DNA of 64,000 nucleotides, taken from positions 1 to 64,000 of the forward strand of contig NZ_PIPQ01000001.1 of NCBI RefSeq assembly GCF_003987015.1, read 5' to 3'. The notes under the pieces were generated by a model that was not told the DNA's origin, searched no databases, and saw nothing but the letters and a program-made list of their open reading frames with translations. This document shows, piece after piece, positions 1 to 64,000 of the stretch (position 1 is the stretch's first letter; every line of letters begins with the position of its first letter). Source of the DNA: Aliidiomarina taiwanensis (GTDB taxonomy: Bacteria > Pseudomonadota > Gammaproteobacteria > Enterobacterales > Alteromonadaceae). A program made the translations under genes and the position numbers.

Positions 1-59
1 TCTGAGAGAAGCAACGAAATCTGGTATCGTTGTCCCTCGGTCAGCTGCCGATAACTCAT
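1..59 (-). CDS. IS30-family transposase, N-terminal fragment (cut by window edge)
   Basis: The minus strand opens with an ATG at 59-57 and stays open to the window edge, reading MSYRQLTEGQRYQISLLLS. This matches the helix-turn-helix N-terminus typical of IS30-family transposases (pattern Y-x-Q-L-T-x-x-x-R-Y-Q-I). Only 19 complete codons are visible, so neither the DDE catalytic domain nor the integrity of the gene can be judged. The assignment rests on this short but distinctive stretch. Confidence 0.72.
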   Translation of the reverse strand, partial: MSYRQLTEGQRYQISLLLS

Positions 60-165
60 GTTGGAACTCACTTTTTTTGGTCGAAAAGTAAGACTACCAC
101 ATGTCGGTAGCTGACCTCCCTTCGACCTATCCCATTACATGAGTGTTGCGGTTATTATCTGAATT
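1..165 (-). mobile_element. Terminal part of an IS30-family insertion sequence
   Basis: The transposase start at 59 is followed outward by about 100 non-coding bases. A candidate terminal inverted repeat lies near 143-167 (gtgttgcggttattatctg followed by gaattc). A TGTTGC...GAATTC layout is, from memory, common at IS30-family ends. Base composition becomes strongly AT-rich just beyond about 165, consistent with the junction to host DNA. The exact tip, the target duplication and the other end cannot be seen here. Confidence 0.5.
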
Positions 166-541
166 CAGGTTTAAAATAGATTTTAAGTTACCATTTATAT
201 ACATTTTATTCTTCTCAATTAAAAACATTATAATAAGACGAATCAAAATATTGATAACAAATATAACCCGCTGTTCATAGGCTTATTTTATATTAAGAAC
301 ATATTTACAACGAATTAAATTTAATGTAAATTGCATTGCTTGTTTTACCTTTGTGATCCCCTCTTACTTTACTGCTAAGTTACTGAACTAGCAGTCATAA
401 CAGTTAGAGATCAAGCGCTCAAATAAGCACCGACCGCTCGCCTACTAACCCTTATATGTTTGATATTAATCCAGCTAGCACCCACAATATAACCGTATTA
501 ATAAGTCACTTGATTTTTTCAACCTATAAGGAAACACACAC
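166..541. other. AT-rich intergenic region upstream of the outer-membrane protein gene
   Basis: About 375 bases without a credible reading frame and very rich in A and T. It must carry the promoter of the gene at 542, but several weak -10-like hexamers are present and none can be preferred. A ribosome binding site (aagga, near 528-532) precedes the start. I see no riboswitch, tRNA or repeat in it. Confidence 0.6.
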
Positions 542-1105
542 ATGAAAAAATTAGTAGTAGCGACAATTGCAGCAGCAAGTTTAATTTCTTTCACAGCAGC
601 TGCAGAAACAGGACCATCATTCGACTTTGCTTCATTAAGCTACCTAACCAACGATGCGACTGGTGGTAGTGTTGACGGTTTTAAAATTGACGCCAACGTT
701 AGCCTAATGAATGGTTTCTTTGTTGAAACAGATCTACGCCGTGTAACCAAGTCAGGCGCAAGCTTGTCTTCTGGCGACTTAGGTTTAGGTTACGCATACA
801 ACATGATGCCTTCTACCGCGTTAGTAGCGACAGCTGGTTTGTCCCATAACCGCTTGTCACCAAAAGGTGTTAGCTCACTCACCGACAGCGGTCAGTACGC
901 AAGCATTGGTGTACGTTCAACTATTTTAAGCGACAACCTAGAACTAGGTTTACGTGTAAACCGCCACTGGATGGATGTGAGTGAAACGTCTTACACAGCG
1001 TCTGCCCGTTACTTTGTAATGGACAACCTGAGCATGGAGTTTGGCTACGACCACGTAGACAGTAATTTCAAAGCGTACAACGTAGGTGTTGCATACCACT
1101 TCTAA
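542..1105 (+). CDS. Small outer-membrane beta-barrel protein
   Basis: The 187-residue product starts with a signal peptide (MKKLVVATIAAASLISFTAA, cleavage near residue 21). The rest is a chain of alternating polar and hydrophobic stretches with glycine- and asparagine-rich turns, ending in the aromatic C-terminal pattern YHF typical of outer-membrane barrels. The length suits an eight-stranded barrel of the OmpX/OmpW size class, but no specific family motif was recognised. It has its own ribosome binding site and is followed at once by a strong terminator, so it is probably a single-gene transcript. Adhesion, small-solute passage or a structural role are all possible. Confidence 0.75.
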   Translation: MKKLVVATIAAASLISFTAAAETGPSFDFASLSYLTNDATGGSVDGFKIDANVSLMNGFFVETDLRRVTKSGASLSSGDLGLGYAYNMMPSTALVATAGLSHNRLSPKGVSSLTDSGQYASIGVRSTILSDNLELGLRVNRHWMDVSETSYTASARYFVMDNLSMEFGYDHVDSNFKAYNVGVAYHF

Positions 1106-1135
1106 GCAATTCAAGCCGTATGCACATACCGAAAG

Positions 1136-1162
1136 AGCCTCGCCATTGCGAGGCTTTTTTTT
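1136..1162 (+). terminator. Rho-independent terminator after the barrel gene
   Basis: A perfect 8-bp stem (AGCCTCGC at 1136-1143 with GCGAGGCT at 1148-1155) and a four-base loop are followed by a run of T through 1162. It closes the transcript of the gene ending at 1105. Confidence 0.9.
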
Positions 1163-1193
1163 GCTCTAAAACAACAAAACCATGAAGATTATT

Positions 1194-1222
1194 TTTTAAA
1201 GCGGCCAAAACATAGCTATAAT
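1194..1222 (+). promoter_or_regulatory. Sigma-70 type promoter of the Na/Pi cotransporter gene
   Basis: A perfect -10 hexamer TATAAT lies at 1217-1222, with a weak -35 (TTTTAA, 1194-1199) 17 bases upstream. It falls between the preceding terminator and the gene starting at 1307, leaving a leader of about 80 bases. Confidence 0.5.
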
Positions 1223-1306
1223 GCGCCACCACAACAGGTAAAAAACTCAGTGCCCATATCGTAAGCACAATTATGTGTAGGGCCAAGCGAATTAAAAGGC
1301 GACCTT

Positions 1307-3040
1307 ATGTCATACTCATGGTTTGACTTCCTCCAGTTGATTGGTTCATTGGGTATTTTCATTTTCGGAATGAAAATTTTCAGTGAGGGCCTGCAAAAAA
1401 TAGCAGGGAATAGGCTTAAAGGCATTCTTGCTGGCATGACGCGCAATCGCGCTATGGGTGTGGCTACGGGCTTGACCACCACAGTTATTACCCAGTCTTC
1501 TACCACTACCACGGTTATGGCTGTTAGTTTCGTAAACGCTGGCTTACTCACTTTTGTGCAGTCTACCGGTGTGGTCATGGGAGCGAATATAGGAACCACA
1601 GTGACCGCTTGGATGGTGTCGCTGTTTGGCTTTAAGTTTCAAATTACCCCTATAGCCCTTGCTCTTATTGGTATTTTCTTCGCTTTTTTATTCTCTAACA
1701 GCACCCGCCTACGTAATATTGCCGAAACCATGGTGGGCTTTGGTATTTTGTTTATCGGTTTAAGCTTTATTAAAGACGCCGTACCAGACATTAATCAGAA
1801 CCCGGAAATCCTCGACTTCTTACGTAATTACACAGACTTTGGTTACCTGTCACTTATTTTATTTGTGGCCGTTGGTACTGTTTTAACCTTGTTAACCCAG
1901 TCTTCTTCGGCGGCAACTGCCATTACCTTGGTCATGTTATTTGAAGGTTGGATTCCCTTCCCCATTGCTGCAGCCATGGTATTAGGTGAAAACATTGGTA
2001 CCACAGTAACCGCAAACATAGCCGCCCTTGCCGGAAACGTGCATGCGAAACGTACCGCCCGATTCCACTTTTTCTTCAACGTTATCGGCGTGGTATGGAT
2101 GATGATTGTGATACTTCCATTCCTTGGCTTAATGGACAGCATGATTCAATACTTCACGCAGAATCCTCTTTCCATTATGGAAGGTGCGGCTGAATCGCGG
2201 GCGAATGCTACGTTGGGCTTATCTCTATTCCATACCTCCTTCAACGTGTTGAACGTGCTCATTCTCTTTATGTTTGTGCCTTACTTAGTGCGCTTCGTAG
2301 AGTACCTTTCGCCTACTTCAGGCGAAGACGAAGAGTTTAGCTTACGTTACATCAGTGCAGGTCCTATGGTGTCACCGGGCTTCTCGGTAGAACAGGCCAA
2401 CAAGGAAGTGCAGCACTTTGTAGGCGTGATCAGCAAAATGCACTGCACCTTGCACGAGCTTATTTTTGATGAAAAAGCGTCGAAGTCGAAATTGATGGAC
2501 AAAATAGCTAAGTACGAAGAGCTAACCGACCGCTTGGAAGTTGAAATTTCCGACTACTTGGTGCACATCAGTGAAAACGCCAACTTAGAGAATACACTGA
2601 CAGAACGCATTCGCTTTATGCAAATCATGATTAATGACTTAGAGCGTATAGCAGATATTTACTACCAGCTTTCGAAACAAAGCGAGAAAATGGTAGAAAG
2701 CCGTGCAAGTTGGCCGCCAAAAGCTCTTTCTGAAATGGCCGAAATGATGGACGCGGTAACCAATGCCATTGACGCTATGAGTGCAAACGTGCAGCTAGAC
2801 CCGGAAGACGTGAATCTTGAGCATGCCTTAATGCTGGAAGACAAGATTGACGACATTCGTGAAATGTACCGTGACACGCACTACACACGCTTAGAAGGCG
2901 GTGAGTATGCGTCACGTTCAGGCGTTCTATTTGTGGACATGTTGAACCGTTTAGAGCGGATTGGCGACCACATTCTCAACGTCAACGAAGCTTCAGCAGG
3001 CCGCAGGTTGAAAGCGTATCGCATTGACGGCGACGACTAA
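1307..3040 (+). CDS. Na+/phosphate cotransporter family protein with PhoU-like domain
   Basis: The 577-residue protein has an N-terminal half of membrane helices carrying the two inverted repeats of the Na/Pi-cotransporter family, marked by TQSSTTTT near residue 65 and TQSSSAAT near residue 198. The C-terminal third (about 355-570) is soluble, helical and PhoU-like, as in bacterial NptA proteins. These take up phosphate with Na+ at the inner membrane; the PhoU-like tail is thought to be regulatory. The start has a fair ribosome binding site (aaaagg, 1294-1299), and the gene is bracketed by its own promoter and terminator. Na+ coupling fits the Mrp antiporter encoded elsewhere in the window. 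Confidence 0.88.
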   Translation: MSYSWFDFLQLIGSLGIFIFGMKIFSEGLQKIAGNRLKGILAGMTRNRAMGVATGLTTTVITQSSTTTTVMAVSFVNAGLLTFVQSTGVVMGANIGTTVTAWMVSLFGFKFQITPIALALIGIFFAFLFSNSTRLRNIAETMVGFGILFIGLSFIKDAVPDINQNPEILDFLRNYTDFGYLSLILFVAVGTVLTLLTQSSSAATAITLVMLFEGWIPFPIAAAMVLGENIGTTVTANIAALAGNVHAKRTARFHFFFNVIGVVWMMIVILPFLGLMDSMIQYFTQNPLSIMEGAAESRANATLGLSLFHTSFNVLNVLILFMFVPYLVRFVEYLSPTSGEDEEFSLRYISAGPMVSPGFSVEQANKEVQHFVGVISKMHCTLHELIFDEKASKSKLMDKIAKYEELTDRLEVEISDYLVHISENANLENTLTERIRFMQIMINDLERIADIYYQLSKQSEKMVESRASWPPKALSEMAEMMDAVTNAIDAMSANVQLDPEDVNLEHALMLEDKIDDIREMYRDTHYTRLEGGEYASRSGVLFVDMLNRLERIGDHILNVNEASAGRRLKAYRIDGDD

Positions 3041-3060
3041 CTCCAACATTGCCTATACAG

Positions 3061-3095
3061 GGCCGCTACATTCTTTGGGATGTAGCGGCCTTTTT
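3061..3095 (+). terminator. Rho-independent terminator after the Na/Pi cotransporter
   Basis: An 11-bp perfect stem (3061-3071 with 3080-3090; arm GGCCGCTACAT) is followed by five T at 3091-3095. It starts 20 bases after the stop codon at 3040. Confidence 0.9.
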
Positions 3096-3150
3096 GTTTG
3101 CTCTGTTTGGTTTATACTCAAAGCACGCTCATTTTTAGCAAGGAGTTTCT

Positions 3151-4605
3151 ATGCCTATCCCACACGCTGCCAAACAGCTTCTTAGAAACCAGTGTTTTGT
3201 GAACGGCCACTGGGTTGCTGCCGACTCGGGCGAAACCTTAACCGTGCGCGACCCCGCCACGCAAATTCCTATTATTGATGTGCCGAACTTGGGCACGAAC
3301 GATGTTGCGCGAGCTATTGAAGCGGCAAATGCCGCACAACAAAGCTGGCAAGCCACAAGCAGCCAAGAGCGCAGCAGCTTACTCCGCACTTGGTACCAAC
3401 TGATTATGGACCACCAAAAAAGCTTAGCGGCTATTATGACTTCGGAACAAGGTAAACCTTTTGCCGAGTCCATGGGCGAAATAGCCTACGCCGCCAGTTA
3501 CATTGATTGGTATGCGGAAGAAGCCAAACGCCAGTATGGGGAAACCATACCCGGGCCAAACCCTGAAACCCGCATTGTGGTCACGCGCGAGCCCGTGGGC
3601 GTATGTGCAGCGATAACCCCGTGGAACTTCCCTGCAGCCATGATTACACGCAAGGTGGCTCCTGCTCTTGCCGCCGGCTGCACTATGTTAGTCAAGCCGG
3701 CGTCTGAAACCCCGTTAACCGCATTAGCCCTTGCGGTCCTTGCTAACCAGGCAGGCTTTCCTGCTGGGGTGTTTAACGTGCTGACCGGCCAAGCCAAGAC
3801 CATTGGTGCCGTATTAACTGAAAGCCCGATTGTCCGGAAGTTAAGTTTTACAGGCTCTACCCCGATTGGGGCGAAGCTTATGGCGCAAAGTGCACCCACC
3901 ATTAAGCGGGTGTCATTAGAGCTCGGTGGTAATGCTCCCTTTATTGTGTTCGACGACGCGGACATTCCGGCGGCTGTGCAAGGCTTAATTGCCAGTAAGT
4001 TTCGTAATGCAGGGCAAACCTGTGTCTGCGCTAACCGTGTCTATGTTCAGCGCCCTGTGTATGACGAATTTGTCGCAGCCTTGAAAGAAGCAGTTGCCGC
4101 ACTCACGGTTGGCAATGGCTTCGACGAGGGCGTTTCCATTGGCCCCTTAATTAACCAAGCCGCCGTAGAAAAAGTGCAGCAGCATGTTGAAGACGCCCTG
4201 TCCCTAGGAGCCGACCTTATTCTCGGGGGTAAGCCCCACGCATTAGGCGGCCATTGGTTCCAGCCCACCATTCTAGGCAAGGTGTCGCAGCAGGCACTGT
4301 GTGCGCGTGAAGAAACCTTCGGGCCGGTAGCCCCCCTGTTCGTGTTTGACACGGAAGAGGAAGCCATTGCCCTTGCGAATCATACTGAATTTGGCTTAGC
4401 CGCCTACTTCTACGCAACAGATATAAACCGCGTACACCGTGTGGCTGGAGCACTTGAAACCGGCATGGTAGGTATTAATACGGGCATGATCTCGAATGCG
4501 GCTGCGCCCTTTGGCGGTGTGAAGCAGTCTGGCATTGGTCGCGAGGGCAGTCATCATGGGCTGGCTGAGTACACGGAGCTTAAGTATATGTGCTTCGGCT
4601 TTTAA
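3151..4605 (+). CDS. gabD: Succinate-semialdehyde dehydrogenase (NADP+ type)
   Basis: The 484-residue protein matches the length and signature of GabD, which oxidises succinate semialdehyde to succinate in the GABA shunt. The aldehyde dehydrogenase landmarks are present: ITPWNFPAAM, the general-base glutamate in LELGGNAPF (Glu257) and the catalytic cysteine in GQTCVCANR (Cys291, with Cys293 two residues on as in GabD proteins). A good ribosome binding site (aaggag) precedes the ATG. A weak promoter (TTTTTG, 16 bases, TATACT at 3113-3118) lies just upstream. No gabT or gabP neighbour is visible. A related semialdehyde substrate such as glutarate semialdehyde cannot be excluded. Confidence 0.88.
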   Translation: MPIPHAAKQLLRNQCFVNGHWVAADSGETLTVRDPATQIPIIDVPNLGTNDVARAIEAANAAQQSWQATSSQERSSLLRTWYQLIMDHQKSLAAIMTSEQGKPFAESMGEIAYAASYIDWYAEEAKRQYGETIPGPNPETRIVVTREPVGVCAAITPWNFPAAMITRKVAPALAAGCTMLVKPASETPLTALALAVLANQAGFPAGVFNVLTGQAKTIGAVLTESPIVRKLSFTGSTPIGAKLMAQSAPTIKRVSLELGGNAPFIVFDDADIPAAVQGLIASKFRNAGQTCVCANRVYVQRPVYDEFVAALKEAVAALTVGNGFDEGVSIGPLINQAAVEKVQQHVEDALSLGADLILGGKPHALGGHWFQPTILGKVSQQALCAREETFGPVAPLFVFDTEEEAIALANHTEFGLAAYFYATDINRVHRVAGALETGMVGINTGMISNAAAPFGGVKQSGIGREGSHHGLAEYTELKYMCFGF

Positions 4606-4612
4606 ACCTTAA

Positions 4613-4627
4613 TGAGAATGATTTGCA
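4613..4627 (+). promoter_or_regulatory. Fur box upstream of the heme-uptake-like operon
   Basis: TGAGAATGATTTGCA matches 12 of the 14 defined positions of the 7-1-7 Fur consensus (TGATAAT-N-ATTATCA). The surrounding 21 bases (4610-4630) form an imperfect palindrome with 16 symmetric positions. The box overlaps a plausible -35 hexamer, the usual place for iron-dependent repression. Confidence 0.8.
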
Positions 4628-4651
4628 TTAGCGTTTAAATCGCGTTATTTT
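4623..4651 (+). promoter_or_regulatory. Probable promoter of the TonB receptor operon
   Basis: TTGCAT (4623-4628) and TATTTT (4646-4651) are separated by exactly 17 bases, and the -35 sits inside the Fur box. This would start transcription near 4658. A second possible -10 (TTAAAT, 4635-4640) would start it about ten bases earlier. The choice decides whether the hairpin at 4654-4674 is fully transcribed. Confidence 0.5.
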
Positions 4652-4653
4652 AG

Positions 4654-4674
4654 CCTCCTTATTTTCTAAGGAGG
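4654..4674 (+). promoter_or_regulatory. Hairpin sequestering the Shine-Dalgarno of the TonB receptor gene
   Basis: CCTCCTTA (4654-4661) and TAAGGAGG (4667-4674) are perfect 8-bp complementary arms around a TTTTC loop. The right arm is the ideal Shine-Dalgarno, seven bases before the ATG at 4682; the left arm copies the anti-Shine-Dalgarno of 16S rRNA. If the RNA includes both arms, ribosome access would be blocked until the helix opens. Confidence 0.55.
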
Positions 4675-4681
4675 TGAATGA

Positions 4682-6613
4682 ATGCGTTCGCAACACACTA
4701 TTGCACTACTGTCGTTATTGCTGGCCAACCCTTTGGCCTCAGCCCTTGCCGCTGAACCCGCAGACGAGCCCATGGAAACCATAGTGGTGACCGCCACTGG
4801 CAGCGCCAGCAGTACCTTGCTAGCTCCTGCTTCTTTAACTGTTATTAGCCGTGAACAGCTGATGAATGTCAGCGACCAGCAGCTGGTCACGGCCCTTCGT
4901 AAAACGGCGGGAGTGTCTCTTTCTGGTCGCAGTGTCGGCGGCCGTAAAGTCATTCAACTGCGAGGCTTAGAGTCGAAGCACTCACTGATTCTGATTGACG
5001 GCAAGCGGGTGTCTGCCACGGACGACGTGGTGGGCCACTCGGACTTTCAGTATGAATGGCTACCCTTAGACAGTATTGAACGCATTGAAGTAATTCGTGG
5101 CCCTATGTCGTCCTTATACGGTTCGGAAGCCCTTGGTGGAGTTATTAATATTATTACCCGCCAGAGCCAAGGCGACGCTTATTCAAGCCTTGCCATAAAC
5201 GGCACTTTGCACCATGCCAACCAAGGCGGTGGAAAATATGGAATAAACGGTCAGTGGGTGCAGCCCGTGTCAGACCAGGTCACGCTAAAAGCGCACCTAG
5301 GCCATAAATATCAAGACGATATGCTTGATACCCAAGACCCGCGCATTTCAGCTCTTGAGGGGCAGCGCGTCAGTTCCTTGCAAGTCGGCTTGGACTGGCA
5401 GGTAAACCCGCAGCATGGGGTAGACATTGAGTACCTGCTTTCAGATGAAAAGCGCTGGCAGCATACCAACTTCCGTGGCACGGCCCCCTTTTATAAGTCG
5501 TGGTACAACCTAGAGCGAGATCAACTTTCTGCCTTTTGGAATGCAAATTTTGAACAGTGGAGCGGTCATGTGGGTTATTACCGCTCTGCCATTGATGTCC
5601 GCCATGCGACCGACAACGCCACGGTAGCCCCCTATTCTCCTCAGTTTTTACTGGACCATGTAGTAGAAAGTAAGTTTTACCGAGACATTAATACGGCTCG
5701 GCTTACCTTAGGTGCAGAATGGCGCTACGAAAAGCTTGAACACAATGCTTTTAGTGGTGGCGGGGATAGTGCTGTGCATAAAGCCGCTTTGGCCCAATAT
5801 GAAATGGACCTTGTGGAGGATGTTTATTTAACCTTGGGCGGTCGTCTTGACCACCATGAATTTTTTGGCAGTGAATTTAGCCCACGAGCTTATGCTGTGT
5901 GGCTTATTCAACCGGACCTTTCCTTAAAAGTTGGCTACGGCCATGGTTTTAAAGCACCAACTTTAAAGCAAATTTCTCCGGACTACCGCTTCGATGGCCC
6001 CCATACATTTTTAGGGAATGAAAACCTACAACCGGAAACCAGCGACAGCTGGGAAGTGGGCTTAAGGTACGAAGGCATTAATTTTAATTTCAGTGCCACG
6101 GTGTTTCATAACGACATTCAAGACCTCATTTCTTCCGTATGTATTGAACGCTGTGGTGGCCGTTTCGGGCATGTGAACCAATACGTCAACTTAGACCAAG
6201 CACAAGTCACTGGCTTTGAGTTTGAAAGTGCCATGCCCCTGCATGAGCGGGTACAACTCACCAATAGTTACACCTACACCGACGCCAAGAACAAGCAAAC
6301 AAACGAAGGCCTACCGGCACGTCCACGTCACCAAGGCAGCTTAGGCCTGCACATTGACTGGCTGGCTAACACCTTAAGTTCCGCCATTGACTGGCAATAC
6401 ATTGGCAAACAGCACACAGCCACATACACAGGCTTGGTTGCTTTACCCAGTTACAGTTTGCTGAATGCCAATGTTAGCTACACCCGCGGCAACCATCGCG
6501 TGACCCTAAGCGCCAGCAACCTACTAAACACCGACTTGCTAGAGAAAAGCGAAGCCTTTGGTTACCAAGAGCAAGGCCGAAGCATTGATCTTGCTTGGCA
6601 TTGGCAGTTTTAA
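4682..6613 (+). CDS. TonB-dependent outer-membrane receptor, probably for heme (HmuR-like)
   Basis: The 643-residue precursor has a signal peptide (about 1-23), a TonB box (ETIVVTATG, near residue 32), a plug domain (about 45-160, with LIDGKRV and RIEVIRGPMS), and a 22-strand-type barrel ending in phenylalanine. The segment FKAP (423-426) ... His441 ... NENL (446-449) resembles the FRAP/NPNL region with intervening histidine of heme receptors. Weaker forms of this segment also occur in other TonB receptors. It is the first gene of a four-gene operon (9-base gap to the next) with a CobN-like chelatase. The Fur box and the absence of a cobalamin riboswitch favour heme over vitamin B12, though other metal-chelate substrates remain possible. 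Confidence 0.8.
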   Translation: MRSQHTIALLSLLLANPLASALAAEPADEPMETIVVTATGSASSTLLAPASLTVISREQLMNVSDQQLVTALRKTAGVSLSGRSVGGRKVIQLRGLESKHSLILIDGKRVSATDDVVGHSDFQYEWLPLDSIERIEVIRGPMSSLYGSEALGGVINIITRQSQGDAYSSLAINGTLHHANQGGGKYGINGQWVQPVSDQVTLKAHLGHKYQDDMLDTQDPRISALEGQRVSSLQVGLDWQVNPQHGVDIEYLLSDEKRWQHTNFRGTAPFYKSWYNLERDQLSAFWNANFEQWSGHVGYYRSAIDVRHATDNATVAPYSPQFLLDHVVESKFYRDINTARLTLGAEWRYEKLEHNAFSGGGDSAVHKAALAQYEMDLVEDVYLTLGGRLDHHEFFGSEFSPRAYAVWLIQPDLSLKVGYGHGFKAPTLKQISPDYRFDGPHTFLGNENLQPETSDSWEVGLRYEGINFNFSATVFHNDIQDLISSVCIERCGGRFGHVNQYVNLDQAQVTGFEFESAMPLHERVQLTNSYTYTDAKNKQTNEGLPARPRHQGSLGLHIDWLANTLSSAIDWQYIGKQHTATYTGLVALPSYSLLNANVSYTRGNHRVTLSASNLLNTDLLEKSEAFGYQEQGRSIDLAWHWQF

Positions 6614-6622
6614 GGAGCCCTT

Positions 6623-9600
6623 ATGCGAATTCTTGTAAACGCCCTACTTCTTTCGCTCAGCTTGTTTACGGCTTTTATTGCTAGCGCGGCCGATGTGACA
6701 GTATTAACCAACCACATGATGCTGGAAGGCAAACGGCAGCTTATTATGACAGCGGCAGACCAAGCCGGGCTAAGCGTCGACATAGTCGACACGGATATGC
6801 CCGACAATGAATTAAAAGACACCCTGCAACACAGCCGCTTTTTAGTGCTCGACTTGCCGCGTCCGAACGACATGCAAGCAGCCCAACAACGCCTGCAAGA
6901 TCTGCCCTTAGACTCGCGTCTGCCCATGCTGGCGGTGGCGCGAAACAGCATGCATTTTCAACAGCTCAGTACGGCCCAGGCGGAACAGTTACATGCTTAC
7001 TTCCGCCATGGCGGAGCCGACAACATTCAGCTGTTTTTTACGGCCGCGGCCCGTTTGCTGGCAAACCAAGCAATAGCGGACTTGCCCCCGGCTCGTGAGC
7101 TACCTAGCCAAGGAGCCTACCACCCGGACTACCCGGGCACCTTTACGGACAACCCCGACGATATTTTATTGGCCTTGAACCGCCAGCCTCATCAACCCGT
7201 GGTGGCACTTGGCTTTCATGTGCGGTACCTCGAGTCGAACGCCATGGACCATATCGACCAACTTGTGCGTTGGGTAGAAGCTCAAGGTGCTGTTGCCTTG
7301 CCGGTGTTTTACTCCTTAGGGAACGATGTCCGCTTAGTCGAGCTTCTTCAAGGGAAGGCCAATGCGTTAATTCACTTGCAACCTGTTTATCACAATGGTT
7401 TAGAGCAACAGCTGAACAGCTTAGGCATTCCTGTGCTTCAAGGTATTGGTTGGTGGAACAACTCCATTGAAAACTGGGAGCAGCACCCGTCGGGACTGTC
7501 CTTAGCCACCACCCCCTTATATTTGGCGCTACCAGAACAAAATGGCCTGATAGACCCTTTGGTCATGTGGTCGGAGCAAGAAGGTGAACTACAACTTATT
7601 GACTACCAAGCAAAAGCCGCCATTAACAAAGCCGTGCGTTTAGCCAAACTACAGCTAGCACCTGTTTCAGAGCATAAAGTTGCTGTTATGGTGTACAACT
7701 ACCCACCGGGTGAAAAAAACCTGTCCGCGTCGTTTATGAATGTGCCTCGTAGTTTGGCATTGCTTTCGGAGCGCTGGCAGCAGGAGGGGTATCAAACCCA
7801 GGCGATAACCGAGCAAACCTTTATCACCAAGCTGGGCGAAGCCATTCAGCAAACCCACCAACCGCAGGCTGAACTGAGTGCGCCTACCGACTATGTCACC
7901 CTCAGGGACTATGAAGCTTGGTTTGCTACGCTACCCCAGTCGGTCCAAACCCGTATTAATCAGTATTGGGGAGCGCCTGAACAGTCCTCTATGGTGGCTG
8001 ACCTAGAGGGTGTGAAAGTGTTTCCTGTACCTACTTTGCGCGCGGGTAACATTGTTTACTTAAGCCAACCCCCACGAGGCGAGCCGGGGCAAGACGACGA
8101 GAAAGCCATGTACCACGACATGCGCATTCCGGTGAACCATTACTATTTGGCCACTTATTTTTGGGTGCGCAATACCTTCGAAGCCGACGCCTTAGTGCAT
8201 TTCGGCACCCATGGCACCCAAGAATGGATAGCAGGCAAAGAGCGGGGACTAAGTATTTACGATGACTCCTACTTAGTATTAGGCGACATGCCCATTGTTT
8301 ACCCTTACATTATTGACGATGTGGGTGAAGCCGTGCAGGCAAAGCGCCGCGGCCGTGCGGTGACCGTAAGCCACCAAACGCCTCCTTTCCAGCCTTCTGG
8401 CTTGCATGGACAGTTAGTGGATATGCACCAACTTATTCACCAATGGGAAACCTTAGAGCCCGGCGAAGTGAAAAACAACACGGTGGAACGCTTGCTTGCC
8501 TTAGCTGCAGAAGACGCCTTGTTTGTCGACTTACACTGGGACAGTGAAGCCGCAGCAGCCGACCCTGACGCCTTTATTCTGCACTTGCATGACTACCTGC
8601 ATGAACTTGCGGCCCAGTCGCAACCAATTGGCTTACACACCTATGCAGATGACGGTGCGCAGGAACAGAAGCTGACCACTGTCATGCAAATGCTGGGTGA
8701 TGACTTTTTACAAGCATTGAACCTAGAACAAACCGACGAAGTATTTGTTGACGACTACCAGCAATTAAAAACCACGAAACCGTACCGCTGGCTTGAGCAG
8801 GTGCTGTTTGCTGCAGACAGCAAGGTGTCGCCGGCTTTACCTGAATGGCAAGCCAAAGCCCGTGCCTACTATGACAGGCTGAACACACACGCAGAATGGA
8901 CCAGCCTCAATACAGCGTTACAAGGCGGCCATGTGGCACCAGGCATTGGCGCCGACCCCGTGCGGGTACCCGACAGCTTGCCAAGCGGTAAGAACCTGGT
9001 TGGGTTTGACCCTTCTCGCATTCCCACCCGAGAGGCATGGTTGGCCGGTAAAAAAGCCATCGACGAAATGATTGCCCAACACAAAGAAACCCATGGCGAA
9101 TGGCCTGAGCGGCTTGCTTTCTCGTTATGGGCGGTGGAAGCCATGCGCCACGGTGGCATTTTAGAAAGCCAAGCCTTCTATGCTATGGGGGTGAAACCTG
9201 TATGGGGTCGAGGCGGCCGTGTCACCGGCTATGAAGTGGTACCGCAAGCGGAATTAAACCGCCCGCGCGTGGACGTGGTGTTGTCTGTGACCGGGTTATA
9301 CCGAGACCAGTTCCCAAATGTTATGGCTCACTTGTCGCAAGCGGCCGCTGAAGTGGCGCAACTCGACGAACCCAACAACCCTGTGTACGACCACACACAG
9401 CAGATGCTCGCCGATTTAATAGGGAAAGGCATACCCAGCGAAGAGGCCGCAACCATGGCGCAAACCCGTGTGTTTGGTAGCCCTACGGGTGTGTACACCA
9501 CGGGCTTAGAAGACGCTTCACTGGCAACGGACAGCTGGGAAGAGGAAGAAAAGCTGGCCAAACTCTACTTGCAGCGTATGAGCCATGCCTTTGGCCCAGA

Positions 9601-10495
9601 CCCAAGCCAGTGGGGAGCTCAGGCGGACTTTAGCGAGCTGTATGCGGAAAATTTAAAAACCGTGGACGCTGCCCTACTAGCCCGTACGTCTAACCTCTAC
9701 GGCATGCTGACGACAGACGATCCTTTCCAATACTTAGGGGGTATCGACTTGGCTGTACGTCACCTGACTGGGAAAAGCCCTGAGCTGTATATTTCCAACC
9801 AACGCAAAGCGGGCGAAGTGCGTTTTCAAGGGGCCGATGAGTTTCTTGCAATGGAAATGGCCACCCGTGCCTTTCACCCAGGTTGGGTGGAAGCCCTTAA
9901 AGAAGAAGGGTTTGCTGGCGCCTTGAGCCTGCAAGATATGACCAACAACTTATGGGGCTGGCAGGTCGTGTCGCCCAATGTTGTGCAAGACCACCAATGG
10001 CAAAAAATGCATGAGGTGTACGTAATGGACAGCCTCGACCTAGATATGAACGAATGGTTTCAGGAGCATTCTGCCGAGGCGCAACTACGTATGATGGAGC
10101 GTATGTTAGACGCCATACGCAAAGGCTATTGGGACGCTTCCGAGCAAACCAAGCAAGAGCTAACCCAAGCCTATATGGACAGTTTAGCGGAAAATCAGCT
10201 AGTACCCGCCCACGAGCCACTCGCAGAGTTTGCCGACCAAATGGCCGCTGGCTTTGGCCTTGCTCCTTTAGCTATGAACGCACTGAATGCAGCTCAACCT
10301 GCGCCAAGCCAAGCTAACCCTGCCAGCGAAGCGGCAACCAACGAGGCCAGCCAAGAAGTAACGGGCCAACGCCTAGAGCAAACCCAGCAACAAGGTGTGG
10401 AAGTGACCACACAGTGGTGGTGGCTGGCCTTTATTTTCATTCCACTATTGCTTGGTGCCTTGCGCCAATACACACAGTCTAAACGAGGTTTCTAA
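6623..10495 (+). CDS. Exported, membrane-anchored CobN-like chelatase (HmuS-like)
   Basis: The 1290-residue protein belongs to the CobN/ChlH large chelatase subunit family. Typical landmarks are HFGTHGTQEW (His526, His530, Glu534), GRGGRVTGYEVVP (near 856) and FGSPTGVYTTGL (near 950). Unlike cobaltochelatase CobN it begins with a signal peptide (about 1-22, ending ASA). It ends with a single membrane helix (about 1265-1281) after a Gln/Ala-rich linker, followed by a basic tail. The body should therefore face the periplasm, anchored in the inner membrane. No CobS/CobT or ChlI/ChlD ATPase subunits are nearby. Bacteroidota HmuS, with the same operon partners, has been reported to remove iron from heme; that role is inferred here. 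The start has a good ribosome binding site (aaggag, 6612-6617). Confidence 0.85.
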   Translation: MRILVNALLLSLSLFTAFIASAADVTVLTNHMMLEGKRQLIMTAADQAGLSVDIVDTDMPDNELKDTLQHSRFLVLDLPRPNDMQAAQQRLQDLPLDSRLPMLAVARNSMHFQQLSTAQAEQLHAYFRHGGADNIQLFFTAAARLLANQAIADLPPARELPSQGAYHPDYPGTFTDNPDDILLALNRQPHQPVVALGFHVRYLESNAMDHIDQLVRWVEAQGAVALPVFYSLGNDVRLVELLQGKANALIHLQPVYHNGLEQQLNSLGIPVLQGIGWWNNSIENWEQHPSGLSLATTPLYLALPEQNGLIDPLVMWSEQEGELQLIDYQAKAAINKAVRLAKLQLAPVSEHKVAVMVYNYPPGEKNLSASFMNVPRSLALLSERWQQEGYQTQAITEQTFITKLGEAIQQTHQPQAELSAPTDYVTLRDYEAWFATLPQSVQTRINQYWGAPEQSSMVADLEGVKVFPVPTLRAGNIVYLSQPPRGEPGQDDEKAMYHDMRIPVNHYYLATYFWVRNTFEADALVHFGTHGTQEWIAGKERGLSIYDDSYLVLGDMPIVYPYIIDDVGEAVQAKRRGRAVTVSHQTPPFQPSGLHGQLVDMHQLIHQWETLEPGEVKNNTVERLLALAAEDALFVDLHWDSEAAAADPDAFILHLHDYLHELAAQSQPIGLHTYADDGAQEQKLTTVMQMLGDDFLQALNLEQTDEVFVDDYQQLKTTKPYRWLEQVLFAADSKVSPALPEWQAKARAYYDRLNTHAEWTSLNTALQGGHVAPGIGADPVRVPDSLPSGKNLVGFDPSRIPTREAWLAGKKAIDEMIAQHKETHGEWPERLAFSLWAVEAMRHGGILESQAFYAMGVKPVWGRGGRVTGYEVVPQAELNRPRVDVVLSVTGLYRDQFPNVMAHLSQAAAEVAQLDEPNNPVYDHTQQMLADLIGKGIPSEEAATMAQTRVFGSPTGVYTTGLEDASLATDSWEEEEKLAKLYLQRMSHAFGPDPSQWGAQADFSELYAENLKTVDAALLARTSNLYGMLTTDDPFQYLGGIDLAVRHLTGKSPELYISNQRKAGEVRFQGADEFLAMEMATRAFHPGWVEALKEEGFAGALSLQDMTNNLWGWQVVSPNVVQDHQWQKMHEVYVMDSLDLDMNEWFQEHSAEAQLRMMERMLDAIRKGYWDASEQTKQELTQAYMDSLAENQLVPAHEPLAEFADQMAAGFGLAPLAMNALNAAQPAPSQANPASEAATNEASQEVTGQRLEQTQQQGVEVTTQWWWLAFIFIPLLLGALRQYTQSKRGF

Positions 10496-11013
10496 TGGCT
10501 ATTGAAGCAGTTTTATATCAACTTTCATCGTGGTTTTTAATACCGGTCCTTGTGACTATTATTCTGGCATTTGTGTATGCCCTCTATGAGCTGGGCCGCT
10601 TTTTAGTGGAGGCAGGGTTAAGGCTAGTGCGCACCGAGCCGAGCTGCCCTGTGTGGAAATTAAAACAAGCACAACCGCAGCTCGACTCGGACCATTTAGA
10701 ACTGGCCATTTTGAAAGAACTGGAAGGTTTACGTATAACCGCTCGTACCGCCCCCTTATTGGGCTTAGTTGCCACTATGATCCCCATGGGGCCTGCCCTA
10801 GCCGGCGTGTCCGCTGGCGAAATGGGCTTGGTGGGAGAACAAGTGGGCATTGCCTTTGCTGCGGTAATTGTTGCCCTTATGGCCGCTTCTGTGTGCTTTA
10901 TTTTGCTGACCGTTAAGCGTCGCTGGCGCCTAACAAGCTTAAAACGTATTGAAGACAAAGCTCGACAAAGCCCAACCACCGCCGGTGCTACACTGGCACA
11001 GGAGGCTGCATGA
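10495..11013 (+). CDS. MotA/TolQ/ExbB-type proton-channel protein (HmuU-like)
   Basis: The 172-residue protein has a membrane helix near residues 15-33 and a pair of helices near 83-103 and 118-138, the core layout of MotA/TolQ/ExbB proteins. The conserved-type segment ARTAPLLGLVATMIPMGPAL (82-101) precedes the second helix. Its start overlaps the chelatase stop in TAATG and its end overlaps the next gene in ATGA, so the genes are translationally coupled. In Hmu-type operons such a protein, with a DUF2149 partner, is thought to form a dedicated proton-driven motor, either energising the TonB receptor or acting on the chelatase. The function here is inferred from context. Confidence 0.78.
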   Translation: MAIEAVLYQLSSWFLIPVLVTIILAFVYALYELGRFLVEAGLRLVRTEPSCPVWKLKQAQPQLDSDHLELAILKELEGLRITARTAPLLGLVATMIPMGPALAGVSAGEMGLVGEQVGIAFAAVIVALMAASVCFILLTVKRRWRLTSLKRIEDKARQSPTTAGATLAQEAA

Positions 11014-11336
11014 GTCGCTTTTTAGAAGTGGAAGACGACGACCCTATTTTAAGCATGGTCAACATTGTCGATATTTTCTTGGTCATTATTGTGATTCTTT
11101 TCATTATTATTATGGAGAATCCGTTAAACCCATTTTCTGCAGACAATGTCACCGTGATTAAAAACCCTGGACAGGAGAATATGGAAATTCTAATTAAGGA
11201 GGGCGAGAAGCTGGAGCATTACAAGTCCACCAGTGAAGCAGGCAGCGGGCAAGGCATTAAGGCGGGTGTTACCTACCGGCTCGACGACGGTAGCCTTATT
11301 TATGTGCCCGAAGGTGACGTACAGTCACCTGATTAA
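11010..11336 (+). CDS. DUF2149 protein, ExbD/TolR-like topology (HmuV-like)
   Basis: The 108-residue protein has a short acidic N-terminus (FLEVEDDDP), one strongly hydrophobic helix (about 18-36) and a small periplasmic domain with the segment YRLDDGSLIYVPEG. This is the DUF2149 pattern and mirrors ExbD/TolR: an acidic residue before a single membrane helix, then a periplasmic domain. It overlaps the preceding ExbB-like gene by four bases (ATGA). It is the last gene of the operon; a terminator follows at 11410. The role as ExbD-equivalent partner is inferred from gene order and topology. Confidence 0.75.
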   Translation: MSRFLEVEDDDPILSMVNIVDIFLVIIVILFIIIMENPLNPFSADNVTVIKNPGQENMEILIKEGEKLEHYKSTSEAGSGQGIKAGVTYRLDDGSLIYVPEGDVQSPD

Positions 11337-11409
11337 CGCTGCATCGAAGAAGTCGAACAGGCCCATCGCCTTCTTGTGGTTTTAACTCGTGCTGATTTAT
11401 GTAATATTA

Positions 11410-11441
11410 GAGTTGCCTAATTTACAGGCAACTCTTTTTTT
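11410..11441 (+). terminator. Rho-independent terminator or attenuator before the MBL-fold gene
   Basis: GAGTTGCCT (11410-11418) and AGGCAACTC (11426-11434) form a perfect 9-bp stem with a 7-base loop, followed by seven T (11435-11441). It lies 73 bases after the chelatase operon and 22 bases before the next start codon. A -10-like TAATAT at 11402-11407 just upstream raises the possibility that the hairpin sits in the leader of the next gene. Confidence 0.8.
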
Positions 11442-11463
11442 ATGTGGTGATGAGGACAGTACA

Positions 11464-12333
11464 ATGAGTAACTCTCTTTTGGTAAAAGCGTTTTTAGATC
11501 AGGATAGTGAAACCTTTAGCTATGTTGTGGCTGACCGAGCGAGCCAAAAAGGGGTGGTTATCGATCCTGTACTCGACTTTGATTACGCCTCGGGCCGCAC
11601 TTCCACTAAAAGCGCGCAAGCCATGCTGGACTATATTCACGAGCAGCAATTAGACATTGAGTGGGTGCTAGAAACCCACGCCCATGCGGACCATTTAACA
11701 GCTGCCCCTTTTTTCCGTGAAAAACTAGGCGCGCTGGTTGGTATTGGCACCGAAATAACCCAGGTACAAAAAATATTTAAAGAGGTATTTAACCTCGAAA
11801 AAGAATTTTTGCCCAATGGCGATGTGTTCGACCGCTTGTTTGACGACGGCGACGAACTGACTGTGGGCAATATGACTATACGCGTGATGCACACCCCCGG
11901 GCATACCCCAGCAGACTTGGCCTACATTATTAACGAGGAAGCTGTGTTTGTTGGTGACACCTTGTTTATGCCTGACGTGGGCACCGCTCGCTGCGACTTC
12001 CCGGGGGGCAATGCCCGCACCTTGTATCAGTCTATTCAAAAGTTATTAACGCTTCCTGACCACATGGCCATGTATATTTGCCATGACTACCCACCCGCAG
12101 GGCGTGAGCACCAATACAAAACCACGGTTGCAACACAACGTGAACACAATATTCATGTAGGCCACGGCGCCAGTGAAGACGCTTTTGTAGAAAAGCGTGA
12201 AGCACGCGATGCCACTTTAGGAATGCCGCGATTAATTTTACCCTCGATTCAGGTGAACATTCGTGCGGGCCACATGCCGCCTGCGGAAGAAAATGGTAAA
12301 ACCTACTTTAAATTACCGATTAACCAGCTGTAA
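11464..12333 (+). CDS. MBL-fold hydrolase, persulfide dioxygenase-like (ETHE1/Blh type)
   Basis: The 289-residue protein carries the metallo-beta-lactamase metal motif THAHADH (H-x-H-x-D-H), a downstream MHTPGHTPADLAY and FVGDTLF. It resembles the ETHE1/Blh persulfide dioxygenases rather than glyoxalase II. These enzymes oxidise glutathione persulfide to sulfite using non-heme iron. An in-frame upstream extension to 11389 is rejected because it would run through the terminator hairpin; the ATG at 11464 has a GAGG ribosome binding site. The next gene encodes a TauE/SafE-type exporter, a pairing that suggests sulfide detoxification followed by sulfite export. A BigR-type regulator is not seen. 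Confidence 0.8.
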   Translation: MSNSLLVKAFLDQDSETFSYVVADRASQKGVVIDPVLDFDYASGRTSTKSAQAMLDYIHEQQLDIEWVLETHAHADHLTAAPFFREKLGALVGIGTEITQVQKIFKEVFNLEKEFLPNGDVFDRLFDDGDELTVGNMTIRVMHTPGHTPADLAYIINEEAVFVGDTLFMPDVGTARCDFPGGNARTLYQSIQKLLTLPDHMAMYICHDYPPAGREHQYKTTVATQREHNIHVGHGASEDAFVEKREARDATLGMPRLILPSIQVNIRAGHMPPAEENGKTYFKLPINQL

Positions 12334-12355
12334 TTCACCTGTATAAGGGTATGTC

Positions 12356-13111
12356 ATGATCAACGCAATTCTAGGGGCCATTCTCATTGGCTTAAGCTTG
12401 GGAATTTTTGGCTCGGGCGGCTCTATTTTAACCGTGCCAGTATTACTATACCTAGTACACATGCCGGCGGATGTTGCTATTGCCTCGTCGCTCCTTATTG
12501 TTGCGGCCATTAGCTTTTCAGGTAGCTTGCTGCAAATACGTAAAGGCATGATTTCTTGGCCCCATGTTCTGCTTTTTGGTATTCCAGGCATGCTTGGAAC
12601 CTACGGCGGTGCTTGGCTTGGTGGTGTCACTGACCCGCGTTGGCAGCTATTGGTTTTTGTCGTGCTCATGCTGGTGGCTTCTGTGTTTATGTGGCGCAAC
12701 ACGACCTCGAGCATTGCCCCAGAAGAGCAAAACATAAAAGTGCTGCGTGTCATAGCCGACGGCCTGGTGGTGGGTGCTATTACCGGTTTTGTGGGGGTCG
12801 GCGGCGGCTTCCTGATTGTGCCAGCCCTTGTGCTACTAGGTGGCTTAACCTTACCTATTGCAATTGGCACCAGCTTATTCATTATCGCCATTAAGTCGGT
12901 GGTTGGGTTTGTTAAGTATTACGAAGTACTGAGCGCCACCGACTATGTGTTCGACTGGAACATTATAGGTTTAATTATTGCCGGTGGCGTGCTGGGCAGC
13001 TTTCTGGGGGTGTGGATAGGTCATCGCCTGCCAAAACAAAAACTACAGAAAGGCTTTGCGGTGTTCTTGGTGATTATGGGTGTGTTTGTTCTGGTTCGTT
13101 CCGTTCTTTAG
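12356..13111 (+). CDS. TauE/SafE family membrane transporter, probable sulfite/organosulfur exporter
   Basis: The 251-residue protein consists of about eight membrane helices with the duplicated glycine-rich motifs of the TauE/SafE family: GIFGSGGSILTVPVLLYL near residue 20 and GFVGVGGGFLIVPALVLLGG near residue 143. Members export sulfite, sulfoacetate or related anions. It lies 22 bases after the persulfide dioxygenase-like gene with its own ribosome binding site (aaggg), so the two are very likely co-transcribed. Its stop codon overlaps that of the convergent chaC gene by four bases and no terminator is visible between them. Confidence 0.85.
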   Translation: MINAILGAILIGLSLGIFGSGGSILTVPVLLYLVHMPADVAIASSLLIVAAISFSGSLLQIRKGMISWPHVLLFGIPGMLGTYGGAWLGGVTDPRWQLLVFVVLMLVASVFMWRNTTSSIAPEEQNIKVLRVIADGLVVGAITGFVGVGGGFLIVPALVLLGGLTLPIAIGTSLFIIAIKSVVGFVKYYEVLSATDYVFDWNIIGLIIAGGVLGSFLGVWIGHRLPKQKLQKGFAVFLVIMGVFVLVRSVL

Positions 13112-13674
13112 TTGTTTTGCATCGCCAGCAGGTGCTGCTCAATAGCAAACACATGTTCGTCTTGCGCCTCGAGCTGTCGCAGGGCTTCCGCAAGCTTTAG
13201 CAAATACTCGTCGTTGGGTCCACTCGGGCCCTTCGAGCGGGCAATATGAGCCGCTATTTCGGCTTCCGGGGCCGGCCCTAAATACGCGCTGTTGTCTTCG
13301 GCGGCAATATACACCAAGCCTTCAACTTCCGTGCCGTCGCTAAAGTGAAACGGGGTTTGAATGCGCAAGTAGCCATTTTTTTCTCTGTGGTCTAGGTGCC
13401 CAAACACGTCCGGCGAAACCTTATACGCCATACCCACACAGCTTGCGCCGGGCTGTTCTATGAGCGTGGCCACCCGGCCGGGAGCAGTTGGCGTACCGCG
13501 GTGGTCGTGGGAGCCCTGCCAAAAACGCCGCACCCAATGGTCGATTCGGGCAGGCCGGCGCTCTATGTAGTCGAAGTCTACTTTATAAATAAGTGAGCCA
13601 TAGCCAAACAGCCACACGGGCTGCCCATCAACTAGCTGGCCTTGTGCTTGGTTCATCGCTTGTGTGTCGAGCAT
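13108..13674 (-). CDS. chaC: ChaC-type gamma-glutamylcyclotransferase
   Basis: The 188-residue protein has the ChaC nucleotide-fold-like loop LFGYGSLIY (residues 21-29), the conserved WQGSHDHRGTPTAPGRV segment and LDHREKNGY, which contains the expected catalytic glutamate. ChaC enzymes split glutathione into 5-oxoproline and Cys-Gly in the cytosol. A longer frame reaches 13740, but the ATG at 13674 has an AAGGA site at proper spacing and gives the usual length. The stop of hemN at 13680 falls in this ribosome binding site, so the two genes are probably translationally coupled. The 3' end overlaps the convergent tauE-like gene. Confidence 0.88.
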   Translation of the reverse strand: MLDTQAMNQAQGQLVDGQPVWLFGYGSLIYKVDFDYIERRPARIDHWVRRFWQGSHDHRGTPTAPGRVATLIEQPGASCVGMAYKVSPDVFGHLDHREKNGYLRIQTPFHFSDGTEVEGLVYIAAEDNSAYLGPAPEAEIAAHIARSKGPSGPNDEYLLKLAEALRQLEAQDEHVFAIEQHLLAMQNN

Positions 13675-13679
13675 TGTCC

Positions 13680-15044
13680 TTAAATAACCTTCGAATAAGA
13701 CGCCTGTGATTGCTGTAAGTATACATCGAACACGGCACAAATGCTGCGTACCAATAGGCGTCCGGCTTCGGTGACTTCTATGCGCTCGGGGGTAAGGCGC
13801 ACCAAGCCGTCGGTTATAAAGGGCGTTAAACGCTGTAGGCTTTCTGCAAAATAGTCGGCAAAGTTAAGCTGCCACTTTTTAGCAAAGGCTTCTGTGTCTA
13901 AATGAAAGTGGCAAATAAGTTCGGCAATTAAGTCGGCACGTATAGTGTCGTCGTGGCTTAAACTCACCCCTTTAATCACCGGCAGCTGCCCTTGCTCAAT
14001 CGGCGCATAATATTGTTTGAGTTCTTTTTCGTTCTGCCAAATAACGCCGCCTACTTGGCTAATAGACGAAGCGCCCAGGCCCAGCAAAGCATTGGAGCCA
14101 TGGGTGGTATAGCCTTGGAAGTTACGTTGTAGCTCCCCTGCTCGTTGCTTTTGGGCCAGTTCGTCGGTTGGTTTGGCAAAATGGTCCATCCCGATGCACT
14201 GATAACCCGCTTCGGTAAAACGCTCAATGCCGAGCTGCAACAGGGCCAGCTTAGTGTCGGCGGTGGGCATGGTGTCTTCTTTAATTTTACGCTGGGAAGC
14301 AAAGCGGCTTGGTAAATGGGCATAGCTAAACAATGAAATGCGGTCGGGGCCCCATTCAATGGTTTTTGCTAAGGTGCGCTCGAAAGACGCGGGTGTTTGC
14401 AGCGGTAAGCCGTAAATAAGGTCTAAGTTAATGGAGTTAAACCCAAGCTCTTGTGAACGCCGAATAATGGCATTGAGCATGGGCTCTTCTTGTACGCGGT
14501 TAATAGCTATTTGCACTTTGTCGTCGAGGTCTTGCACCCCGTAACTTACTCGGTTAAAACCCAGCGTTCGCAAATGTGCCAGCTTTTCCAAAGAACAGCT
14601 ACGTGGGTCTATTTCAATGCTAATTTCATGCCCTGCATGCACGTCTAGGTCTAGATGCGCTTCCAGCATGGCCATAAGCCGACTTAGCTGTTGCTCTGTT
14701 AAAAAAGTAGGCGTACCGCCCCCAAGGTGCAAGGCTCCGACGCCTCGGTGAGCAATAAGCGGTTTATAAAGGAGCATTTCCTGCTCTAGCAGGGTTAAAT
14801 AGTCATCTGCCTTATGCTGATGTCGCGTAATCACTTTATTACAGCCGCAGTAATAGCAAAGCTTATGGCAAAAAGGCAAATGAATATAAAGGCTTAACCG
14901 TTGGTTACTGCTAGCAAGGGCTGCTTTCACCTGGTCAAGGGCAAAGGGTTCCACCAACGACAAGGCCGTCGGGTATGAGGTATACCGAGGTCCATTGATG
15001 TTGTATCTCTGAATTAGCTCTGCGTCCCAGGTTAGTCCCCGCAT
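13680..15044 (-). CDS. hemN: Oxygen-independent coproporphyrinogen III oxidase
   Basis: The 454-residue protein matches HemN in length and in the radical-SAM cluster motif CHKLCYYCGC (C-x3-C-x2-C-x-C), preceded by the N-terminal RYTSYPTA signature. It converts coproporphyrinogen III to protoporphyrinogen IX without oxygen in the cytosol. The ATG has a GAGGG ribosome binding site. A TTGTG-N4-ATCAA element upstream suggests FNR activation under low oxygen. The aerobic counterpart hemF lies at 57599-58534, so both routes are encoded in this window. chaC follows directly downstream. Confidence 0.95.
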   Translation of the reverse strand: MRGLTWDAELIQRYNINGPRYTSYPTALSLVEPFALDQVKAALASSNQRLSLYIHLPFCHKLCYYCGCNKVITRHQHKADDYLTLLEQEMLLYKPLIAHRGVGALHLGGGTPTFLTEQQLSRLMAMLEAHLDLDVHAGHEISIEIDPRSCSLEKLAHLRTLGFNRVSYGVQDLDDKVQIAINRVQEEPMLNAIIRRSQELGFNSINLDLIYGLPLQTPASFERTLAKTIEWGPDRISLFSYAHLPSRFASQRKIKEDTMPTADTKLALLQLGIERFTEAGYQCIGMDHFAKPTDELAQKQRAGELQRNFQGYTTHGSNALLGLGASSISQVGGVIWQNEKELKQYYAPIEQGQLPVIKGVSLSHDDTIRADLIAELICHFHLDTEAFAKKWQLNFADYFAESLQRLTPFITDGLVRLTPERIEVTEAGRLLVRSICAVFDVYLQQSQASYSKVI

Positions 15045-15086
15045 GTCACCCTCTCTTGCAACGGCTTACTTTATGTTCGAGCCTGT

Positions 15087-15127
15087 ACTATACGCTCTGC
15101 ATTTAGCAATTCGTTGATCTGCCACAA
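15087..15127 (-). promoter_or_regulatory. Probable FNR-activated (class II) promoter of hemN
   Basis: On the minus strand TTGTGGCAGATCAA (15127-15114) matches 8 of 10 fixed positions of the FNR consensus TTGAT-N4-ATCAA. It is followed after 21 bases by a -10 hexamer TATAGT (15092-15087). This puts the site centre at about -41 from the expected start, the canonical FNR class II spacing. hemN starts 42 bases after the -10. Confidence 0.55.
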
Positions 15128-15139
15128 GGCTTGGTCGGG

Positions 15140-16015
15140 TTATTCAGTCAGAGTGAGCAACTGGCAGCGCATGTCGACGGTTATTTGTAATTCACTCAGC
15201 CCCGACAAACGGGCGTGCGCTTCTGGCGTTATCCGGTGCACATGGGGTGTCATCGCTAATAAGTCGAGAATATGCTCAGTGCTTTGGACGAGGCACTGAA
15301 ACCGTATCGGGGTAGTGCTGGCTACCGTAAAGGGCCCGCGATTTGGCTCTTTCTGTGCTTCCTGCTCAGTAAGTTCCGGATAAATAATTTGGCGCAGTTC
15401 GTGCAAGTGCTCAGGCCCAGGCTCAATCACCAGCAACAGCCCATGCGGCTTTAACACCCGCGCAAATTCTTCATACATGGGAAAACCAAACACCGAGCTA
15501 ATCACGTCGAAGCTGTTCGCAGGAGCTGGCAAAGCGGCGTTCGAAGCGACCACCCACTGCACCTGACGGCTACGGCGTGCAGCCACTTGCATGGCCCACT
15601 TTGAAATGTCGAGCCCCAACAGGGTGCAGCTAGCCTCGCCCGCCTCCCTTGTGCCTTGGTTTTGCGTATGCTCTATAAACTGCTGCAAGTAATAGCCTTC
15701 ACCACAACCTGCGTCTAGGTAGGCTGGTTGGTCTTGCTCCGCTTGCTTTAAATGCTGATGGACTAATTGGGCCAAGGTGCTGGCGACTGGCTGGTAATAA
15801 CCGGCTTCTAAAAAGCGTTTGCGCGCCTGTACCATGTCTTTGCTGTCGCCTGGGTCGCGGGAGCGTTTTCGCTGAACTGGCAGCAAATGCACATAGCCTT
15901 GTTTGGCCCTGTCAAACTGATGCCCTTGAGGACAAGACCAACCCTGCTCATTGGCCAGCAGCGGCTGTTGGTCGAGTGGACAACATAAGGCATGAAAGGG
16001 CTGTAAGGTGTCCAT
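15140..16015 (-). CDS. rlmA: 23S rRNA (guanine-745-N1)-methyltransferase
   Basis: The 291-residue protein has the RlmA N-terminal zinc-binding module (CCPLDQQPL then WSCPQGHQFDRAKQGYVHLL) followed by the family segment RKRSRDPGDS. A Rossmann methyltransferase domain follows, with the SAM-binding DAGCGEGYYLQ near residue 100. It methylates N1 of G745 in helix 35 of 23S rRNA. The ATG at 16015 has a TGGAG ribosome binding site. It lies 15 bases after the yeiH-like gene on the same strand and may be co-transcribed with it. Confidence 0.9.
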   Translation of the reverse strand: MDTLQPFHALCCPLDQQPLLANEQGWSCPQGHQFDRAKQGYVHLLPVQRKRSRDPGDSKDMVQARKRFLEAGYYQPVASTLAQLVHQHLKQAEQDQPAYLDAGCGEGYYLQQFIEHTQNQGTREAGEASCTLLGLDISKWAMQVAARRSRQVQWVVASNAALPAPANSFDVISSVFGFPMYEEFARVLKPHGLLLVIEPGPEHLHELRQIIYPELTEQEAQKEPNRGPFTVASTTPIRFQCLVQSTEHILDLLAMTPHVHRITPEAHARLSGLSELQITVDMRCQLLTLTE

Positions 16016-16030
16016 TCGCTACTCCAAACG

Positions 16031-16987
16031 TTAAACCAGGTAGTACACCCAGGCCAAGGTGCCTGAAGAAATAAACACCCACAGGAAAATAGCCAAGAGC
16101 ATAGGCCGTGCTCCGGCGGCTTTAATAGTAGCAATCGACAGTGTGGCACCTACGAGATACAAACTAGCCACCAAGAGGCGTTTGGCTAGGTCAAAAACAA
16201 CCCCATACACGGCTTCGCCTTGGGGGAAAAAGTGAGCCACAAGCATGGCCACCACATAGAACACAATAAACAGAGGAACCGAGGCCTTGGTTTTCACCGC
16301 GCCTGCTTGGTTTGACTGACGAGCAAACACCCAACTAAAAAATAGCGCCAGCGGCACAATAGCAAGCGCCCGAGTTAATTTTAAAGTGGTGGCTAGCTCT
16401 AAGGCTTCACGGCCATAGGCACTAGCTGCGCCCACAACCGAAGACGTGTCGTGAATGGCCAAGGCCGCCCACACCCCAAATTGATGCTGACTGAGCCCTA
16501 GTAACTGACCTGTCCACGGGAACACCCACAACGCCACGGCGTTGAGCAAAGAAACACAGCCTAGCGCCACGGCAATGTGCTTGCCCTGTGCTTGTATAGC
16601 AGCAGCTACAGCGGCAATAGCGCTGCCTCCACAAATGGCGGTACCGGCTCCAATAAGCTGCCCTGTGGGCTTTTCTATGCCCAGCACAGCGGTACCGACA
16701 CGGGCCAGTACCAGCGTTGCAATAATGGAAATGGCCAGCAACGGTAAATAGGTTAAGCTGCTATTTAAAGCCGCCGTCAGGCTCACTCCAAACCCCATAC
16801 CGACAATGGACCAGGCCAAGGATTTCTTTAGTAGAGCTTGCAGATTGATATGGGTAGGAACAAAACCGGCTAAAGCCATAGCTAAGCCTATTAGCAACGC
16901 CAAGGGCGCGCTTAATAAGGGCGTGAAGCAAAGCAAGCCGACAAAAACGAAAATAATATGTTTTAAGGAAATGACCTGTGGACGCAT
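16031..16987 (-). CDS. yeiH: YeiH family membrane protein, putative sulfate/anion exporter
   Basis: The 318-residue product has about ten membrane helices and the family signature GTAICGGSAIAAVAAAIQ, followed later by a segment containing AIHDTSSVVGAA. These identify the conserved UPF0324/YeiH family, whose transport substrate is not firmly established. A longer frame starts at 17104 but would overlap the next gene extensively; the ATG at 16987 restores the normal N-terminus. It begins 10 bases after the GDT1-family gene and probably shares its transcript. Confidence 0.82.
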   Translation of the reverse strand: MRPQVISLKHIIFVFVGLLCFTPLLSAPLALLIGLAMALAGFVPTHINLQALLKKSLAWSIVGMGFGVSLTAALNSSLTYLPLLAISIIATLVLARVGTAVLGIEKPTGQLIGAGTAICGGSAIAAVAAAIQAQGKHIAVALGCVSLLNAVALWVFPWTGQLLGLSQHQFGVWAALAIHDTSSVVGAASAYGREALELATTLKLTRALAIVPLALFFSWVFARQSNQAGAVKTKASVPLFIVFYVVAMLVAHFFPQGEAVYGVVFDLAKRLLVASLYLVGATLSIATIKAAGARPMLLAIFLWVFISSGTLAWVYYLV

Positions 16988-16997
16988 ATGTTTTCTT

Positions 16998-17558
16998 CTA
17001 ACTTGCTGCTTGAGCAAGAACAAATAAGCCAAAACCGAAGAATAGCACAGCACCCATGCGTTGAATAAGTTTAATAGGCAAGCGTTCGGCAAAGCGGTTA
17101 CCAAACCACAGCGCCGGGCCTGTAACCAACAACAAACCTAAGGCCCCGCCAAGCACCACAGGAAAGAAGGCTTGAAAGTTACCCGCAAGTGCCACGACCG
17201 CAAGTTGGGTTTTGTCTGCCATTTCGGAAATAAAGAAAAGTACGGCTGCGGCCCAAAAGGCACCCTGGGCCGAAATGCCTTGTACCTCGTCTTCCTTTTC
17301 TGGCATTAGCATCCAAATACCCATACCAATAAAGACCAAGCCCATAAGCCACTGATGCCAGCTGCCTTCAAACCAGCTAAACAGCACCATGCCAATCATA
17401 CCGGCCACGGCTAAATTCGCAGTCACTCCCAAGGACATACCGAGGAAAATAGGCACTAAGCGCTGTTTGCGTAAACCCAGCAATAGCGCTAAAAACATGG
17501 ATCGGTCCCCTACTTCTGCCAGACCAACCGTAGCTAACGACATCCAAAATGCTTCCAC
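16998..17558 (-). CDS. GDT1/UPF0016 family cation transporter, probable Mn2+ exporter (MneA-like)
   Basis: The 186-residue protein has six predicted membrane helices in two repeats, each with the acidic family motif: EVGDRS near residue 15 and EMADKT in the second half. Members exchange Mn2+ or Ca2+ for protons; the bacterial MneA branch exports manganese. The start is a GTG at 17558, preceded by AAGGTG nine bases upstream; an ATG five codons later is the alternative. No manganese riboswitch fits in the short upstream gap. The yeiH-like gene follows 10 bases downstream. Confidence 0.82.
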   Translation of the reverse strand: MEAFWMSLATVGLAEVGDRSMFLALLLGLRKQRLVPIFLGMSLGVTANLAVAGMIGMVLFSWFEGSWHQWLMGLVFIGMGIWMLMPEKEDEVQGISAQGAFWAAAVLFFISEMADKTQLAVVALAGNFQAFFPVVLGGALGLLLVTGPALWFGNRFAERLPIKLIQRMGAVLFFGFGLFVLAQAAS

Positions 17559-17606
17559 AACAGTACACCTTACTCAATGAGCAGCTTATGAGAGCGTTAT
17601 TATACG

Positions 17607-18656
17607 CTATTCTTTGACTGCTTGTTGCCGCTGCCCGTCCATGCCCATGGCAAGCAGCACAGGTTCTGCACCTTGCCGGGCAATAAAGTCAGCTTTGTTT
17701 TCTAGACCTTGCCAGCCTTGTGCAATCATGACTTGCGCAACCGCACCACCCATGGTGCTGCCTGGGCCTGTGAGTATGAGCACGTCGGGTGCAAACTCTT
17801 TTAAGGCCACGTTTATGGCTTGGGTAAAGTTGTAGGTTTGGGTAACTTGTGTGTCCAAGGTGTACTGGCGTAGCGCATCAGCTTGGGTGCCTGCTGGGTG
17901 CCACACTTTGCCATGGCCATCAATTAAAGGAATGTCTGGCGCTTGGAAAAAGTCCGTGGCGAAGGTGTCAAAAGCGTGCTGGCTGGCTCGCTCCATTAAC
18001 TTGGTATGGAACGCACTGTGCCCTGGTAACTCCAAGGGGTAAACCCCCTCAAGCGGAGGTAAACTTTGCATGGCCTGACGAATGGCCCCATGGCTTCCGG
18101 CCAGTACCGCATACCCGCCAAACTCAATGGACCAATACAGGGTGTCTTCGCTACTCCCTTGAGAGGTCTCAATCACGCTTTCTATGGCACTGCGGTTGGC
18201 CGCACTAGGTTGCCAGCTCTCATCGACCAAAGGATAAATAAGCTGGCCACCCAAGTCGGCCCCTTGCGTAAGGGCTGACATGCCAGACACTAATTCAAAG
18301 CCTTTATCCGCATTAAGCGCCCCCGCACACGCGAGGGCGATGTACCAGCCCATGCTATTGCCGGTGACTGCAACCACCTCGTATTCTTCTTGGTTAACGC
18401 TCAGGTAGTCGCCATAAGCACAGCTGTAAATAAGCGGCGCGGCGTTTTCTGCTTGCAAGTGTTCTCGGCTTTTAAAAGTCTTCGCACTGTCCAAGCTTTG
18501 CAAGGTAGCCAACCCCTGCTGCTGACGCTGCGCGTCGAAGCGGGCCAACATACTCTGCTTGTCGCTGTGGTGTTTATGAAAGTAACCTAACTCGCCCCGG
18601 TTGTAAGTACCACGACCTGGACAAACAACAACAGCGCGTTTTTTTGCTTTACTCAT
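17607..18656 (-). CDS. FabD-like acyltransferase (ACP/CoA malonyltransferase fold)
   Basis: The 349-residue protein has the malonyl-CoA:ACP transacylase fold: VVCPGRGTYNRGELG at the N-terminus, a nucleophile elbow GNSMGW (Ser101) and ELPGHSAFHTKLM further on. The elbow differs from the usual GHSLGE in having Asn in place of the conserved His. It is therefore a divergent paralogue, not the housekeeping FabD. Its ATG overlaps the stop of the E1 gene (ATGA), so it is the third gene of the gcdH operon. The acyl donor and acceptor are unknown; acyl-CoA from the E1/GcdH pair is a reasonable guess. A longer frame to 18830 is rejected because it overlaps E1. Confidence 0.75.
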   Translation of the reverse strand: MSKAKKRAVVVCPGRGTYNRGELGYFHKHHSDKQSMLARFDAQRQQQGLATLQSLDSAKTFKSREHLQAENAAPLIYSCAYGDYLSVNQEEYEVVAVTGNSMGWYIALACAGALNADKGFELVSGMSALTQGADLGGQLIYPLVDESWQPSAANRSAIESVIETSQGSSEDTLYWSIEFGGYAVLAGSHGAIRQAMQSLPPLEGVYPLELPGHSAFHTKLMERASQHAFDTFATDFFQAPDIPLIDGHGKVWHPAGTQADALRQYTLDTQVTQTYNFTQAINVALKEFAPDVLILTGPGSTMGGAVAQVMIAQGWQGLENKADFIARQGAEPVLLAMGMDGQRQQAVKE

Positions 18657-20842
18657 AACTGTTTCGCCTTTTCTACAATGCTCTCCACGCTGGGTAGCAC
18701 GTGGTACGCCGCTTTGGCTAAGGGAATAAAGCTGTCGTCGGCGGTTAACCTTTGCACTTTTTGCGTCGAGTCTCCGGCCTCTTGCAAGCGGGTGATGAGT
18801 TCTTCCGAAAGAGAGCCTGTTTTTCGGCATTCGTCTACAATCAGCACCTTTTCACAGGGCGCTATGGCCTGTAACAGAGACTCCATAGGCAACGGATGTA
18901 ACCAGTTTAGGTCCACCACGCGAGACTGAATTCCCTGTTCGGCGAGCTGTTTTTGCGCCTGGCAGCTTAAATAAAAGCCGTTGCCATAACTGACAATAGC
19001 CAAGTCGGTGCCTTGCCCTTCTGTGCTGACTTCGCCAAAGGCAATTCGCTCGGTTGGTTCGGGGTAGTCCCGCATCCAGCCATTGTCTCCCGGTGTATGC
19101 AGGTCCTTGGTGTTATACAGTGCGATGGGCTCTAAAAACACTACGACGCGCTTTTGCTCTTCGGCAAGACGCACCGCTTCTCGTAACAGTTTAGCGCCAC
19201 TGGCACCATTGGACGGGCATACCAGCACCACACCCGGCAAATCTCGGAATACGGTAAAGCTATTGTCGTTATGGAAGTGGCCACCAAAGCCTTTTTGATA
19301 AGCCAAACCGGCGATACGAATTACCATAGGGTTGCTGTATTGGCCCGAGCTAAAGAACTGGAGTGTTGCCGCTTCCCCGCGAATTTGGTCTTCGGCGTTA
19401 TGCACGTAGGCCAAAAACTGAATTTCGGGCATAGGTAAAAAGCCATTATGGGCCATGCCAATACCCAGGCCTAAAATGCTCTGTTCATCGAGCAAGGTGT
19501 TAATAACCCGGTTTGGGCCAAAGCTGTTCACCAGCCGGTTGGTCACGCCGTATACCCCACCCTTCTTACCAATGTCCTCGCCCGCCATCACCAAGTGAGG
19601 ATATTGATGCATCAGGTCGAGCAACGCCCAGTTCAACAGCTTATTCAGTGTTTGTGGCTTGCCGAGATTGTGCTTCTCATGCCCAAACAAACGGGCGCGT
19701 GTTTCACCCGTCGCCGCCGGTGGTATCGGTTGCTCTGGTCGCTCGGGTGCAATATGGGCCATAACCTCTGCGGCGTCGGCTAGTTTGGGCTGTGCTATTG
19801 CTTTGCGCCCTACGGCAAGAATGCGCTGGTATAACTGCTCCGTATGTTGTCGCATGCTTGCTTGGTCAGCAATGCCTAGGTGCGCAAGCAGCGCTAAACT
19901 GAACCGTAAAGGGTCTTGGGCTTCGTTGTGGGCAATCTGTTCTTTTGACAAGTAGGTCATTTCCGCGTCGGAGCCTGCATGACCATATAAACGAACACAA
20001 CGCATGTGAAGAAATACAGGCTTACGCAGCCTGCGTGCCACCCGTTCAGCTTCTTTCGAAGCTCGGTACACGTCCAGTAAATTACGACCGTCACAGCTGA
20101 TATAGTCCATGCCAGGCCGATGACCAAAGCTCGACTCGATCCACCGGTGGGGGGTGGCGGTACTGATCCCAATGCCGTTGTCCTCACACACAAGAACAGC
20201 GGGCACTGGCACGCTTTGATAAGCGGCCCAACAGGCAGCATTAATAGCCCCTTGGGTGGTGCTGTGGTTGGCGGAGGCATCGCCAAAGCTGCACAACACA
20301 ACACTGTCGTTTGGCACCTGCCCCCTATGATTTATACGTTTTGCCAAACCAATGCTATAGGCCATGCCCATAGCTTTCGGCAAGTGCGAGCCTATGGTGC
20401 TGGTTTGTGGCGGTACATAGTGGTCAAAACTGCCTAATACTTTGTGTCGGCCCGACGAAATGGGGTCGTCGGCACTTGCGGCAAAGCTAAGCAACATGTC
20501 GTGAACCGGGGTACTCCCTGGTTTTTGTCGTTGCCGTTGGATAAAAAAGGCGCCGCTGCGGTAATGCAGAAACGCCATGTCATTGGGGCGGAATGCTGCG
20601 GCTATGGCCGCATTATTCTCATGGCCGGCAGAGCCTATGGTGTAAAAGCTTTCGCCTGCCGCCTGTAGCTCGCGGCTATGCACATCGAGCAAGCGGCTGG
20701 TTAACTGGCTGTCGACTATGTCGAACACCTCTTGCTTGCTTAAGCCTAAACTTTGCAATGAAGGCAGTGGCGCAAACGCAGCCTTCAGGTCCACCAAGGG
20801 CTGGTCAAACAGCCCCGCCATTAAGCGCTCATATAAAGTCAT
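18653..20842 (-). CDS. Fused E1 alpha/beta 2-oxoacid dehydrogenase (TPP-dependent)
   Basis: The 729-residue protein joins the alpha and beta subunits of a branched-chain/pyruvate-type E1 in one chain. The alpha part (about 1-370) has the thiamine diphosphate motif GDASANHSTTQGAINAA and EDNGIGIS. The beta part (about 390-729) has VMAGEDIGKKGGVYGVT and the C-terminal transketolase-like domain. E1 decarboxylates a 2-oxoacid and hands the acyl group to a lipoylated E2. No E2 or E3 gene is present here, so it must borrow them or act alone. It lies 3 bases after gcdH. A 2-oxoadipate substrate, giving glutaryl-CoA for GcdH, is plausible but unproven; 2-oxoisovalerate or pyruvate are alternatives. 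Confidence 0.82.
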   Translation of the reverse strand: MTLYERLMAGLFDQPLVDLKAAFAPLPSLQSLGLSKQEVFDIVDSQLTSRLLDVHSRELQAAGESFYTIGSAGHENNAAIAAAFRPNDMAFLHYRSGAFFIQRQRQKPGSTPVHDMLLSFAASADDPISSGRHKVLGSFDHYVPPQTSTIGSHLPKAMGMAYSIGLAKRINHRGQVPNDSVVLCSFGDASANHSTTQGAINAACWAAYQSVPVPAVLVCEDNGIGISTATPHRWIESSFGHRPGMDYISCDGRNLLDVYRASKEAERVARRLRKPVFLHMRCVRLYGHAGSDAEMTYLSKEQIAHNEAQDPLRFSLALLAHLGIADQASMRQHTEQLYQRILAVGRKAIAQPKLADAAEVMAHIAPERPEQPIPPAATGETRARLFGHEKHNLGKPQTLNKLLNWALLDLMHQYPHLVMAGEDIGKKGGVYGVTNRLVNSFGPNRVINTLLDEQSILGLGIGMAHNGFLPMPEIQFLAYVHNAEDQIRGEAATLQFFSSGQYSNPMVIRIAGLAYQKGFGGHFHNDNSFTVFRDLPGVVLVCPSNGASGAKLLREAVRLAEEQKRVVVFLEPIALYNTKDLHTPGDNGWMRDYPEPTERIAFGEVSTEGQGTDLAIVSYGNGFYLSCQAQKQLAEQGIQSRVVDLNWLHPLPMESLLQAIAPCEKVLIVDECRKTGSLSEELITRLQEAGDSTQKVQRLTADDSFIPLAKAAYHVLPSVESIVEKAKQL

Positions 20843-20845
20843 ACA

Positions 20846-22030
20846 TTAATTGCCAAACGCTGCGATGTCCGTTTGTGCTCGCCCTAAAATCAGCGCATGC
20901 ACGTCGTGAGTGCCTTCGTAGGTGTTAACGGCTTCCAGGTTCATGACATGGCGAATAACGTGGAATTCGTCGGCAATACCATTGCCACCGTGCATGTCCC
21001 GAGCCACACGCGCTATATCGAGGGCCTTTCCGCAACTGTTTCGCTTAATTAAACTAATGGTTTCTGGTGCCAGTATGCCTGCCTCGGCCATGCGACCCGC
21101 TTGTAGAGCAGCGAGCAAGCTAATATGAATTTCTGTTTGCATGTCCGCCAGCTTTTTCTGAATCAGCTGATTCGCCGCCAAGGGCCGCCCGAACTGCTTT
21201 CTGTCTAAGGTATACTGACGTGCGGCATGCCAGCAGAACTCAGCGGCACCTAAAGCCCCCCAAGCAATACCGTAACGCGCTTTATTCAAGCAGCTAAAAG
21301 GACCTTTTAAGCCTGTAATGTCAGGGAACATGTTTTCTTCCGGCACAAACACGTTGTCCATGACAATTTCACCGGTAATAGAAGCGCGCAAACTAAACTT
21401 GCCTTCAATTTTGGGTGCAGACAGACCTTCCATGCCTTTTTCCAAAACAAACCCACGAATAACACCGTCTAATTTGGCCCACACCACAAACACATCGGCA
21501 ATAGGACTGTTGGTTATCCACATTTTATTACCTGTCAGGCGGTAACCGCCTTCCACTTTTGTCGCGCGCGTGGTCATGCTGGCAGGGTCTGAACCTGAGT
21601 CAGGCTCGGTTAGTCCAAAGCAGCCCACATACTCGCCGGTAGCTAGTTTCGGGAGGTATTTTTTGCGCTGTTCTTCACTGCCAAAAGTATAAATTGGGTA
21701 CATAACCAGCGAGCTTTGTACGCTCATAGCGCTACGGTAGCCACTGTCTACACGTTCCACTTCACGGGCTATAAGGCCGTAGCACACGTCACTGACGCCT
21801 GCCCCACCATATTCTTCTGGCAAGGTAGCTCCTAACAGGCCTAGCTCACCCATTTCTGTCATGATGTCTCGGTCGAAACGCTCTTCACGGTTTGCGGTTA
21901 ATACACGCGGCATCAGCTTTTCCTGACAATAGGCATGCGCGCTGTCGCGGATCATGCGTTCTTCGTCAGTTAACATGGAGTCGAATTGGAAAGGGTCTTG
22001 CCAATTAAAAGAAGGGCGAAGCTTGCTCAT
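20846..22030 (-). CDS. gcdH: Glutaryl-CoA dehydrogenase
   Basis: The 394-residue acyl-CoA dehydrogenase has the GcdH-specific segments [31 protein letters not shown] and [19 protein letters not shown], the last containing the catalytic base Glu372. It oxidises and decarboxylates glutaryl-CoA to crotonyl-CoA with FAD, passing electrons to ETF, in lysine/tryptophan breakdown. The ATG at 22030 with an AGAGG ribosome binding site is chosen over an upstream frame start at 22069. It leads the operon gcdH-E1-acyltransferase. A perfect 28-bp palindromic element lies 38 bases upstream of the start. Confidence 0.92.
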
Positions 22031-22067
22031 AGGAACCTCTGGTTTATAGAAATCATTCAGGCCATAC

Positions 22068-22095
22068 ATGGCTATAGTGTGTCTACTATAGCCAT
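22068..22095. promoter_or_regulatory. Palindromic operator upstream of the gcdH operon
   Basis: ATGGCTATAGT (22068-22078) and ACTATAGCCAT (22085-22095) are perfect 11-base inverted arms around GTGTCT. On the minus strand a TATAGT -10-like hexamer lies within one arm. The size and perfect symmetry suit a dimeric repressor (TetR, GntR, MarR or FadR type) binding over the promoter. The cognate regulator is not identifiable from this window. Confidence 0.65.
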
Positions 22096-22164
22096 ATTTA
22101 TGAGCAACTTGCTATAAGCCAAATGCGGTATTCAGCTAAGTTTTTACTGGTCGGAGCTTTGCCT

Positions 22165-24576
22165 TTAAATAGGTGATCCTGGTGGCAATTCAACCGCAGT
22201 GAAGCTTTCTGGCCACTCGCCTGTGCTTAGTAATTCCGCTAAGCAGTGAGCAAGGTGGGCTGCAGCCTGTTTGCTGGCAAAACGGCGTTTACGACTGTCC
22301 CGGTCAAGCTGCTGATGCAGCTTGGTCAGCTCTGCTCGCACAAGGGCTCGTACTTCTGGCGCTGTTTCTTCACTGTTCATCGTCTCAGCCATGCGGTATA
22401 GAGTGACATACGCGACACGTTGGCCAATGGCGTCTGTGGTGTCTTTCAGTGGGGCTAGGGTTGTATTCGTCAACTGCTGCAATAGGCTTTGTACCCCTGC
22501 AATGTCGCTGTGCTGCTGACTTTGCCAATGCAGCCGATTTAAACGCTCTGCGTTTAACAACATGGTTAAGGTAAAGTTCGCACTGCCTTCTGCCATGGTC
22601 ACTGGGTCGTTAAATAAGCCCATACGGGTTTTAAAGTCTTCGCGCGACGACCAAGAGCCCATAGCTTTCGGCACCAATAAGGCTTGAATATGCGCTGGTA
22701 GTTGCAGGAACTCAGGGGTCAGCGTGTGCAGTAACGCTGCTAAGGCCTGCGCTTGTTCTGTCCCCGAAACCGGGCGGTAATCCACCGGCCCTTCACCGTT
22801 CACATAATAACGGTAGTGCATACCAGCAATATGCTTCGCTGTGGCGTCTACCTGGTATCTGTGCAGTAAATACATGGGCACTAATACTTGTTCTAGCTCA
22901 TCTAGGGGGCGTCCTGGCGCTAGGTTATGCGCACCAAAGTTGGCAAGTATACGCTGGCGAATATCGGCAATGCGCATAAGCTCGGCACTTGGGCTTTCAC
23001 CGTTGTCCCATAAGTGTGCCGTGGCATGGCCGCCACCCACTGGGCGCGCATCGCGGTCGGAAATATAAGCATAGCCTTTGTCTGCCGCCTCTTGTAACAA
23101 GGTGGCTAAACCTTCTCGTTCTGCTTCTTCTGACGCAAACTCTTGGTAGCCATAGGCGACGGCAAACATATCCCAGGGGCCTAAGCCCGAGTCATAGGCA
23201 TTCGCTATGCTGAGTTCACCGTTTTCATCCAGCTCAATCAAGGGGTGTGGGTAATCCATCACTGAAGCTCGGTTTTGTGGGCTTGCAGCGAAGTTGTGAG
23301 CAATGCCTAGAGTATGGCCAATTTCATGGGCAGACAGTTGGCGAATACGGCTTATCGCCATGTCCTCAATGGCTTGTAGGCGCGCTTCCGTGTCGACCCC
23401 TGCTTCGTAAGGAGGCAACACCCCTTGGGCGATCAACATGTCTTGACGCACGCGTAAAGAGCCAAGGCTTACATGGCCTTTAATAATTTCGCCGGTGCGC
23501 GGGTCCACTACTGAAGCCCCGTAAGACCAGCCTCGGGTGGCACGGTGTACCCACTGAATAACGTTGTAGCGCACATCCATAGGATCTGCGTCTTCTGGTA
23601 ATATTTCTACACGAAAGGCATCTATGTAGCCTAGCTGTTCAAATGCCTGCGCCCACCACCGTGCACCGTCAAGTAAGGCACTGCGAACTGGCTCAGGCGC
23701 ACCTGGGTCAAGGTAGTACACAATGGGTTCCACTGCTTCACTACGCTCAGCTTCTGGGTTTTTCTTCTCTAAGCGATGGCGTGCAATAAAGCGTTCATCC
23801 ATGCTTTCACCTAATGGTGCTGCATAGTTTTGGAAACCGCGTGAGTAGTAACCACTGTTCGGGTGAAATGCGCGCGGTGTATAGCCTGCTGGTGGCAATT
23901 CAACAAACGAGTGGTGCATATGCACGGTGATGGCCGCTGCGTCTGGAGTGACTGAACGTACATACCGCCCAGCTTTGTCGCCGGTAAAGGTTACTTTGGC
24001 TTCTAACTCTGTGTTTTTAGGGAACGACTTGGTTCTGTCTAGCCAAAGTACCGAACGGCTTGCGTCTACTTTGAAGTTCCCTTCGTTCTGAGCTTTCAGG
24101 CGGTTGGCTAAATTGTGAATGTCTGACTTTAAAAAGGGGGTGTAGTCAATCAGTACGCCTTGGTCATTACTAGCGGCCACCTCAAAACCATATAGAACAG
24201 ACTCAGCAAAGGCCTCTTGTACACTTAGCCGCTCGGCTTCATTTTCTGTAATGGCTACGTATGTCGTGTTTTGTTGTGTGAGCAAAACACGTTCACCATG
24301 TACGCTGAACTGCACAATGCGGGTACGTCCTAGTTGTCCCCGGTCAAGACCTAAGTCGTTCGAGCCCACCCCCCGCGGTAAGCTGCTTTGAAATAGAAAA
24401 GGTTCCGTGTGTCGTGGCACTTGCACGTAAACCTTGTCTTTGGCGCTGTCTACATACAGGGTGTAGTAGCCAGTTAGCTGTTCCATGCCCTGTGTGAACT
24501 TATCGATGGTTTCTGATTTCACTGCACTTGTTGTTACAAGTAGCACAACAAATGCAGCTAGAATTCGCTTTAACAT
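22165..24576 (-). CDS. Exported zinc-dependent metalloprotease (DUF5117/DUF4953 type)
   Basis: The 803-residue precursor has a signal peptide (about 1-21, MLKRILAAFVVLLVTTSAVK) and the extended metzincin-like motif HEIGHTLGIAH (His417, Glu418, His421, His427). This follows a long N-terminal region resembling DUF5117 and DUF5118. These proteases are large periplasmic or secreted enzymes, common in marine Alteromonadales and Bacteroidota, of unknown physiological substrate. The gene stands alone: its own start follows a weak GAAGTAG site, and a terminator for the upstream ompA-like gene separates the two. Confidence 0.82.
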   Translation of the reverse strand: MLKRILAAFVVLLVTTSAVKSETIDKFTQGMEQLTGYYTLYVDSAKDKVYVQVPRHTEPFLFQSSLPRGVGSNDLGLDRGQLGRTRIVQFSVHGERVLLTQQNTTYVAITENEAERLSVQEAFAESVLYGFEVAASNDQGVLIDYTPFLKSDIHNLANRLKAQNEGNFKVDASRSVLWLDRTKSFPKNTELEAKVTFTGDKAGRYVRSVTPDAAAITVHMHHSFVELPPAGYTPRAFHPNSGYYSRGFQNYAAPLGESMDERFIARHRLEKKNPEAERSEAVEPIVYYLDPGAPEPVRSALLDGARWWAQAFEQLGYIDAFRVEILPEDADPMDVRYNVIQWVHRATRGWSYGASVVDPRTGEIIKGHVSLGSLRVRQDMLIAQGVLPPYEAGVDTEARLQAIEDMAISRIRQLSAHEIGHTLGIAHNFAASPQNRASVMDYPHPLIELDENGELSIANAYDSGLGPWDMFAVAYGYQEFASEEAEREGLATLLQEAADKGYAYISDRDARPVGGGHATAHLWDNGESPSAELMRIADIRQRILANFGAHNLAPGRPLDELEQVLVPMYLLHRYQVDATAKHIAGMHYRYYVNGEGPVDYRPVSGTEQAQALAALLHTLTPEFLQLPAHIQALLVPKAMGSWSSREDFKTRMGLFNDPVTMAEGSANFTLTMLLNAERLNRLHWQSQQHSDIAGVQSLLQQLTNTTLAPLKDTTDAIGQRVAYVTLYRMAETMNSEETAPEVRALVRAELTKLHQQLDRDSRKRRFASKQAAAHLAHCLAELLSTGEWPESFTAVELPPGSPI

Positions 24577-24614
24577 TTACTACTTCCTCTTCATCGTTAT
24601 TATTTTTTAGACAT

Positions 24615-24638
24615 AAAAAAAGGAGCCCGAAGGCTCCT
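24615..24638 (-). terminator. Rho-independent terminator of the OmpA-family gene
   Basis: On the minus strand AGGAGCC (24638-24632) and GGCTCCT (24627-24621) pair around a UUCG loop and are followed by seven T (24621-24615). It lies 20 bases beyond the stop of the gene at 24659. Confidence 0.88.
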
Positions 24639-24658
24639 TTTTAGCATGCTTTGTTGCA

Positions 24659-25873
24659 TTAGTCTCGTGATGTCACACTGACTGTCGTTTCGATACGACG
24701 GTTACGTGCGTTGGCATCGAGGGTAATGCGGTTTACAACTGGTTTTTCCATACCATGACCTACGGTTGTAATGCGTGAAGCGTCAATTCCGTATTGGTTG
24801 ATAAGGATATCAGCAACGGCTTGAGCACGGCGCTCTGATAATGCCTGGTTGTATTCAGCTGTACCAATTAAGTCTGTGTGACCTTCAATAAGTACGTCTA
24901 GGCTTTGGTTTACACCAACAAGTACCGCTAGGTCACGAATTTCATCGTAGTAGCGCTCTGGAACACGTGAAGAGTCAAAACCGAAGGTTACACGTAAGTG
25001 GTGAACCTGTGACTGCTCTTCGTACACACTACAACCGCGCGCATCAACCGTATGACCACGTGGTGTATTCGGGCACACATCACGGTAGTCTGGAATGCCG
25101 TCGCCGTCAGCGTCACTGGTACGGTCAACTTGCGCTAACGCCATACGTATTCTTGGAGTTAACTCTTCGTCTGGCAATACTCCTAGCTCGGCTGCACTCC
25201 CCGCTGTAGCTGACATGCCTTGTTCTTCAGCTGTAGGCATTGTCGTTGAACCTGACGTTGCAGTTGTTGGAGCCGCTGTGCCTGCACGTGCCACTTTTTG
25301 CTCTTCTTGCGCTGCTTTAACGCGTGCAATAGCCGGCCCTTTGTCGCCAAAGCTCATGTTAAGACCAAACATCAGCGCGTGGTCTTGGAAGCCACCACCT
25401 GAAAGGAAGTTGTATTCACCCGACCAGTACAAACGGTCGTTGATGGCTTTGCGGAAACCAGCTGTTGCGCGGAACGCACGGGTCACATGAGAGCCAACTT
25501 TCACACTACCAAAACCAGGGCCAAGGTAAACACCGTTGTCTAGGTTGTAGAGCGCGTCCACACCAAGACTATAACCAGACTTACTTCCAGTGCCGTTTTC
25601 AACATCAGCTTTTAAGTAGTCTAAGCTGGTGCGAACAGACCAATGCTTGGTTAATGGGGTGTTTAATTGAATGCCGGGGGCAATGTTTTTGAAGCCGCTT
25701 TCAATGTTGCTCAACGGAACAGTTGGGAATGTACGGGCGCTATCTAAGTTATATACACCTAAGCGCAAACCTAGAGATAGCTCTTCGTTGTCGAAAGACG
25801 CCAACGCCTGTGGGCTGACGGCCATGACACCTGCCAGCAGCGCAGGCAGCGTAAAACGGGCAGATTTAATCAT
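24659..25873 (-). CDS. OmpA-family outer-membrane protein with calcium-binding linker
   Basis: The 404-residue precursor has a signal peptide (about 1-25, ending ALA), an N-terminal beta-barrel (about 26-185) and an Ala/Thr/Gly-rich linker. A thrombospondin type 3-like calcium loop (DADGDGIPDYRDVCPNTP) and a C-terminal OmpA domain (VLIEGHTDLIGTAEYNQAL, SERRAQAV) complete it. The protein should tie the outer membrane to peptidoglycan like OmpA/OprF. The ATG at 25873 with AAGGA is preferred over a longer frame because it gives a clean signal peptide. About 260 AT-rich bases upstream hold its promoter. Confidence 0.9.
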   Translation of the reverse strand: MIKSARFTLPALLAGVMAVSPQALASFDNEELSLGLRLGVYNLDSARTFPTVPLSNIESGFKNIAPGIQLNTPLTKHWSVRTSLDYLKADVENGTGSKSGYSLGVDALYNLDNGVYLGPGFGSVKVGSHVTRAFRATAGFRKAINDRLYWSGEYNFLSGGGFQDHALMFGLNMSFGDKGPAIARVKAAQEEQKVARAGTAAPTTATSGSTTMPTAEEQGMSATAGSAAELGVLPDEELTPRIRMALAQVDRTSDADGDGIPDYRDVCPNTPRGHTVDARGCSVYEEQSQVHHLRVTFGFDSSRVPERYYDEIRDLAVLVGVNQSLDVLIEGHTDLIGTAEYNQALSERRAQAVADILINQYGIDASRITTVGHGMEKPVVNRITLDANARNRRIETTVSVTSRD

Positions 25874-26133
25874 ATGAATATTCCTTTTATATTTCATTTT
25901 CCGCTTAGCTAAATTTAAAAATTGTTTAAGCAAGCTGGAGTAGAAAGACTAAAACACCACTTAACACTTACATCCTTTAAGTGAGTTAACTACAGCCTTC
26001 AAACGTCGCCTAATAACAATAAAACGCTTACCACTTATTTTATACAAACATTGCAAAAAACGACAGTACTACTTGCAAATTCTTTTCAAAAGCAACTTAT
26101 TATCAACTTTTGCTAAGCACATGGGCACCTAGA

Positions 26134-26631
26134 CTACTGTTGACGTACCTTGTGCTCGACTTCTCGGTACAGCGACTTCCTTAACCCTAGCAGAAAGACT
26201 ATTTCCGCGACAATAAAAAGTGGGCCTATTGCTAACCCCATAATATCGTCTACAAAAGCAGGTTTTCGCCCTTCATAAGCGTGCCCTATAAACTGCAACA
26301 CCCAACCAACAACAAATAAGCCAACCCCAGTGATTAACCAGGTGCTTGTTTCTAATGCTGCAATTTCAGCGCCAGCCCATACACACAGGCCAAGGAATAC
26401 CGCCATTAACACACCAAGCATCATATCGAGCAGAAGGTAATAGATGCCACCTATCACTGCGATAATAAGAGCCGGTGTGACAACCAGGCTACTTACAGCC
26501 CACTCTGGCCGACCTAGCAAGCTCGCCAACGCAATAACAATAAGAGGAATACCAAGCATATGAGTCGTGATATTTCGACTATCACGGTGATAGCACGAAT
26601 ACATCGCAAGCTGCTCAACGATGGACTTCAT
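26134..26631 (-). CDS. Mpo1-like membrane protein (DUF962), putative 2-hydroxy fatty acid dioxygenase
   Basis: The 165-residue protein has four or five membrane helices and the family motifs YHRDSRNITTHMLGIPL near the N-terminus and QFIGHAYEGRKPAFVDD near residue 113. Their histidines are those proposed to bind iron in yeast Mpo1, which alpha-oxidises 2-hydroxy fatty acids. The bacterial role is untested. The ATG has AAGGA nine bases upstream. It is probably a single-gene transcript: about 140 bases separate it from the cpdB gene on the same strand. Confidence 0.82.
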   Translation of the reverse strand: MKSIVEQLAMYSCYHRDSRNITTHMLGIPLIVIALASLLGRPEWAVSSLVVTPALIIAVIGGIYYLLLDMMLGVLMAVFLGLCVWAGAEIAALETSTWLITGVGLFVVGWVLQFIGHAYEGRKPAFVDDIMGLAIGPLFIVAEIVFLLGLRKSLYREVEHKVRQQ

Positions 26632-26773
26632 TGTCGCATTCCTTCTTTCTTATTATTTAAGCTCGTTGCTTTGCCTAAAGTTGTTTTCCTAAAAACAATT
26701 TATTTTCTTCATATATCACATAGATACAATGCACAGCATAAGCACTGTCATTGGCTTTCGCAAGTTTTATTGC

Positions 26774-28759
26774 TTACTTTTCAATCACAATGTGATAAAT
26801 GGCGTAACCTGCCTCATTCACACCGCGCTCCTCTAATTTGGTATATCTCTGAGCTTCAGCCTCTGCAGCTGCACTTGAAGCCGTGCGAAACACTGCTGTA
26901 ACAGGCGTTGAGGCCGTCAGCCGCCAGTTGTTCGTTGGTTCCACTAGCAGCTGGTTATGCTGCTTGGCTTGCTCACGGGCATATTGAGCAATGACTTGCC
27001 TCACTTCATTGCTCCCTTCATAGATAATGGTTTCACCGTTCAAGCTAGGAAAGTGTCCACCGCCACCGGCTCGATAGTTATTCACCATCACAATAAACTG
27101 GTCGCTGTCCTGCACGGGCTTTCCTTGAAAGCGCAGTGCCTGTATACGGCGAGCATTCGGGTTGGCTAAGTCGCCAGTGGTTTGATAACGCGCAGGCTGG
27201 GTTACATCAATGCTGTATTCAATGCCAGAGATCACGTCGAAATTGAAGCTTGGAAAGTCGCTAAACAGCGGTTGTGGCGCTACCTCTTGTGGGTCAAGAG
27301 TATGAAAGGAAAGGGCCGACATTTCAAGCCACTCACGCAATTGCGCGCCGCTTACTTGTACTGCTTGCAGTAAGTTAGGGTACACATATAAGTCAGACAA
27401 GTGGCCAAGGGTCACCTGCCCCGCAGGAATATTTGTGTAGTCGTCGGCACTTTGAAAGCCATTTCGAAAAGGGGCTGCAGCAGACAATACAGGTAAGTTC
27501 GCAGGTAGCACCCCCTGCTCTTGTAAATTCAAGCCATACCAAGTTTGCGCTTGGTTGATCATATAAGTGGAGGTGTCCGGAAACACGCGGGCGAAAAAGC
27601 TATTTATTGGCTTATCAATAACGGTAAGTGGCTCGTTGAGCATATTCACGGTCGCTTCGTGCTGCGCTGTTAGCAGCTTTGCTAATTCCTCGTCGTAAGC
27701 TTCTGTAATACCACGTAGCTCTGGAGCTGCATGAACCACCTGCCAACCACTCTCACCCTGCTCTAAAGTTAAGTCGATAATGCCTAAGTGGCTTCCCCAA
27801 TAGCCGGGAGATACGGCGGGCACGCCATAAATAAAACCGTTTGTATTATCCACACCAGGTAAGTTGTCGTAACTCTGGTCGCCAGGGAATCGGCGGTGCT
27901 GATGGCCAAAGAAAATGGCGTCGATACCCGGGACTGTCGCAATATGGCGAGACGCCTGTTCTGAAAACTCTTGATAGCGCGCGTGGTCGTTCAGCCCTGA
28001 GTGTGGTATTGCGACCACAATGTCTGCCCCTTCGGCGCGCATTTTAGGCACATAATACTGTGCAGCCGCCACCATGTCGCGCACATACACCTTACCGTTC
28101 AGGTGCATGGCGTCCCAGGTCATAATTTGCGGAGGCAACAAACCAAGCACACCTATTTTCAGCGTGTGGTCTTGGCCATTCGTGTCCGTGAAGCTGCGTT
28201 CGAGGATGGTATAAGGGTTCACCAGCGGGCGCTCCCAGCCTTCCGTGCGCATGCCTGCCTGCTGCGCATTTTCGGCATAAAACACATTGGCACTGACATA
28301 CGGGAAGTGAGCACCTGCCAAGGTCTGTTCCAGAAAGTCTAACCCGAAGTTAAATTCGTGGTTGCCAAGGTTGCCTGCGTCGTACTGCAAGTAGTTCAGC
28401 GCGGCTATGACAGGGTGCACATGTTCTTGTAAGTAGCTTACACCTTGCTCGGCAACCCAGTCTCCCAAAGCGCTGCCTTGAATAAGGTCGCCATTGTCGA
28501 ACAACACGTTATTTGGCTGTTCAGCGCGGGCTTGATGTATCACAGCTGCCGTATGGGCTAGACCATAGCTTTGCGTCGCTTGCTGGCGAGTGTAGTCATA
28601 GCCAAGCATATAAGCATGCAAGTCGCTCGTTTCCATTAACCGAACCTGTAGAGTCGGTGTTTGATTGACATACAAGCTTCCACACCCTACTACCACAGCC
28701 ATAGCAAATGCAGCCACAATCGTTGTACGCATCCATGCTTTCATTGTTACTATACTCAC
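26774..28759 (-). CDS. cpdB: 2',3'-cyclic-nucleotide 2'-phosphodiesterase / 3'-nucleotidase, lipoprotein form
   Basis: The 661-residue protein has a lipoprotein-type signal (VVGC near residue 26). A calcineurin-like metallophosphatase domain (TSDLHAYMLGYDY, NGDLIQG, GNLGNHEFNFG, FFGHQHRRFPG) and a 5'-nucleotidase C-terminal domain (about 355-600) follow, with CpdB-type spacing. It hydrolyses 2',3'-cyclic nucleotides and 3'-nucleotides at the cell envelope, scavenging nucleosides and phosphate. The start is probably the GTG at 28759, six bases after GAGG; an ATG five codons later is possible. E. coli CpdB is soluble, so a lipid anchor is a difference. Confidence 0.87.
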   Translation of the reverse strand: MSIVTMKAWMRTTIVAAFAMAVVVGCGSLYVNQTPTLQVRLMETSDLHAYMLGYDYTRQQATQSYGLAHTAAVIHQARAEQPNNVLFDNGDLIQGSALGDWVAEQGVSYLQEHVHPVIAALNYLQYDAGNLGNHEFNFGLDFLEQTLAGAHFPYVSANVFYAENAQQAGMRTEGWERPLVNPYTILERSFTDTNGQDHTLKIGVLGLLPPQIMTWDAMHLNGKVYVRDMVAAAQYYVPKMRAEGADIVVAIPHSGLNDHARYQEFSEQASRHIATVPGIDAIFFGHQHRRFPGDQSYDNLPGVDNTNGFIYGVPAVSPGYWGSHLGIIDLTLEQGESGWQVVHAAPELRGITEAYDEELAKLLTAQHEATVNMLNEPLTVIDKPINSFFARVFPDTSTYMINQAQTWYGLNLQEQGVLPANLPVLSAAAPFRNGFQSADDYTNIPAGQVTLGHLSDLYVYPNLLQAVQVSGAQLREWLEMSALSFHTLDPQEVAPQPLFSDFPSFNFDVISGIEYSIDVTQPARYQTTGDLANPNARRIQALRFQGKPVQDSDQFIVMVNNYRAGGGGHFPSLNGETIIYEGSNEVRQVIAQYAREQAKQHNQLLVEPTNNWRLTASTPVTAVFRTASSAAAEAEAQRYTKLEERGVNEAGYAIYHIVIEK

Positions 28760-28771
28760 AATTAACCTCGT

Positions 28772-29623
28772 TTATTCTGCGTTATAGCGGAGCATGCGAT
28801 GCTCGACCGGTTGACCAAGTTGTTCTGCAAGGGGCTGCAAAGCCGCTGTAAGTTGCTGCTGCAATACCCAAGGTGGATTCACCACCAACATTCCGGATCC
28901 GTACATGCCCCAGCCTTCAGGCTTCTCTTTATAGATCCATTCAGACTGCAATAGAGGTGCGTCAAGCGCATGCGTCAGGCGCTCGCATAGTTCGTGGTGT
29001 TTTTCTGCAGCTAGTAGGGGGTACCACACCATTACTACGGCATGGCGGCACTTTTTCAAAATAGCTTCAACGGTGCTTGCCACATCTGTGTATTCACTCG
29101 CCACTTCGTAGGCTGGGTCAATAAGCACTTGCAAGCGTGGTAGACGCGGCGGCAGCATATTCACTACGCCACTTAAGCCGTCGCCATGCACCACGTAGCC
29201 CGTATGGTTAGGGTGTAGCTCGGCTAATTGCTGGTGTTCGCCTGGATGGAGTTCGAATACTGTATGTTGGTCTTGCGTACGGCGTAAGGCCGACACCCAA
29301 TGGGGCGAACCCGGGTAGTACTGCAAGTTTTCTGGGGTAACCTTGCCCCCATGCAATGCGTCGAGCTGAGTAAAAAAGAACGACCATGGGTCGGCAGGTA
29401 GGTTTTCTCGCAACTGCACCAGTTGTTGTACCCCGGCCAGGTACTCTTGCCGCTTTTGCGCCTGACTGTCTTGCAAACTGTACAGACCTTTCCCTGCGTG
29501 GGTGTCGTAGAAGTGAATACCCGCCGGCTTTTTTAGTAAGTACTCGCTAACAGTTACAAGCGTAAGGTGCTTATGTATGTCTGCGGGGTTCCCCGCATGG
29601 TAACCATGTTGATAACTAAGCAT
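28772..29623 (-). CDS. rlmJ: 23S rRNA (adenine-2030-N6)-methyltransferase
   Basis: The 283-residue protein begins MLSYQHGYHAGNPADIHKH, the RlmJ N-terminal signature, and has the methyltransferase segments HFYDTHAGKGLY and LIDPAYE (the DPPY-like catalytic motif in its RlmJ form). It methylates N6 of A2030 in 23S rRNA. The frame is open four codons further upstream with other start codons; the ATG at 29623 is chosen because family members begin at this residue. No clear ribosome binding site is visible. cpdB follows 12 bases downstream. Confidence 0.9.
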   Translation of the reverse strand: MLSYQHGYHAGNPADIHKHLTLVTVSEYLLKKPAGIHFYDTHAGKGLYSLQDSQAQKRQEYLAGVQQLVQLRENLPADPWSFFFTQLDALHGGKVTPENLQYYPGSPHWVSALRRTQDQHTVFELHPGEHQQLAELHPNHTGYVVHGDGLSGVVNMLPPRLPRLQVLIDPAYEVASEYTDVASTVEAILKKCRHAVVMVWYPLLAAEKHHELCERLTHALDAPLLQSEWIYKEKPEGWGMYGSGMLVVNPPWVLQQQLTAALQPLAEQLGQPVEHRMLRYNAE

Positions 29624-29713
29624 TCGAAACATCACATCGATTTGAATTGGCCATAGCCTACCCTTTTTACGACCAAATGTCGTCTTTCGCGGGTTCAGCC
29701 GTAGCGGAATAGA

Positions 29714-29742
29714 TTGAGCGAAGGCCTACACCCTGCTATGTT
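29714..29742 (+). promoter_or_regulatory. Sigma-70 promoter of the M3 peptidase gene
   Basis: TTGAGC (29714-29719) and TATGTT (29737-29742) are spaced by exactly 17 bases, 64 bases before the start codon. In the leader, CGGCAT (29762-29767) and ATGCCG (29775-29780) can form a small hairpin. Confidence 0.5.
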
Positions 29743-29805
29743 ATTGCGTTGCATAGGCAGTCGGCATCGCTGGCATGCCGTTCTATTAAATGAGGAGAGA
29801 GCACC

Positions 29806-31980
29806 ATGCGTTTATCAATGATAGCCGCAGCGGTCGGGTTAGCTGTTACCCTGGGCGCTTGCACAAGCTATGACAACCAAGTTTCGGAAGCAACTCAAGA
29901 CGCTGAAGCTGTGGTTCAACTCGATATGAGCAACCCATTTTATGCTGTGAGCACATTGCAATATGGTGCTCCTGACTTCACCAAAATTAGTGATGCAGAC
30001 TATGCGCCAGCTTTCGCGGCAGGTATGTCGCAGCATGCTGCAGAAATTCGTGCGATTGCCACGAACCCTGAAGCTCCTACCTTCGACAACACCATTTTAG
30101 CCATGGAGCAAAGCGGCAAGTTACTTGGCCGTGTGTCTGCTGTTTTCTACGCTATGGCGTCGTCTACTAGCAATGAAACCATTCGCCAACTACAAGGCGA
30201 GCTAGCTCCAAAAATGTCTTCTCACAATGACGACATTTACTTAAACAAAGACCTATTTGCGCGCGTTGATAGCATTTACCAAAACCGCGACAACCTTGGC
30301 CTAGACGCAGAAAGCAAGCGTTTGGTTGAGGTGTACCACGAGCGCTTTGTGCGTGCCGGTGCGAACTTAACTGCTGAGCAAATGGAACAAATTCGTGCGC
30401 TCAACAAAGAAGAGTCTTCTCTTACCACTGAATTCCAGCGTAACGTACTGGCTGTCGCTTCCGAACGTGCCCCTGTTTTCGACTCAGTTGAAGAGTTAGC
30501 TGGCTTGTCTGACGCCACTATTCAAAACGCCGCGAAACGCGCTGCTGATATGGGCATGGAAGGTAAGTACGTATTAAGCCTAAGCAATACCACCCGTCAA
30601 GCGGCACTTGCGCAAATGACAAACCGTGACGCGCGTAAAAAACTGTGGGAAGCATCGGCTTACCGTGGTTTAGGCCGTGACGGTGGCATTGACAACCGCC
30701 CTATTATTGCTCGCTTAGCTGAATTACGTGCTGAAAAAGCAGCCATTCTTGGCTACGACAGCTTTGGCCATTACCGCCTAGAAGCGGCGATGATTCAAAC
30801 TCCTGAGCGTGCACGTAAAATGCTTGTGGACATGGTGCCTGCGGTGCTTGACCAGGTGGAGCGTGAAGCCAACCGCCTACGCGAACAAATTAAGACCATG
30901 GGCATGGACCATGAGCTGAAACCATGGGACTGGGAATTTTATGCTGAGCGCGTTCGTGAAGCAGACTACAACCTAGACCCGGCAGAAGTAGCGCAATACT
31001 TCGAGTACAACCGTGTTCTACAGGACGGTCTATTCTACGGCATGGGCCAAGTGTACGGCATTCGTTTTGAGCGTCGTAACGACCTACCTGGTTACCACCC
31101 AGACGTTGAAGTATACGAAGTGTTCGACAAAGACGGTTCAAGCATGGGTATTTTCTACGCCGACTACTTTGCCCGTGACGGCAAGCGTGGTGGCGCTTGG
31201 ATGAGCTCCTTCGTGAAGCAGTCGCACCTTGAGAACACCAAGCCAGTTGTGTACAACGTGATGAACATTCCAAAAGCACCTGAAGGTCAGCCAACGCTGA
31301 TTTCTTGGGACAACGTAAGCACTATGTTCCATGAAATGGGCCATGGCGTACACGGTTTATTCTCTGACGTTTACTACAACACACTTTCAGGTACTGCCGT
31401 GCCACGTGATTTCGTAGAGTCACCTTCTACGTTCCACGAAGGCTTTGCCCTCGATCCGAAAATTTTGCCGAACTTTGCCAAGCATTACGAAACAGGTGAG
31501 CCAATTCCTGAAGAACTACTTGAAAAAGTGCTTGATGCGATGAGCTTTAACCAAGGCTTTAATACCCTTGAGTACATGGCAGCAGCCTTACTAGACCTTG
31601 AGTACCATGCCCTAGAAAAAGGCGAGCACATTGCCGATGTTGAAGCCTTCGAACAGCAAGCTCTTGCGAAGTACGGTATGGACCTAAGCTATGTACCACC
31701 TCGTTACCGTTCAGGTTATTTCTCGCACGTATTTTCTGGCGGTTATGCGTCTTCATACTACGCGTACATGTGGTCTGACGTATTAGCTTCTGACGCCTTC
31801 GCATACGTAAAAGCTGACGGCGGTATTGGTAGCCAAGCACTGAAAGACTATCGTGAGCATATTCTTTCAAAAGGTGGCACCAAGGAAGCCCTTGACTTGT
31901 ACATTGACTTCCGAGGTCAAGAGCCAGACACACGTCACCTGTTAATCAGCCGCGGTTTACTTGACCCAGACGCTGAATAA
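29806..31980 (+). CDS. M3-family peptidyl-dipeptidase, lipoprotein (Dcp-like)
   Basis: The 724-residue protein has a lipoprotein signal (TLGAC, Cys19) and the M3 zinc motif HEMGHGVHGLFSDV (His509, Glu510, His513), with the third ligand expected in DFVESPSTFHE about 28 residues later. Length and sequence match the Dcp branch, which removes C-terminal dipeptides from oligopeptides. The lipid anchor places it in the envelope, feeding peptide uptake. A strong GAGGAGAG ribosome binding site precedes the ATG and a UUCG terminator follows the stop. Confidence 0.88.
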   Translation: MRLSMIAAAVGLAVTLGACTSYDNQVSEATQDAEAVVQLDMSNPFYAVSTLQYGAPDFTKISDADYAPAFAAGMSQHAAEIRAIATNPEAPTFDNTILAMEQSGKLLGRVSAVFYAMASSTSNETIRQLQGELAPKMSSHNDDIYLNKDLFARVDSIYQNRDNLGLDAESKRLVEVYHERFVRAGANLTAEQMEQIRALNKEESSLTTEFQRNVLAVASERAPVFDSVEELAGLSDATIQNAAKRAADMGMEGKYVLSLSNTTRQAALAQMTNRDARKKLWEASAYRGLGRDGGIDNRPIIARLAELRAEKAAILGYDSFGHYRLEAAMIQTPERARKMLVDMVPAVLDQVEREANRLREQIKTMGMDHELKPWDWEFYAERVREADYNLDPAEVAQYFEYNRVLQDGLFYGMGQVYGIRFERRNDLPGYHPDVEVYEVFDKDGSSMGIFYADYFARDGKRGGAWMSSFVKQSHLENTKPVVYNVMNIPKAPEGQPTLISWDNVSTMFHEMGHGVHGLFSDVYYNTLSGTAVPRDFVESPSTFHEGFALDPKILPNFAKHYETGEPIPEELLEKVLDAMSFNQGFNTLEYMAAALLDLEYHALEKGEHIADVEAFEQQALAKYGMDLSYVPPRYRSGYFSHVFSGGYASSYYAYMWSDVLASDAFAYVKADGGIGSQALKDYREHILSKGGTKEALDLYIDFRGQEPDTRHLLISRGLLDPDAE

Positions 31981-32004
31981 ATAACAGTTCACTGTGAACC
32001 ACTA

Positions 32005-32033
32005 AAAGGAGCAACTTCGGTTGCTCCTTTTTT
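32005..32033 (+). terminator. Rho-independent terminator after the M3 peptidase
   Basis: An 11-bp perfect stem (32005-32015 with 32020-32030, arm AAAGGAGCAAC) closed by a TTCG loop runs into T through 32033. Confidence 0.92.
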
Positions 32034-32121
32034 ATTTCACTTGAGGTTTGACCAGAGGCTTTTTATTGCTAATACTGAAAGCTACAAATAATTAACAACA
32101 AGCAACCAAAAGGCTTTATTT

Positions 32122-34680
32122 ATGCGAAAGTTACAGCTCATCCAACTGAGTGTGATTGCCGGTGCATGCGCACTTGCTTTAACGGGCTGCTTTAGCAGCT
32201 CTGCGCCCTCCTCAGGGCTTAACACGGACATTGCCATTAACCCTCCTCAGCCTCCCCAGCCAGAGCCTCCTAGAGACCCTGTGACGGTAACGACATTCGC
32301 CCCGGGTGAGCTTTCTGCCACTATTCGCCGGACCACCTTTGGCGTTCCATATATACAAGCAGACAGCCTTGAAGGGGTGGGTTATGGTACTGCCTATGCT
32401 TTCGCTGAAGACAACATTTGTATTCTTGCCGACCAAATAGTGCGCTTTAACGGCCAGCGCTCCATGTACTTTGGTCCTGACGCTGTGCCTGGCTCAGGCG
32501 ACAGCAAAAACGTCATTAACGACTTCACTTACCAAGCTTTAGGCTTGCGTGAGCTAGCCGACAACAACATTGAAAGCTTGAGCGAGAACTCACGGGCCTT
32601 GCTGGCCGGTTACGCTGCGGGCTACAACGCCTACCTAGCTGATGTGGGAGCAGACAATGTTGCGCCACCTTGCCGGGGTATGCCTCATTTGCGACCCATT
32701 GAACCTGCGGACATGCTGACCTATGCCTTAGGTGTGGCCTTGTTGCCAGGTGCTGCTAACTTCCTCGACCCGCTATTTATTGCTGTTCCGCCAGGTGAAG
32801 ACTACAGCCCTGTTCCCGTTGCACAACAATCAGCTCGCTACCCTATAGGGCTGCAATTAACCGACGTAACCACCCCAGAAACCAACCCGGAAGAGCTTGG
32901 TTCAAATGGTTGGGCCCTTGGTAGTGACCTGACAGAAAATGGCCAAGGGATGCTGCTAGCCAACCCCCACTTCCCACATACGGGTAACCAGCGCTTCTGG
33001 CGCTTTGGCGTTGAAATACCGGGTGAAATGAAGGTTGTGGGTGGTTCACTTTCGGGTATGCCGGGGCCTGTGAACATTGGCTTTAACGAGCATATTGCTT
33101 GGACCCATACCTTCTCTACCGCTGAGCGCTTTGTGGTGTACCAGCTTGAGCTCGATGAAAGCGATGCCTCTGGCAAAACCTACCTCGTAGACGGCGAGCC
33201 CCGCACTATGGACGAAAAGACGGTGACCATTACGGTGGCGACGGGTCCGGGGTCTAGCATGCAGCTTGAGCGTACTTTTTATATGAGTGACTTTGGCCCG
33301 CTGCTCAGCATTCCTGGCCAGTTCCAGTGGGGTATGGACTTCCAAGGCACAACCTCTGCCTTCGCCTTGTATGACTCGAACCTACCTAACTTCGAGTTAC
33401 TCGATACTTGGTTGGCACTCAACTTGGCCCGAGACACGGATGAAATTGGTGAAATTCTAGATCGCCATACGGGGCTTATTTTTAACAATATTATGGCCTC
33501 GGATTACCGCGGAAAAACCTTTTTTGCGGATGGCTCCAGTGTGCCGAATCTGAGTGCCGCTGCGCTTCATGAAATTCGCACCAACGCAACGCTAACGGCT
33601 GTTCGTACGCAGGCACCATTTACCTTGGTGCCGGGTAATAGCTCCGTCTTTATGCCCGACGGCCGTGTTCCCGGTAGCAAAGCGCCTCGCTTGGTTCGAG
33701 ACGACTTTGTGCAAAACTCGAATAACAGCTATTGGCTAACGAACCCCGCTGCGCCGCTGTCCACTTCTAGCTTTGGTGGCACCGTTGAAGGCAAAGACTT
33801 CTTGCTTTACGGTCGCTTTAATAACGAGCAAACCCTGCGTTCGCGTATGGGGCAGAAAAAACTGGCTGGTTTAAGCAATGTCACCCTCGATATGCTTGAA
33901 GAAACCCTGTTGGACAACAGCTCCTACCTAGCTGACGTCGTACTCAATGACTTAGTGGCTTTCTGCTCCGCTCAATCAGAACCTGTCCAAACCGAGGCTG
34001 GTCCTGTGGACATAAGTGCTGGGTGTACGGCGCTTGCTGCATTCGACGGCTTTATGAATAAGGACAGTGTAGGTGCTGTCGTATTCCGTGAATTCGCTCA
34101 GCGCTTTGCCACCAACCCACAATGGGTCGTGCCTTTTGACCGGAATAACCCAACCACAACACCGCACACTTTAAAAACCAACGACGTGGTGCTTCAGCAG
34201 CTAGCACAAGCTATTCAAACTATTGAAAGTGCAGGTTTTGCTGTAGACGCTCCATTAGGCGATGTGCAATTTGTTGAGCGCAGCAACCCCGACGGCACGC
34301 CAAGCGGTGTCCGTTTACCTTGGGCTGGGGCGAATAATATTGAAGGTGGTTTTAACGTATTCCGCTCGCAAGGGAAAGAAGATGGCACCATTTTGCCGCG
34401 TCATATTTACCCAAGCTTGCCGGGCTCGCAACTGAGCGACCAAGGCTACCATATAACCAGTGGCTCTAGCTGGATGTTCGTGATGCGCTTTACAGAAGAA
34501 GGGCCTGAGGGGCGTGGTTTACTGACTTATTCTCAGTCCTATAACCCATTGTCACCATACTACCTAGACCAAACTCAGTACTACTCGCAAGAGCCACGCT
34601 TGGCTCCAATTTGGTGGCATGAAAGTGACATTGCAGAAAATACTGTGCAGACGATTGAGCTAACAGCGCCTGCAGAATAG
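32122..34680 (+). CDS. Penicillin acylase-family Ntn hydrolase, lipoprotein
   Basis: The 852-residue protein has a lipoprotein signal (ALTGCFSSS, Cys23) and a proline-rich spacer. The N-terminal acylase chain contains IRRTTFGVPYIQADS, and the autocatalytic cleavage site is Gly260-Ser261 in ELGSNGWALG. The Ser becomes the N-terminal nucleophile of the beta chain, as in penicillin acylases and acyl-homoserine-lactone acylases such as PvdQ. HTFSTAERFVVYQ lies in the beta chain. The substrate cannot be told from sequence: amidated antibiotics, acyl-homoserine lactones or N-acyl lipids are all possible. It has its own terminator and no functional neighbour. Confidence 0.83.
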   Translation: MRKLQLIQLSVIAGACALALTGCFSSSAPSSGLNTDIAINPPQPPQPEPPRDPVTVTTFAPGELSATIRRTTFGVPYIQADSLEGVGYGTAYAFAEDNICILADQIVRFNGQRSMYFGPDAVPGSGDSKNVINDFTYQALGLRELADNNIESLSENSRALLAGYAAGYNAYLADVGADNVAPPCRGMPHLRPIEPADMLTYALGVALLPGAANFLDPLFIAVPPGEDYSPVPVAQQSARYPIGLQLTDVTTPETNPEELGSNGWALGSDLTENGQGMLLANPHFPHTGNQRFWRFGVEIPGEMKVVGGSLSGMPGPVNIGFNEHIAWTHTFSTAERFVVYQLELDESDASGKTYLVDGEPRTMDEKTVTITVATGPGSSMQLERTFYMSDFGPLLSIPGQFQWGMDFQGTTSAFALYDSNLPNFELLDTWLALNLARDTDEIGEILDRHTGLIFNNIMASDYRGKTFFADGSSVPNLSAAALHEIRTNATLTAVRTQAPFTLVPGNSSVFMPDGRVPGSKAPRLVRDDFVQNSNNSYWLTNPAAPLSTSSFGGTVEGKDFLLYGRFNNEQTLRSRMGQKKLAGLSNVTLDMLEETLLDNSSYLADVVLNDLVAFCSAQSEPVQTEAGPVDISAGCTALAAFDGFMNKDSVGAVVFREFAQRFATNPQWVVPFDRNNPTTTPHTLKTNDVVLQQLAQAIQTIESAGFAVDAPLGDVQFVERSNPDGTPSGVRLPWAGANNIEGGFNVFRSQGKEDGTILPRHIYPSLPGSQLSDQGYHITSGSSWMFVMRFTEEGPEGRGLLTYSQSYNPLSPYYLDQTQYYSQEPRLAPIWWHESDIAENTVQTIELTAPAE

Positions 34681-34707
34681 GTATCCTCCCTGAAGCTGTA
34701 ACTTTAT

Positions 34708-34734
34708 AGCCGGCGCCCTGCCGGCTTCTTTTTT
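34708..34734 (+). terminator. Rho-independent terminator after the acylase gene
   Basis: AGCCGGC (34708-34714) and GCCGGCT (34720-34726) pair around GCCCT and are followed by TCTTTTTT. It also lies just past the 3' end of the convergent mrp operon. Confidence 0.85.
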
Positions 34735-34738
34735 GCTA

Positions 34739-35089
34739 TTATTCCGACGTATTGCTGTCGTTGCTTTCTTTCTTGGTGCTGTCGTCTGCATTGTGCTGTA
34801 TTTTTAAATGCAGCGCCGCTTTGGCAATAATATAGGCACTAGCAGGAGCAGTAATGAACAAGAATAAAGAAACTAAAAACTCTTGGAATTGAAAGGTACG
34901 TTCCACGGCGGTAAAAAACAAAATAGAGCCGAGGATCATACCGCCTACTCCTAAGGTGGTGGCCTTGGTTGGGCCATGCAGGCGCTGAAAGAAGTCCGGT
35001 AGCTTCACTAACCCTAACGAACCTATCAGTGCGAACGTTGCGCCAATCAGAATGAGTGCTGCGACCAGGTATTCAATAAATACTGCCAT
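34739..35089 (-). CDS. mrpG: Mrp Na+/H+ antiporter subunit G
   Basis: The 116-residue protein has three membrane helices and the MrpG/PhaG pattern GSLGLVKLPDFFQRLHGPTKATTLGVGGMILG. It is the last gene of the six-gene mrp operon and starts 11 bases after mrpF with an AAGGTG ribosome binding site. MrpG is needed for assembly of the multisubunit Na+/H+ antiporter in the inner membrane. The charged C-terminal tail (KKESNDSNTSE) is soluble. Confidence 0.92.
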   Translation of the reverse strand: MAVFIEYLVAALILIGATFALIGSLGLVKLPDFFQRLHGPTKATTLGVGGMILGSILFFTAVERTFQFQEFLVSLFLFITAPASAYIIAKAALHLKIQHNADDSTKKESNDSNTSE

Positions 35090-35100
35090 ATGGTTTCACC

Positions 35101-35370
35101 TTATTCGATTATATCGCCGCGTAAAATATATTTAGCTACCGCTACCGTTCCAACAAAGCCCATCACTGCCATTAACATGGCCGCTTCAAAGAAAATGAGT
35201 GAGCGTTGCAGTACACCGAGTAATACAATTAGCGCGATAGCGTTAATGTACAGGGTGTCGAGGGCCAAAATACGGTCGGGTAAGCTTGGCCCACGAAACA
35301 AGCGATACACGCTTAAAAGCAGTGCTATCGCCAGCATCACAGACGCAATCATGATGACCTTGTCGAGCAT
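35101..35370 (-). CDS. mrpF: Mrp Na+/H+ antiporter subunit F
   Basis: The 89-residue protein has three membrane helices and the typical MrpF motif GPSLPDRILALDTLYINAIALI, which carries the conserved aspartates. Its start overlaps the 3' end of mrpE by 22 bases and has a strong ribosome binding site (AAAGGAG), so expression is coupled. MrpF forms part of the Na+ side of the Mrp complex. Confidence 0.92.
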   Translation of the reverse strand: MLDKVIMIASVMLAIALLLSVYRLFRGPSLPDRILALDTLYINAIALIVLLGVLQRSLIFFEAAMLMAVMGFVGTVAVAKYILRGDIIE

Positions 35371-35900
35371 TCGAATATCTCCTTTAGTGGCTTCTCATAA
35401 CGCTGTTTAATCAGTTCTATTTCTTCTTCTGCGCTTTCTACGTTCAACCCATGCACCAACAAACGCTTTTTGTCGGGGCTCAGTTCTGCTGACACAGTGC
35501 CTGGAGTTAAAGTAATAGTGCCCGCCAGCATGGTAATGGTGAAGTCGTCTTTCACGTCGAGAGGCACTTCAAAGAACTTCGCTTTCAACTTTTTGCTAGG
35601 CCCTAAAATTTGAATGGCTACAATCACGTTCGCCTTGCAAATATCAACTAGCACAAGAAATAAGTACTGCACCAACAGCATGGGTCTGTAAATACGCACG
35701 GCCTGGGGCCAAAAGGCCTGCACCAAATACGGAATGCCAATAGCCAAGAAGCTTCCCAGCACAAAGTGCCCCATACTGGCGTTGTTTAAGGCAAGCCAAA
35801 TTAGCAGCATATTGACGCTTAAAAATGGGTGCGGGAGCCACTTTTTCTTGGTAAGAATAGCGTCTTGTTCGAGGGTTACATGCTCGCGTTGTTCACTCAT
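35349..35900 (-). CDS. mrpE: Mrp Na+/H+ antiporter subunit E
   Basis: The 183-residue protein has the MrpE layout: two N-terminal helices, an amphipathic segment and a soluble C-terminal domain with ITLTPGTVSAELSPDKKRLLVHGL, the family hallmark. The ATG overlaps the mrpD stop (ATGA). MrpE supports Na+ efflux and complex assembly. The N-terminus before the first helix is somewhat longer and more charged than in short MrpE proteins. Confidence 0.92.
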   Translation of the reverse strand: MSEQREHVTLEQDAILTKKKWLPHPFLSVNMLLIWLALNNASMGHFVLGSFLAIGIPYLVQAFWPQAVRIYRPMLLVQYLFLVLVDICKANVIVAIQILGPSKKLKAKFFEVPLDVKDDFTITMLAGTITLTPGTVSAELSPDKKRLLVHGLNVESAEEEIELIKQRYEKPLKEIFECSTRSS

Positions 35901-37402
35901 TTCGATACAACCTCCGTACTAAGCACAGCATGAAAGTACTGTGTCGGGTTGATAAGTTGCGCACTCATGTCGCCCAGGTAGGTTAATACTGGCTGCGCGA
36001 ACACCACCAAAGCAATAGTTAGGGCCATTAAGCTATTCATGCTCCACCAACTGCTGCGGGCTACCTTAGGCTTGCTGTCTTTGTATTCCGTCACGCGCCA
36101 AAACAGAGTGCTGCCGGTGCGGCCTAAAGCCACAATTGTGGCAAGGCTGCCGACCAGAATAACACTCCATAACCAAACTTGAGCAGGCCCTGCAGGTGTT
36201 GCTTTTAGCAGTAAAATTTTGCCAAAAAACCCACTGAGCGGCGGCATGCCCACAACGGCTATGGCGGCCACAAAAAAGTAGCTCGCCAGTAAGGAATGTT
36301 GGCGTATTTGCGGACCACGCACAATGCTGTCGGCCATGCTGCCCCGCTGTTGTGCTATTACTTCCGTTAATAAAAACAAAACAGCGGTTATCCACGTTGA
36401 ATGAATTAAGTAATAGAACGTAGCCTGTAATGCTTCTGCCGTGTTCATGGCGATGCCGGCTATCATGGTGCCTACAGAAATAACCACGGTATAGGCAATT
36501 TGACTGCGTACTCGCTTCACACCCAACACGCCAATACTACCTGCTGCAATGGTTAGTATAGCAATGGGCCATAACCAAGGTGCTAACAAGTCGGCAATAG
36601 GTGCTTGGTTAAAGATCATGCCATGCACCCGTACAATCGAATACACACCCACCTTGGTCATAATGGCAAACAAGGCAGCAACCGGGGCTATCGCTGCCGC
36701 ATAGGCACGGGGTAGCCAAAAGTACAGCGGCAGTATGGCCGACTTTAGGCCAAACACCAGCAACAATACCAAGGCCGCAGCCGCCAATAGCGGCGCATGC
36801 TCTGGGGGTAGTTCCGCTACTTTTGCGGCTAAGTCTGCCATATTCATGGTGCCTAGCAAGCCATACACTATGCCCAGCCCAATAATGAAGAAGCTAGACC
36901 CCACTAAATTTAGAATAACGTAATGCAAGCCTGCTTTAGCCCGCTCTTTTCCTCCGCCAAAAATAGCCAAGGCATAAGAGGCAATGAGCATGACTTCGAA
37001 GAAAACAAACAGGTTGAATAAGTCGCCCGTGAGGAAAGCACCATTCACCCCCATCGCCAGGAAGTGAATAAGGGGTTGTAAGCTGTCGTTGCGCTCCGCC
37101 TTCCAGCTAAAAGTAAACGCAATACTGCTGACCACTAGCACCGCATTCACTAATAGCATGAGGCTGCTGAGTCGGTCGGCAATAATAATAATGCCGAACG
37201 GCGGCAGCCAGTTCCCCAGGGCATAAACTTCAATGCCGCCGGCGGCGGACTGAGCCACAAAGTAGAGTGAAACAGCAAGAACAACCAAGGCAGAGGCTAA
37301 GCTAATAACGCGCGTAACCTTTAAGCTGCTGCGCGCCATAAAGACAAGTAAAACAGCTGTTAGCGCAGGCAATAAAATAGGCGTTAGGAGTAAATGGCTC
37401 AC
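35897..37402 (-). CDS. mrpD: Mrp Na+/H+ antiporter subunit D
   Basis: The 501-residue protein is homologous to the NuoM/NuoN-type antiporter subunits, with about 14 helices. It has the functional glutamate in LFVFFEVMLIASYALAIFGG and lysine-bearing helices such as GLKSAILPLYFWLPRAYAAA. It forms one of the two proton-translocating modules of Mrp. The start is a GTG at 37402 overlapping the mrpC stop (GTGA). All other operon junctions are equally tight, indicating a fixed stoichiometry. Confidence 0.93.
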   Translation of the reverse strand: MSHLLLTPILLPALTAVLLVFMARSSLKVTRVISLASALVVLAVSLYFVAQSAAGGIEVYALGNWLPPFGIIIIADRLSSLMLLVNAVLVVSSIAFTFSWKAERNDSLQPLIHFLAMGVNGAFLTGDLFNLFVFFEVMLIASYALAIFGGGKERAKAGLHYVILNLVGSSFFIIGLGIVYGLLGTMNMADLAAKVAELPPEHAPLLAAAALVLLLVFGLKSAILPLYFWLPRAYAAAIAPVAALFAIMTKVGVYSIVRVHGMIFNQAPIADLLAPWLWPIAILTIAAGSIGVLGVKRVRSQIAYTVVISVGTMIAGIAMNTAEALQATFYYLIHSTWITAVLFLLTEVIAQQRGSMADSIVRGPQIRQHSLLASYFFVAAIAVVGMPPLSGFFGKILLLKATPAGPAQVWLWSVILVGSLATIVALGRTGSTLFWRVTEYKDSKPKVARSSWWSMNSLMALTIALVVFAQPVLTYLGDMSAQLINPTQYFHAVLSTEVVSK

Positions 37403-37770
37403 GCGTTTGCTTCCTCTGTTTGTTCGGTTAACTCTTTTTCTGGCCTTGGTTTGTCAATACCGTCCACATGGTCGTTGCCTAGGTCTGCTCGAGCGCGGAG
37501 GGACAGCACCACCACAAAGGCTGTCATAGCGAAGCCAATCACAATAGCTGTTAATACAAGGGCTTGTGGCAACGGGTCTGTGTGTATGTCAGCCATATTC
37601 GTTACCGGTGGCGCGTTGTACCGAATGCGTCCCATAGCAAACAAAAATAGGTTTACTGCGTAGGTGAAAAGCGTCAGGCCCATGACCACGGGGAAAGTAC
37701 GTGCACGCAACAACAAATAAATGCCCGTACCCGTAAGCACAGCGATAACGATTGCTAAAATTAACTCCAT
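37399..37770 (-). CDS. mrpC: Mrp Na+/H+ antiporter subunit C
   Basis: The 123-residue protein has three membrane helices homologous to NuoK, with RTFPVVMGLTLFTYAVNLFLF and DPLPQALVLTAIVIGFAMTAF, the MrpC signature. A good ribosome binding site (AAGGAG) precedes the ATG, 12 bases after the mrpA stop. It lies at the interface of the MrpA and MrpD antiporter modules. The hydrophilic C-terminus ends in an acidic stretch. Confidence 0.93.
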   Translation of the reverse strand: MELILAIVIAVLTGTGIYLLLRARTFPVVMGLTLFTYAVNLFLFAMGRIRYNAPPVTNMADIHTDPLPQALVLTAIVIGFAMTAFVVVLSLRARADLGNDHVDGIDKPRPEKELTEQTEEANA

Positions 37771-37782
37771 TCTGCCTACTCC

Positions 37783-40569
37783 TTATCCGTCGACCCGTTC
37801 AGTGGTTGTCAGCTTGCCCACATACGCCAGAATTAACAGCGTTGTAGCCACCACGGTTAAATACACCCCCACGTCAAAGGGAAGCGCCGACGACACTTCA
37901 AAGGTACCAATAACAGGCAACGTAATGTATTGATACGTAGAGGTAAGGAACGGGAAGCCAACCAACCAGCTACCCAGGCCTGTCACTGCCGCCACTAAAA
38001 TACCGGCGGCTAACCAACGCGCATAGTTGAAGCTCATCCGCTCATGGACAAAGCCAACTCCGCTGGCCACATACTGCAAAATCAGCGCAACACTGGTTAT
38101 TAAGCCGGCAACAAAACCACCGCCTGGCGCATTATGGCCCCGCAAGAACACATACACCGAAAGCATAAGCGCCAGCGGGAGCAAAATGCGCGCCATCATA
38201 GACACCAATACAGGGTGTGGGTCGTTTGCCCAAGCACGGCCTTCGTTGTCTGTAAGTGGCAATGGCAAGTACTGGTTTTTCAACATGTTGGCGATACCCA
38301 AACCTGCGATTGCTAGCACAATAATTTCACCGAAGGTGTCAAAGCCACGGAAGTCCACCAAAATGACGTTGACCACGTTGTAGCCCCCGCCTAATGGCTT
38401 GGCGTTATCGAGGTAGTAGCCCGAGATGGTTTCCATGGGCCGCGTAAGAATAGCAAAGACCAGTATACCGACCGCCACGGCCGCCACCGACGCTATGATG
38501 ATGTCTCGGATCACCCGAGGCGCACTGGACTCGTTCACCCGTGCTTTTGGTAAAAAGTACAGGGCAAGCATTAGCAGAACAACGGTTACGGCTTCAACGG
38601 ACAACTGTGTTAAGGCCAAGTCAGGGGCCGAGAACCGAGCGAAAAGCATTACCACCATAAGGCCCACCACGCTAACAATAATCAGGGCGGTAAAGCGGTG
38701 ATGGTGGACAAACGCGGTAGTAATAGCAGCGCAAACCAAAAGGACACTGGCCACAGTGGCAATAAAGTCGGGCTCCGTCAGGGCCACTTCACCCGCCAAG
38801 TCGGTGAGTGGTGAAAGCGCAACCGCCATCATGGCGATAAACAGGAACACAATAAACGCGATGTAACGTTGTAATGACCCGTTCTCTAAGCCGTTAGTCA
38901 TGTTCTTCGCTTGCAGCACTACCCACTGGGTCATGCCTTCAAATAGGTGCAATTCATTAAATGGGGTGCGCTTGTTGTACCAAGCGAATAGGCGCGCACG
39001 CGACTGGTATACACTGACTCCGACCAACAGGGCCACCACGCTCATAAACAAAGGCGCATTAAAGCCATGCCAAATATGGATGGCATAAGGCGCTTGTGCA
39101 TAGCCAAGTACAGCAGTGGCCGCAAGATTCACATAGTTGCCTACCAGTGGCTGAGCAAACAAACCCACGGCCACACAAATGCCGACCATGAGCATTACGG
39201 GCATGAGCATAAGCTTGGAAGGCGCATGAGGTGGGAACACTGGGGTTTTCTTTGGCTCTCCCCCAAAGAAGGTATTATGAGCAAAACGCACCGAGTAAAA
39301 TGCCGAAAACACTGCTGCCAAAGTAGCGATAACCGGCACAACCACAGCAAAAGGCCCAAATGCGTCAATACCAATGCTGGCTGTCAGCATCATTTCTTTA
39401 CTTAAGAAACCATTAAAGAAAGGCACCCCTGCCATGGACGCTGCCGCCAGCACTGACAATAGTGCGGTTAACGGCATGTATTTATGCATGCCGCGTAATA
39501 CTTGTAGGTTACGAGTGCCCGTACCGTGGTCTACGGCCCCTGCCACCATAAACAGCGAGGCTTTAAAGGCCGCATGGTTCATAATATGGAATACGCCAGC
39601 AAGCACGGCCAGTTCAGTGCTAATACCAAACAACATGGTAATAAGCCCTAAGTGGCTTACCGTTGAATAAGCCAGCAAGCCTTTCAAGTCATGCTTAAAC
39701 ATGGCCATAGCCGCACCGAACGTCATGGTCGTCAGGCCTGTTAGGGTCACCAGAATAATCCACAAGTCCGTGCCGCCAAGGGCTGGGAATAACCGCGCCA
39801 GCAAGAAAATGCCCGCTTTCACCATGGTTGCAGAATGCAGGTAGGCCGACACTGGGGTAGGCGCTGCCATGGCGTGGGGCAACCAAAAATGGAAAGGGAA
39901 CTGGGCTGACTTGGTAAATACACCAAGTAACACCAGCACCAAAATAATGGGGTATAACGCATGCTCTGTAATAAGTTGATGCGAAGCCAGCACTTCGCCC
40001 AGGTTAAAACTACCCACCACTTGGCCAATAAGCACCATTCCCGCCATAAGAGCTAAACCGCCGCCACCTGTGACAGCCAAGGCCATGCGCGCCCCTTTGC
40101 GCGCTTCTGTGTCGCCGCTCCAATAACCAATAAGCAAGAAAGACGTTAAGCTGGTGAGCTCCCAAAACACCACGAGTAGCAAAATGTTGTCGGACAGCAC
40201 AATGCCTAGCATGGCGGTCATAAACATAAGCAACATGGAGTACAGCTTACTTAGGCTGTCTTTTTTCGACAGGTAAAAGCGTGCATACCAGAGCACGAGC
40301 ACGCCAATACCGGAAATAAGTAAGGCAAACATAAGGCTTAAAGCGTCGACGCGAAACGCAAGGTTTAAGCCTAAGGAGGGGATCCAATTAAAATGCACAC
40401 TGGAGACCTGACCCTGCAAAACAGTGGGTAGGTAACTCAGCACAAGCCCCACCACCACAAGCGGGCTAATAAGAGTGAGAGCCGTACATGTATTGCGTCC
40501 TAAGCGTTCGCTTACTAACGGAACCCAAGCCGCTAATATAGGTAAGAATACAATTGCTAATAGGGTCAT
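37783..40569 (-). CDS. mrpA: Mrp Na+/H+ antiporter subunit A fused to subunit B
   Basis: The 928-residue protein contains the NuoL-like MrpA body (ELTSLTSFLLIGYW with its functional Glu, FTKSAQFPFHFWLPHAMAAPTPVSAYLHS) and an MrpA C-terminal region. From about residue 780 it continues with an MrpB domain (LLPLALMLSVYVFLRGHNAPGGGFVAGL). The A/B fusion together with a six-gene order A-C-D-E-F-G is the group 2 type of Mrp operon. The complex exports Na+ in exchange for protons and supports salt and alkali tolerance. It is the first gene of the operon; 86 bases separate it from cysK upstream. Confidence 0.94.
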   Translation of the reverse strand: MTLLAIVFLPILAAWVPLVSERLGRNTCTALTLISPLVVVGLVLSYLPTVLQGQVSSVHFNWIPSLGLNLAFRVDALSLMFALLISGIGVLVLWYARFYLSKKDSLSKLYSMLLMFMTAMLGIVLSDNILLLVVFWELTSLTSFLLIGYWSGDTEARKGARMALAVTGGGGLALMAGMVLIGQVVGSFNLGEVLASHQLITEHALYPIILVLVLLGVFTKSAQFPFHFWLPHAMAAPTPVSAYLHSATMVKAGIFLLARLFPALGGTDLWIILVTLTGLTTMTFGAAMAMFKHDLKGLLAYSTVSHLGLITMLFGISTELAVLAGVFHIMNHAAFKASLFMVAGAVDHGTGTRNLQVLRGMHKYMPLTALLSVLAAASMAGVPFFNGFLSKEMMLTASIGIDAFGPFAVVVPVIATLAAVFSAFYSVRFAHNTFFGGEPKKTPVFPPHAPSKLMLMPVMLMVGICVAVGLFAQPLVGNYVNLAATAVLGYAQAPYAIHIWHGFNAPLFMSVVALLVGVSVYQSRARLFAWYNKRTPFNELHLFEGMTQWVVLQAKNMTNGLENGSLQRYIAFIVFLFIAMMAVALSPLTDLAGEVALTEPDFIATVASVLLVCAAITTAFVHHHRFTALIIVSVVGLMVVMLFARFSAPDLALTQLSVEAVTVVLLMLALYFLPKARVNESSAPRVIRDIIIASVAAVAVGILVFAILTRPMETISGYYLDNAKPLGGGYNVVNVILVDFRGFDTFGEIIVLAIAGLGIANMLKNQYLPLPLTDNEGRAWANDPHPVLVSMMARILLPLALMLSVYVFLRGHNAPGGGFVAGLITSVALILQYVASGVGFVHERMSFNYARWLAAGILVAAVTGLGSWLVGFPFLTSTYQYITLPVIGTFEVSSALPFDVGVYLTVVATTLLILAYVGKLTTTERVDG

Positions 40570-40655
40570 AAAGCTTAGATTCCTCTACCCGTATACTGAA
40601 CACGAAAGTCTTCAGCATACCAATTTATGCTTGTTTGCGCCAAAATATAAGCCTT

Positions 40656-41624
40656 TTAAGGCGCTAACTCGTGTTCTGTAAAGGTATTTTTAAACAAAGG
40701 AGTGCTTAAATACCGTTCTGCCGAACTGGGTAATATAGTCACTATTTGTTTGTTTTTGTATTCTGGCTCCGCTGCGAGTAGCTTGGCTACAGCAGCGACC
40801 GCAGCACCACTGGAAATTCCGGCAAGAATGCCCTCTTCTCGCATGAGCCGATGGGCCATGGCCATAGCTGCTTCATTGCTTACCGTGAGGGCACGGTCCA
40901 CCAAGTTTATGTCTAAGTTCTTAGGTATAAAGCCGGCGCCTATACCTTGTATTTTGTGAGGCCCTGGCTGCAGGGACTGCCCTGCTAGCTGTTGTGAAAT
41001 AACAGCGGAGTCTTCGGGCTCTACGGCTATGACTTCCACCTTGTGCCCTGCTTCTTTAAAGTACCGCGCCACACCGGTTATTGTTCCGCCCGTACCGACG
41101 CCTGCAATAAACACATCCGGGGCGCCACCAAGGGCCTGCATAATTTCAGGGCCTGTGGTTTTTATATGTATTTCCGCATTCGCCGGATTATCAAACTGAC
41201 GCAAATGCAAGTAGGTGTCGCGGTGCTGTTCAGCGAGCTGGTCGGCACGATCAATCGCCCCTTTCATGCCCAGTTCCGCTGGTGTGAGTTCCAGTTCTGC
41301 CCCCAAGGCCTTCAATAGCTGACGGCGCTCTAAGCTCATGGACCGTGGCATGGTCAACGTAAGTTGGTAACCACGGGCAGCGGCCACATAGGCCAAGGCA
41401 ATGCCCGTATTGCCTGAGGTGGCTTCAAGCAGGCGCATACCAGGTTTGAGCAGCCCTTTCTTTTCAGCGTCCCACACTAAGTTAGCGCCTAAACGACATT
41501 TCACGCTGGCCGACGGGTTTCGGCTTTCCATTTTGGCCAATACATGCGCCCCTGCCATAACTCGGTTGAGTCGAATTAATGGAGTGTTGCCAATGCTGTC
41601 TGCATTATTTTCGAAAATGCTCAT
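40656..41624 (-). CDS. cysK: Cysteine synthase A (O-acetylserine sulfhydrylase)
   Basis: The 322-residue PLP enzyme has the CysK sequence throughout: [14 protein letters not shown] with the PLP-binding lysine, [29 protein letters not shown] and the C-terminal [13 protein letters not shown]. It makes cysteine from O-acetylserine and sulfide. The ATG at 41624 is used rather than a longer frame overlapping cysE. It lies 7 bases after cysE, which supplies O-acetylserine, and the two proteins classically form the cysteine synthase complex. CysM is less likely because the [14 protein letters not shown] and [11 protein letters not shown] stretches are CysK-like. Confidence 0.92.
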
Positions 41625-41631
41625 GAATGTA

Positions 41632-42459
41632 CTACTCTCGATCGTTATTGGCCTGTGACACTGACTCCGGGCCAGTCTCAAGGTCCTGCTCTGAAATGCC
41701 ATCCATGACGTCTTCTAGTTCTACTCGTGATAATTCGGCACAGACATCACCGCCTAGGCGGTTGACTGCTTTACATAGCTCTGCAACTCGCTCGTCCATA
41801 ATGTTCACATGGTCGAGTAAACGGCCTATGGCCATTGCCACTGGGTCTGGGTTGTCTGGCGACACGGCGTAAGCGTCAAACCCAAATTTTTCCGCCATGG
41901 CGTCGAGCTTTTGTTTTTGTTCTTCATTAAGGGTCGACTGTTCTCGACTTGGTGTAACCAAGCGCCCAGGGATACCCACCATAGTGGCTCCGGCGGGTAC
42001 ATCTTTAACCACAACCGAGTTAGAACCAATCCGACCATTCTCCCCAACGGTAACAGGGCCTAATACTTTTGCACCTGCACCTATAACCACACCACTTTTC
42101 AATGTAGGGTGTCGCTTTCCTGCATTCCAGCTAGTTCCACCAAGCGTCACCCCGTGGTAGAGGGTACAGTCGTCGCCTATTTCCGCTGTTTCGCCTATTA
42201 CAACACCCATACCGTGGTCGATAAAAAAGCGACGTCCAATACGCGCCCCTGGGTGTATTTCGACCCCTGTCACCCAACGGGACAAGGTTGAAATAAAACG
42301 CGCTAACCATTTAAGGCGCCATTTCCACAGGCGATGACTTACCCGATGCCACCAAATAGCGTGCAAACCAGGGTAGTTGGTTAATACTTCAAAAAAGTGA
42401 CGGGCGGCAGGATCGCGCTTATAGACACTTGCGATATCTTCTCGAATACCCAAAAACAT
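41632..42459 (-). CDS. cysE: Serine O-acetyltransferase (EpsC-type)
   Basis: The 275-residue protein has the left-handed beta-helix acetyltransferase repeats ([44 protein letters not shown]) of serine acetyltransferase. It acetylates serine with acetyl-CoA, the first step to cysteine. It lacks the long N-terminal domain of E. coli CysE, like EpsC-type enzymes. The C-terminal region is extended: an internal DGI is followed by about 20 mostly polar residues ending NNDRE. Classical CysE instead ends in the isoleucine that docks into CysK. The ATG at 42459 is chosen by homology. A promoter with a perfect TATAAT lies upstream. Confidence 0.9.
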
Positions 42460-42518
42460 ATAGTATGAATACCTTGTTATTCTGATAAGGTGAAAATGCA
42501 AACAACCTGAATAACCTT

Positions 42519-42548
42519 ATTATACCTTTTCATCGGCCTTCCGGTGAA
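42519..42548 (-). promoter_or_regulatory. Promoter of the cysE-cysK operon
   Basis: On the minus strand TTCACC (42548-42543) and a perfect TATAAT (42524-42519) are separated by 18 bases, giving a leader of roughly 50 bases before the cysE ATG at 42459. It lies in the 115-base gap shared with the divergent amidohydrolase gene. Confidence 0.45.
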
Positions 42549-42574
42549 GTTAAGTTCAAACACAGGAGATTTTC

Positions 42575-43870
42575 ATGCGAAAAACAATAATAAGTGCATT
42601 AGCCGCTAGCCTGGTTTGGTTTGCTTCGACAACCCATGCAAATACCGACACTGTGCTTATTCATGCAGGCATGCTGATTGATGGGACCACAGCTAGCCCG
42701 CGTGAGCGAGTGACCGTGCGCATTGAAGGCAACACCATAGCAGCCATAGAGAACGGCTTCCAGCAACCTCAAGCGGGCGAAATCCTAGTAGACTTAACCT
42801 CAGGGACACTGATGCCCGGCTTTATTGATATGCATACCCATATCACCAGCCAAATGGAGCCTGGCTCGTATATGTACCGTTACACCCAAAATGCAGCCGA
42901 TGTGGCTTACCGCTCGGTTGGTTTTGCCGAAACCACCCTACTCGCTGGCTTTACCACCATACGGGACTTAGGCGACAGTTTTAATACCAGTATTGCGCTG
43001 CGTAACGCCATCAACAAAGGGAACATTACGGGCCCTCGAATTTACACTGCGGGTAAGTCCCTTGCCACTACAGGGGGGCATGCCGACCCCAGCAATGGCC
43101 ACCGCCATGGTTTATTAGACACACCCACCCCTACGGAAGGCGTTGTCAACGGGCCTATAGAAGCACGCCAAGCTGTGCGTCAGCGTTATAAAGACGGTTC
43201 CGACCTAATAAAAATTACCGCTACCGGTGGCGTACTTAGCATGGCTGCCAGCGGCGACAACCCGCAGTTTATGATGGACGAGCTAGAAGCCATTGTGGCC
43301 ACCGCCCGCGACTATGGCATGCGCGTGGCTGTGCACGCCCATGGGAAAGAAGGCATGATGCGCGCCATTAAAGCCGGGGTCGACTCGATTGAGCACGGCA
43401 CTTATATGGACGACGAGGTTTTCGCCTTAATGCGTGAGCACAACACCTGGTATGTACCCACCATTCTAGCGGGCAAAACCGTGGCCGAACGGGCTGACAT
43501 TGACGGCTACTTCCCCGAGCAGGTACGTCCGAAAGCACGCACCATAGGCCCGCTTATTCAAGGCACTCTCAGCCGCGCTTACGACGCAGGGGTTAAAATA
43601 GCTTTTGGCACCGACTCGGGCGTTTCGTACCATGGTGACAATGGTAAAGAGTTTGTTTACTTGGTAGAGGCTGGGTTAACCGAGCTGGAAGCCATTCGCG
43701 CTGCAACGTCTAGTGCCGCTGAGCTGTTAGGCGCAAGCGAAATCTTGGGCACCGTGGAAGTTGGTAAATTGGCTGACTTAGTTGGCGTCGACGCCAACCC
43801 GCTGCATGATATTAGCGTACTTGGGAACGTCAGTTTTGTTATGAAAGACGGCGTTATTTATAAGCAGTAA
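42575..43870 (+). CDS. Exported amidohydrolase-family metalloenzyme (imidazolonepropionase/prolidase-like)
   Basis: The 431-residue precursor has a signal peptide (about 1-22, ending THA) and the full amidohydrolase metal set. This comprises GFIDMHTHI, the lysine to be carboxylated in DLIKITATGG, the histidines in VHAHGKEG and IEHGTYMD, and the aspartate in FGTDSGV. This subgroup includes Xaa-Pro and Xaa-Arg dipeptidases that act on peptides in the periplasm; the exact substrate is not evident. A GGAG ribosome binding site precedes the ATG. It is transcribed alone, divergent from cysE, and closed by a terminator at 43893. Confidence 0.85.
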   Translation: MRKTIISALAASLVWFASTTHANTDTVLIHAGMLIDGTTASPRERVTVRIEGNTIAAIENGFQQPQAGEILVDLTSGTLMPGFIDMHTHITSQMEPGSYMYRYTQNAADVAYRSVGFAETTLLAGFTTIRDLGDSFNTSIALRNAINKGNITGPRIYTAGKSLATTGGHADPSNGHRHGLLDTPTPTEGVVNGPIEARQAVRQRYKDGSDLIKITATGGVLSMAASGDNPQFMMDELEAIVATARDYGMRVAVHAHGKEGMMRAIKAGVDSIEHGTYMDDEVFALMREHNTWYVPTILAGKTVAERADIDGYFPEQVRPKARTIGPLIQGTLSRAYDAGVKIAFGTDSGVSYHGDNGKEFVYLVEAGLTELEAIRAATSSAAELLGASEILGTVEVGKLADLVGVDANPLHDISVLGNVSFVMKDGVIYKQ

Positions 43871-43892
43871 ATAAGCCCTGCTCATTCCTTCT

Positions 43893-43924
43893 GGCCTAGC
43901 CCTCTTATTTGCTAGGCCTTTTTT
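43893..43924 (+). terminator. Rho-independent terminator after the amidohydrolase
   Basis: GGCCTAGC (43893-43900) and GCTAGGCC (43911-43918) form a perfect 8-bp stem with a 10-base loop, followed by six T (43919-43924). Confidence 0.85.
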
Positions 43925-43935
43925 GTGCTGTTCTA

Positions 43936-44388
43936 TTAGGCGCGTACGCTTTTCACCCAGGCAATAATGGCAACCACATCCGTTTGAATGTCGGCTTCCA
44001 TTTCGACTTCTAGCTTTTCACGTTCACGGTCCATTTTCCGAATTTCTTTCTTCGGGTAGGTTTTGCGCGCGTCGTGGGTCGGCATGTGCTTAATTTTCTC
44101 AAACATGCTGTGAATTGCAGGAAAACGTTTGGCAAAACCTTGTTGTTCCGCATTCGGCACGTTATCTAACAGCACGGCTAACCGAATGCAGCCCTCGGAA
44201 AGCTCGCATTGCCCTTGCTGCATAGCCAACGCAATGGTGGCAATGCTCTCGTGAATATATTCAAGCCGCTTCGCCTCGCCTGCTGCAATTTCTTTGTTTT
44301 GTTTATGCAAGCGAGAAAAAAGTATGCCCGCATAAATACTTAAACCAAGAATAATAAGCGCCCCAATAGCTGCAAATACCCAAAGCAT
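43936..44388 (-). CDS. DUF2489 family membrane-anchored protein
   Basis: The 150-residue protein has one N-terminal membrane helix (about 2-24) and a soluble helical domain with the segments EGCIRLAVLLDNVP and DREREKLEVEMEADI. This matches the DUF2489 family, which in gammaproteobacteria commonly follows yihI. No biochemical function is known. Its ATG overlaps the yihI stop (TGATG), so the two are translationally coupled; a GTG one codon upstream is an alternative start. Confidence 0.8.
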   Translation of the reverse strand: MLWVFAAIGALIILGLSIYAGILFSRLHKQNKEIAAGEAKRLEYIHESIATIALAMQQGQCELSEGCIRLAVLLDNVPNAEQQGFAKRFPAIHSMFEKIKHMPTHDARKTYPKKEIRKMDREREKLEVEMEADIQTDVVAIIAWVKSVRA

Positions 44389-44849
44389 CACAGTTCCTCG
44401 TCGTCTTCGTCGTCAAGATCAATACCCAGCTCTTCCACTAACTGCTGATAGCGGGCTAACTGTTCATCCACCCAGGCTTGATCTTCAACATGCAGGGTTT
44501 CACCCTCTTCGAGTGCGGTTAAGAAGTCTTGTAAACGGTCGTCGTTTTCAAGCATGGCTAGCTCTTCAGTTGGGTCTAACTGACGATCCGCAGGTGCTTT
44601 TTTCACTTGCTCTGGCATAACCAAAGGCACCGGCTTTTTACTGCCATGTCGTGGGTCGTCGGAGCCTGAACGATTTTGCGCGTGGTCCGACTCGCCCTTG
44701 TTCTTTGGACTAAAACGACTTCCTGAAGGCAAACCTTTGCGCTCACTTATTTTCTTGCCTTTCGTCGGAAGACTTTGTTTACGTTCTTCTTTAGGTGTTG
44801 AACGCACGCCCACTGGGCCAATTTTGCGTGTCTTTCTTTTCCGGGTCAT
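44388..44849 (-). CDS. yihI: Der GTPase-activating protein YihI
   Basis: The 153-residue protein starts with the basic YihI N-terminus (MTRKRKTRKIGPVGVRSTP), continues as a charged disordered stretch and ends in the acidic helical domain (DRLQDFLTALEEGETL ... DLDDEDDEEL). YihI stimulates the GTPase Der (EngA) and so tunes late 50S ribosome assembly. A minus-strand terminator lies 80 bases upstream, so it must have its own promoter or be reached by read-through. It is co-expressed with the DUF2489 gene. Confidence 0.88.
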   Translation of the reverse strand: MTRKRKTRKIGPVGVRSTPKEERKQSLPTKGKKISERKGLPSGSRFSPKNKGESDHAQNRSGSDDPRHGSKKPVPLVMPEQVKKAPADRQLDPTEELAMLENDDRLQDFLTALEEGETLHVEDQAWVDEQLARYQQLVEELGIDLDDEDDEEL

Positions 44850-44928
44850 ATGCTTCCAATCAATTTAAAGTGAAACAAGAAGCTCTTAGGATACCTGAAA
44901 TCGACCCAATACGGCATAGTTTAAGCAT

Positions 44929-44958
44929 AAAAAAAGGGGTGATGCTGGCATCACCCCT
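44929..44958 (-). terminator. Orphan minus-strand Rho-independent terminator
   Basis: AGGGGTGATGC (44958-44948 on the minus strand) and its complement (44945-44935) form a perfect 11-bp stem, followed in the minus direction by seven T (44935-44929). On the plus strand the stem is followed by ctccaat, so it can only work for a minus-strand transcript. No annotated minus-strand gene lies upstream of it. Confidence 0.85.
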
Positions 44959-45051
44959 CCAATATACTTATTAGTACGCAAGTAACTAATAAAGGTTGTC
45001 GCTTTATTTTTATTATTGTTATTTATTATATGCGAACGTGGTTCGCGAGTA

Positions 45052-45093
45052 CTTCCGCCACTTTTTCTCAGCTTTGCGCCATTTTTTCTCGGC
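45052..45093 (-). repeat. Tandem 21-bp repeat with codon-like substitutions
   Basis: Two adjacent 21-base units (45093-45073 and 45072-45052 on the minus strand) match at 17 of 21 positions. The four differences all fall in the same codon phase and are synonymous, giving AEKKWRK twice. The frame continues to a TAA as AEKKWRKAEKKWRKY plus eleven residues. It has a stop upstream and no start codon after it, so no intact gene can be drawn. It may be a remnant of a coding sequence or part of the candidate RNA. Confidence 0.5.
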
Positions 45094-45200
45094 GGAGAAG
45101 TTATTGTTCTGAGCCTCCTGGCTTTATTATTATTCCTTCACGGGTGCACATGTTAATAAACGCAGATTCTGTTAACACTACCGCACCACATTAACGCACT

Positions 45201-45521
45201 TTATTGTTTTTGTAAGTTTTGCGTTAACGCTGCTGAACGCCTTACTGCTGCTTTCAAAAGTACAACATAGCCTTAAAATATGGCCCTAAGCGTTTAAGCA
45301 CGTGGGATAGATTACTTCATTCTTTTAATATGGCAAGCTTTTTCTGTACATAAATTAACAAGCCCTTCGATATCGCGTTAAGATTTCCTTACACAAGCCT
45401 AGTCTAAAGGTTATAGAGCCAAAAGCTCGCATCGGTGCATCCTTCCGCATACAATGCTATTTGCACTATTTTGCGGGGTGTCTTGCTTGTCCCGCAGTAT
45501 CTTACGAAAGAGGAGTTTTTC
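45201..45521. other. Non-coding leader region upstream of the DUF885 peptidase gene
   Basis: About 320 bases with no supported gene on either strand. It must hold the plus-strand promoter of the peptidase gene and possibly the minus-strand promoter of the candidate RNA, but no hexamer pair with good spacing could be chosen. Confidence 0.5.
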
Positions 45522-47288
45522 ATGCGTTATTTCATTGGCCTAGCAGCGGGAGTGTTACTCTCTGGCTGTGTGGCAACGACATCACCTCCCACGGCAGACA
45601 CAGACGCTACCTTCCAAAGCATAGCGGAAGCTGCGTGGGACTTTAACCGTAGACAATACCCGCCTACAGCCGTGTACCTTGGTGACAAAAGCGTAGAAGG
45701 AAAGCTAACGGACATTTCGCCGGAAGCATTAGAAATGCGTTACAACACGCGGAAGCGCTATTACGAACAAATTGAAGCTATTCCAGCGGAGCAGCTTAGC
45801 GAAGCAAACCAAATTAACCGCGAAATGATTCTTTATGCGCTTCGTAACCAGCTGTCTGATTACGAGTACCAAATGTACTTAACACCGCTCACAAGTGAAA
45901 CAGGGCCTCATAACCGCCTTGCTTATGTAGCCAATGGCAAGCGCTTACGTAATGCACACCAGGCAAACGTGTACCTGAGCGAGCTGAGCGAAATTCCAGG
46001 CTCCATGCAGCAGTATATAGCCTATATGCGTGAAGGCATTGCGGCAGGCATTACTCAGCCAGCTGTAGTACTACAGGGTATGCCAAATAACATTTTGGCT
46101 CTGGTGCCAGAAGACCCAACCGAAAGTGTTTTCTACCGCCCTATTGCTGAAGCAAAAAATACGCTACCAGCAGAGGTGTTCCAAGAAGTAGACAGCAAAG
46201 CACGCAGCCTTATAAGCGAACGGGTTCACGCAGCTTACCTTGCGTTCCACGATTTTATGGTGAACGAGTACATTCCAAACAGCCGTGAAGACATTGCGGC
46301 TACCAACTTACCCAATGGCGATGCTTTTTACGCAAACCGTGTGCGTCACTACACCACCACCGACTTAAGCCCAGAAGAAATTCATAACCGGGGCTTAGCG
46401 GAAGTCGCTCGTATTCGCGCTGAAATGGACGCGGTGATTGCTGAAATTGGTTTTGAAGGAACCTTCGAAGAGTTTACGCATTTCTTGCGTACCGACCCGC
46501 AGTTCTACCCAACGAGTGAAGAGCAGCTATTAAAAGAAGCAGCCTATATTTCGAAAAAGGCCGACGCAGCATTACCTCAGTACTTTAAATTATTACCTAG
46601 AAATACCTACGGTGTTGCGCCGGTACCCGCAGAGATTGCTCCCACATACACAACAGGTCGCTATGCTGGGTCGTCTTCCCCTGACCAGCCTGGTTACTAC
46701 TGGGTGAACACCTATGCGCTTGATCGCCGTCCATTGTATGCCTTAGAAGCTTTAACGTTACACGAAGCTGTGCCTGGGCATCACTTACAAATTTCTTTAG
46801 CAAAAGAAATGGAAAACGTGCCAGACTACCGTCGCTCAACTTATATTTCTGCGTTCGGTGAAGGCTGGGGCTTATACGCTGAGCACTGGGGTGTGGAAGC
46901 TGGATTTTACCAAGACCCATACAGCAACTTTGGCCGCTTAAGCTATGAAATGTGGCGCGCAGCACGCCTTGTTGTGGACACAGGAATGCACACCATGGGC
47001 TGGAGCCGTGACCGTGCTGTAGAGTTTATGGCAAGCAATACAGCCTTGTCGCTGCATAATGTGAACACTGAAATTGACCGCTACATTAGCTGGCCTGCAC
47101 AAGCTTTGTCGTACAAGCTTGGTGAAATGCTGATTAAGCAATTACGCGCAGACGCAGAAGCGGCCTTAGGTGAACACTTCGACATTCGCGAGTTCCACTA
47201 CCAGGTACTGAAGAATGGCAGTATTCCTCTTGCAACGCTAGAGCGTAAGGTACGAGGCTACATTGAAGAAGCAGCTGCTGCGCTGTAA
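45522..47288 (+). CDS. DUF885 family exported peptidase, lipoprotein
   Basis: The 588-residue protein has a lipoprotein signal (VLLSGC, Cys15) and the DUF885 metal motif HEAVPGHHLQI (H-E-x4-H-H) near residue 415, followed by FGEGWGLYAEHWG. These are the zinc-binding elements of this M3-related carboxypeptidase-like family. The protein probably degrades peptides in the periplasm; substrate unknown. The ATG at 45522 with GAGGAG is chosen over a frame extension to 45435, because it gives the lipoprotein signal. It is monocistronic, with a bidirectional terminator at 47311. Confidence 0.85.
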   Translation: MRYFIGLAAGVLLSGCVATTSPPTADTDATFQSIAEAAWDFNRRQYPPTAVYLGDKSVEGKLTDISPEALEMRYNTRKRYYEQIEAIPAEQLSEANQINREMILYALRNQLSDYEYQMYLTPLTSETGPHNRLAYVANGKRLRNAHQANVYLSELSEIPGSMQQYIAYMREGIAAGITQPAVVLQGMPNNILALVPEDPTESVFYRPIAEAKNTLPAEVFQEVDSKARSLISERVHAAYLAFHDFMVNEYIPNSREDIAATNLPNGDAFYANRVRHYTTTDLSPEEIHNRGLAEVARIRAEMDAVIAEIGFEGTFEEFTHFLRTDPQFYPTSEEQLLKEAAYISKKADAALPQYFKLLPRNTYGVAPVPAEIAPTYTTGRYAGSSSPDQPGYYWVNTYALDRRPLYALEALTLHEAVPGHHLQISLAKEMENVPDYRRSTYISAFGEGWGLYAEHWGVEAGFYQDPYSNFGRLSYEMWRAARLVVDTGMHTMGWSRDRAVEFMASNTALSLHNVNTEIDRYISWPAQALSYKLGEMLIKQLRADAEAALGEHFDIREFHYQVLKNGSIPLATLERKVRGYIEEAAAAL

Positions 47289-47302
47289 TGTTAATTAAAG
47301 CA

Positions 47303-47338
47303 AACAAAAAAGCAGCTTCGAAGAAGCTGCTTTTTTTT
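47303..47338. terminator. Bidirectional terminator between the DUF885 and cytochrome c4 genes
   Basis: AGCAGCTTC (47311-47319) and GAAGCTGCT (47323-47331) form a perfect stem. It is flanked by eight T on the plus-strand side (47331-47338) and an A-rich run on the other, so it can end both convergent transcripts. Confidence 0.88.
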
Positions 47339-47358
47339 ATATGGGCTTATGTATGTGC

Positions 47359-48003
47359 TTAATGTAAGCCGCGAATATATTGAGACAGAACTTCAATGTC
47401 TCGGTCTGTTAATTTAGCAGCCACATCACGCATCATGGCGTTCGGGTCGTTTGCACGCTCACCTGCGCGGAATTTTTCAAGCTGTGCTTTTGTGTACTCC
47501 GGGTGTTGTCCACTTAACAGAGGAAATGCCGCCTGACCTGCGCCAGCACCACTTGGGCCGTGACACGCTGCACACGCAGTAATACCACGCTCTAGGTCGC
47601 CACCCATAAATAGGGCCATACCTTCTGCTGCAATTTCTTCTGTGGTTTCACCTAACTTGTGCTCTTGCTGAGAGAAGTAAGCGGCTAAGTCGTACATGTC
47701 TTGTTCGCTTAAGCTCACTGCTTGACCTGACATCACTGGGTCGTAGCGTCCTTCTGCACCGTTGGTGGTTGCGCCAAGCTTATACTCACGTAATTGTTTT
47801 ACTAAATAACGCGGGTGCTGACCGGCAATGCTTGGGAAAGTCCCCAGTGCACTGTTTCCGTCCGGGCCATGGCACGCAGCACATATGGCCGCCTTGCCTT
47901 CACCTGCGGCTGCATCGCCAACCAAAGTTTGCTTTGCTTCATCCGCAGCCATAGAAGAACCTGCGAACATATATAATCCAAATAGAATTACGAGTTTTTT
48001 CAT
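47359..48003 (-). CDS. Cytochrome c4, di-heme periplasmic electron carrier
   Basis: The 214-residue precursor has a signal peptide (about 1-19, ending SMA) and two CxxCH heme sites (CAACH in AAICAACHGPDG and in ITACAACHGPSG). They sit in two homologous halves, each with a methionine ligand region (YDPVMSGQAVSL and NAMMRDVAAKL). Cytochrome c4 carries electrons between the bc1 complex and cbb3-type oxidase. The ATG at 48003 is preferred over a frame start at 48060 because it starts the signal peptide. Divergent location next to engB is common in Alteromonadales. Confidence 0.92.
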   Translation of the reverse strand: MKKLVILFGLYMFAGSSMAADEAKQTLVGDAAAGEGKAAICAACHGPDGNSALGTFPSIAGQHPRYLVKQLREYKLGATTNGAEGRYDPVMSGQAVSLSEQDMYDLAAYFSQQEHKLGETTEEIAAEGMALFMGGDLERGITACAACHGPSGAGAGQAAFPLLSGQHPEYTKAQLEKFRAGERANDPNAMMRDVAAKLTDRDIEVLSQYIRGLH

Positions 48004-48121
48004 AATCTCACTTCTCTGCATTTGAACGGGCACCCAAAAGCCACATACATAACTGTACACTAATAATGGGCCATTTTACACGAAACTGCGCACGATGAAA
48101 CGCCTGTTTGCAGCTCAATCA

Positions 48122-48150
48122 TTGGACTCCACCCCAGAATGCTTCATAAT
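48122..48150 (+). promoter_or_regulatory. Sigma-70 promoter of engB
   Basis: TTGGAC (48122-48127) and CATAAT (48145-48150) are separated by 17 bases. The pair lies inside the longer open frame from 48095, which supports starting EngB at 48188. Confidence 0.5.
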
Positions 48151-48187
48151 ATGTTTCGATTCGCCCTCAGGCACAGGAAATAGTGGT

Positions 48188-48823
48188 ATGTCTAACCCCG
48201 TAATTTTTCAGCAAGCTAAGTTTTTCACCAGTGCACCAAGCATTCGTCACTTACCCGAAGATAAGGGCATTGAAGTTGCTTTTGCTGGTCGCTCAAATGC
48301 GGGTAAGTCGAGCGCACTCAATGTGCTAACCCGGCAAAATAGCCTAGCACGTACCAGTAAAACACCTGGACGTACACAGCAAATAAATATTTTCGAACTC
48401 GACGAAAACCGCCGCTTAGTGGACTTGCCCGGCTATGGTTTTGCCAAAGTGCCATTAGAAATGAAAGTAAAGTGGCAAAAGTCGCTTTCCGAGTACCTGC
48501 AAGAACGAAAGTGTTTACGCGGTTTGGTGGTTCTGATGGATATTCGCCATGCATTTCGTGAAACCGACCAAGAGCTCATTCACTGGGCTGTGGCCAGCAA
48601 TATTCCCGTGCTTGCGGTGCTGACAAAAGCGGACAAACTCAAAAGTGGCGCTCGTAAGTCTATGCTCATGAAGGCGCAAGAAGCGGTGCCTGCTTTTGGT
48701 GGTGACGTGGACGTTATTGCTTTTTCTTCACTGAAGAAAACCGGTGTTGAAGCTTTGGAAGCCGTAGTACAGAGCTGGTTTCAAGACGCCGCTGAGGACA
48801 TTTCAACGCAGCAAGAAAGCTAA
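48188..48823 (+). CDS. engB: Ribosome biogenesis GTPase EngB (YihA/YsxC)
   Basis: The 211-residue protein has the EngB G-motifs: GRSNAGKSS (G1), TPGRTQQ (G2 region), [11 protein letters not shown] (G3), TKADK (G4) and the FSSLKKTG region (G5). It is an essential GTPase for late assembly of the 50S subunit. The ATG at 48188 with AGGAAA upstream gives the normal family length; the open frame upstream is promoter DNA. An EamA transporter follows 1 base after the stop. In E. coli engB lies next to polA and spf; here polA is near but convergent, with the transporter gene between. Confidence 0.94.
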
Positions 48824-48824
48824 T

Positions 48825-49715
48825 ATGGCCGATACCTACCCTGTTTCCGCCTGGGCCAAGCTTTGCCTTTTGGCATTAATTTGGGGCAGTAGCTTTTTCC
48901 TTATCAAAAAAGGCCTGCTAACGTTTACAGCCTTAGAGGTGGCGTCCATTCGCCTCGCTTCTGCCGCCGCTGTACTGGCCCCTTTTGCCTTGGTTCGTGT
49001 ACGCCGCATTCAACGCCACCAGTGGCCCATTATTCTCAGTGTTGGCTTGGTGGGTAGTATGCTGCCCGCTTTCCTGTTCGCTCTTGCTCAAACCCATGTA
49101 GACAGTGGCATTACAGGGGCCCTTAACGCATTAACCCCTTTATTTACCTTGCTTATAGGCGCTTTTATTTTCCGCCAATGGGTTACCCGTCGGACCTTAT
49201 TTGGTTTGCTGGTGGGCTTTATTGGCACCCTAACCCTGGTGTTGGTCAATGCCAGCGGTACGCTTAGCCTCAACGCCTACGCCTTGTTTGTTGTCGCGGC
49301 TACCTGTTGCTATGGCTTTAACCTAAACCTTATTAAAGCTTATTTACCCGACCAAACACCCCTCACCATTACGGGGGTTAGTTTGCTTATGGTACTGCCC
49401 GTGGCTTTATTGTATTTAGCCGGCCCGAGTGAAGTGTTTGCCAAGTTAGAAGGCCCAACGGCATGGATGTCTTTTTCCGCTGTGGTAGCCCTGGGTGTCG
49501 TGGGTACCGCCCTGGCATTGATTTTGTTTAATCACCTCGTGCAAATTGGCACAACGGTGTTCGCCAGCTCCGTAACCTATTTAATTCCTTTGGTGGCTAT
49601 GTTACTTGGCAGTTTAGATGGGGAGCATATTGGTGTGTGGCAGTTGCTTGGCATGGCCCTTATTCTGCTTGGTGTAGGTCTTGCAAACCGCAAGCCTACA
49701 CCAAACAAGGTGTAA
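48825..49715 (+). CDS. EamA/DMT-family inner-membrane transporter
   Basis: The 296-residue protein has ten membrane helices in two EamA repeats, with WGSSFFLIKKGLLTF near the N-terminus and TFSAR-like loop equivalents in each half. Members of this drug/metabolite superfamily export amino acids or other small metabolites; the substrate cannot be predicted. It starts one base after the engB stop and probably depends on the same transcript. Its 3' end converges on polA with only 12 bases between the stops. Confidence 0.85.
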   Translation: MADTYPVSAWAKLCLLALIWGSSFFLIKKGLLTFTALEVASIRLASAAAVLAPFALVRVRRIQRHQWPIILSVGLVGSMLPAFLFALAQTHVDSGITGALNALTPLFTLLIGAFIFRQWVTRRTLFGLLVGFIGTLTLVLVNASGTLSLNAYALFVVAATCCYGFNLNLIKAYLPDQTPLTITGVSLLMVLPVALLYLAGPSEVFAKLEGPTAWMSFSAVVALGVVGTALALILFNHLVQIGTTVFASSVTYLIPLVAMLLGSLDGEHIGVWQLLGMALILLGVGLANRKPTPNKV

Positions 49716-49727
49716 CCAGGCGTTCCT

Positions 49728-52505
49728 TTAGTGGGCTTCGTCCCAGTTGTCCCCCACACCCGCTTCCGCAATTAAGGGAACGTCGAGTTCCGCAGCACTT
49801 TCCATAACACGTACTAACTCGGCCACATGGGTGTCCAGGCAGTCTTCACGAATCTCAAACACTAATTCGTCGTGCACCTGCATGGTCATATACACTTCGC
49901 CTTCGTTCGGTGTTGTGGCTAACCAGTCTTCCACCTTTAACATGGCCCGCTTAATTATGTCGGCTGCCGAGCCCTGCATAGGTGCGTTAATGGCTGCCCG
50001 CTCTGCCGCTTTTCTACGTGGAACATTCCGCGCATTAATTTCGGGTAGGTATAGGCGACGTCCGTAGATGGTTTCAACATAGCCTTGGCTTGCCGCCTGC
50101 TCGCGGGTTCTGTCCATATAGTCTTGCACGCCTGGGAAACGTTCAAAGTAAATGTCCATATAACGCTGCGCTTCTTTTTGCCCCACATTGAGTTGTTTGG
50201 CTAAGCCGAACGCTGACATGCCATAAATTAAACCGAAGTTCACTGCTTTAGCGCTACGGCGCTGTTCTGAAGTGACGGCATCTAAACTAACACCAAACAC
50301 TTCACTTGCGGTGGCGCGGTGAATGTCTCGCCCTCGGGCAAAGGCTTGTAGTAACCCTTCCGACCGCGACAAATGCGCCATAATTCGCAGTTCAATTTGG
50401 CTATAGTCAATGGCGACTACTTTATATCCTGGTGGTGCCACGAAGGCTTGACGCACGCGGCGGCCCGCTTCATTTCGAATGGGTATATTTTGCAAGTTCG
50501 GCTCTGTTGAAGACAACCGGCCTGTTGCTGTCACTGCCTGATGGTACGAGGTATGAATTCGACCCGTTTCCGCATTGATCATACGGGGCAATTTGTCCGT
50601 ATAGGTAGACTTCAACTTGGCTAAACCGCGGTGGCGTAAAATCAGTTCCGGCAGTGGGTAGTCCAGTGCCAACTCTTGCAACACATCTTCTGCTGTCGAA
50701 GGAGCGCCCTTTGGCGTTTTCTTTTTAATGGGTAACCCAAGCTGTTCGAATAAAATCGTTTGCAGCTGTTTTGGTGAGTTTAAGTTAAAAGGCGCCCCAG
50801 CAATTTCAAAGGCGTCTTTTTCTATTTCGCTCAGCTCTTTGGCAATTTCTTGGCTTTGTTTACTTAAACGGTCGGCATTTATCAGCACACCCCGACGCTC
50901 CATACCGCCTAAAATGGGCAGTAATGGCAGTTCTAACTCTGTTAACACCGACTTTAAGCCTGCAATGTCACACACTTTTGGCCAAATCGCCTGATGCAAC
51001 CGCAGGGTAATGTCTGCGTCTTCAGCTGCATAGGGTGCGGCTTCTGCAATGGGAATTTGATCAAAAGTTTTTTGCTTCGCTCCTTTGCCGGCTAAGCTTT
51101 CATAACTAATGGTTTTGTGGCCTAAGTACTGCAAACTCAGGGTGTCCATGTCGTGGCGAGAACTGACACTGTTCAACACATACGAAGCGAGCATGGTGTC
51201 GTTTAGTATGCCCTTTAATTGAATGCCGTAATTACCCAGTACATGCAGGTCGTACTTGAGGTTTTGACCCACTTTCTTTTTCGCTGTGTCTTCTAGCAGT
51301 GGCTTCAGTGCTTGCAGTACCTGGTCTCGCGGAAGTTGGCTAGGGCCGCTTAAGTCTTGGTGAGCCAGCGGAATGTAGCAGGCTTCCCCAGGAACAGAGG
51401 CAAAGGACATGCCCACAAGCTCAGCTTCCATGTAGTTTAAGCTGGTGGTTTCTGTGTCTAAGGCATAACACTCTGCTTGCTCTAATTGGGTTATCCAGCG
51501 TTGTAAGGCCTCTTCCGTGGTAACCACTTCATAGTTGTCGTGGTCGAAGCTGGCTAGCTCTGCCGTGGGCGCTTCTTCCTGTTCTGGGTCTGTGGTTTTT
51601 ACTTCCGCAGCCGAAGTACCACCCTCTTCTAATAGCTCGCCTAACCAACGTCTAAATTCACACTTTTTATAAAGTTCTATAAGCGTGTCCACGTCTGGCG
51701 ACTTACGCTCGAAGGCTTCCAGATTCATCGGCAAGTCCACATCAAGCTTGATGGTGGCTAACTCCCGTGAAAGCAGCAAAATGTCTTTATGTTCAGCAAT
51801 TTTAGCCGGCATACTTTTCGCGCCGCGGAAACTGAGTTCGGTAATTTTCTCAGGGTTCGCTAGCATAGCGTCAATGCTGCCCATGCCTTGCAAAATGCTT
51901 TGGGCCGTTTTTTCGCCCACACCTGGCATGCCTGGAATATTGTCGGAGCTGTCTCCCATTAATGCCAAGTAATCAATAATTTGGGCGGGACGCACACCAA
52001 AGCGCTCTTCCACTGTTTCCGGTGTCGACACGCGATTGTCTAACGTATTGATCAGGGTTACCGAGTCGTTTACCAGCTGTGCCATGTCTTTGTCGCTGGT
52101 GCTAATTAAGGTATGAAGCCCTTGTGAGGTTGCATACTGAGCCAAGGTACCAATGACGTCGTCGGCTTCTACGTTGTCAATCACCACCAAGGGCAGGCCC
52201 ATGGCTTTAATTATTTCATGTAATGGCGCTATTTGTGTGCGTAAGTCGTCGGGCATGGGTGGACGATTCGCCTTATATTCCGCATACATGTCGTTCCGGA
52301 ATGTTTTGCCTTTGGCGTCAAATACAACCGCCATATGGCTAGGCTCGTACTGGTTTAACAAGCTTTTCAGCATGTTTACAACACCGTAAATGGCACCGGT
52401 GGCTTCACCCGCAGAATTGGTTAAATGGGGTGGAGCATAATACGCACGAAATAAATACGATGAACCATCAACAAGCACAAATGGATTTTTGGGGATATCT
52501 GACAT
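49728..52505 (-). CDS. polA: DNA polymerase I
   Basis: The 925-residue protein has all three PolA domains. The 5'-3' exonuclease (about 1-290) starts FVLVDGSSYLFRAYYA and contains GEKTAQSILQ. The 3'-5' exonuclease (about 325-515) has DTETTSLNYME near 346, and the polymerase has motif A DYSQIELR near 698 and motif C QVHDELVFE near 876. It fills gaps and removes RNA primers during replication and repair. The ATG at 52505 with GGAAGG just upstream is chosen over a TTG five codons earlier. The 413-base region upstream contains DnaA-box-like repeats and a GATC cluster. Confidence 0.96.
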   Translation of the reverse strand: MSDIPKNPFVLVDGSSYLFRAYYAPPHLTNSAGEATGAIYGVVNMLKSLLNQYEPSHMAVVFDAKGKTFRNDMYAEYKANRPPMPDDLRTQIAPLHEIIKAMGLPLVVIDNVEADDVIGTLAQYATSQGLHTLISTSDKDMAQLVNDSVTLINTLDNRVSTPETVEERFGVRPAQIIDYLALMGDSSDNIPGMPGVGEKTAQSILQGMGSIDAMLANPEKITELSFRGAKSMPAKIAEHKDILLLSRELATIKLDVDLPMNLEAFERKSPDVDTLIELYKKCEFRRWLGELLEEGGTSAAEVKTTDPEQEEAPTAELASFDHDNYEVVTTEEALQRWITQLEQAECYALDTETTSLNYMEAELVGMSFASVPGEACYIPLAHQDLSGPSQLPRDQVLQALKPLLEDTAKKKVGQNLKYDLHVLGNYGIQLKGILNDTMLASYVLNSVSSRHDMDTLSLQYLGHKTISYESLAGKGAKQKTFDQIPIAEAAPYAAEDADITLRLHQAIWPKVCDIAGLKSVLTELELPLLPILGGMERRGVLINADRLSKQSQEIAKELSEIEKDAFEIAGAPFNLNSPKQLQTILFEQLGLPIKKKTPKGAPSTAEDVLQELALDYPLPELILRHRGLAKLKSTYTDKLPRMINAETGRIHTSYHQAVTATGRLSSTEPNLQNIPIRNEAGRRVRQAFVAPPGYKVVAIDYSQIELRIMAHLSRSEGLLQAFARGRDIHRATASEVFGVSLDAVTSEQRRSAKAVNFGLIYGMSAFGLAKQLNVGQKEAQRYMDIYFERFPGVQDYMDRTREQAASQGYVETIYGRRLYLPEINARNVPRRKAAERAAINAPMQGSAADIIKRAMLKVEDWLATTPNEGEVYMTMQVHDELVFEIREDCLDTHVAELVRVMESAAELDVPLIAEAGVGDNWDEAH

Positions 52506-52598
52506 GAAGCCTTCCAACAAAGAGTAAAGTTCTGGGTATTAGAATGCCACAAACCGGCCGTTGAAAGCGACTCGCTTCCGTATATAGCTGTTATTCAT

Positions 52599-52631
52599 TG
52601 TGGACGAACCTGTGGATAAGTCTGTGTAGAA
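52599..52631 (+). repeat. Three DnaA-box-like 9-mers at exact 12-bp spacing
   Basis: TGTGGACGA (52599-52607), TGTGGATAA (52611-52619) and TGTGTAGAA (52623-52631) are in the same orientation, exactly 12 bases apart. The middle one is a perfect DnaA box (complement TTATCCACA); the third matches 8 of 9 and the first 7 of 9 consensus positions. Confidence 0.6.
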
Positions 52632-52723
52632 ATGCCGAAGCCTGCCGTGAGTCAATGAAAAATCGACAGCAGCATTAATAACCTAAGTGGTTGTTTTAAC
52701 GGGATAAAGCAGGATATTCCCGG

Positions 52724-52881
52724 ACATTTTTATTGTTCTTTTAAATTTCCTAACCAACTGTGGAAAGCGGTGCCGCTTTTGATCCTTCATACTCAGAGTT
52801 GAGCATCAGCTGGTCGATTAGAATACCACAATAATAGATCGGATCTAGTGATCTTTGATCAATTTTTAGCATGGATCGATC
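52724..52881. other. AT-rich stretch and dense GATC (Dam-site) cluster, origin-like
   Basis: After an AT-rich run (52724-52750) there are seven GATC sites in 101 bases: 52781, 52837, 52842, 52850, 52857, 52874 and 52878. Six fall within 45 bases. Chance expectation is well below one. GATC-dense DNA next to DnaA boxes is the layout of gammaproteobacterial oriC and other SeqA-binding regions. No gene fits here. Confidence 0.55.
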
Positions 52882-52918
52882 TTGACTTTTGGCCGTTCAC
52901 TGTAAGCCTGTGAATTCA

Positions 52919-53656
52919 TTAACTTCGTTGAAACAAGCGCTGAAACATACCGGCCTTTTCTTCCGATCGCTCTTGCTGTTGCAAGGGACCGGACCAAATT
53001 TTATGCAGCCCTTGTTGAGCAAAGCCATAGAAGTCAGGCTGTAGTGTGGTTAAGCCTGGCCCGGAAATTAACGAAGTAATGGCCACGGGCGGATACACCA
53101 CCTGCCAACAGCCAAGTAAATACGCATAGCTTTGCAACAGGCGTGTTTGTATTTCTTCAAGGGCATGTGTGTCACGATCTGCAACGGTACAAATGGCAGC
53201 GGCTGTGGATCGGTACTCTTGAGCCAATTTGGTTTTATGGTGCAACAGATCGTTTTTATCGAGTGCGGGCTCTAAGGTGAAGTGGCTGAGGCTTGCCAGT
53301 AACCATACATAGGGTTGATGCTGCTTGAAGCTAAGTAAGGCGTCGACAATACTGTGGTTCATATCACCCGAATGAAAGCGCAGCTGGTCACGCACTGCTG
53401 CAAACCAGGCGAACAACTGTTGTTCGAACAAGGCCATATAAATGGCTTCTTTGCTTTTAAAATAAATGTAGGCGGTCCCTTTAGCGACCCCGGCTTTTGC
53501 CGCTATGGCGTGGACTGTGGGCAGCTGACCATTTTGCTCTAGTAACAACTGCAAAGCCGCTGCTAACAAACTGCTGCGGCGAGCGTCTTTTTCTTTCGCG
53601 GTGCGCGCCCGCTGTTTACTGCCAAGTCCTGTTTTTCCATGCGTTTTGTCGTCCAT
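52919..53656 (-). CDS. TetR/AcrR-family transcriptional regulator
   Basis: The 245-residue protein has an N-terminal TetR helix-turn-helix (about 25-75) containing TVHAIAAKAGVAKGTAYIYFKSKEAIYMALF, split here by the usual recognition-helix pattern, and a divergent helical ligand domain. An unusually basic stretch (KQRARTAKEKDARRS) precedes the DNA-binding domain. The ATG at 53656 has AAGGACA upstream. It starts 14 bases after the frameshifted SLC13 permease gene and may once have regulated it. The ligand is unknown. It ends 37 bases from the GATC cluster. Confidence 0.85.
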   Translation of the reverse strand: MDDKTHGKTGLGSKQRARTAKEKDARRSSLLAAALQLLLEQNGQLPTVHAIAAKAGVAKGTAYIYFKSKEAIYMALFEQQLFAWFAAVRDQLRFHSGDMNHSIVDALLSFKQHQPYVWLLASLSHFTLEPALDKNDLLHHKTKLAQEYRSTAAAICTVADRDTHALEEIQTRLLQSYAYLLGCWQVVYPPVAITSLISGPGLTTLQPDFYGFAQQGLHKIWSGPLQQQERSEEKAGMFQRLFQRS

Positions 53657-53670
53657 GGCAGTGTCCTTCC

Positions 53671-55673
53671 TTATAGGGGCCAAATAATAGGTAACATAAA
53701 CATGGCAATAACAAACACCAAAATTTCCATGGGCAAACCGAGCTTCCAATAGTCACCAAACCGAAAGCCACCTGGCCCTAATATTAAGGTGTTATTTTGA
53801 TGCCCAATAGGTGTTAAAAAGGCGCAGGAGGCTCCTACTGCTACTGCCATTAAAAAGGCATCGGGGTTTACGCCAAGCTGCCCTGCCGCACTTAACGCCA
53901 CAGGACACATAACCGCAGCCGTGGCCGCATTATTCATAAAGTCCGACAAGCTCATAGACAAGATTAAAATAATACCAAGCGCCACAAGGGTGTGGCCCTG
54001 AGCCACATATTGCAGCATGCCGTTTGCCACCAAGTCCGCAGTGCCTGTGGTCGACATGGCTCCTGCGACCGGAATAAGCGCAGCCAATAACACCACAATG
54101 GACCAGTCAATACTTTCATATAAATGCCGTAGCGGCATGATTTTCAATGCCATGAGCGCAACGACTCCACCCGCAAAAGAAAGTGCTGCAGGCATTAAAC
54201 CTAAAGCTGCACCTAAAATAGCAAACAGCATAATAGTTGAAGCTTGCACTGCTTTTTTATTGCTTGGTACGCGAATGGTTCGCTCTGCTAAAGGAACACA
54301 GCCAAACTGTGAAGCAAAACTTGCCAGGCGTTCAGGTTCACCCTGCATCAATATAACGTCGCCAGCACTTATTTTAGTGCGCCGCAATCGCTGTACGGAA
54401 TGTTTTCCCTGCCGGGAAATAGCCAATAAATTGAGTCCGTAACGGGTGCGAAGTTCCAGCTCCTGGGCCGTATGCATGATAATTTTGGCGTTTGGCAATA
54501 CCACCATTTCAACCAGTACAATGTCCCGATTTGCTGAGTTTTTCTCTATGTCTGTACTTGCTTGGGTACTTGGGTCGCGCATGCCAACCTGAAATCCTCG
54601 CAAGGTGCGCTCGCTCGACACCGTAATACGGCGGTCGAACCAACGGCTTGATAGTGACGCCGCTGGCGCACTCGTTGGGGTGTACATGGGCTGAACCGGT
54701 AAGCTACTGTGGGGCACTCGTTCACTTTCTAAAGTGACCGAATGTATTTTACCCAAGCTGGGCGGCTCTTTCTTACTGTCGGGTCGAACGTTTTCTAATA
54801 GTCGTAGCCCCAACGACGATAACAACTGACTTAACTTGTCTGGTTCAGCTTCCAGCATCAGCAAGTCGCCAGCTTTTAATGACTTATTCCAATGGGGAGT
54901 GATAACCTTTTCCCCGTCTCGCACCATACCAAGCAACTGCCCTTCTGAGTCGTCAATGGCTTTTTCTAAGTGCCAAATGGTCATGCCTTCGGCTTTACCG
55001 CCCTCGACAACTTTTACTTCAATTAAATACCGTCCTGTGTCGAAGTTTGCTGCGTCCATACGCTGTCGAACCGGCACCAAACGCCAACCAATAAGTGCTA
55101 AAAAGACCACGCCGACAAAAGCCACGGAAAAGCCCACGGGCGTGAAAGAAAACATACCAAAACCCTGGCTACTATATTCTGCTCGGAAACCGGCCACAAT
55201 CAGGTTTGGCGGTGTTCCTATCAGGGTCGTCATGCCGCCTAGAATAGCGCCGAAAGCCACCGGCATAAGCACCTGCCCTGGCGCAATTTTTAAACGGTTG
55301 CCAATTGAATTGCCACGGGCATAAGTAAGGCCATAGCACCCACGTTGTTCATAAAGGCCGACATTAAAGCCGCTAACGCAGTAAGCGCCGCAATGGTTTT
55401 TGTCGGTGAGGTTGCCCCCGGAGCCAGCTTGTTCGCTACCACGTCAATGGCACCGGTACGTTGCAGGCTAAAACTCATAACCAACACGCATGCTACGGTG
55501 ATAACTGCGGGGTGGCTAAAGCCAGAAAAAGCAAAGTCACCGGGCACCACACCCACCACGACACAGGCGGTTAACGCCAGTAAAGCCACTACATCGTGTC
55601 GCCATTTATCAATAATAAACAACACAATGGTAATAACTAAAATGGTCAGAATAAGTATTTGGTCGACACTCAT
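53671..55673 (-). pseudogene. SLC13-family permease with RCK_C domains, disrupted by a single-base frameshift
   Basis: Two minus-strand frames together make one SLC13/DASS-type permease. The first (55673-55290) encodes the start, helices and NNVGAMALLMPVA. The second (continuing to 53671) encodes LKIAPGQVLMPVAFGAILGG, GTPPNLIVAGF, two soluble TrkA-C-like domains and the C-terminal helices. The frame breaks near 55298, where the minus strand reads GCAACCG; one extra A (GCAAACCG) would restore A-N-R-L-K and a continuous protein of about 665 residues. This is a real inactivating deletion or a sequencing error. The family moves anions such as sulfate or dicarboxylates. The ATG overlaps the aroE stop (ATGA). 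Confidence 0.8.
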
Positions 55674-56509
55674 GTTCGGCTCCAAAGCTTATGTTGGTTG
55701 CGCAGCCTGGTTAATACAGAACCCGTCTCGGGGGTTTTGCCTGTCCATAAACGAAAACTTTCAGCCGCTTGCCCTACCAACATACCTAGCCCATCGGCAA
55801 CTTGACAGTGCGACGCCAAGGCCGCTTGCAAAAACAACGTGGGTTGAGCTCCGTACACCATGTCATAACAAAAGGGTGTGTTGGCGAAAACCGCGCTAGG
55901 TATTGGCAACCGTTGCCCTTGTAAACCACTGGATGTAGCGTTGACAATCACTTGGAAGCCCATGTTAGGTATGTCCTCAATGCGACTAAAGGCAAACTCA
56001 ATAGTAGAACTTGTAGCATGCTTACGAGCGTGTTGCACCAATTGGTTCGCCCGTTGTTCTGTGCGGTTTGCTACATGCAAATACTGTACACCTGCATTTG
56101 TTAGGGCTGGAATGACTCCTCGAGCGGCGCCTCCAGCTCCCAGTAATAACACCCTTGCACCCGCTAAATCGGTCTCCAGTGATTGCAAGTCCGCAACCAA
56201 TCCAACGCCGTCCGTATTGGTGCCAAACCAGTCCTGTCCTTGTTTTACCAGCGTATTAACAGCCCCGGTTTGGCTAGCTATCGACGAACGGCTGTCCGCA
56301 TACGTAAAAGCATACTCTTTTAGCGGCAAGGTAATATTTGCGCCTATGCCCCCAGCTTTTTCAAAGGCGGCAAAACGTGTCTCGAACTGTTCAGCTGTTG
56401 CTTCAATACGCGTATACTGCACGGCCAAGCCAAACTGCTCTGCGAATGCAGTGTGAATGTCTGGCGACAAACTATGGCGAATTGGACTACCAAATACGGC
56501 TAACTTCAT
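55670..56509 (-). CDS. aroE: Shikimate dehydrogenase (NADP+)
   Basis: The 279-residue protein has the AroE signature FGSPIRHSLSPDIHTAF (substrate serines), NITLPLKEYAF with the catalytic lysine, the dinucleotide-binding LLLGAGGAARGVIPAL, and NATSSGL. It reduces 3-dehydroshikimate to shikimate in aromatic amino acid synthesis. The ATG at 56509 is set by homology; the frame upstream overlaps the divergent globin gene. In E. coli aroE follows tsaC directly, whereas here hemF, a TPR gene and the globin gene intervene. It is followed by the frameshifted permease with a four-base overlap. Confidence 0.93.
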   Translation of the reverse strand: MKLAVFGSPIRHSLSPDIHTAFAEQFGLAVQYTRIEATAEQFETRFAAFEKAGGIGANITLPLKEYAFTYADSRSSIASQTGAVNTLVKQGQDWFGTNTDGVGLVADLQSLETDLAGARVLLLGAGGAARGVIPALTNAGVQYLHVANRTEQRANQLVQHARKHATSSTIEFAFSRIEDIPNMGFQVIVNATSSGLQGQRLPIPSAVFANTPFCYDMVYGAQPTLFLQAALASHCQVADGLGMLVGQAAESFRLWTGKTPETGSVLTRLRNQHKLWSRT

Positions 56510-56510
56510 T

Positions 56511-56939
56511 ATGTTTTCTCGTTTTTTTAAGCAAAATGCACCCAATAACACTAGCATTTATTCACAAATAGGTGGTGAAAAAGCTGTATTGCTAATGGCC
56601 AACCGGTTCTACGACATAATGGAAAGCAACCCTGCCGCAGCCGAGCTATTCGCTATGCACCCACAACCTCTTACACGCATACGAAACACATTTTACGAGT
56701 TTCTTTCTGGGTGGTTAGGTGGGCCAGCGCTTTTTGTGGAGAAGTATGGGCACCCAAGATTGCGGGCGCGCCATTTACCGTTCCGCATCGACACTAAAAT
56801 GCGCGACCAATGGCTACTGTGCATGTACCAGGTGCTTGACGAAATGCTGCAGGATGAATGGTTAAGCCAACCTATTTACCATGAGCTACGCCAGCGCTTT
56901 ACCGCACTGGCGCACCATATGATAAACCAAGCCAACTAA
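56511..56939 (+). CDS. Group II truncated hemoglobin (trHbO-like)
   Basis: The 142-residue protein has the truncated globin pattern: SQIGGEKAVLLMANRFYDIM at the start of the fold and FEF-type FYEFLSGWLGGPALFVEKYGHPRLRARHLPF with the proximal histidine, ending in RDQWLLCMYQVLDEM. The GWLGG...YGHPRLRARH stretch is typical of group II. These bind O2 or NO and are linked to redox or nitrosative stress. The start at 56511 faces the aroE start codon with one base between. No clear ribosome binding site is seen; an in-frame ATG at 56457 inside aroE is an alternative. The stop overlaps that of the convergent TPR gene. Confidence 0.85.
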   Translation: MFSRFFKQNAPNNTSIYSQIGGEKAVLLMANRFYDIMESNPAAAELFAMHPQPLTRIRNTFYEFLSGWLGGPALFVEKYGHPRLRARHLPFRIDTKMRDQWLLCMYQVLDEMLQDEWLSQPIYHELRQRFTALAHHMINQAN

Positions 56940-57535
56940 CTTTTGTCGCGACGGGCCTCAATGCGGGCTATACGCCCTTCAAAACCCGTTTGGGTTTTGT
57001 CGTCAAGCCCAAAGCTTATCGCCTGACGGCACACGGCAATAGCCTCGTCGAAGCGTTTGTCTTCTAGTAATAAGTTGGCGTAATTCTGAAAAGTCAGGAC
57101 CTGGGGTAACTTCCCACGATTATGTTGTTTCAGGGGGGCAGCTATTTGCTCGAATTCGGCCACGTGTTGCGCCGAAAAATAATGGCATGCGGCACGAAAG
57201 GCTTGGTCTTTTCGATTCTTATAACTGGTTTCGGTTAGGTTTGAAAGCAAGCGATGACGGCTTAGCGCGTCTGTTTCATCAGCTAAGGCGGCCGCGTTCT
57301 CTTCTAGGGCTTCAGGTACGTCGAAGGACGGCGCTGTTTCAGGCTCAGGGGCCGCTGGCGCTTCTTGCGTATCAAGGTCAGCTTTGGGTTCAACCGCCAC
57401 GGTATTGTCTTCCGTGGCAGCAAGGTCCGCTGGCGTGTTTGGCGCTTGTGACTGGCCTTGTGCTTTCGACGCTTGCACCGCTCGGTACACAAGCACGACA
57501 ACAAGAATAAGGGCAACAACGATAATAAATTTCAT
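56936..57535 (-). CDS. Membrane-anchored protein with TPR-like C-terminus
   Basis: The 199-residue protein has one N-terminal membrane helix (about 2-18), a Pro/Glu/Ala-rich spacer (about 25-85) and a helical C-terminal part. The latter has a TPR-like pair (FQNYANLLLEDKRFDEAIAVCRQAI). No enzymatic motif is seen; it probably scaffolds a partner protein in the cytosol or periplasm depending on topology. It lies 63 bases after hemF on the same strand with an AGGACGG ribosome binding site. The family was not recognised by name. Confidence 0.65.
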   Translation of the reverse strand: MKFIIVVALILVVVLVYRAVQASKAQGQSQAPNTPADLAATEDNTVAVEPKADLDTQEAPAAPEPETAPSFDVPEALEENAAALADETDALSRHRLLSNLTETSYKNRKDQAFRAACHYFSAQHVAEFEQIAAPLKQHNRGKLPQVLTFQNYANLLLEDKRFDEAIAVCRQAISFGLDDKTQTGFEGRIARIEARRDKS

Positions 57536-57598
57536 AATTCCGTCCTGTTCGATTTTTAATCTAAAGCAGCTTAATACGGAATGATGAAACGGGCAACT

Positions 57599-58534
57599 TT
57601 ATCCTTCTGTTGCTAACCAATCCCTTGGTTTTAAATAATATTCTAGCTCAGCTTCGGCAGAACCCGGTTCCGCTTCAAAGGCATATTCCCAACGCGCTAA
57701 CGGGGGCATAGACATCAAAATGGACTCGGTGCGACCGCCCGTTTGCAAGCCAAACAAGGTGCCTCTGTCGTATACCAAGTTAAACTCCACATAGCGGCCA
57801 CGACGATATAATTGAAACGCTCGTTCGCGTTCACCATATGGGTGGTCTTTACGGCGTTCGGCTATAGGCGCCCACGCTTTCATAAAATGTTCACCCACAG
57901 AGCGCATTAAGCCAAAGGTATGCTCGAAATCAAGCTCTCCTGCTGGGTTGGTATTCAGATCATCAAAAAACAGCCCACCGACACCCCGTGTTTCATCGCG
58001 GTGCTTGAGATAGAAATAATTGTCGCACCACTTTTTGTAGTCGTTGTAGTAAGTGTCGCCAAATGGCGCTACTGCAGCACGGGACATTTCATGCCAGTGC
58101 ACCACGTCTTCTTTAAACGGGTAAAAAGGGGTTAAGTCAAACCCGCCACCAAACCACCATACCGGCGCTTCACCTGGTTTTTCCGCAATAAAAAAGCGCA
58201 CGTTAGCATGGGACGTGGGAATAAAAGGATTATGTGGGTGTAATACTAAAGACACGCCACAGGCATGAAAGCTGCGCCCTTCAAGCTCGGGCCGATGAGC
58301 AGTTGCAGAGCCGGGCATTTCTTCACCAAACACATGGCTATAGTTTACACCACCCTGTTCTATTACCCCGCCGTGGCGCATAACACGCGTACGCCCTCCA
58401 CCGCCACCAGGCCGTTCCCAGTCGTCTTCTAAAAAGGCGCCCACACCGTCTACGGCCACTACGCCGGCACATATTTCGTCTTGCAAGCTTAAGAAGAATT
58501 CTTTGACACGTTCTAAATACTGGTGCTCTTTCAT
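57599..58534 (-). CDS. hemF: Oxygen-dependent coproporphyrinogen III oxidase
   Basis: The 311-residue protein matches HemF along its length: [45 protein letters not shown], and [16 protein letters not shown] with [16 protein letters not shown]. It converts coproporphyrinogen III to protoporphyrinogen IX with O2. Its ATG overlaps the tsaC stop (ATGA). Together with hemN at 13680-15044 it covers heme synthesis in oxic and anoxic conditions. Confidence 0.95.
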
Positions 58535-59106
58535 GGCCGTACAACATCTCCAGTCAGAGGGTTTAATATTTTGCTAGGCTGTGAGTTCCCACCCACTGGC
58601 TCTGTCATAATCCAGTCGACTTGCTCACCGAAGGTGCGCTCAACCTCTCCATGTGTAGTAAGTGCTTGCTCACCCTGCACATTTGCACTGCTTGAAACAA
58701 GTGCTGTTCCCAGGGCTTTACAAAGAGCCCGGGCCGGTTCAAAAGCTGTTACGCGCACAGCGATGGTGTCGTGCTCACCGCGCAGAAAGCGAGGCACATC
58801 GGGCTTCGCTGGTAGCACCAAAGTGACCGGACCTGGCCACTGGGAAAACACTTGAAAACGTTTGTCTTGAGGTATTTTGCTGTCGTCTACATAGGTCAGT
58901 AATTGGCTGTAGTCAGCAGCAATCAGAATAAGCCCTTTTTCTGCCGGCCGTTGTTTTATGGCTAATAACTTGCGCACCGCAATTTCGTCATAAGGCATAC
59001 AACCTAACCCAAACACAGCTTCTGTTGGGTACGCAATAACACCATGGTTGTCTAAAGCTTCACGGGCGCCAGCGTATGTGTCTGTGCTAACAGTCGATTC
59101 TTGCAT
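58531..59106 (-). CDS. tsaC: Threonylcarbamoyl-AMP synthase
   Basis: The 191-residue protein has the YrdC/TsaC fold motifs [34 protein letters not shown] and SSANVQGE. It makes threonylcarbamoyl-AMP from threonine, bicarbonate and ATP for the t6A37 modification of tRNA. The length suits TsaC rather than the longer Sua5. It is the fourth gene of the dprA-smg-yrdD-tsaC cluster, 34 bases after yrdD, and is coupled to hemF by ATGA. Confidence 0.93.
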
Positions 59107-59140
59107 ACGTTTTCAATCCTAATTCATACAAGGGCCGCTA

Positions 59141-59701
59141 TTATAGCGGTTCAGAACGGTACCCGCATTCCTTTTGCGGACAACGCAAAGTAAGCCGGCC
59201 ACTCTGCCGGTACTCCACTAAAATACCCCATTGGCATTTTGGGCATGTTTCTGCCACCGGTGGTTCGTTCACTGAGTAGCGGCACCTAGGGTATGCGTCG
59301 CAACCATAAAAAGACTTCCCATAGCGACTTGTGCGCAACACCAAGGTGCCTTTTTTACAGTCGGGGCATAAGGGAGCCTGGGCTTCAGCAGGTGCATTCG
59401 GGTCGAGCATGTAATGACAGGTCGGGAACCCACTGCAACCAACAAAAAAGCCATAGCGGCCTTTTTTTAGTAGTAAGTCGCTTTGGCATTCTGGGCAGTA
59501 CTGCCCTGGTAAGGCTTGAGGTTCAAAGTCAGACTGTTCATGCACCGAACGGGTATAGTCGCAATTTGGGTAAGCTTCGCAGCCCCAAAAAGAATGCTTA
59601 CCCATATGCCGCATACGCAGCTGTGCTCCGCATTTTGGACAAGGTTCAGCATGCTCGGCAGGGGTACGCGAGGCACTCGAGAATAGTTTGTTATCGCTCA
59701 T
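59141..59701 (-). CDS. yrdD: Topoisomerase-type C4 zinc-finger protein (YrdD-like)
   Basis: The 186-residue protein is made of four C4 zinc ribbons of the topoisomerase I C-terminal type. The cysteine pairs are CPKCG...GCEAYPNC, CPECQ...GCSGFPTC, CPDCK...GCDAYPRC and CPKCQ...CPQKEC. E. coli YrdD occupies the same place between smg and tsaC. Single-stranded DNA or RNA binding is likely; the biological role is unknown. It starts 15 bases after smg. Confidence 0.88.
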   Translation of the reverse strand: MSDNKLFSSASRTPAEHAEPCPKCGAQLRMRHMGKHSFWGCEAYPNCDYTRSVHEQSDFEPQALPGQYCPECQSDLLLKKGRYGFFVGCSGFPTCHYMLDPNAPAEAQAPLCPDCKKGTLVLRTSRYGKSFYGCDAYPRCRYSVNEPPVAETCPKCQWGILVEYRQSGRLTLRCPQKECGYRSEPL

Positions 59702-59716
59702 GGTTGTGGCCCGCCG

Positions 59717-60193
59717 CTAGTGCAGTAAGCCTTCCGGCTCTTCAAACAACAGCTCTTCCATGCGAGTGTAAGCTTCTTCATGGCCTGGCACATTAAACAG
59801 CACCATAAGGACAACCCATTTTAAGTCTTCAAGCATAAACTGAGCTGTGTCGAGCTCCATAACACGGTCAATAACCATTTCACGGGTGGTGAAGTCGAGC
59901 ACACCCACGTGTTCAAGATACATCAGAAAGCTGCGGCACTCTCTGTCAAGACGCGCCTCTTCTTCTTGTGTGTACACTCGAAATGAACTGAGCGGCACCG
60001 CCTTCATTAAATAAGGCTTTTCCTGGCTGTCTTGCAGCTCTGCAAGCCGCTCCAACCAGCTTAATGCTTTACCAATTTCCTGACTTGGAAAGCCTGCACG
60101 GGTAAGCTCATCGGTTAGATCTTCATGATCGACTACTACTTCCATATCGGAATGGATGTAGTTCTCAAACAAATACATGAGGATATCAAACAT
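59717..60193 (-). CDS. smg: Smg family protein (DUF494)
   Basis: The 158-residue protein starts [19 protein letters not shown], the Smg hallmark, and is helical and acidic to its end at [11 protein letters not shown]. Smg proteins lie next to dprA across gammaproteobacteria. A link to topoisomerase or DprA function has been suggested but not established. It starts 5 bases after dprA with a strong GAGGAGG ribosome binding site. Confidence 0.93.
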
Positions 60194-60198
60194 TCGTA

Positions 60199-61290
60199 CT
60201 ACCTCCTCACCCTGACATAGCCACCTGGCACTGCCTTAATCCATCCATCTACTTCAAGACTTACCAATTCATTCATAACATCGGCTACGGGTTTATTACT
60301 TTGTTGTAGCACCTGTTCGAACGACGTGGTTTCAAAGCCTACGGTATCTAACATTGGGCTTATTTCCAACCCCATTTGAAACTTTTCCTGCGAGTTTTCG
60401 CACCCTCGCGTTGTCGTTGCTGTTTGGAATTCTGGCCACTCTTCTAGAATGTCCTCAGCACGTGTCACTAATTTAGCGCCTTGTTGTATTAACACATGGC
60501 AGCCACGCCCAGTTGGGTCGTTTATTCCGTAGGGTACTGCAAAAATGTCTTTGCCTTGTTCGGCGGCCAGCCGCGCTGTAATAAGCGAGCCACTGCGCTG
60601 GGCCGCAGCCATGACCAATACGCCTCGGCTTAAACCACTTATTATACGGTTTCGCGCGGGGAAATGCTCGGTTTTTGCTGGAGTTCCGGGTAAATATTCA
60701 CTAACCACCAGACCATGCTGCTGAATTTCTTTTTTTAAGGCCTTCGCCCGGGTGGGATAACAGGCGTCTATACCACAACCCAACACAGCACAGGTTGCCC
60801 CTCCTTGATTTAAAGCCGCCCAGTGCGCCGCACTGTCCACCCCCATCGCCATGCCGCTGGTAACGGTTAAGCCACTTGCTGCTAACGCCTGGGTCAAAGT
60901 TTCTGTATTCATCAGGGCTTGTGGCGAAGCATTGCGACTGCCAATAACCGCTATTTGATTACTATGCCCTAACGGCTCATGCCCTTCCCAACACAAAAAC
61001 CAGGGTGGGTTTGCTATTTCGGCTAACTGTGTGGGGTAATGGGAATGCCCCCACACCCAAAACCCTCGCTGGCTGTCGCTTTCTTGTTGGTACCACTGCC
61101 AGGTGTTTTCCAGCCACTGGGCCCCTATTTCAGGTAGTTGCTTACGCCAAAACGCAGGCAATTCCGCCAAAGGGGCCTGCCAGTGCTGTGGTGCCCCAGC
61201 TTCAAATTGCCGCATGATTAAGCGTTTTAATTTGGCTGGGGCTAAAGCAAGCTGCAGCCATTCCTGTAATACGTGCTTGGTCCACCCCAT
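60199..61290 (-). CDS. dprA: DNA-processing protein DprA (Smf)
   Basis: The 363-residue protein has the DprA Rossmann core: [61 protein letters not shown] and [13 protein letters not shown]-terminal winged-helix-like domain (about 295-363) follows. DprA loads RecA onto incoming single-stranded DNA during transformation. It has a GGAGG ribosome binding site and heads a cluster with smg, yrdD and tsaC. The divergent def gene is separated by 132 bases holding both promoters. No other competence gene is visible in the window. Confidence 0.94.
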
Positions 61291-61422
61291 CGTCCACCTC
61301 CGTGTATTGCACTATTTCAAGCTAGGCTAGGCAGCAAGGGACAAACAAACAAGGCAATAGGTGTTTTTTAAGCCTTGAACCGTTAAAATAGGTGCATACC
61401 TTCACTAATAAGGACACTAATT

Positions 61423-61938
61423 ATGGCGATTATGACTGTTTTACGTTACCCAGATGAGCGTTTACGTACCAAAGCCACGCCTGTTGAGCATGTTGACGAC
61501 GCACTGCGTGCGATTATCGACGAAATGTTTGAAACCATGTATGCCTCGCAAGGGGTGGGACTTGCTGCAACTCAAGTAGACGTACACAAGCGTTTATTTA
61601 TTGCCGACTGTGGAGAAGAAGAGCGCGAGCCTTTGGTGTTTATTAACCCTGAAATTATTGCGAAAGACGGCCTTTTCGCCAATGAAGAAGGCTGCCTGAG
61701 CTTTCCCGGTGTTTATGCCAGCATAGAACGGGCCGGCAGCATTACGGTGAAAGCCCTTGACCGTAACGGCGAACCCTTCGAAATGGACGCCACGGGCCTG
61801 CTGTCTATTTGTATTCAACATGAAATAGACCACCTTAATGGCAAGCTTTTTGTTGACTACCTGTCGCCACTGAAGCGTGACCGTATTCGTAAGAAGCTTG
61901 AAAAAGAAGCCCGTATTGCTGAGCGAATGGGTCAATAA
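61423..61938 (+). CDS. def: Peptide deformylase
   Basis: The 171-residue protein has the three deformylase motifs: [17 protein letters not shown] with the metal-binding cysteine, and QHEIDHLNG with the HExxH pair. It removes the formyl group from new proteins at the ribosome exit. An AAGGA ribosome binding site precedes the ATG. fmt follows 10 bases after the stop, the usual pairing of formylation and deformylation. Confidence 0.96.
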
Positions 61939-61948
61939 AGGAGCTTAT

Positions 61949-62896
61949 GTGCGCATAGTATTTGCTGGAACACCCGATTTTGCCGCGCAGCATTTAGCTG
62001 CTTTAGTCGCCGACAATTCCTTAGAGGTGGTGGCGGCCTACACACAGCCCGACCGCCCGGCTGGACGCGGGAAAAAGCTACAACCTTCTGCGGTAAAGTC
62101 GTTAGCACTTGAACACAACATTCCGGTTGAACAACCGGCCAACTTTAAAAGCGAAGACGCGTTGGCCACCCTCGCCGCTTATAACGCCGATGTGATGGTG
62201 GTGGTTGCCTATGGTTTGCTGTTACCGCAGGCCGTTTTAGACACTCCGAAGCTGGGCTGTATTAATGTGCATGGCTCCTTATTACCCCGCTGGCGCGGCG
62301 CCGCACCTATACAGCGAGCTATTTGGGCTGGCGACACAGAAACTGGGGTCACCATTATGCAAATGGACGCGGGTTTAGACACAGGCCCCATGCTCATAAA
62401 AGCCGCCTTACCTATTACGCCAGAGGACACCAGCGCCAGCTTGTACCAAAAGTTGGCGGACATAGGGCCAAGCACGCTCGTCAGCGCCTTACACAAATTA
62501 GCCGCGGGTGAGCTAGAAGCCGAGATACAACAGGACACCGACGCCACCTATGCAAAGAAACTGGATAAAGCGGAAGCCGCCATTGACTGGCAACAGGACG
62601 CAGCCTTTATTGAACGCTGCATTCGGGCATTTAACCCCTGGCCTGGTACCGAGTTTTATTGCGGTGAACACCGAGTGAAAGTGTGGCAGGCCCAAGTAGT
62701 GCCCAGCACCAGTCAAGCTCCTGCTGGCACTGTGCTCGCTGCGAACAAAAACGGAATCGACATTCAATGTGGCAGCGACGTATTACGCCTGCTAAAACTA
62801 CAGCCCCCTGGAAAAAAACCGATGAGCTGCCAAGACCTACTCAACTCTCGTCGCCATTGGTTTACCCCAGACTTACCTCTAGGAGCTGAGGCATGA
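61949..62896 (+). CDS. fmt: Methionyl-tRNA formyltransferase
   Basis: The 315-residue protein has the Fmt motifs [24 protein letters not shown], the catalytic [19 protein letters not shown] and [17 protein letters not shown]. It formylates initiator Met-tRNA with 10-formyl-tetrahydrofolate. The start is taken as the GTG at 61949, six bases after AAAGGAG (61937-61943); an ATG two bases earlier is in another frame and meets a stop at once. The frame is also open upstream inside def, which is not credible. The stop overlaps rsmB in ATGA. Confidence 0.94.
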
Positions 62897-64000
62897 GCCA
62901 AACGCCGATGTCTAGCCGTGCTGCAGCAGCCTCCATTTTGCAAGCAGTGTTGCAGCATGGCCGCTCGTTATCGGCCGTGTTACCTGAATACCAACAACAG
63001 CTAAGCCCTGCTGATCGGGCTTGGGTGCAAGCGGTTTGCTTCGATGTATTACGCGAACTGCCACGCTACGAATGGTTAATTAAGCAGCTTGTCGACAAGC
63101 CCTTAAAAAGCAAAGTGCGCATTATTCACTACCTACTTATGGTGGGGCTTTCGCAGTTACGCACCTTAAACACCCCTGAGCATGCCGCTTTATCGGAAAC
63201 GGTCAATGCCACCAGCCGCTTAAGGCAAAAAGGCCTGAAAGGCTTAGTAAACGCTGTTTTGCGCAATTATTTAAGGCAACGAGAGGCCTTAGAAACACAG
63301 CTTGCCCAGCAAGTCCCTTTAGCTCACTGTTTTCCCCGCTGGTTACGCGACCGCATTGAAACCGCGTGGCCGGAACAAAGCCAGGCCATTTTCACAGCAA
63401 GCCAGCAACGGCCACCTTTGTGGCTGCGGGTCAATGCCCAAGCTTTCACCACCGAAGAATATTTAGCGCTGCTCGCCGAACAGGGCATTGAAGCACATGC
63501 TCACGCCCAGCGGCCCTACGCGTTAATGTTGGAACAACCCTTAGATGTGCGCACCCTGCCTCACTTCGAAACAGGTGCCGTGTCCGTGCAAGATATTAGC
63601 GCACAATGGGCAGGTTATTACCTACAGGCAGAGCCTGGCATGCTGGTACTCGACGCCTGTGCTGCGCCTGGCGGTAAAAGCGCTTTGTTGCTTGAACAAA
63701 CGCCGGGCATCGAACTGCATGCGCTTGAGCTGGAAGAACGGCGCATACCCCGTATGCATGAAAACTTTGCCCGCTTAAACTTACAAGTCAAAGTAATGCA
63801 AGGCGATGCCGCTCAGCCTGAGCCTTGGTGGCCAGGTCAGTTATACGACCGCATTCTTCTCGACGCCCCCTGCTCTGCCACAGGTATATTGCGCCGTCAG
63901 CCGGACATTCGCTGGCACCGGCGAGAAACCGACATTGCCAGTTTAGTGACACTGCAACAAGACATATTACGCGCCCAGTGGCAGCTTTTAAAACCAGGCG
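62893..64000 (+). CDS. rsmB: 16S rRNA (cytosine-967-C5)-methyltransferase, 3' end beyond the window
   Basis: The visible 369 codons encode the NusB-like N-terminal RNA-binding domain (about 1-140, with [13 protein letters not shown] and [15 protein letters not shown]). The SAM-binding [16 protein letters not shown] follows near residue 253. The [19 protein letters not shown] motif near 326 carries one of the two catalytic cysteines; the second (TCS) lies past the window edge. RsmB methylates C967 of 16S rRNA. It starts with the ATG at 62893 overlapping the fmt stop. Confidence 0.94.

Follow-up and report, generated by a model that had tools for sequence, protein, structure and literature searches.

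A conserved region upstream of polA in Aliidiomarina taiwanensis looks like a DnaA-dependent control region for DNA polymerase I

In Escherichia coli, polA is named as a DnaA-activated gene in the excerpted text of PMC11317965 and PMC8203912, both citing Quinones 1997, and Table 1 of PMC11317965 lists the double DnaA box of E. coli polA as a 123-fold DnaA ChIP-seq peak. The same paper, as excerpted, calls the mechanism by which DnaA activates transcription poorly understood and mentions a roadblock role for DnaA. Two further systems are relevant here. According to excerpts of PMC4585315, the activity of datA depends on boxes 2 and 3, the IHF site and their spacing, and excerpts of PMC10950094 give datA boxes 2, 3 and 7 as essential. 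Sequestration of the dnaA promoter by SeqA is described in the excerpted part of PMC13337833. DnaA control of polA is already known. The open-licence literature that we searched showed no report of the composite layout described below, nor of a far box, a midpoint IHF-like site, a second promoter with GATC sites or covarying hairpins at polA, and the word polA was not found in the main text of the IHF papers searched for E. coli.

We analyzed the first 64 kb (the window) of contig C1 from the A. taiwanensis genome, which comprises 2.53 Mb in 29 contigs. An initial annotation made from the letters of the window had described an origin-like element beside polA, and had offered three readings of it: the chromosomal origin, a datA/DARS-like site that regulates DnaA, or a cell-cycle switch on polA. 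The element lies in a non-coding gap of 398 bp (52521-52918) between two genes:

49728-52505, minus strand: polA, DNA polymerase I, the gene placed under control of the region (NCBIfam PRK05755, 1201.8 bits, cut-off 720)
52919-53749, minus strand: TetR-type regulator, the upstream neighbor

The element had been said to be flanked by core genes on both sides. On one side is polA, and on the other the TetR-type regulator; aroE and hemF are found a few kb further. The dnaA gene is at C1:83.7 kb.

The gap contains four DnaA-like boxes and one IHF-like site, all on the strand of polA:

52599-52607, minus strand: third DnaA-like box TCGTCCACA, weak, with 2 mismatches to TTATCCACA; unconserved in the genus alignment
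52611-52619, minus strand: near DnaA box TTATCCACA, perfect; its TTAT and CACA are invariant in 17/17 genus genomes
52623-52631, minus strand: partner box TTCTACACA, 2 mismatches; 12 bp from the near box, with which it forms a double DnaA box
52684-52696, minus strand: IHF-like site AAACAACCACTTA, 1 mismatch to WATCAANNNNTTR
52759-52767, minus strand: far DnaA-like box CTTTCCACA; its spacing to the near box is 148 bp

The first three boxes are the same-strand 9-mers already noticed in the initial annotation, and their exact 12-bp period (starts at 52599, 52611 and 52623 on the minus strand, one of them perfect) was confirmed; the far box lies outside that triplet. The CACA of the partner box is invariant in all 17 genus genomes, and its position matches that of the E. 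coli polA double box. As in E. coli, a double box (52611/52623, polA strand) is located directly upstream of the polA promoter motif.

We searched the 2.53-Mb genome with a strict tandem pattern, CACANANTTATNCACA, derived from the polA element itself. It matched twice (the reversed control matched 0 times), at the polA element and upstream of two tRNA-Asn genes on contig C23. A looser pattern gave six matches, three inside open frames and three intergenic, namely at polA, in the rpmH-dnaA gap and at the tRNA-Asn site on C23. At the last of these (C23:139.8 kb, L160 ~2815-2853), the tandem DnaA-like boxes end in CACAAAGTTATCCACA; the two tRNA-Asn genes follow ~290 bp downstream, and rsxA follows at 1.3 kb. 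In the rpmH-dnaA gap (C1:84743-84831), a perfect DnaA box is paired with a weak one and three GATC fall within 46 bp, a content that fits a dnaA promoter under DnaA and SeqA, as expected.

To analyze the conservation of the element, we compared the region upstream of polA in 17 genus genomes (Aliidiomarina among them, and one Idiomarina sp. MAG, L095 = G014), in the best 80 named gammaproteobacterial loci and in E. coli K-12. Four genomes were in both samples (L077 = G016, L081 = G002, L082 = G008, and the MAG), and removal of the duplicates left 94 loci: 17 of the genus, 76 of the 80 named loci and E. coli K-12. The named sample favors close PolA relatives, consists of polA loci by design, and its species are not independent. 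A TTATNCACA-type near box was found before polA in 64 of the 94 non-duplicate loci. These element loci belong to Idiomarinaceae, Pseudoalteromonas, Alteromonas and relatives, Rheinheimera, Alkalimonas, Moritella, Shewanella, Vibrionaceae, Marinobacter and E. coli. Such a box was absent before polA in the other 30 of the 94 loci, from Methylophaga, Kangiella, Thiohalophilus, Thiodiazotropha and many other gammaproteobacterial assemblies. Most element loci have a partner ending in ACA, 12 bp upstream of the near box. In 57 of the 64 loci, a far NNNTCCACA box stands further upstream, at 129-160 bp from the near box; the spacing is 141-148 bp in 45 of these 57, with exactly 142 in 8 and 146 in 13.

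Within the genus, the conservation on which the initial annotation had staked its claim was borne out, as near, partner and far boxes are kept in 17/17 genomes. Yet the gene upstream is variable; in 6/17 it has an N-terminal motif that we take to be ElbB-like.

We then scanned the polA-sense strand for IHF-like sites, allowing at most 1 mismatch to WATCAANNNNTTR. A match 73-77 bp from the near box, near the midpoint of the two boxes, was found in 32 of the 64 element loci and in 15/17 of the genus, and the remaining 18 matches in the 64 loci were scattered across the other 152 positions scanned. No midpoint site with up to 1 mismatch was found in the E. coli, Vibrionaceae or Alteromonas loci. 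E. coli polA has the double box TTATGCACAaagTTATCCACA at the same place, in the same orientation and with the same 12-bp period, together with a related TGTGGCAT motif before polA and a far box at 141 bp. It differs from the window in the lack of the midpoint IHF-like match (up to 1 mismatch), in having 3 GATC in the 450 bp before polA, and in giving no match to the pattern of the distal promoter-like motif described below. By position and layout, as read from the sequences, the window element is related to the DnaA-bound polA control region of E. coli.

The second option of the initial annotation was a datA/DARS-like site. On a datA-like reading, a complex built on the boxes and the IHF-like site would inactivate or titrate DnaA near the origin, and polA would be just a neighbor; datA itself acts with IHF to stimulate the hydrolysis of DnaA-ATP. 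The ingredients are indeed those of E. coli datA, in which a double DnaA box, an IHF site and further boxes lie within ~160 bp. The locus is 62 kb from oriC, it is one of only three intergenic sites among the six looser double-box matches in the genome, and polA has been placed in an oriC-associated region of E. coli suited to titration. The composition is compatible with such a site, but order and orientation are not those of datA. Here the order is box, IHF-like site, double box; in datA the double box is followed by the IHF site at 65 bp, on the opposite strand, and by a box at 162 bp, with further boxes elsewhere; the neighborhood of datA, glyVXY-queG, is also different. Boxes on both sides of the IHF site in the spacing and order that define datA are not found in the window element. 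In addition, E. coli has the polA site plus a separate datA. Our sample was drawn from polA loci and is silent on elements away from polA. DARS1 and DARS2 are characterized by a core of three DnaA boxes that releases ADP from DnaA, to which DARS2 adds IHF and Fis sites. As for DARS2, the only DARS compared, the E. coli stretch has matches on both strands, whereas the window has three tandem boxes on one strand. Judged by its sequence, the polA element may work somewhat like datA, though it is not assignable to the datA class, and we regard a datA-like site as quite an unlikely account of the locus.

Beyond the DnaA boxes, the gap is rich in GATC, the Dam methylation site:

52781-52784, either strand: isolated seventh GATC
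52837-52881, either strand: six-GATC cluster, over and above the -35 region of the distal promoter-like motif P2 (see below)

The initial count of seven GATC in 101 bp, six of them in 45 bp, was correct (starts at 52781, 52837, 52842, 52850, 52857, 52874 and 52878). None of 2000 dinucleotide shuffles equaled the count of 7 in the 398-bp gap, and none of the 2000 held 6 in 45 bp. GATC is about threefold depleted in the sequence read (304 in 223 kb, where random sequence would have 872), so the polA cluster is all the more conspicuous. This depletion is strong in the 463 kb read, despite the genome encoding a Dam-family enzyme and SeqA. At least four GATC per 60 bp occur at three places in the 463 kb: the polA element (6), which is the densest, then oriC (5), and C12:24664 (4). 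Across the whole genome, we found 22 close GATC triplets (gaps up to 20; 8 in the reversed-pattern control), of which 8 are at oriC, 4 at the polA element and 10 at nine other places, making the polA element second to oriC. At C12:24664 (L161:4664-4699), four GATC in 36 bp immediately precede the start of a 295-aa gene; this gene has no NCBIfam match and is itself followed by a D12-type methyltransferase gene. We describe this place as a GATC-rich, operator-like stretch.

DnaA boxes, a GATC cluster, modest AT richness and nearby core genes might suggest an origin of replication, either that of the chromosome or a second one. However, 62 kb away, an E. coli-type oriC was found at C1:115119-115539. 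It is flanked by a MioC-like flavodoxin gene (C1:114678-115118; MioC is the best NCBIfam model, with 127.8 bits, below the cut-off of 158) and mnmG (from C1:115540; 930.4 bits, above the cut-off). That region has 8 DnaA-like boxes and 11 GATC per 300 bp. The cumulative GC skew, examined over the first 223 kb of C1, drops to ~100 kb, stays low until ~140 kb and then climbs, so that its minimum is broad, at ~100-140 kb rather than 52.7 kb, and contains the oriC region. The polA element lies outside this minimum and has no conserved origin gene context; like an origin of the mioC-oriC-mnmG type it has DnaA boxes and a GATC cluster, but the boxes are fewer and the AT content is lower. The AT-rich stretch of the initial annotation proved weak, with 59% AT over 283 bp, and 68% in the richest 100 bp of the gap, compared with 75% in the true oriC. 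Moreover, the conserved parts of the element are promoter-like motifs and hairpins. A further DnaA cluster, at C1:169 kb, lies inside coding sequence and was discarded. Because a complete oriC region sits elsewhere, we rejected the polA element as the main origin; on sequence grounds the first option of the initial annotation is refuted, and an origin of either kind at polA is extremely improbable. This origin-like look can mislead origin finding.

Two promoter-like motifs were recognized in the gap:

52541-52551, minus strand: proximal promoter P1 (putative), extended -10-like TGTGGCATTCT, with a conserved TGGCA-type motif
52820-52830, minus strand: distal promoter P2 (putative), extended -10-like TGTGGTATTCT, found by pattern

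A TGGCA-type motif is present between the near box and polA in 56 of the 64 element loci, E. coli included. By pattern match, a TGTGNTANTCT-like P2 motif lies above the far box in 39 of the 64 loci and in 13/17 of the genus. A scan for the sigma-70 consensus detected neither P1 nor P2, nor any terminator-like site, so both putative promoters rest on conservation.

At least two GATC cover P2 in 14 of the 39 pattern-matched loci: 10/13 of the genus, 4/4 of Pseudoalteromonas, where three GATC stand at the place of P2, and 0/22 of the others. GATC over P2 is absent in 5/17 genus genomes. Outside the loci with GATC over P2, GATC gathers beside other parts of the element. In genus genome G007, four of the six cluster GATC are at the same offsets from polA as in the window genome (G000), and the sequence around these shared sites is 40/65 identical. 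In the 450 bp before polA, the 64 element loci have a mean of 3.19 GATC, where the composition outside this stretch of each locus predicts 1.63 (47 above expectation, p 4e-6), while the 30 loci lacking the element have 2.07 against 2.21 (13 above, p 0.45). Related species are not independent, so these p values are indicative, and since the 30 loci belong to other lineages, element and lineage are confounded. Marinobacter nauticus (L113), which is outside the families compared most closely, has nine GATC in the 450 bp before polA and far and near DnaA boxes 146 bp apart.

The initial annotation had made its proposal depend on dam and seqA, and both are encoded in the genome. Dam was identified by TIGR00571 (296.9 bits, cut-off 114.85), with the closer E. 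coli-type model PRK10904 at 416.4, below 441, and SeqA by PRK11187 (203.4 bits, cut-off 185). IHF-alpha is encoded as well. Clustered GATC thus lies over the putative promoter P2 in a Dam+ SeqA+ genome, which is the arrangement of SeqA-sequestered promoters. The likeness to dnaA and other such promoters consists of a GATC-rich promoter region near oriC in a genome with Dam and SeqA; the element differs in its target, polA, and in that the cluster covers a distal motif that is promoter-like by sequence.

We also considered that the region is an ordinary DnaA-activated polA promoter, to which the GATC cluster and the hairpins described below are unrelated, the cluster serving, for instance, another regulator as a Dam-dependent operator. 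In favor of this, E. coli polA is known to be under DnaA control, the position of GATC is not conserved across families, and the stretch at C12:24664 is an example of GATC richness before an unrelated gene. Against this stand the GATC enrichment in element loci and its lack in the 30 others (confounded with lineage), the four offsets kept between G000 and G007 in sequence that is 40/65 identical, and the three GATC at the same promoter place in Pseudoalteromonas. On balance, we consider this explanation rather unlikely, and prefer the reading in which methylation takes part: DNA methylation would probably also set when DNA polymerase I is made.

Between the far and near boxes, two hairpins common to the 17 genus sequences were predicted in a putative leader RNA:

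52643-52674, minus strand: hairpin H2, two 5-pair helices with 98.8% and 93.7% of cells paired
52700-52724, minus strand: hairpin H1, 83.5% of cells paired, changes on both sides in 4/5 pairs

In H2, changes on both sides were seen in 7/10 pairs. For the hairpins together, 92.0% of 249 cells are paired against 73.0% in shuffles, two-sided changes occur in 11/15 pairs against 7.7, and the covariation score is 0.559 against 0.200 in shuffles and at most 0.161 when the partner is slid. A measure counting further pair types was not unusual (83/500 shuffles). The consensus energy of the sense strand is -10.2 and that of its complement -4.9, and the fold energy of H2 is lower on the sense strand in 16/17 sequences and equal in one. 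G-U cells outnumber A-C cells by 28:1 in H2 and by 13:1 in H1; a single invariant U-G pair accounts for 17 of the 28 in H2. Ratio and fold comparison favor the sense strand, but in part this reflects that the structure had been predicted from it. A DNA cruciform would have no strand preference; therefore, the simplest reading of these sequence patterns is that the hairpins are part of an RNA read in the direction of polA.

No Rfam family matched the upstream hairpins, and none reached gathering scores in the window. A lax RNA-family scan of 551 bases gave three matches, the best with E 0.43, to implausible families, and these were dismissed. In the 17 genus loci, the RNA-family scan found one 5S rRNA and six Spot 42 matches. 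Spot 42 is likewise a conserved RNA beside polA in gammaproteobacteria, but it lies downstream of polA (6/17 loci), and the window hairpins lie upstream. An ATG open frame of at least 25 codons is present in the region in 5/17 genus genomes and in none of the other 12; those of G000 and G013 share part of the frame where the DNA is alike. As no small open frame is common to the genus, a conserved leader peptide is unlikely.

A covariance model of the hairpins (R1) matched 3 of 98 family genomes, the only three of the window's genus in that sample, at the polA element in G000 and at one place in each of the other two. In 52 sources, it found the window and two weak syntenic matches, with E 0.04 in Idiomarina zobellii and 0.07 in Pseudidiomarina piscicola. 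Significant R1 matches are confined to genus members. Outside the genus, 36 syntenic folds were scored (37 given; Pseudoalteromonas SMS1 was left out, and the far box of Alteromonas gracilis was taken as its near box). Of these, 17 had z below -1.5, and the sense strand was the lower one in 26 and the higher one in 10; in 4/5 Vibrionaceae z was near 0.

Taken together, the cell-cycle switch on polA is the best supported of the three original options, given an element before polA in 64 of the 94 loci and the E. coli double box. The stretch looks like an old, well conserved polA control region that would let DnaA set the timing of DNA polymerase I. We give a probability of roughly 0.7 to a polA switch in which the promoters are acted on by a DnaA loop, probably aided by IHF, while Dam/SeqA gate the distal promoter after fork passage. 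DnaA at the near double box would activate P1, in line with what is reported for polA in E. coli. A loop with the far box is suggested by the conserved spacing and the IHF-like site at the midpoint: the near double box and the far box may be bound by DnaA and brought together, an IHF bend helping, into a looped complex that would activate P1 and could hinder RNA polymerase arriving from P2. Transcription from P2 would run through the DnaA and IHF sites, so DnaA may additionally serve as a roadblock. With oriC 62 kb away, the fork would pass the locus soon after initiation; the hemimethylated GATC cluster would then bind SeqA and P2 would be shut temporarily, as at the dnaA promoter. The P2 transcript would carry a structured leader, with the hairpins just before the point of that roadblock. 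Overall, the supply of DNA polymerase I would be coupled to the initiation cycle.

A bolder form of this scheme is an ancient composite polA switch, in which a DnaA loop of near-fixed span that both sets polA transcription and is an origin-proximal DnaA sink, a SeqA-closed P2 and a leader RNA that reads DnaA occupancy (DnaA-dependent attenuation) would work together, with the core shared from E. coli to Idiomarinaceae and IHF in some lineages. We regard the full combination as unlikely and put it forward tentatively.

For the polA switch itself, the comparative map gives concrete parts that can be mutated: the spaced second box, the IHF-like midpoint found in half of the loci, and the Dam cluster over the second promoter. 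It would make testable the idea that the supply of the polymerase for repair and Okazaki fragments is tied to the initiation cycle.
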